Shown here: piece after piece, positions 1-22,130 of the stretch | How the letters are laid out: each line of letters starts with the position of its first letter | Position numbering within the stretch: position 1 is the first letter of the stretch | IMG/VR virus record: IMGVR_UViG_3300010389_000158 | Coordinates: 1 to 22,130 of that record | Reading direction: 5' to 3' (one strand) | DNA length: 22,130 nucleotides | Source of the DNA: a virus | Notes under the pieces: model-generated | What the model saw: the letters and a program-made list of their open reading frames with translations, nothing else | Database searches by the model: none | Told to the model about the DNA's origin: nothing | Translations under genes and position numbers: made by a program

Positions 1-205
1 TATTATCTCTATATCTGTGAGATGAGTCAAATAGAGTAAGTGGTTCTGATGTTCTGGTTCTACCAAAAGCATCTGGATTTACACTTACTGGAAATCTGTT
101 GAGATTATCAACAATTTTTCCGTCCCTTGTTGCAGCACCAAAAACTTCAAAAAGACTTCTTTCTTGGTTTAGATAATCTTGTGTAGTTATATTCCACTGA
201 GCCAT
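1..205 (-). CDS. Virion structural protein, N-terminal 68 residues (runs off the left edge)
   Basis: An ATG at 205-203 opens a frame that stays open to position 1, so only the N-terminus is present. It begins MAQWNITTQDYLNQE and continues with a segment reading DAFGRTRTSEPLTLFDSSHRY. From memory, the MAQWNI..Q.YLNQE start and the AFGR.R.SEP.TLFDS..RY stretch are typical of virion structural proteins of marine T4-like phages. No domain with known biochemistry is visible. Only 3 nt separate it from the upstream 102-aa gene, and a GGGGTGA stretch about 9 nt before the ATG can serve as a weak ribosome site. It is not gp17: no Walker motif or terminase feature is seen, although too little is present to classify it fully. 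Inference: a particle component made with the late genes. Confidence 0.72.
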   Translation of the reverse strand, partial: MAQWNITTQDYLNQERSLFEVFGAATRDGKIVDNLNRFPVSVNPDAFGRTRTSEPLTLFDSSHRYRDN

Positions 206-208
206 TAA

Positions 209-517
209 TCATTCACCCCAAGTTAATCTTTCTGGTTGATATCTTTGTATATTTTTAACTATTGATTGCTGAGAACTGGATGGGTAAATATTGTGAACAA
301 TTGCTCCTGGATATTCTCCTTGGAGATGTTCTGCAAGTTCATTCTTGCTCATTATTCCACCCTCAACCTCCATTCTGTATATTTTTCCTTCCCAAACCAC
401 ATCTGCAAAAAATGATTCTTTTGTAGTTTCTGGTTCCGAACTATTGATATAGAGATTTCCGTTGAAATCCCCAGAGATATTTACAGACTCTGACAGAAAT
501 TGCTTAAAACTTTTCAT
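209..517 (-). CDS. Small protein with T4-like capsid-targeting leader; probable internal virion protein (102 aa)
   Basis: The protein starts MKSFKQFLSE-SV. T4 internal proteins begin MKTYQEFIAE, a ten-residue capsid-targeting sequence that prohead protease gp21 removes after [L/I]-x-E. Here the match is M-K-[T/S]-[Y/F]-x-[E/Q]-F-[I/L]-x-E, with LSE followed by Ser. The remaining 92 residues hold a W-x-G-K strand (W42 to K45), a YPGA turn (69-72) and a C-terminal RYQPERLTW segment. The central 60 residues resemble residues 390-465 of the 546-aa protein encoded just upstream. There is no signal peptide, membrane span or cysteine. Its ATG lies 1 nt after the stop of the 546-aa gene, and no clear Shine-Dalgarno is present, so coupling is likely. 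I recall similar small proteins in cyanophages but know no function. Internal-protein role is inference. Confidence 0.8.
   Translation of the reverse strand: MKSFKQFLSESVNISGDFNGNLYINSSEPETTKESFFADVVWEGKIYRMEVEGGIMSKNELAEHLQGEYPGAIVHNIYPSSSQQSIVKNIQRYQPERLTWGE
488..517 (-). other. Candidate capsid-targeting sequence with prohead protease site
   Basis: These ten codons read MKSFKQFLSE. They align without gaps to the T4 internal-protein leader MKTYQEFIAE. M1, K2, F7 and E10 are identical, and T/S3, Y/F4, E/Q6, I/L8 and A/S9 are conservative. The expected gp21 cut would fall after E10 (L-S-E, then S). The leader function in T4 is established; in this phage it is inferred from the sequence. Confidence 0.55.
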
Positions 518-518
518 G

Positions 519-2159
519 TTAGTTACAGTTCCAACGACGGAGGGCTTTGTTGATTCTTGAATCGGGATCTCTTGCAGTTTCTGCAGAAGTTAATCTTTTC
601 TTCATACCTTTCATCCTACTGCAAAATGATTTGCGACGCTCTGCTCTTTTACCTGTTGGTTTCTTTTCAGTTACTGCAGTTTGCAATTTTGATCCTGGGT
701 TTTCTTTACGGTATGCATCAACTGCTTTTTGACTTAAACCATCAGTTTTATCCTGGCGATTTACTTTTTGCCAGTCTTCTATTTGTAAAAACTGTTCACC
801 TGGTTTAATGTCAGAAATATAATATGATTGTACTTTAGCACCAGGATAGACCTTATTCAATTGATCTTGAACTTCTGATCTGTTTGGTTTTGTTAATTGG
901 GGGAAGAACATTTTAATCATGAAATATTTTCCTCTCCAATTCAAAGTAACGAGAATGATATTTCCAGTTTTTGACGGAATACGGACCGATTCTTTTACAT
1001 TTTTGATTGGTTCTGGTTTAACCAAATCAATAACTTCTACAAAAGTATTTCCTTCAAAATCTTCAATAGTTTCTTCTGGCACGCAGTTTGGAACAACCTT
1101 TTTACCCTTCTTTTTCATACCAACTTGTTTATATCCACTCCAACATGCTTCATCCATTTCTCCACCAGCAACATAATCTGCTGCAGTATCAATATAATCT
1201 GCTGCTTTTGTAATTTTTGATTGAACCCAAGCTTCTAAATTTCCCTCACCGTTTTCAACCTTTGCCTTTAATCTTCTTACAGCGTCTACTATCGTACTCA
1301 ATTCTGAGCGAACCATTGAATATTCTTCATCTTTTACAGAAACTTTGTCCCAGGCCTTTTCTCCATAAGAACATTCCGATCTAGTTTCTCTCTTCTTACA
1401 AAGTGGACAATATCTTTCTTCCTCATGCATATGCATTTCCTCTGTTTTAGTTCCCCAATTTGCAGCACCAACTTTACGACACTTTACCAATGCACCCGAT
1501 GCATATGCACTTGGCCAAACATCATATCTAGATTTTACTTTTCTGTAGCAAGCATCTTTATTGCCACTACCTTTACTTGGTTTGTCCTTTACTTCTTGAA
1601 GTTCCATTTCTTCAGTTCTTACATTAGTTGGTTTTGCTCCACCAGTTTTTTCTGGTTGATTGGGGTCTTGTCTATTTTTTCTTCTTCTTGCTCTCTCTTC
1701 CTCTTCTGGGGAAAGATTTGCTGACATTTTAGAACTTCCGCATTTTGGTGTAGAAGTTTGTCCAGGTTGACGAGCACATGGTTTACCTGCCCATTTTCCG
1801 CCAAGTTGAACCCATCCTTTTTTACCATCAGAAGATTTTGACTTATTAAACCAATCGTGAAGACCTTCATCTCCAGATTTAGTTTCTTCGTAAGCAATAC
1901 CTCTCTTTGTATGTTTAAGTTCTCCCTTTTGTTTTGCAATCAATTTTTTAGATAATGCTCCAACATTAATATCAATTGGATTTTCATCTGGAGTTTTTTT
2001 CTTCGGATTATCATAAACATCAACATCCCCATCGGCATCACGATCAACATATTGAACTGTTGAGTGATGCACCAATTGTTTTAGATCAACATTGGGATCC
2101 AACTGATGCTGTTTCCCTTTAAGATGTGGTGTTTTGTGAGAAAACTTTTGATATTTCAT
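519..2159 (-). CDS. Modular cysteine-motif protein, possible internal or DNA-associated virion protein (546 aa)
   Basis: The protein is hydrophilic, Lys-rich and built from short modules joined by acidic linkers. In order: DRDADGDVDVYD at 39-50, a perfect DxDxDGxDxxxD calcium-loop pattern; a W-V-Q-L-G-G-K-W module with C128-x11-C140; a CYRKVKSRY...VKCRKVGAANWG module with C204-x22-C227; CPLC...C at 251-263; a helical stretch (about 275-332); DEACWSGYKQVGMKKK...VPNC with C339-x19-C359; a strand module with W408 and YPGA (438-441) resembling the next gene product; and a C-terminal FCSRMKGMKKRL...RRWNC with C513-x31-C545. I recognise several modules as recurrent in marine T4-like phage proteins; the first Cys module resembles what Pfam calls DUF5872, from memory. 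Function is unknown. The ATG overlaps the stop of the 51-aa gene (ATGA). No signal peptide or membrane span. Zinc or DNA binding is inference from paired Cys and basic charge. Confidence 0.82.
   Translation of the reverse strand: MKYQKFSHKTPHLKGKQHQLDPNVDLKQLVHHSTVQYVDRDADGDVDVYDNPKKKTPDENPIDINVGALSKKLIAKQKGELKHTKRGIAYEETKSGDEGLHDWFNKSKSSDGKKGWVQLGGKWAGKPCARQPGQTSTPKCGSSKMSANLSPEEEERARRRKNRQDPNQPEKTGGAKPTNVRTEEMELQEVKDKPSKGSGNKDACYRKVKSRYDVWPSAYASGALVKCRKVGAANWGTKTEEMHMHEEERYCPLCKKRETRSECSYGEKAWDKVSVKDEEYSMVRSELSTIVDAVRRLKAKVENGEGNLEAWVQSKITKAADYIDTAADYVAGGEMDEACWSGYKQVGMKKKGKKVVPNCVPEETIEDFEGNTFVEVIDLVKPEPIKNVKESVRIPSKTGNIILVTLNWRGKYFMIKMFFPQLTKPNRSEVQDQLNKVYPGAKVQSYYISDIKPGEQFLQIEDWQKVNRQDKTDGLSQKAVDAYRKENPGSKLQTAVTEKKPTGKRAERRKSFCSRMKGMKKRLTSAETARDPDSRINKALRRWNCN
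765..992 (-). repeat. YPGA module duplicated in the adjacent 102-aa gene
   Basis: Residues 390-465 of the 546-aa protein and residues 11-100 of the neighbouring 102-aa protein share a layout: SV near the start, W-x-G-K on a strand, a 27-30 residue spacer with a helix, YPGA-x-V, then Y and a final W. Identity is low outside these anchors, so this would be an old duplication or two uses of one family domain. Confidence 0.5.
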
Positions 2160-2311
2160 TCAACTGGTTTTGATTTAGTTTCTTCGCCTTTTGCCCTTTT
2201 TACTCTAGCAGCACAATGAGCACGCTGAGAAAAACCCTTTGGGTTTGAGCAATCAATACTCTTTTTATATTTATTACTCCACTCTTCTTGAAATTCTTTA
2301 AATGTCTTCAT
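2156..2311 (-). CDS. Small cysteine-motif protein (51 aa) overlapping gp16
   Basis: The frame runs from ATG at 2311 to TGA at 2156. It starts MKTFKEFQEEW and contains DCSNPKGFSQRAHCAAR, giving C21-x11-C33, then a basic tail ending ETKSKPVE. The C-x11-C spacing equals that of the first Cys pair (C128/C140) in the next protein. From memory, the DC.NPKGFSQ.AHC motif recurs in small marine T4-like phage proteins, which supports it as a real gene despite its length. Its start overlaps the gp16 end by 14 nt in another frame, and its stop overlaps the next start as ATGA, so translation is probably coupled; no Shine-Dalgarno is visible. The first seven residues resemble the T4 capsid-targeting leader, but position 8 is Gln and there is no [L/I]-x-E cleavage site. 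Function unknown. Confidence 0.78.
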   Translation of the reverse strand: MKTFKEFQEEWSNKYKKSIDCSNPKGFSQRAHCAARVKRAKGEETKSKPVE

Positions 2312-2735
2312 TTTTTGGTTGATTTTTTAGCAATTTAGCTAACTCTGCAGTAGAACCAACAAACAAAGCATTGGTTACATTTGTTGGGCCCTTAGATTGC
2401 CTCTCCTCTTCTACATCTTTTAGTTTTTTCTGCAGATCCATCAATTTATCAGTCGCATCTGCAACATTTTTAATCAACTGTCCGGCAACCTCATAAGCTC
2501 TTGGCATCTCACTTTCTTGCGCTAATTCAAGAATACCATTTATAGCTTCTTGACCTTTTTCAATTAAACTGTAAAGATTTCCTCTTGTATATTCATAATC
2601 TTTTTTAATATCATCAATAGAATTTGAACTTTTTTCTACCTTCTCTGGCTCACTTTTACTTATCTCGCTGGATACCACTTCACTTTCAACATTAAAAGTA
2701 TCGTTGAGTTTATCAAACTTTTTTGTCATCTTCAT
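2298..2735 (-). CDS. gp16: Terminase small subunit, gp16-like (145 aa)
   Basis: In T4, gp16 recognises concatemeric DNA and stimulates the gp17 ATPase/nuclease during head filling. The central part carries YSLIEKGQEAINGILELAQ followed by SEMPRAYEVAGQLIKN; the SE.PRAYEV signature and the surrounding long helices are diagnostic of the T4 gp16 family, whose central helices drive ring oligomerisation. An acidic, Ser-rich N-terminus (about 1-45) and a flexible C-terminus flank the core, as expected; T4 gp16 is 164 aa. The start overlaps the gp15 stop as ATGA, and GGGAG sits 8 nt before the ATG, so MKMTKK is the likely start. The large subunit gp17, normally the next gene in T4, is not found downstream in this window; four other genes intervene. 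Confidence 0.92.
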   Translation of the reverse strand: MKMTKKFDKLNDTFNVESEVVSSEISKSEPEKVEKSSNSIDDIKKDYEYTRGNLYSLIEKGQEAINGILELAQESEMPRAYEVAGQLIKNVADATDKLMDLQKKLKDVEEERQSKGPTNVTNALFVGSTAELAKLLKNQPKNEDI

Positions 2736-3733
2736 GAAATACTCCCACTAAATCCGAAGTCATCCCCTTCTTCAATTAGTTCATTATCTTGTGCCGTAAT
2801 GGACTTAACTTCTTCTCCTCTCAAGTGAGAAGTTATAGTGGTTCCATCCTTTCCTCTCTCAACAGTCAATGTATTACCATTTTTTGATTTTACATAAACT
2901 TCTTCACCTTGAATTTCCAAATAACTATTTGCAGTAATTGAAGTTGCATCTGTCACTTCAATTAGGATATCTGTCGTTGATATATCTTTTGAAAGTGTGG
3001 TTAAAACAATTCCTGTATAATTTTTGATTGCTCTTGGTGTCGCTGTATAAGCAACTTCTCTGACAACATTAGAAGTATCAGTTCCAGTAATGTAACTGAT
3101 TTTTGCTGATTTGATAATATCTTTTGTGACTGTAGATACTGGGCCAAATAGATATGTTTTAGCAGTAAATCTTAGGGTATAAAGAAGAACTCTTCTAGTA
3201 GAAAAATCTCCCTCATAGTCATCTTGCATTGTTACATTTTCCAAAACAATTGGAATATCCCTCTTTTCCTGAATAGATTCGACCAATTCAACAGTAAGGT
3301 TATATGATGGTTGAAAATATGGTAAAATTTGCTCAATAATCTGTAGAGCATCATCATTTAATTTACTCATAATTGACAACTCAAATTGCATATTATAAGG
3401 AACAGGCATAAATGCTTTTTTGGTTTCTGTTCCAGTATCTGGGTCTTTTGCAACAAATGTTTGAGTTGTTGTTACTTTTCTACCTGGATCATAAGTAAGA
3501 CCAGTAAACTCAAATGACATTCTAGGCAATGTCATTGCAGTGCTTTTATTGAGATCTGGCGATTGATTTAATCTGGCAAGAAACTTTTGTGTTGGACCAT
3601 ATGCCAAAGGAACTTTCAACACACTTACAACATTATTGTTAGAATCTGTGTGCTTAATTGATATATTATTAAAAAGAGTACCAAAAGCAATAACAGTTCT
3701 TCTTAATATCTCGTTGTAAAAATATTCAAACAT
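2732..3733 (-). CDS. gp15: Tail sheath stabilizer/terminator, gp15-like, with inserted module (333 aa)
   Basis: T4 gp15 caps the last sheath and tube ring and joins the tail to the head-neck gp13/gp14. The core (about 1-240) starts MFEYFYNEILRRTVIAFGTLFN and includes VPLAYGPTQKFLAR, LPRMSFEF, a central MPVPYNMQFELSIMSK and ILPYFQPSYN, all strong family signatures. Residues about 241-315 are a separate module: LEIQGEEVYV, then LTVERGKDGT and GEEVKSIT. The last 18 residues are acidic and end DDFGFSG, which I recall as the usual C-terminus of this family in marine phages. T4 gp15 is 272 aa, so the module accounts for the extra length. A CATAAATA box lies upstream and a weak GGGAAG precedes the ATG. 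It overlaps gp16 by 4 nt. Confidence 0.9.
   Translation of the reverse strand: MFEYFYNEILRRTVIAFGTLFNNISIKHTDSNNNVVSVLKVPLAYGPTQKFLARLNQSPDLNKSTAMTLPRMSFEFTGLTYDPGRKVTTTQTFVAKDPDTGTETKKAFMPVPYNMQFELSIMSKLNDDALQIIEQILPYFQPSYNLTVELVESIQEKRDIPIVLENVTMQDDYEGDFSTRRVLLYTLRFTAKTYLFGPVSTVTKDIIKSAKISYITGTDTSNVVREVAYTATPRAIKNYTGIVLTTLSKDISTTDILIEVTDATSITANSYLEIQGEEVYVKSKNGNTLTVERGKDGTTITSHLRGEEVKSITAQDNELIEEGDDFGFSGSIS
2789..3013 (-). repeat. E[IV]...RG..GT module inserted in gp15
   Basis: Residues 241-315 of gp15 match a pattern also seen in the DUF4815 protein (IGNEIIEY...IVRGTNPLTYPVGTPV, around 7525-7640) and the giant protein (IGSEIMKI...RRQWLGT...GDLV, around 18370-18520). The shared layout is G-x-E-[IV], a strand, R-x-x-x-G-T, then G-x-x-V. 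It lies between the gp15 core and its short acidic tail. Confidence 0.55.
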
Positions 3734-3767
3734 TGTATTCTTCCCGCATTATTGAGATAATAAGAAT

Positions 3768-3775
3768 TATTTATG
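3768..3775 (-). promoter_or_regulatory. Late-promoter-like box upstream of gp15
   Basis: The minus strand reads CATAAATA, matching seven of eight bases of the T4 late promoter TATAAATA. It ends 34 nt before the gp15 ATG, inside one of only three gaps over 30 nt in the window, and overlaps the gp14 stop codon. No -35 element is expected for gp55-type promoters. Confidence 0.55.
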
Positions 3776-5210
3776 GATTGCCAAATGGATTTCTTTCATC
3801 AAAATCGAGTATTAAATCTGCTTCTTCTTCTATTGTCGAATTATCAGCAAATCCATCTAATGGATTTGTGTCTACCAATCTTAATTGGTGAGAGGCACTT
3901 GAAGCAGAACCAACTATAGTTTCTCCGATTAAAAATGATCCAGAAACAGTAGCAACTTCTAAAACATTTGTTGTAGAATTCCAGCTTCTAACTCTTGCAG
4001 TAGTTCCACTTGATGATCCGGTAATAATTTCGTTGAAAACAAAGTTTCCAGTTGAAGTTAGCGATGGATTTGATATTACCACTGTTGGAGCAACACTATA
4101 TCCTAGACCTGCATTCGTAATTCTAATAGAAGTTATTGTACCTGCAGCACTTACAACAGCCGTTGCAGCTGCTGAAACAGTAGAAACTCCTGGCAAGAAG
4201 ATTTCATTTGTAAAAGATACTTGTGGTGAAGTAGCATATCCAGAACCTGCATTGGTGATCGTTACTACACCAACTATACCATCACCAATAGTTGCTGTGG
4301 CTATAAAACCAGAACCAGATTCGCTTATGACTCTTACTCCAGGAGCAGTTGTATAACCATAACCAGGATTTATTAGTTGTATACTTTGAATAGATTTTGC
4401 ACTTGGATTTACATTATCTGTACATGCAACAATTCCACTAATCATTTCTGCTGTAGCAATTCCGGTTACTCCTCCAGATGGCGCTGAAGATATTGCTACA
4501 GTTGGTGTTGATAGATATCCACCACCTCTATTTGATATAGTAACAAATCTTATACCACCATTCACTATTCCAGTGATAGCAGTTGCTGTTACTCCAACAC
4601 CAACCATTGTTAATTTTTGAACTCCTCCTAAAATAGTAGGAATTCCGTCACCATCGACACCAGAATATTCTCCACCATTAAGAGTATCATCAATTTCATC
4701 TACCCCAGTGTCTATAATTTCATCTTCATATCTAAAGAGTTCGCATCTTAGAACATAGACATAATTTTTTTGCAATTGATAAAAGGGTTTTTCATGTTCA
4801 ACAAATTTTATTTCAAATAATCTATCTCCCAATGGGAAATAAATTAGATCACCCTCCTTTGGTCTTGATGATAATTTTATATTACTTTTATTCTTTATTA
4901 ATGGTTGAATATATGTTTCCCATCGTTCTGATGAAATTATGAGAGTTATCTCCTGTGTTGATTGGATGCCAAATTTTGATAAGATTGTCGTATTATCAGA
5001 ATAACCCTCATAATTCTCCACATACGCCTCTATTGGAAATGCATCATCAAATTCTGACTGTATTACTTCCTGTATTACTGTCTTTTCTGTTATATATTTT
5101 CTTGGCAAATAGTGAACATCAACCCCATACATTCTCAACTGTTCATTGATGAGATCTTGTATTAAATTTTGTTCTGTTTTAGAGCCTTGAAGAAAAAATG
5201 GATTAAGCAT
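3771..5210 (-). CDS. gp14: Neck protein gp14-like, with large beta-repeat insertion (479 aa)
   Basis: With gp13, gp14 forms the neck ring that closes the filled head and accepts the tail. The core (1-180) starts MLNPFFLQGS and includes DLINEQLRMYGVDVHYLPRK, ILSKFGIQ, EGDLIYFPLGDRLFEIKFVE and YVLRCELFRYEDE, all strong family signatures. Residues about 190-445 are a glycine-rich insertion with four GxGY repeats (near 230, 284, 323 and 369) and one SG/GE repeat (390-440). The tail (446-479) is acidic and ends FDERNPFGNP, typical for the family. T4 gp14 is 256 aa, so over 200 residues are extra. I chose the ATG at 5210, 1 nt after the gp13 stop, over an in-frame TTG three codons upstream that overlaps gp13. 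No good Shine-Dalgarno; coupling to gp13 is likely. Confidence 0.88.
   Translation of the reverse strand: MLNPFFLQGSKTEQNLIQDLINEQLRMYGVDVHYLPRKYITEKTVIQEVIQSEFDDAFPIEAYVENYEGYSDNTTILSKFGIQSTQEITLIISSERWETYIQPLIKNKSNIKLSSRPKEGDLIYFPLGDRLFEIKFVEHEKPFYQLQKNYVYVLRCELFRYEDEIIDTGVDEIDDTLNGGEYSGVDGDGIPTILGGVQKLTMVGVGVTATAITGIVNGGIRFVTISNRGGGYLSTPTVAISSAPSGGVTGIATAEMISGIVACTDNVNPSAKSIQSIQLINPGYGYTTAPGVRVISESGSGFIATATIGDGIVGVVTITNAGSGYATSPQVSFTNEIFLPGVSTVSAAATAVVSAAGTITSIRITNAGLGYSVAPTVVISNPSLTSTGNFVFNEIITGSSSGTTARVRSWNSTTNVLEVATVSGSFLIGETIVGSASSASHQLRLVDTNPLDGFADNSTIEEEADLILDFDERNPFGNP
3876..4643 (-). repeat. GxGY and GE/SG beta-repeat array inside gp14
   Basis: Four units share the layout 'I..V.I.N.G.GY...P.V.I': SNRGGGYLSTPTVAIS, INPGYGYTTAPGVRV, TNAGSGYATSPQVSF and TNAGLGYSVAPTVVIS. 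They are followed by one FNEIITGSSSGTTARV...GSFLIGETIVGSASSAS unit. The units occupy the join between the neck core and the conserved C-terminal tail. Confidence 0.75.
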
Positions 5211-5211
5211 T

Positions 5212-6060
5212 TTATCCAATCATATCTAATGGTGGAAGTTCGTATGTACTAGACATCATTTCTTTTATGTCATCAAGTTCTTTCTGTGCGTCGTCATACA
5301 ACTGTCTACCATTTAATTCTACTCCGCCCGGTAGTTTTACTCCTTGGAATTTGATAAGATTTTGTCCCCACTGCTTTTTAATGAGAGCAGTAAGATATTT
5401 TTTTAAGAAAGAATCATTCCAAACTCTTGTATAATCATTTGGATCCAATATCCTATAGCAATCTATAATTAAATAATCTCCTGGAGTAACACTTCCCCAA
5501 TCTATATCCAAATATAATCTATCTTGTCTTTGATTAAATCTAATCTGCTTTTGGGTTGTTAATAAAAAATCAATATCTTCTAGATATGTCTTTGTCATTG
5601 CATATGTTAATATTTCAGTCGATCCCCAGTAGTAAATATCATTTAAGAATAATTGATATTTAACACTAAACATATTATTTGTAGTTGTATTACTCCCATC
5701 AAAATGATATATTTTGGTAATTCCAATTACTGATGGTGGAACTTGTAAAAAATTACTATTTTCTTTAAAGGAAAATGTTAATGGGGAACCATTGATTGTT
5801 GTTGATGCTGTGGTAGTAACGATACCCGCAGAAGGATTTGCTCCACCAGGAGCTTGTCCTCTATCAATATCATCTTGAGTTACTTGATACTTTAAAAATA
5901 TTTGTGATACTCCATCAAAATGCCTTTCCTGAAAATACTGTAAGGCATCATCGACAAGATCGTCAATTTGTTCATCTGCAATGTTTATCTCTAAGACCGG
6001 TGCACCAAGTTGCCTCTTGCAGTAATTTATTAAATCTTGTCTACTTGATGGTTGAGCCAT
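5212..6060 (-). CDS. gp13: Neck protein gp13-like (282 aa)
   Basis: gp13 pairs with gp14 in the neck at the portal vertex after DNA packaging. The N-terminus MAQPSSRQDLINYCKRQLGA, then PVLEINIADEQIDDLVDDAL and QYFQERHFDG, is the usual opening of gp13 in marine T4-like phages. The C-terminal third carries FLKKYLTALIKKQWGQNL, KFQGVKLPGGVELNGRQLYD and ends LPPLDMIG. T4 gp13 is 309 aa, so length is normal and, unlike gp14 and gp15, no glycine-rich insert is present. A GATAAATA box and AAGGAG (6077-6072, 11 nt before the ATG) precede the start, which makes it the head of a likely gp13-gp14 unit. It ends 1 nt before gp14. Confidence 0.92.
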   Translation of the reverse strand: MAQPSSRQDLINYCKRQLGAPVLEINIADEQIDDLVDDALQYFQERHFDGVSQIFLKYQVTQDDIDRGQAPGGANPSAGIVTTTASTTINGSPLTFSFKENSNFLQVPPSVIGITKIYHFDGSNTTTNNMFSVKYQLFLNDIYYWGSTEILTYAMTKTYLEDIDFLLTTQKQIRFNQRQDRLYLDIDWGSVTPGDYLIIDCYRILDPNDYTRVWNDSFLKKYLTALIKKQWGQNLIKFQGVKLPGGVELNGRQLYDDAQKELDDIKEMMSSTYELPPLDMIG

Positions 6061-6082
6061 TTAATTATATTCTCCTTAATTG

Positions 6083-6090
6083 TATTTATC
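6083..6090 (-). promoter_or_regulatory. Late-promoter-like box upstream of gp13
   Basis: The minus strand reads GATAAATA, seven of eight matches to the T4 late promoter. It ends 22 nt before the gp13 ATG in a 45-nt gap. By T4 spacing the transcript would start about 6 nt further on, at or next to the AAGGAG ribosome site (6077-6072), giving a very short leader. Confidence 0.6.
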
Positions 6091-6105
6091 TTATCTGTAA
6101 TAGAA

Positions 6106-6285
6106 TCAGATATTAATTTGACCCATATTTGATATTAGTTCCTGCTGTTTCAAATATAATTTAAAATATGCTTTTGCAATATTTTTGATCTCATCAATAT
6201 CATCTATATTATCTATTTCTGAACAGTATTTGAAATATTCAAAACTTTTGGTCAAATTTTCCAATTCTATTTTATCGGGATCCAT
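6106..6285 (-). CDS. Small acidic helical protein (59 aa), conserved-type T4-like phage gene
   Basis: ATG at 6285, TGA at 6106. The product starts MDPDKIELENLTKSFEYFKY, has an acidic middle (EIDNIDDIDEIKN) and ends AYFKLYLKQQELISNMGQINI. It appears almost wholly alpha-helical and has no signal peptide or membrane span. I recall a similar small protein with a 'LENL.K..EY' start and 'KLY.KQQE' end in marine T4-like phages, without a known function. AAGGAG lies exactly 7 nt before the ATG, inside the 3' end of the preceding gene, with which it overlaps by 14 nt; this good site fixes the start and supports expression. It ends 45 nt before gp13, so it is the last gene of its likely transcription unit. 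Confidence 0.8.
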   Translation of the reverse strand: MDPDKIELENLTKSFEYFKYCSEIDNIDDIDEIKNIAKAYFKLYLKQQELISNMGQINI

Positions 6286-6499
6286 TTAAAAACTCCTTTA
6301 ATAAAGATTTTATTTCATCTATGTCACTCTTCATACTAGCAACTTCTTGCTCAATAGTTTGTACTTTTTGATTCTTTTCCATTTTTGAAGATCGCCTTGC
6401 AACATATTGTTCATACTCTAATCGATTTACATTCAATACGGAGTTTGTTTGTGGATCCCTCGCTAGGTCGGAATGACCTTCAACATTGTAGTATTCCAT
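6272..6499 (-). CDS. Small coiled-coil protein (75 aa), conserved-type T4-like phage gene
   Basis: The product begins MEYYNVEGHSDLARDPQTNS, followed by VLNVNRLEYEQYVARRSSK and a C-terminal segment (about 42-72) with heptad spacing of Ile, Val, Met and Leu that suggests a coiled coil. The YNVEGHSDL.RDPQTNS opening is familiar to me from small genes next to neck genes in marine T4-like phages; no function is known. I chose the ATG at 6499, 1 nt after the stop of the DUF4815 gene, rather than an in-frame TTG at 6514 that would overlap it and add five residues. No Shine-Dalgarno is seen, so coupling to the upstream gene is likely. It overlaps the 59-aa gene by 14 nt. Confidence 0.82.
   Translation of the reverse strand: MEYYNVEGHSDLARDPQTNSVLNVNRLEYEQYVARRSSKMEKNQKVQTIEQEVASMKSDIDEIKSLLKEFLNGSR
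6293..6298 (-). promoter_or_regulatory. Ribosome binding site for the 59-aa gene
   Basis: AAGGAG on the minus strand, 7 nt before the ATG at 6285 and inside the coding end of the 75-aa gene. It is one of the clearest Shine-Dalgarno sites in the window and identifies the correct start of the small gene. Confidence 0.7.
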
Positions 6500-6500
6500 A

Positions 6501-9500
6501 TTAAGCAAGAGCAATAACTCTTAGATCTTTGATTCTTGGTACATAAACTTGACTGGTTGATGTTAGAATAAGTTTTACTCTATAGGACTTAAATGATGGT
6601 AGTTGATCGGCAGTAAATACATATTCCCTAAATTCAAGATTTTCACTTGAAAATCCATATGTATTGGTTTTTGTAATAAATTTATCAGATTCTCCATTAT
6701 TATTTTGTTCTGAAATCACTTGACCCTTTTCATTTAAGTTTGAATAACCTGGGAATGGTACAAAAATTGGTTCAAATCCTGGATTATTATCAACCGCATA
6801 TAAAGCTCTTATATCGCAATTTAAATTGATATGAGCAGAAACTAAGATTTTCAAAGAAGATGCTGGATTTTCCAAGATTATTTCTTTAGAAATATATTGA
6901 CAAGCAGATGGATCGTCACCAATAGCATTAACTCTGCTATCTGTAGCATAATCCTCAATAACACTATTAACTCTATTTGATGTTAAGACAACACCAACTC
7001 TCTGAGCATCAACCACTGGCGAGACACGAGTATCGACCGTATTTAATAGTAGTCTCATATTCAGTGATTTGGAACCAGGAATATTTGACAACTTGGCATC
7101 CTCATTAACTTTTGATGCAATTAGTCTTGGACTATCCAAGTAGTTTGAATCGCTGATTGATATTGATTCAAATCCATTGTTCAAATATGGTATTTCATTT
7201 CCACTCATACTCTGTGAAGTAATTGTTCTTACCTGAGCAGAAACACTGGTTCCTCTAACTGAAACATTTTGTACGATAGGAGTTATTACTTCAAAAGGCA
7301 TATTTTGTGTTGCCTTAATATTGTAACCTCCAGCAGATTTACTTTGATTAATATAAAGAGCTGGATATCCAAGATCATCACTTCTATCATCATTATTTGC
7401 ATCAAGTGCTTCCATATTCAGTTTAATATGATATGAATCGAAAGTTATTGGATTATCAATAGTAACCTCACTTAAATCATGAATTTTATTAATTCTCTTC
7501 AGATTAACTCCAGATAATTCATACTTATAAACAGGAGTTCCTACTGGGTAAGTTAACGGATTTGTTCCTCTAACAATATTACCTCCAATAAGATTTCCAC
7601 TAACATTGGTATACTCTATAATTTCGTTACCAATTAATAGATAACCTATATTTGTGGTTCCAACTCCAACATTTTCAAATGTTGTAAAATTAGTCGAACT
7701 ATCTACAGATATTGAACCAGTGGAATCTGCAGAATATTCTGCACTTAACTTAGTTGGTTTAATATCTGGAAGAACATCTGATATTCTCACTAAGTTATCA
7801 TTGAAGTACATGCCATGATTCTTATGATTTACTTTTACATGTAAACCATCATTCTCAACATCTATAGAAGATAATGTAACATTTCCACCAACTGAATAGT
7901 TTAATACAGTTGTTATACCTGCACTATTAGCATATTGCATAGTATAACCAACACCTGTAACAAAATTACCTTGAACATTATCAAGTATCAACTCATTAGT
8001 TGCACCAATTCCCGCAATGGTAAATCTTGCATTTCTTCCAATAGAACCACTACCTATTGTCGTTATTCCTAAAACATCACCGAGTTGGTATCCCGATCCA
8101 CCACTTGTTATTGTTGCTGCAACAGCAACGCCATTATTGACAGAAACATCTGCTATTGCTCCCTTACCGCTACCCGTGACGGTTACTAAATTGACTCCAG
8201 AGAAAGTATAATTTCCACTTGATGGAGTATAACCAATACCAGCATTTGATACTGTTAGAGTTCCTACAGCTGATCCTGCCACACCAACTAAATTGCCTGT
8301 TGCATTTGTTCCTTGTTGGGAGAAAGTATTTCCAAATGCATATCCTGAATCAGATAAGGTTGTTCCAAGTCCTACTCTAATTCTTCTTGAATTTAAAATT
8401 AGAGAATCTGGCAATAGTTTTGCTATCTGACCATTACCTTCATTTAATTCTGGATTGTAGAATTCGACAGAACCAGATTCTATAAAATCTGCTCTGTATA
8501 GAGTAAATTTCAGATCTTCCCATTGACTTGCTTCCCATGTGGAAGCATTTTGTGACTTAAACAGAGAACCTAAGTATGGTTGATTTGATATAAATGTTTG
8601 GGTTAGAAGGTCATTTTCACCAACTCTAGAAATATAAACGCTATACTTTGTTGAATTGGATGCTAAACAAATTGCATATTCCTTACCACCCTCCAGGTAT
8701 ACTGGTGCTTTAAATTCTACTGTTGTTGCTACAGAACCATCTGCAGAAGTGTTAACATCACCAGGCTCTAAGACAATTTCGGAAAATGGTAAAACTCTTT
8801 GAGTTGGGAATCCATTTTCCATAGTTCTCAGTTGGAAAACAAGAGGAATATCCATATCATCTTTAGATCTAAAGAAGATATCACACTTAGTCAAGAATAC
8901 TCCAGTTTCATCTTCAACTAAGAAAGATTGTGCAAGAGGATCATACCAACCAATTTGAACTTGTCTCTGTGATTGTGATAGAGTTGTGCTCGCAACTACT
9001 TGTGTTCCTAATGTTCTATTAATATTTCTACTTTCGAACTCCTGTTTGTTCTCAACCCTGGCATTTCTTACTGAAATAATATTTTCTTGAACTGTTTCTA
9101 AAGTTCCGGAAGCAGAAAATGCTTCTTCTGCAATTGTCGTTGCAATGTCTTGATTATTATCGGCATCATTTGTTAGTGTAAATATTTTAGAACCAGTCTC
9201 AAATCTTGGGTGATTTACACTATTTGGATTTGGGATAAAGTAACTACCAATCAAAGTTGCAGACAAATCAGATACCAATCTGACATTCGTTATTGTAGCC
9301 CTTGCACCACTAGTTTCTCCAATTAAAACCATTCCACTTTCAACATAACCAGAATACTGTCCTTGTGCTTGATTGGAAAGTGAGAAAGTATCAATATTCA
9401 AAATGGTTGATGTTGATGAATATGTGTCAGATAGTGGTTGACTTGTGTATGGATTGTTGACAAAAGTGGATGTTGGTGCATCATAAGGTCCTTCCTTATG

Positions 9501-12500
9501 ATTAGATTGTGCAACTCTAAATGTTATTTTTGGTGTAGTGTCAGTTAAATTTGGATTTAATCCAGTATTAATAACACTACCAAATACTTTTTCACCAACC
9601 TGGAATGCTCCAGATGTCATTGACACTTCAAGTAGTTTTGGAACACAATATCTTGTTACATTAATGCCATCAAAGAAAGCATATAGTTGAGTCAAAGGTT
9701 TAACTCTCTTAGAAATGAATTCGACATTTCTAGATCTCATGTAAGGAATGAGATCTCTACTTACAACTCTATCTCCTACAGAAGTAGTATCAAACTGCTC
9801 AGAAACAACTGTTCTTGTTCCCGTTCTAGTTTGAACTCCAGTTTCAACAACTTCTCTTAGATCTTCTCTAATAACTCTTGTTGTTTGAGTGTCCCAAGCA
9901 GTGCGTCCTGTTCCTCCCCATAGAACTCCTCTCCATTCACCACCAGTAACTTCTGTTCTTTGTCTGGTTGTATTTACTACATCAGTTCCAGTCCAATTAG
10001 TTTGCCAAGAATTCCAAAGAATTGGTCCAAATCCAGTTTGAGGATCTACGATTCCAGTTCTTGCCAGATTATTCAAGGTTTCTGCATAATTACCTTCAGT
10101 ATTGATAATTTTTGCTTCTAATCTTGTGGTATCGACCCAAGTATCTGATGCTGGATTTAATTCAACTGTTCCCTGCCAGAAACTAATGAGGAAAGGAGTT
10201 ACACTTTCTGATCTTGTTGCAAATGTTTGTGATAACCATTCAACTTCAGAATAATCCAAGGTTACGACATCATTAGATCTTCTAACATTATTACCTTCAA
10301 TAGCAGAAAATGCTAAGTCTTCAGTTGGATCTGTATTCGTTACGGGCCCAAAAACCAAATCTATCGAACTTGTATAGTGTCTTGGTCTTAATTCTTTATT
10401 TTTTGCATCAATACTATTTTTAATATCTATGTTTTGTTCTTGTGGTGTAAATGAACTAAAGTTATCTACTAAAAATCCCGATTTAAACCTATTCAATCCA
10501 TCCGAATCTGGAATAAACAAATTAGCAGTATTTGTTTCAAGTAAGGACAATGCGGTGTAATATTCAAGATTTCTGATCCTATTTTCAAGTTGCTTAATAT
10601 CAACCATTCTATATCTTTTGTGTTCCAAAAATTGGATAGATGCTTGAGAAACATCATAAAGATATGGTGGTAGGGATATTGTTGCTATTTCTATAGCTTC
10701 ATCCACTGCAGATGGTTTTTCAGGTCTTTCTGCTGGTTCTCCATATTTTACTTGAAAGATTCCTTCTTTAGTTAAGAAAATTCTATCAATTCTTCCCAAA
10801 TAATAAGAAAATGTTGTTAGAATTGATTCATCTGACGCCAAAATGTTGGCAGCAGAATTTCCAGAACCACTGTAAGATCTTCCATAGAATTCTAAAGGAG
10901 ATCTTGTTCCTTCGGATACTGAATATGAAGATACTCTTGGTCTTATATCGAGAATATCAGAAACAGAATTTCCATTTACTGATTGTAGATCTTTAGAGTA
11001 ATCAAATTGGGAGTATGAAGCAATAGTAGTGATGTCTCCATCATCAGTGGAATCATAATATCCGTTTGAAAAGTAAACTTTTAGTTTTTTGGAAGGTTCT
11101 TGCGAATCTGACTTTCTCTTTATAGTTCCATAATCATAAAATGTTCCTTCTTGACCAGTAGTAAATATGTAGTTTGATGATATTTCAAAACTGGAGAAAT
11201 CTAAGGTGTTAACTACAGCCTGAACATTTGATTCTTGGAAAACAATAGTTTCTCCTTCCTTAAATCTATTATCATTCTTATAGATAAAGGATATTTGGGC
11301 ATCTGATAATTTTTCTGCACATAGCGCAACTGCTCCACTTACTTGTCCAATAAAAACTTCACCAATAATTAATTCTGTGGTTGTTGATGATGAGCTATTG
11401 ATTGAAGAAAGTGTTACTTTAGGTGCTGATGGATTGCTTGTATCAATAGATTCATATATGCCATGAATTTCTATGATATCTGGTGTATTTAATGACAGGA
11501 CTTCATCTTGAACTCTAGTACCAAATGGATAATTTCCATAAGTCAAACCATCATTTAAAGTAGTTGTACCAACTCCTGATGCAGAATACTTAGAGTTAAC
11601 GATAGTTACTGAATTAACTCTGTTTTTAATTTTTTGTTTAGCTTTTATATTTGTCTTTCTTAATGTGGCAACTAATGTTGCTCCAGTATCATCTGTTCCA
11701 AGATTATAAATTTGAAGTTGAGTTCCCCCAGAAGAAAATACAAGTTTATCTGAGGTTAAAACTTCGGTAGTACCATCGGATCTTATTAGGGAATATCTCT
11801 CTTCATCAAATGGTAAAAATGTCTCATTTGTTCCAGATACAACGACACTTGATAGTTGATTTGATGAAATATTAACACTATATTGTTTTCTGATTGTTAG
11901 ATTTGCCTCTGTCAAATCTACAGAAGATATATTTGATTTGGGTAACTTTGTATATAAAGTATCATCTGAGGATGATTGTAGTTTGGTAGTTAATACTTTT
12001 AAATCTGTAACATTCAGTAGACTTGCTGGGAGATCGCCAGAAGCTATTCCAGAAACTGTATTAACTGCTTCAATTGTTATATTATTAGTTCCAACACTTA
12101 GAACTTTTGCATAAGTAATATCTGTGTTATCTGAATTTGTATATTGAATAATATTATTTTCTTTAACAGAACTCAAAAATAGTGGATTTATGCTTGTTAC
12201 TGTACTTACTCCACCAGAACCAGCACTTATCGTTGCTATACCAACATTATAAGAAACTGACTGAATTACATCTGCACTAAAAGTGGACCCAAGACCTACT
12301 ACTCCATCATTAGTACCAAAAACTGATTTTACATCAGAGACTGAATGCTCTGTTACTGCAATAGCTATCCTTCCATTTGAAATTCCATCAAATATTAAAG
12401 ATTCATTTTCAATAAACTTTCCAGATGTTTCATAAACTGTTAAAGCAGTTCCAGCAGAAACGGAATCTTTAAGGAAAGCAGTAGCACCACTGTTAGCACC

Positions 12501-13994
12501 TTTTACAAAAGTTGGTGTTGAAAGGGTAATACCCTCATTCAGTGTTATTTCTGTAACTGTTTGAATATCAAATAGAGAAATATTCCACTGATTCAAATTT
12601 CCATTTGTTGCGTCATATGAGCCAGATTCCAATTTGAAATCATAAACTCTTGCAACTCCAATCTCTTTACCCGGAGCAATCTTTGGGTCGGAACCAGTTC
12701 TACTATCTCTTAAACTTAATACATAAGTATTACCTATCCCAAGAATAGGAGATCCGTCAACTCTATTGAGACTAAAAGTTGGACCAGTATTATAAATTAT
12801 CGATTGATCTTCAATAGTTTTAGTCGTTCTTGGTTTATTAACATCAATAAATGTTGGATTTAGCGTTTCAACATCATATCCTCTAACAAAAGCTCTTCCT
12901 GGAGAAATTTTATATAATGCTAAGTCATCTGAAGGAGTTGCTCCACCATAAGTAAATTGACCATCTTGAAAAACTCCTCTATTACCAACATTATCATTTA
13001 GAGATTCTAGAACCGAAAGATTAAAAGCATTTACATAATAATCTCCGGATTCTGCATATGTTCTTTTTGCTAATGTATCTCTAAGTTCTAAATATCCAAC
13101 TCCACCACCAAGATCTCCCCTATCAACTTTTGATTTTAATACACCATCAACTACTGTAGCTAATTCAATAAAATTATCATCATTAAAATCACTTAATGAC
13201 TTCTTGAATAAACTTGTAGTTATTTTTAATCTATCTGCCCCGGGAGCAGAATAGTTATTAAATCCTTGAGAATTATCATTTAAAGATTCGTCAATATTTG
13301 CGTTGACAATCTCTTCTCTTACAAATAATCCTATTCTATAATTCGGAATATTGCTATATTGATCTAAAATGAGAGTCTCAGTCTCTACATTTACAAAGTT
13401 TCCGCGAATAAAATATACACCACTCTGAATTTGGAAAGAAGAACCAATAGCAGCAGCTTCCGATGCAATGGTAGTAGCAAAAGGAGATCCTGCTGGAATT
13501 GTGGAGTTTCCTAAAAGACCAGATGAAATTGTGGTATCACAAGTAAGTGACTCTGCATCAAAAAATGTTTGCGTAGAATTATTTGTTGTGCTTGAATTTA
13601 AATAATTCACATAAAGAGTTAAAGTTCCCCTTTCAGAATTTTGCGGTAAAAGAACTTGGTCAACATATGCAGTCACACCAGATGTTTGTCCCGTAATTCT
13701 GGTTCCAACCAACTGCTCTGCATATGCCGCAACTGGAACACCTTGATATGTATTATTTAACTGTATACAATAGTATACCTGATTATATCCAATATTTCCA
13801 GGTATAACCTTGGCACCTTCCTTGAAGAAATGTTGTCCAAATTTTTCAATTTGGTTTTGCAGTATTGATTGTAAAGTAGTTAATTCTCTTGCTTGTACAG
13901 GATATCCTGGTTTAAAGAGAACCCTATGGTAATCATTTGATGGATCAAAATCGTCAAAATATGGAGCTACGTTTAGATTCGTTTGCTGAGACAT
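6501..13994 (-). CDS. Giant DUF4815 tail/baseplate structural protein (2497 aa)
   Basis: The N-terminus has the DUF4815 opening: DFDPSNDYHRVLFKPGYPVQ then ARELTTLQSILQNQIEKFG (15-53), with later hallmarks RTYAESGDYYV (311-321) and ISPGRAFVRGYDVE (363-376). A central block (about 1405-1460) reads DRVVSRDLIPYMRSRNVEF and LYAFFDGINVTRYCVPKLLE; a second (about 1680-1800) has GWYDPLAQSFLV, IPLVFQLR and a YLEGGKEYAICLAS strand. GxGY repeats lie near 1915-1985 and an E[IV]..RG..GT module near 2118-2156. The C-terminus ends VPRIKDLRVIALA, which I recall as typical. It sits between gp8 and gp13, where T4 has gp9 to gp12 and fibritin, so a baseplate-periphery or fibre-attachment role is likely by position. 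DUF4815 proteins are annotated as phage structural proteins; the exact site in this particle is inference. It starts 6 nt after gp8. Confidence 0.87.
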   Translation of the reverse strand: MSQQTNLNVAPYFDDFDPSNDYHRVLFKPGYPVQARELTTLQSILQNQIEKFGQHFFKEGAKVIPGNIGYNQVYYCIQLNNTYQGVPVAAYAEQLVGTRITGQTSGVTAYVDQVLLPQNSERGTLTLYVNYLNSSTTNNSTQTFFDAESLTCDTTISSGLLGNSTIPAGSPFATTIASEAAAIGSSFQIQSGVYFIRGNFVNVETETLILDQYSNIPNYRIGLFVREEIVNANIDESLNDNSQGFNNYSAPGADRLKITTSLFKKSLSDFNDDNFIELATVVDGVLKSKVDRGDLGGGVGYLELRDTLAKRTYAESGDYYVNAFNLSVLESLNDNVGNRGVFQDGQFTYGGATPSDDLALYKISPGRAFVRGYDVETLNPTFIDVNKPRTTKTIEDQSIIYNTGPTFSLNRVDGSPILGIGNTYVLSLRDSRTGSDPKIAPGKEIGVARVYDFKLESGSYDATNGNLNQWNISLFDIQTVTEITLNEGITLSTPTFVKGANSGATAFLKDSVSAGTALTVYETSGKFIENESLIFDGISNGRIAIAVTEHSVSDVKSVFGTNDGVVGLGSTFSADVIQSVSYNVGIATISAGSGGVSTVTSINPLFLSSVKENNIIQYTNSDNTDITYAKVLSVGTNNITIEAVNTVSGIASGDLPASLLNVTDLKVLTTKLQSSSDDTLYTKLPKSNISSVDLTEANLTIRKQYSVNISSNQLSSVVVSGTNETFLPFDEERYSLIRSDGTTEVLTSDKLVFSSGGTQLQIYNLGTDDTGATLVATLRKTNIKAKQKIKNRVNSVTIVNSKYSASGVGTTTLNDGLTYGNYPFGTRVQDEVLSLNTPDIIEIHGIYESIDTSNPSAPKVTLSSINSSSSTTTELIIGEVFIGQVSGAVALCAEKLSDAQISFIYKNDNRFKEGETIVFQESNVQAVVNTLDFSSFEISSNYIFTTGQEGTFYDYGTIKRKSDSQEPSKKLKVYFSNGYYDSTDDGDITTIASYSQFDYSKDLQSVNGNSVSDILDIRPRVSSYSVSEGTRSPLEFYGRSYSGSGNSAANILASDESILTTFSYYLGRIDRIFLTKEGIFQVKYGEPAERPEKPSAVDEAIEIATISLPPYLYDVSQASIQFLEHKRYRMVDIKQLENRIRNLEYYTALSLLETNTANLFIPDSDGLNRFKSGFLVDNFSSFTPQEQNIDIKNSIDAKNKELRPRHYTSSIDLVFGPVTNTDPTEDLAFSAIEGNNVRRSNDVVTLDYSEVEWLSQTFATRSESVTPFLISFWQGTVELNPASDTWVDTTRLEAKIINTEGNYAETLNNLARTGIVDPQTGFGPILWNSWQTNWTGTDVVNTTRQRTEVTGGEWRGVLWGGTGRTAWDTQTTRVIREDLREVVETGVQTRTGTRTVVSEQFDTTSVGDRVVSRDLIPYMRSRNVEFISKRVKPLTQLYAFFDGINVTRYCVPKLLEVSMTSGAFQVGEKVFGSVINTGLNPNLTDTTPKITFRVAQSNHKEGPYDAPTSTFVNNPYTSQPLSDTYSSTSTILNIDTFSLSNQAQGQYSGYVESGMVLIGETSGARATITNVRLVSDLSATLIGSYFIPNPNSVNHPRFETGSKIFTLTNDADNNQDIATTIAEEAFSASGTLETVQENIISVRNARVENKQEFESRNINRTLGTQVVASTTLSQSQRQVQIGWYDPLAQSFLVEDETGVFLTKCDIFFRSKDDMDIPLVFQLRTMENGFPTQRVLPFSEIVLEPGDVNTSADGSVATTVEFKAPVYLEGGKEYAICLASNSTKYSVYISRVGENDLLTQTFISNQPYLGSLFKSQNASTWEASQWEDLKFTLYRADFIESGSVEFYNPELNEGNGQIAKLLPDSLILNSRRIRVGLGTTLSDSGYAFGNTFSQQGTNATGNLVGVAGSAVGTLTVSNAGIGYTPSSGNYTFSGVNLVTVTGSGKGAIADVSVNNGVAVAATITSGGSGYQLGDVLGITTIGSGSIGRNARFTIAGIGATNELILDNVQGNFVTGVGYTMQYANSAGITTVLNYSVGGNVTLSSIDVENDGLHVKVNHKNHGMYFNDNLVRISDVLPDIKPTKLSAEYSADSTGSISVDSSTNFTTFENVGVGTTNIGYLLIGNEIIEYTNVSGNLIGGNIVRGTNPLTYPVGTPVYKYELSGVNLKRINKIHDLSEVTIDNPITFDSYHIKLNMEALDANNDDRSDDLGYPALYINQSKSAGGYNIKATQNMPFEVITPIVQNVSVRGTSVSAQVRTITSQSMSGNEIPYLNNGFESISISDSNYLDSPRLIASKVNEDAKLSNIPGSKSLNMRLLLNTVDTRVSPVVDAQRVGVVLTSNRVNSVIEDYATDSRVNAIGDDPSACQYISKEIILENPASSLKILVSAHINLNCDIRALYAVDNNPGFEPIFVPFPGYSNLNEKGQVISEQNNNGESDKFITKTNTYGFSSENLEFREYVFTADQLPSFKSYRVKLILTSTSQVYVPRIKDLRVIALA
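8060..8260 (-). repeat. GxGY repeat pair inside the DUF4815 protein
   Basis: Two units, TVSNAGIGYTPSSGNYTF and ATITSGGSGYQLGDVLGI, lie about 45 residues apart near residues 1915-1985. They match the repeat family found in gp14, gp8 and the giant upstream protein. Confidence 0.65.
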
Positions 13995-14000
13995 AATTCT

Positions 14001-15545
14001 TTAGAACTGCAAAATAACTTTAATATCTTCTTTTTGGTTTGATGACCTTGTGATCGAAGGTCTGTTGTCAACATAAATGATGTTTCCAGAATGCTTTCTT
14101 ACTTCAGGTAAGGAAACCCCATTAGTAAAAGTTTGCCCAAGGTAGTATGTTCTATTATTTATTACAGTGCTTACACCTGTGAAGGATGTGTCAATTGCCA
14201 GATTTGAACCTGAAGATGGAACTATAGTTAAACTTCCACCGTCTGAAGGAGAACTGGTAAATTCTAATAATTCAAACCCATATGTTGGATTTGTTATAGC
14301 AACACCGACAGTAGTGAATCCAGCTAAAGATCTATCTTGCCAATATTTTAACACTCCAGTAGTTTGGTCATAACTAACCACTCTACCAACAGCAGTGTTG
14401 CCTAGAGAAACTGTTTGTGTTATATACGAATCAGCATCAAAAGTTGCCGTACTATATCCAATCCCGGCAAGTCTAAGTGCATATAATGCACTTGCTTTAT
14501 CTGAATTTAATACAGTTCCTACAGATACTTCTGGATTCTGGACAATTCCCACCCTAGCTATCTGATTACCAGTTATAAAATCTGGATTTTCAATATCATT
14601 TTCTATTCTGGAATACAGGAGAACATTAAATGCGCCCAACTCCCTATAGATATCTGCCCCATGACCACCTTTTGGTGGAATTATGACATCAAAACTTGGT
14701 CTAGTAGTTCCTGTTGGAACTCCTCCAGCAACTAAATCAACATTCCCGTAAGTATATCCAGAACCTTGATTCGAAACAACTATAGATTGTACTTGAGAGT
14801 CATTATTAATTACAATAGTACACTCAGCTCCAATACCATCACCTTTAATGGGAACTCTGGTGTATGTTCTATTTGCTGTTCCTAGACCAACTCCTCTATT
14901 TGTTAAAGTAACTATTTTTATAGATCCATCAACTGCATTCTCTCTAACTGCAGCATTTGTTGTTGAGGTATCCCAATCGGATGGTACAGGAATAAAATCT
15001 GAAGTTTCAAACTTAATTACTTCACTTGGTTTAATTGTATAAAGATATTTCCAAATATAACCATCTCCACTACTTCCTGCAGATCTTGGTTCCAAATCTG
15101 TAAATGTTGGTTGATCTAAAGAAGGTCTTCCATTTGGGTTGTCTGGATCAGTTCCATTTTGGAGACAGATATAAACTTGATAATCTTCGTTTACAACATA
15201 ATATGAAGCAGAATATAAATTTGTAGCTCCAGAAATTTTTGCAGTATTTGACCTACTATAATCATGTCTATAATAATCATAGGTAGTTCCGGATGACCAA
15301 ATTCTTTTAGAGATAACCTGTCTGACATCTGAAGTATTGATTTTCTTCAGAGCAATCATTGTATCCCAATAGCCATTCTCTTCATTAAAATTATCCTTTG
15401 GTGCTGGTGGAGTACTATCCCAGTTTGATTGGTAATCAGATGGATTTGGTAATCCTATAAATGAATAATACGCATTAGTTCCAACATCCGCAACAAAATT
15501 TTTTGCATTTAATATTCTAATCTGATCAGTTATAATAGCAGCCAT
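14001..15545 (-). CDS. gp8: Baseplate wedge subunit gp8-like (514 aa)
   Basis: T4 gp8 is a dimeric wedge component that joins gp7, gp10 and gp6. The start MAAIITDQIRILNAKNFVAD, then NAYYSFIGLPNP (24-35), PPAPKDNFNEENGYWDTMIA (46-65), a GYIWKYLYTIKPSE segment (162-175), PPKGGHGADIYRELGAFNVL (290-309) and the C-terminal HSGNIIYVDNRPSITRSSNQ followed by KEDIKVILQF are family signatures. Length exceeds T4 gp8 (334 aa). The extra part includes GxGY-type units at 261-264 (SNQGSGYTYG) and 361-367 (AGIGYST), so glycine-rich modules have spread here too. An AATAAATA box lies upstream. The ATG at 15545 fits the conserved MAAIITDQ start; no Shine-Dalgarno is evident. Confidence 0.92.
   Translation of the reverse strand: MAAIITDQIRILNAKNFVADVGTNAYYSFIGLPNPSDYQSNWDSTPPAPKDNFNEENGYWDTMIALKKINTSDVRQVISKRIWSSGTTYDYYRHDYSRSNTAKISGATNLYSASYYVVNEDYQVYICLQNGTDPDNPNGRPSLDQPTFTDLEPRSAGSSGDGYIWKYLYTIKPSEVIKFETSDFIPVPSDWDTSTTNAAVRENAVDGSIKIVTLTNRGVGLGTANRTYTRVPIKGDGIGAECTIVINNDSQVQSIVVSNQGSGYTYGNVDLVAGGVPTGTTRPSFDVIIPPKGGHGADIYRELGAFNVLLYSRIENDIENPDFITGNQIARVGIVQNPEVSVGTVLNSDKASALYALRLAGIGYSTATFDADSYITQTVSLGNTAVGRVVSYDQTTGVLKYWQDRSLAGFTTVGVAITNPTYGFELLEFTSSPSDGGSLTIVPSSGSNLAIDTSFTGVSTVINNRTYYLGQTFTNGVSLPEVRKHSGNIIYVDNRPSITRSSNQKEDIKVILQF
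14443..14465 (-). repeat. 23-nt segment nearly identical to one in the giant gene
   Basis: This gp8 segment and 16316-16338 in the giant gene agree at 21 of 23 bases and encode GIGYSTAT in the same frame. It marks DNA-level similarity between two different structural genes. The short length keeps confidence moderate. Confidence 0.6.
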
Positions 15546-15564
15546 TTTTACGGAGTTTTTTATC

Positions 15565-15572
15565 TATTTATT
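15565..15572 (-). promoter_or_regulatory. Late-promoter-like box upstream of gp8
   Basis: The minus strand reads AATAAATA, seven of eight matches to the T4 late promoter. It ends 19 nt before the gp8 ATG in a 34-nt gap that contains no terminator-like hairpin. Confidence 0.55.
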
Positions 15573-15579
15573 AATCATT

Positions 15580-18500
15580 TTAGACCAAATAATTTTTGAA
15601 TCTAAGTGGAGAGAATCTACTGACTATAGCTGAAGTTTTAATTCCAACAACGCCAAGATCTTTATATGAATTAAATTCATTATTTTCACTTCTTGAAGTG
15701 AGTACAATCTTGCCCCAACTGTATTCGCCTAAGTATTCTGATGCGAAAATATTATCATATCCAGTTCCAATTCCACTGATTCTAGAATAAATCCTTCTAA
15801 TATTAGTCAATCCTATTCCGGGAATATTAGATTGTTCTGTTGAAACAGAATCTACTTGATAAACAGCATCTACAAAACTGGTTGCAAATCCAATAACATT
15901 ATCCCCAATATCTTTCGTAGAGAATGATGTTGCCGATAAACCAACAATAGAATCGTATATAACAAAATAATCGCCAGATTCAATAGAACTTAATGTAACT
16001 GCACTACCAACTAATGTAGAATCCCTTAGGAAAGAATCTTGGGGAATGTACAAATCAAAAATAATTTTATTGACTGAAGATTGTGTTGTTGTGCCTATAC
16101 CAACAATTATTCCAGAATCTCCAGAATATGAAGAAACCTCATTAGATTCTGTTAGAGATGTTGGGTGAGATATTAAAACTTGAGGTGGGTTTGATGTGGT
16201 ATATCCAATCCCTGGGTTTGTGATTGCAATTCCAGTTACAGTTCCACCTGCTATAATCACACTTCCGAATGCTTGTGTGGTTGTTGAAACTCCAGTAGTT
16301 GAAGCAAAACTTACTGTTGCTGTACTATATCCAATTCCACCATCATTAATAACAACTGAAGAAATAGTACCAAATCCAGAAACTACTGCTGTACCAATCG
16401 CTCCAGATTTTTCATCTTGAGATATTATAGTTACTTTATTCTGGAATGTAAGAGTGGTATCGCTTTCATTTTGGGAATTGAAAAATGGTCTTAGATTGTC
16501 AACATAAATTACAGTTGAACCAATTCCAACATTCTTTATAATGTATGCAAATGGATTAATATTTGGTTCATATAATTCACGATCTTTACCAACTTCTTTT
16601 CCATTTATAATTTTATCTTCAGTCTGTCTGCACCATACGACAGGTCTTAATAGACTTTCATTCTCAGTATTTCCTGGACCAAAATACGGAACAGTTGATA
16701 CTAAATCAGTTGAATTTGTTGAGGTTACTGTTCTCGAATTTTCCTGCAAATCGGAAGTTTGTCCAATTGAAGGATCATATCCGATTGTTAGTTCGTCACC
16801 AACTTTTACAGTTTCAATTATCTCTCTAGAAATAACATCAACACTTCCACTTCCCTTATAGAAAAGAATCTTGGAGGTATCACCAATTTTTGGAGCTTCT
16901 GTAAATGTTATCGTACTTCCACCATTAAAGATGTATCCTTTTCCAGGAACTTGTAAGATATCATTTATAAAGACCAAGAGTAAGTCTTGTATATCAATAT
17001 TTGATCCTTTTGATGCCAAAATTGACTTAATAACTTGATCCTTTTTCAATTGGAAAGTCGTCGTCTCTCCATCAAATAGATTGTCAAAATTGTCTAAGAC
17101 TTCCAACTCTCCAATAGACCATCCAGTAAATTCATCAGTGAATGTTTTTTGGATTGATACCTGGAATTCTGAGAATCCCGATGTTGTTGGTATGCCAGTT
17201 AATCCACCTGTTGGTATAGTTAAAATTTCCCCTTGACCATATCCATATCCAGTATTTGTGACTTCAAAGTCTACAACATTAGAACCTTGGCTGACAATGA
17301 TATCAATTCTAGCACCAGTACCAAATCCAGATGATGATGAACTGTAAACCAAAGGTACATTATAATACGAATCTGGATCATCAATTATTACATATGGGGG
17401 ATTAGTTGATGTATATCCAATTCCTCCGTTAGTTATATTAACTGTTGTGGATACACTTCCCAAAACAATAGTTGCAAATCCAACATGAGTATTTGTTATA
17501 ATACCTACAGTACTATTTGCAACACCTACATTAACAATTCCAATTTGAGGATTTGATATATTAATGGAAATTGAAGTTTCTTCTGGAATTTCATATGAAC
17601 TTGTGCTTCCAATACCAATAGAAATATAAGTTGATCCTACAGAAATTATATTAGTTTCTTTGATAAAGGATCCAATACCAATTGTGCAGTTGGAACCAGT
17701 GTTTAATAAATTGAGAAGATCAAATACACTATTTGAATTTTCCAAATAAATCTCAGTAGAACCTACTCCAACAGATGCTGAAGTTTTGGTTAAAATTTCA
17801 TAGTTTTCACTTGCTCTATAACCGGAACCTGTATTTCCTATAGATATTGATTGAATTGTTCCTCCAGAAGAAACAATCGCAGTTCCGCCAGCAGATACTA
17901 GAGGTTGATATCCAAAACCTTCGGAAGATCCAACAGAAACTATTATTCCCCCAATAGGAAGACTTGATGTATTTACATCATTTGTAATAGAAGTTGCTGA
18001 ACCAACAAAGGAAATTGATGTTATTCCAGTATTTTCTGATAAAGTATAATTTGAAATTGGTGATTGGAATATGTCATTAACCAAAATTACTGCATTCTCT
18101 GCAGATATTCCGGATACATTACTATTGTTTGAACTGAGAGTAAATGTAGTATCAAATCCATTAAAATTGGATGAAATATCATCAAAAACATAATTTTTAT
18201 AATAAGTCTCACTTGATGTATTTGGTACTCCACTTCTCATAAAAGATCTTCCTTGGAAACTGGAAGATGTCGTTATACCATTCCAATCTCTCTCATCTGG
18301 TGAATTTGTGCTGGTTCCTATAGGAGTATTTCCATAAGGAGCTTCTGCAAAAGTAATGATATTATCAGTTATGTTATAATTACCATTTACTTTTGTTACA
18401 AGATCACCGGTAGAATATCCGGCAATATTAGTACCTAACCATTGCCTACGAACTCTGACTGTATTTGTACTTCCAATACCAACACCTTCTATCTTCATTA

Positions 18501-21500
18501 TTTCGCTACCAATCTTTATCAAATCACTTCCAAAGAATGATGTTATTCCAGTAAATTTGATGATATCATCAGTAGTAAAAACTTGGTCAGCAAGTGTTGT
18601 TGTTACTGCAGTTGATACAATAGGCGATTGAATAATGTTATCTAGTGCAACAATAAGTTTTGCATTTTGGTTGGTTGAAACAAATCGGTGAGATGTTCCA
18701 ATACCTACACTAGTAATATCTAATACTTCAGGAACAGTTTTGAGAGCATTTTCTGCACTAGATGCAAGTTTTATTTTGTTCTCATCAACTTTTACAGCAT
18801 AAATGCTTGTCGTAATTCCAGATGGAACTTTATCGGTCGATCCAACTCCTGACATCGTTGTGGTTGCAATGCCAATAGCTTGAGTTGATCCAACTCCCGC
18901 ATGATAATATACAATATTTTCTCCACTTACAAAGAAGTGGTTTGGTATAGTAATCGTATTGTCCAAAATATCAACAATGTTACTATCACTTCCATCAAAA
19001 TATCTTTCGAAAATCTGATAATTTTTATGATTTAAATTGAAAGATCTCTTAATCTCTCTTTCTGTTCCTGTATACTCTGAGAAATTGGTTTCTATAGTGG
19101 CATTATTGAAATCAATAATATTAATATCCTTATCATCATCTTGATATCTCAATGCATTCATGTAAACCTTGACTTGAGTATCGATACTTGGATTTGGAGT
19201 AAATACCAATTCAACAGACCCTGTAATTGTTACTCTTGTTCCAAATGTGCCGAGACCGGAAGAAGTTTCTATAATTCCATATTCAGTATCATAACTATCT
19301 CCAGTTCCAGCAGATAATATGTAGTCATCAACAACAACTATTTCTGACATTTGGTAATTGTTGTTTGTTGTGTCAGAAACTTGAGTAATAAAATATGCAG
19401 CATCATATTCCTCATCATATCCACCTACTACATTTTCTGTTGGCGATCCTGATGCAGAAATTGTTGTTGATCTTGCTTCAATTTTTGCATGTTTCATCAA
19501 AATAGTTCCAATTCCACTATAAGAGGAATCTGATAATGCTACTTGAATGGTGTTAATCGCACCTGTAGTACCTATACCAACTCCCGAATTTGGAATAAAA
19601 TCAATCTTTAATTCTGATCCACTGAAATATGGATAGTATGTGCCAAGGCCAGATGAAGAATATGATCCAGGTATTGTGGTTAATTGTCCATATTCCAATA
19701 ATTCTATATTGGTTCCGTCATGAACTATATTAAGTTCTTCAAATTCAAATTCATTAGTGTTTATGTCTGGAGTTATCTCTACTAATACTTTTACCGTAGT
19801 ATATGTGCTACCAATTCCAACAATAGTTGTTGATATTCCTGAGGAAACAGTGACACTATCTGTATTAATTAGTCCAATTCCACCAATACTCGTGCTACCA
19901 ACACTTAGAAGGTTATCATCAATATTGTACGATAAGCAAGTAATGTTATAGTCATTTACTGTCGATTTTACTGGATAGAAAAGTAATTGCCCATCATTTC
20001 CAGAAATTGAGAAATCAAAGGATCCTTGATCATAATAAGTTTCCAATCTTCCATATTGGTTTATATATCCAAATGATCTATCATGGATTAAGTCTACAAT
20101 CAGAAGTTGTCTCTGAGCTTCAAATCTCTTGTCAGATACAAATGTAATATACTTTTGTACTCTAACATCAGATAAGTTAAATGTATCGACTACACTGAAC
20201 CTTGTTGGTCTAGGATTGCTATTAAATTCTGCACTTATATCATCAATAGATAACACTCTATTGCCAATAGATTCTTCATAATCTGATAGAATCTTATTTG
20301 CAAATATTATTTCATCAGAAATTACTCCAGAAGTTGAATTTATGGAGTTTTCTCTTACCAAATCAAAATCAGTTACGCAATTTAAATTAACACTTTCCGT
20401 TAGGTCAGTAATAGTTTCAAAATACCCAACATTTGTAGAAACACCAACTACTAAAGAATTTTTATTTTCTGGTTCTAAAGAAGATTCTAATTGATAGTCA
20501 GAAAACTTTTTAAATCCTAAAGTATGGTTTAGAGATCCAACAACATCTTTCCAAGTATCAAAATCAACTCTAGATTTTAGTGAATATGAAAAATTCTGAT
20601 AATAAAAGCTATCTTGAATTCTCTGCAGATTGTCATTTAAGAATCCAGATACTAACTGCCAACCTTTTTCAACTTTAGATGATGAATTGACTTTATACTG
20701 CGAATTAAATTTAATCGTTGATGATACTAGACCCCTTGTACTTGACGATTTTCCTTCAAGTATCTCTCCATTTTCTATAGTTTGATTTGAAGATATTTTT
20801 AATAATTTATTTGTAGAATCCCACTCATCGACCACTCCGACAAAAGATGAAGATGTTGAACCAACAATTTCTCCTTTAAAATAATCGTTAGATTTTAGTA
20901 TCGGATTAAATATTGGGAAATCTTTCTCCGCAATAATTCTTCCAGAAGAATTAATAGGATCAAAACTTCCTATAAATTCTCCAGGTTGAATCAAATTCGA
21001 AATATTATAAGTAACCGATCCAATTCCACCAATATTTGAATCGACTTGAGTTAAAGTGAAAAGTTGATAATCATAATTTTTAGAATCAAATCCCTTTCCT
21101 GTGGATCCAATACCAATACTTACATTTTCGATTAAAACTCGATCATTAACTGCGAATGGGAAAGAATCCAATGAACTAAAACCAACTGATAATATTACAG
21201 TTACATTGCCAGTAGATGAATTGTAAGAAATACTACTTATACCAACACCATTTGTATTTTGTGTGGGAAGTATTGTTGGAGTGACATCATTGATTCCATA
21301 TGTATTTTTAATAATTTCAACTTGAGAGCTTCCCAAGGTATACCTCAAATCAACATCATCAATCAACTCGTTTGTTTTTCCATCAAGAACTAAAAGTTTT
21401 GGTGCAGATGTATAACCTTTACCAAAAGAAGTTACTCCAATAGACTCAAATGAGGAGAATGGTTCTATTTTTGCAATTATTGGTAATGATGCACTTGGTC

Positions 21501-22130
21501 TTACTGTATTGTCTGAAGCAAAATCAAATCCAATATCTTTAATCTTTGTTTTTTTAATTCTACCAATATTGTCACTAGAAGTTTGAAGAATTGCTCCAGA
21601 TCCTAAATCAGAAGTGATTGTTGAAATTCCAGGTAAAGAATAATAATTGACACCTGAGTCTAAAATATCAATCTTAGATATTGAACCATATGCATTTAAG
21701 GAATCTGTTTCATAATTTATTCTAGAAGTTGAAGATATATAAGAACTATTTTCTGGAGATACTGATAAAGTATATGTAAAGGATGTGCTTGAGTTTGCTG
21801 TTACATTATATTTTCCATTATAAAGACTATAACCAACCAAAATTGCATTATTGAATTGTGGTTCATCATCAACAATAATCTCTCTCTTAATATCAGGTAA
21901 ATCATTAACAAATATTGGATCTAATTTATAAAACAGAGTATTAGGTGTGTTCTCGTTGATAGATAGTATCACTTTTGCATCACTAGAAACGCCAACATTT
22001 CCCACTCTCTTAACATTGAATGTAGTATCTTCGGCATTTTTTTCATAATTTTGAGTAAAACTTTCATCAGTATAAAAGTCTAGTTCAAAAGCTGAATACT
22101 GAGTTGATTGATTCGTATATGAGAGCTGTC
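15580..22130 (-). CDS. Giant glycine-rich virion structural protein, positional gp7 counterpart (at least 2182 aa, N-terminus beyond the right edge)
   Basis: The frame is open to the right edge, so the true start is outside; the GTG at 22005 is internal. Numbering from the first full codon, residues about 417-550 include GGEI-like SG/GE units and the block DSFYYQNFSYSLKSRVDFD, DVVGSLNHTLGFKKFSDY. About 673-733 reads HDRSFGYINQYGRLETYYDQ, GSFDFSISG. About 1203-1253 has an E[IV]..RG..GT module. About 1713-1740 has LLLVFINDILQVPGKGY then GGSTITFTEAPK. GxGY units lie near 240, 1435, 1567, 1630, 1930 and 1973, with many VGIGST-type pentapeptides between. The C-terminus has EYSWGKIVLTSR and ends SPLRFKNYLV, as I recall in marine phage counterparts. 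It lies directly upstream of gp8, the T4 gp7 position, so a baseplate wedge role is the best guess; no residue-level gp7 similarity was seen. Confidence 0.85.
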   Translation of the reverse strand, partial: QLSYTNQSTQYSAFELDFYTDESFTQNYEKNAEDTTFNVKRVGNVGVSSDAKVILSINENTPNTLFYKLDPIFVNDLPDIKREIIVDDEPQFNNAILVGYSLYNGKYNVTANSSTSFTYTLSVSPENSSYISSTSRINYETDSLNAYGSISKIDILDSGVNYYSLPGISTITSDLGSGAILQTSSDNIGRIKKTKIKDIGFDFASDNTVRPSASLPIIAKIEPFSSFESIGVTSFGKGYTSAPKLLVLDGKTNELIDDVDLRYTLGSSQVEIIKNTYGINDVTPTILPTQNTNGVGISSISYNSSTGNVTVILSVGFSSLDSFPFAVNDRVLIENVSIGIGSTGKGFDSKNYDYQLFTLTQVDSNIGGIGSVTYNISNLIQPGEFIGSFDPINSSGRIIAEKDFPIFNPILKSNDYFKGEIVGSTSSSFVGVVDEWDSTNKLLKISSNQTIENGEILEGKSSSTRGLVSSTIKFNSQYKVNSSSKVEKGWQLVSGFLNDNLQRIQDSFYYQNFSYSLKSRVDFDTWKDVVGSLNHTLGFKKFSDYQLESSLEPENKNSLVVGVSTNVGYFETITDLTESVNLNCVTDFDLVRENSINSTSGVISDEIIFANKILSDYEESIGNRVLSIDDISAEFNSNPRPTRFSVVDTFNLSDVRVQKYITFVSDKRFEAQRQLLIVDLIHDRSFGYINQYGRLETYYDQGSFDFSISGNDGQLLFYPVKSTVNDYNITCLSYNIDDNLLSVGSTSIGGIGLINTDSVTVSSGISTTIVGIGSTYTTVKVLVEITPDINTNEFEFEELNIVHDGTNIELLEYGQLTTIPGSYSSSGLGTYYPYFSGSELKIDFIPNSGVGIGTTGAINTIQVALSDSSYSGIGTILMKHAKIEARSTTISASGSPTENVVGGYDEEYDAAYFITQVSDTTNNNYQMSEIVVVDDYILSAGTGDSYDTEYGIIETSSGLGTFGTRVTITGSVELVFTPNPSIDTQVKVYMNALRYQDDDKDINIIDFNNATIETNFSEYTGTEREIKRSFNLNHKNYQIFERYFDGSDSNIVDILDNTITIPNHFFVSGENIVYYHAGVGSTQAIGIATTTMSGVGSTDKVPSGITTSIYAVKVDENKIKLASSAENALKTVPEVLDITSVGIGTSHRFVSTNQNAKLIVALDNIIQSPIVSTAVTTTLADQVFTTDDIIKFTGITSFFGSDLIKIGSEIMKIEGVGIGSTNTVRVRRQWLGTNIAGYSTGDLVTKVNGNYNITDNIITFAEAPYGNTPIGTSTNSPDERDWNGITTSSSFQGRSFMRSGVPNTSSETYYKNYVFDDISSNFNGFDTTFTLSSNNSNVSGISAENAVILVNDIFQSPISNYTLSENTGITSISFVGSATSITNDVNTSSLPIGGIIVSVGSSEGFGYQPLVSAGGTAIVSSGGTIQSISIGNTGSGYRASENYEILTKTSASVGVGSTEIYLENSNSVFDLLNLLNTGSNCTIGIGSFIKETNIISVGSTYISIGIGSTSSYEIPEETSISINISNPQIGIVNVGVANSTVGIITNTHVGFATIVLGSVSTTVNITNGGIGYTSTNPPYVIIDDPDSYYNVPLVYSSSSSGFGTGARIDIIVSQGSNVVDFEVTNTGYGYGQGEILTIPTGGLTGIPTTSGFSEFQVSIQKTFTDEFTGWSIGELEVLDNFDNLFDGETTTFQLKKDQVIKSILASKGSNIDIQDLLLVFINDILQVPGKGYIFNGGSTITFTEAPKIGDTSKILFYKGSGSVDVISREIIETVKVGDELTIGYDPSIGQTSDLQENSRTVTSTNSTDLVSTVPYFGPGNTENESLLRPVVWCRQTEDKIINGKEVGKDRELYEPNINPFAYIIKNVGIGSTVIYVDNLRPFFNSQNESDTTLTFQNKVTIISQDEKSGAIGTAVVSGFGTISSVVINDGGIGYSTATVSFASTTGVSTTTQAFGSVIIAGGTVTGIAITNPGIGYTTSNPPQVLISHPTSLTESNEVSSYSGDSGIIVGIGTTTQSSVNKIIFDLYIPQDSFLRDSTLVGSAVTLSSIESGDYFVIYDSIVGLSATSFSTKDIGDNVIGFATSFVDAVYQVDSVSTEQSNIPGIGLTNIRRIYSRISGIGTGYDNIFASEYLGEYSWGKIVLTSRSENNEFNSYKDLGVVGIKTSAIVSRFSPLRFKNYLV
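16155..16350 (-). repeat. GxGY repeat pair near the giant protein C-terminus
   Basis: VVINDGGIGYSTATVSFAS and IAITNPGIGYTTSNPPQVLI lie about 45 residues apart. The second is a close relative of the unit at 17380-17450 (VNITNGGIGYTSTNPPYVII), sharing ITN-x-GIGYT-x-x-NPP-x-V-x-I. Confidence 0.75.
17200..17450 (-). repeat. GxGY repeat pair in the giant protein
   Basis: VNITNGGIGYTSTNPPYVII is followed about 60 residues later by FEVTNTGYGYGQGEILTI. The first unit is near-duplicated at 16155-16220 in the same gene, pointing to internal duplication. Confidence 0.7.

Follow-up and report, generated by a model that had tools for sequence, protein, structure and literature searches.

A probable T4-type capsid-targeting leader on a small head-module protein and on unrelated proteins of marine T4-like viruses

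The late gene module and the leader of the 102-aa protein

The window analysed here is the whole of the 22,130-base virus record IMGVR_UViG_3300010389_000158. Its minus strand carries a T4-like late module, in which gp13 and gp14 (both neck), gp15 and gp16 are followed by genes for proteins of 51, 546 and 102 aa and by the start of a virion structural gene (Table 1). The 102-aa gene, originally described as lying after gp16, is the third gene from it. Relatives of the 102-aa protein (phrog_1742) occur in 135 cyanophage records, and at least 489 were found among the IMG/VR stretches examined.

Table 1. Features of the late module in the window, with the basis of each assignment
Feature	Position	Strand	Basis
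gp16, small terminase	2298..2735	-	Pfam DNA_Packaging 1.1e-8; phrog_445 2.9e-56
51-aa gene, incomplete leader MKTFKEFQEE (F4 and F7 present; Q replaces L/I at 8)	2156..2311	-	translation
546-aa protein without leader	519..2159	-	DUF6321 at C-terminus (about 531-755), Pfam 2.2e-15
Region of 546-aa protein resembling the 102-aa protein body	about 810-992	-	BLASTP 25% identity, E 0.001 (one single comparison)
102-aa gene, phrog_1742 (PHROG function: unknown)	209..517	-	PHROG E 9.6e-41
Leader MKSFKQFLSE, probable T4-type capsid-targeting sequence, residues 1-10	488..517	-	translation; homolog invariance; tag on unrelated proteins
Predicted prohead-protease cut, L8-S9-E10 / S11	485..490	-	gp21 L/I-x-E rule (PMC9026906); homolog residue 11; gp23 L-x-E of marine phages
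Predicted mature domain, residues 34-101 of 102-aa protein	215..418	-	AlphaFold2
Next gene, virion structural protein, cut by window end	2..205	-	phrog_1645 1.3e-19

The rules established for T4 (PMC9026906) served as a yardstick that is independent of the window. In T4, the first ten residues of IPIII are enough for packaging, mutagenesis assigns residues 4 and 7 to capsid targeting and residues 8 and 10 to processing, gp21 cleaves after L/I-x-E, the leaders of the internal proteins (IPs) are 10 to 19 residues long, and the leader pattern has been proven to direct proteins to the prohead core (PMC9026906). The first ten codons of the 102-aa ORF, read from 517 down to 488, translate to MKSFKQFLSE, as had been reported, and residue 11 is Ser. 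Compared with MKTYQEFIAE, this leader is identical at M1, K2, F7 and E10 and conservative at T/S3, Y/F4 and I/L8; the match to T4, previously described as position by position, thus holds for the functional positions, while full identity is limited to four residues. The aromatic residue at 4 together with F7, L8, E10 and S11 reproduces the T4 capsid-targeting pattern and the gp21-type L/I-x-E followed by a small residue, in agreement with the original prediction. The DNA pattern of the leader occurs once in the window, against 0.01 occurrences expected from shuffles.

In 65 distinct IMG/VR homologs of the 102-aa protein, a set that may be biased by one of its six search patterns lying in the leader itself, M1, K2, F4, F7, S9 and E10 are invariant, position 8 is solely L, I or M, and positions 5 and 6 are variable, so that the invariant residues coincide with the functional residues of the T4 capsid-targeting sequence. 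Residue 11 of the homologs is S, A or, rarely, G, and the Syn33 homolog carries Y4. A similar profile is found in the NMNAT family, which was collected with patterns that avoided its leader: F4 and F7 each occur in 69/69 sequences, L/I8 in 67/69 and E10 in 66/69, with residues 5, 6 and 9 free. No relation between the NMNATs and the body of the 102-aa protein was found past the leader. The likeness to IPIII, IPII and IPI of T4 (Straboviridae) covers the N-terminal ~10 residues (aromatic 4, F7, I/L8, E10, then a small residue); the proteins studied here differ in having mostly F rather than Y at position 4, S at position 11, and bodies that show no relation to the T4 internal proteins. It is very probable that the ten-residue start of the 102-aa protein functions as a capsid-targeting sequence of the T4 type.

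The cut pattern of the leader, L/I-x-E and then a small residue, is present here as claimed, but it is not shared by every T4 leader: IPI (MKTFKEFTST...ITEA) has no cut at residues 8-10 and is likely cut at residue 19. In ten marine phages, gp23 keeps L-x-E where T4 gp23 has FLTE / A (residue 65), with the variants FLAE, FLSE, ILTE, MLNE, ILNE, VLNE and FLGE, and the gp21-type cut rule is therefore likely common to T4 and marine T4-like phages. Both gp21 and the gp23 L-x-E sites are present in related phages; the window is a fragment, and its protease gene lies outside it. The head propeptides of phiKZ and SPN3US are likewise removed by a distant gp21 relative after a short Glu-ending motif (PMC9026906), a likeness that concerns removal and for which no common targeting motif is claimed.

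The same leader-pattern search recovers T4 IPII, IPIII and a T4 ORF of 54 aa (NC_000866, complement 18966-19130), which starts with MKTFKEFIKED and thus has the full capsid-targeting pattern beyond IPI, IPII and IPIII. In the window, the 51-aa gene starts (2282-2311, minus strand) with MKTFKEF, i.e., residues 1-7 of T4 IPI, followed by Q at position 8 and by no later L/I-x-E. It was rejected as a full second leader, as its close relatives have Q or R at position 8; one further relative, at IMG/VR locus L460, has I there in a perfect leader (MKTFKEFIEES). The missing cut at residues 8-10 of T4 IPI bears on this gene, which may carry a tag for targeting without cutting or a decaying tag.

For the body of the 102-aa protein, AlphaFold2 predicts a beta-beta-alpha-beta domain at residues 34-101 (pLDDT mostly 75-88; whole-model pTM 0.45), preceded by a short helix at 4-9 (low confidence) and a flexible linker at 10-33 (pLDDT under 50). 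Pfam gave a sub-threshold match only; in the PDB, the best sequence match had an E of 1.4 and no Foldseek match fell under 0.001; a distant kinship to IPI, IPII or IPIII may have escaped these comparisons. The nearest viral models outside its own family are DUF6321 proteins, including S-SCSM1 gp029, and the small domain is recognisable by sequence in the adjoining 546-aa protein. S-SCSM1 gp029 and S-CREM2 ORF137, which are positional or structural counterparts of the 546-aa protein, are virion proteins by MS. The small domain is thus common to the 102-aa protein and the DUF6321 cyanophage virion proteins, whereas the 546-aa DUF6321 protein of the window has no leader and the 102-aa protein has no DUF6321 segment; S-SZBM1 gp084 and IMG/VR locus L404 hold both the leader and DUF6321. 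A resemblance of the body to T7 Gp2 (Foldseek E 0.22; VIA Z 4.6, rmsd 2.5, 49 residues) would suggest an injected RNA polymerase inhibitor. This reading was rejected because small folds often give Z values under 8, and ribosomal domains as well as further small proteins of phages reach similar scores.

Reach of the leader among phage genomes and uncultured viruses

In a scan of 13 phage genomes (3,287 ORFs, called greedily by length without a trained gene finder; 769,810 aa), the strict motif lies at residue 2 in 13 of its 14 occurrences, and the relaxed motif follows 23/5,474 start-near Met versus 2/9,813 internal Met (P 7e-9). The enrichment at N-termini that was anticipated for T4-like phages is therefore found, and it is strong. 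For uncultured viruses, IMG/VR was searched with the DNA form of MKTF..F[LIMF].E[AS], which matched at least 120 stretches, compared to one match, in a 22-codon frame, for a permuted control of equal information. Among the IMG/VR matches listed, 82 of 84 stand at the start of real-looking genes, with frames of at least 51 aa, and an upstream in-frame stop was at most 27 codons away in all but one measurable case. The 80 loci among these matches hold 47 unrelated body clusters behind the leader, and 75 of these loci also encode relatives of T4, cyanophage or pelagiphage proteins. A search of 257 Gb of cellular genomes gave 31 matches, six of them at likely gene starts, including a phage-type NMNAT that may be contamination.

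The tagged bodies in IMG/VR include an ADP-ribosyltransferase, GNATs, an NMNAT-P-loop fusion, a DPBB protein (lytic-transglycosylase-type) and DUF6321. The kinases of S-CRM01 and S-CREM2 both begin with the leader, although their homology sets in only at residue 92 of the former, indicating that the leader goes with the N-terminus rather than with the protein behind it. It is a tag that can move between unrelated proteins, and chance is already excluded as the source of the motif as a whole. However, the tag is not universal, since the pattern M..[FY]..[FY][ILMVF].E is missing from the genes of S-PM2 and HTVC008M; their gp23 keeps the L-x-E site, and these phages may be without tagged cargo or may use another tag.

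Several other arrangements were seen in the course of these searches. Two leader genes per stretch occur at IMG/VR loci L392 (3736-4529), L430, L432 and L460, and those of L392 and L432 overlap or directly adjoin each other; in L392, an unassigned 138-aa protein and then a GNAT acetyltransferase both carry the leader. In S-SKS1 (HQ633071, complement 72899-73234), a leader and the start of an NMNAT end after 111 residues, i.e., a truncated or frameshifted cargo gene. The gp16-gp17 interval holds leader genes in S-CRM01 (36132-36791), S-CREM2 (107301-108014), S-SZBM1 (122311-123125) and the window, suggesting that it is a preferred locus for tagged proteins in several cyanophages. A C-terminal version of the tag, prompted by the end of S-SCSM1 gp279 (KKRTFKEFLEYIE), was dismissed as not general, with three C-terminal core motifs in 3,287 ORFs, and the S-SZBM1 ORF at 4192-4383 (MNVYQEYIEE) probably resembles a tagged gene by chance.

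Behind the leader, cargo proteins with no other kinship share a module of ~35 residues, A..LGL..DGHG.W.D..TGE.VAKT..G.L.FY. It is found in the NMNATs of P-SSM2, P-SSM4 and S-SCSM1, at IMG/VR loci L389, L410 and L429, and at residue 98 of the S-CRM01 kinase, residue 48 of S-CRM01 g128 and residue 48 of S-CREM2 ORF12. In the 13 genomes plus the window, its pattern matches solely leader-bearing proteins (7/7), and it is possibly a second targeting or retention module.

Tagged proteins in published virion proteomes

Virion proteomes are published for S-CREM2, S-SCSM1 and S-SZBM1 (PMC10665884, PMC9602691), and virion data for S-CRM01 were taken as cited in PMC10665884. CsCl-purified cyanophage virions contain NMNAT, kinase, SAM hydrolase and a Cas9-annotated protein, for which the authors left the choice between cargo and contamination undecided (PMC10665884, PMC9602691). 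In the virion list of S-CREM2, the leader is found at residue 4 of the SAM hydrolase (Pfam S-AdoMet_lyase 2.3e-19), the APH-like kinase (GTG start, VKRFDAFLTE), the cytidylyltransferase and ORF136, as a variant (MKDLHSFLTE) in ORF13, and as a copy at residue 19 of the Cas9-annotated ORF12. The NMNATs of S-SCSM1 (MKSFLQFLKE) and S-SZBM1 (MRFRQFIIE) bear the leader as well and are in the respective virion lists. Of the eight carriers that have the motif at residue 3-4, six were detected in virions (P 0.0009), a partly post hoc result, as the pattern was widened after some sequences had been seen; with the pattern fixed beforehand, the association is weaker (4/7 carriers, P 0.025). The proposed use of the leader for listing candidate internal proteins of marine T4-like phages works to the extent that the list includes six cyanophage proteins of published virion presence. 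In S-CREM2 (OR473000), a span of less than 10 kb (3837-13331) holds ORF6 and ORF12 to ORF15, every one of them virion-detected; it would be a second cargo cassette beside the gp16-gp17 interval, and S-CRM01 99847-104425 looks like its counterpart.

The two undetected carriers among the eight are the homologs of the 102-aa protein in S-SCSM1 and S-SZBM1, neither of which appears in the virion list of its phage. Shotgun MS can miss a protein that is there; for the S-SZBM1 homolog, at least five usable tryptic peptides are expected. The original prediction that the 102-aa protein is present in the finished head is thus not supported by either proteome. The protein has the leader at residue 3-4 in common with the virion NMNAT, kinase and SAM lyase of S-SCSM1, S-SZBM1, S-CREM2 and S-CRM01, and differs from these enzymes in being small, without a known enzyme fold and undetected in virions.

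Fate of the 102-aa protein and meaning of the tag

In the proposed mechanism, the leader, probably a short amphipathic helix presenting F4 and F7, would attach the 102-aa protein to the prohead's scaffold core. The gp21 prohead protease would then cut after E10 in L-S-E / S and free a 92-residue product, the folded part of which would be residues 34-101. Prohead entry and leader removal are likely for the 102-aa protein, as far as can be inferred from its leader. The weak link of the capsid-targeting reading is the 102-aa protein itself, because its homologs are missing from both virion proteomes able to show them.

What follows after entry may be answered in different ways. The protein may aid assembly in the prohead core and then leave or be degraded, like parts of the T4 core; this is a serious candidate at slightly below even chance, consistent with the lack of detection in mature virions, the position of the gene between gp16 and gp17, and the body domain common to the adjoining DUF6321 virion protein, although just one further conserved L-x-E exists and lies within a predicted helix. 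Alternatively, the protein may follow the course of T4 IPI, staying in the mature head after packaging and cleavage and being injected early to shield the phage. This is the more doubtful course: the tag is that of the T4 internal proteins, of which IPI and IPIII work within the host cell (PMC9026906; PMC9391042), and it is also present on a virion-detected SAM lyase, but two virion proteomes lack the homologs, the gene is conserved among head genes whereas T4 internal proteins are plastic, and no known inhibitor matches the fold of the body significantly. For the 102-aa protein, neither persistence in the mature head nor injection nor a counter-defence role is supported. An assembly-core role or that of a low-copy internal protein is more likely than that of an abundant injected effector, in view of the head-gene location, the wide conservation, the domain common with the DUF6321 virion neighbour and the failure to appear in two proteomes.

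Two further explanations would deny the leader a role in entering the head, and both are very improbable. Ten residues are short and many phage proteins begin with MK, so the N-terminal likeness could have arisen by chance, as an amphipathic start, or by plain inheritance from a single gene, with no targeting function; against this stand the 47 unrelated tagged bodies among the matches listed versus a single match of the permuted control, the near absence of the tag from cellular gene starts, and the confinement of conservation to functional residues. The tag might also direct proteins to the neck or tail, as virion proteomes cannot separate inside from outside. However, the T4 pattern is proven to reach the core (PMC9026906), no function in the tail is known for enzymes such as NMNAT and SAM lyase, and the tag ends in a prohead-protease site.

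The tag itself is known from T4. In the literature searched on capsid targeting and cyanophages, which yielded the T4 review (PMC9026906), its reach across marine viruses appears undescribed; this search was incomplete and may have missed an earlier description. T4-like marine viruses very probably use the tag as a shared address on cargo proteins of many unrelated kinds, among them NMNAT-type nucleotidyltransferases, SAM lyase, protein kinases, a Cas9-annotated protein, an ADP-ribosyltransferase and an acetyltransferase. On balance, we lean slightly towards a general cargo-loading code in these viruses, in which a 10-residue leader, often plus the ~35-residue module, loads a large set of exchangeable enzymes into the head for delivery at the start of infection; these would serve NAD synthesis and SAM destruction and include kinases, ADP-ribosyl and acetyl transferases, and the Cas9-annotated protein. 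The leader gives a simple sequence reason to take the virion NMNAT, kinase, SAM hydrolase and Cas9-annotated protein as cargo. It also allows a homology-free search that yields a list of probably packaged proteins across the very large uncultured T4-like virosphere, and the question of what else than DNA marine phages inject, counter-defence candidates included, becomes directly testable.
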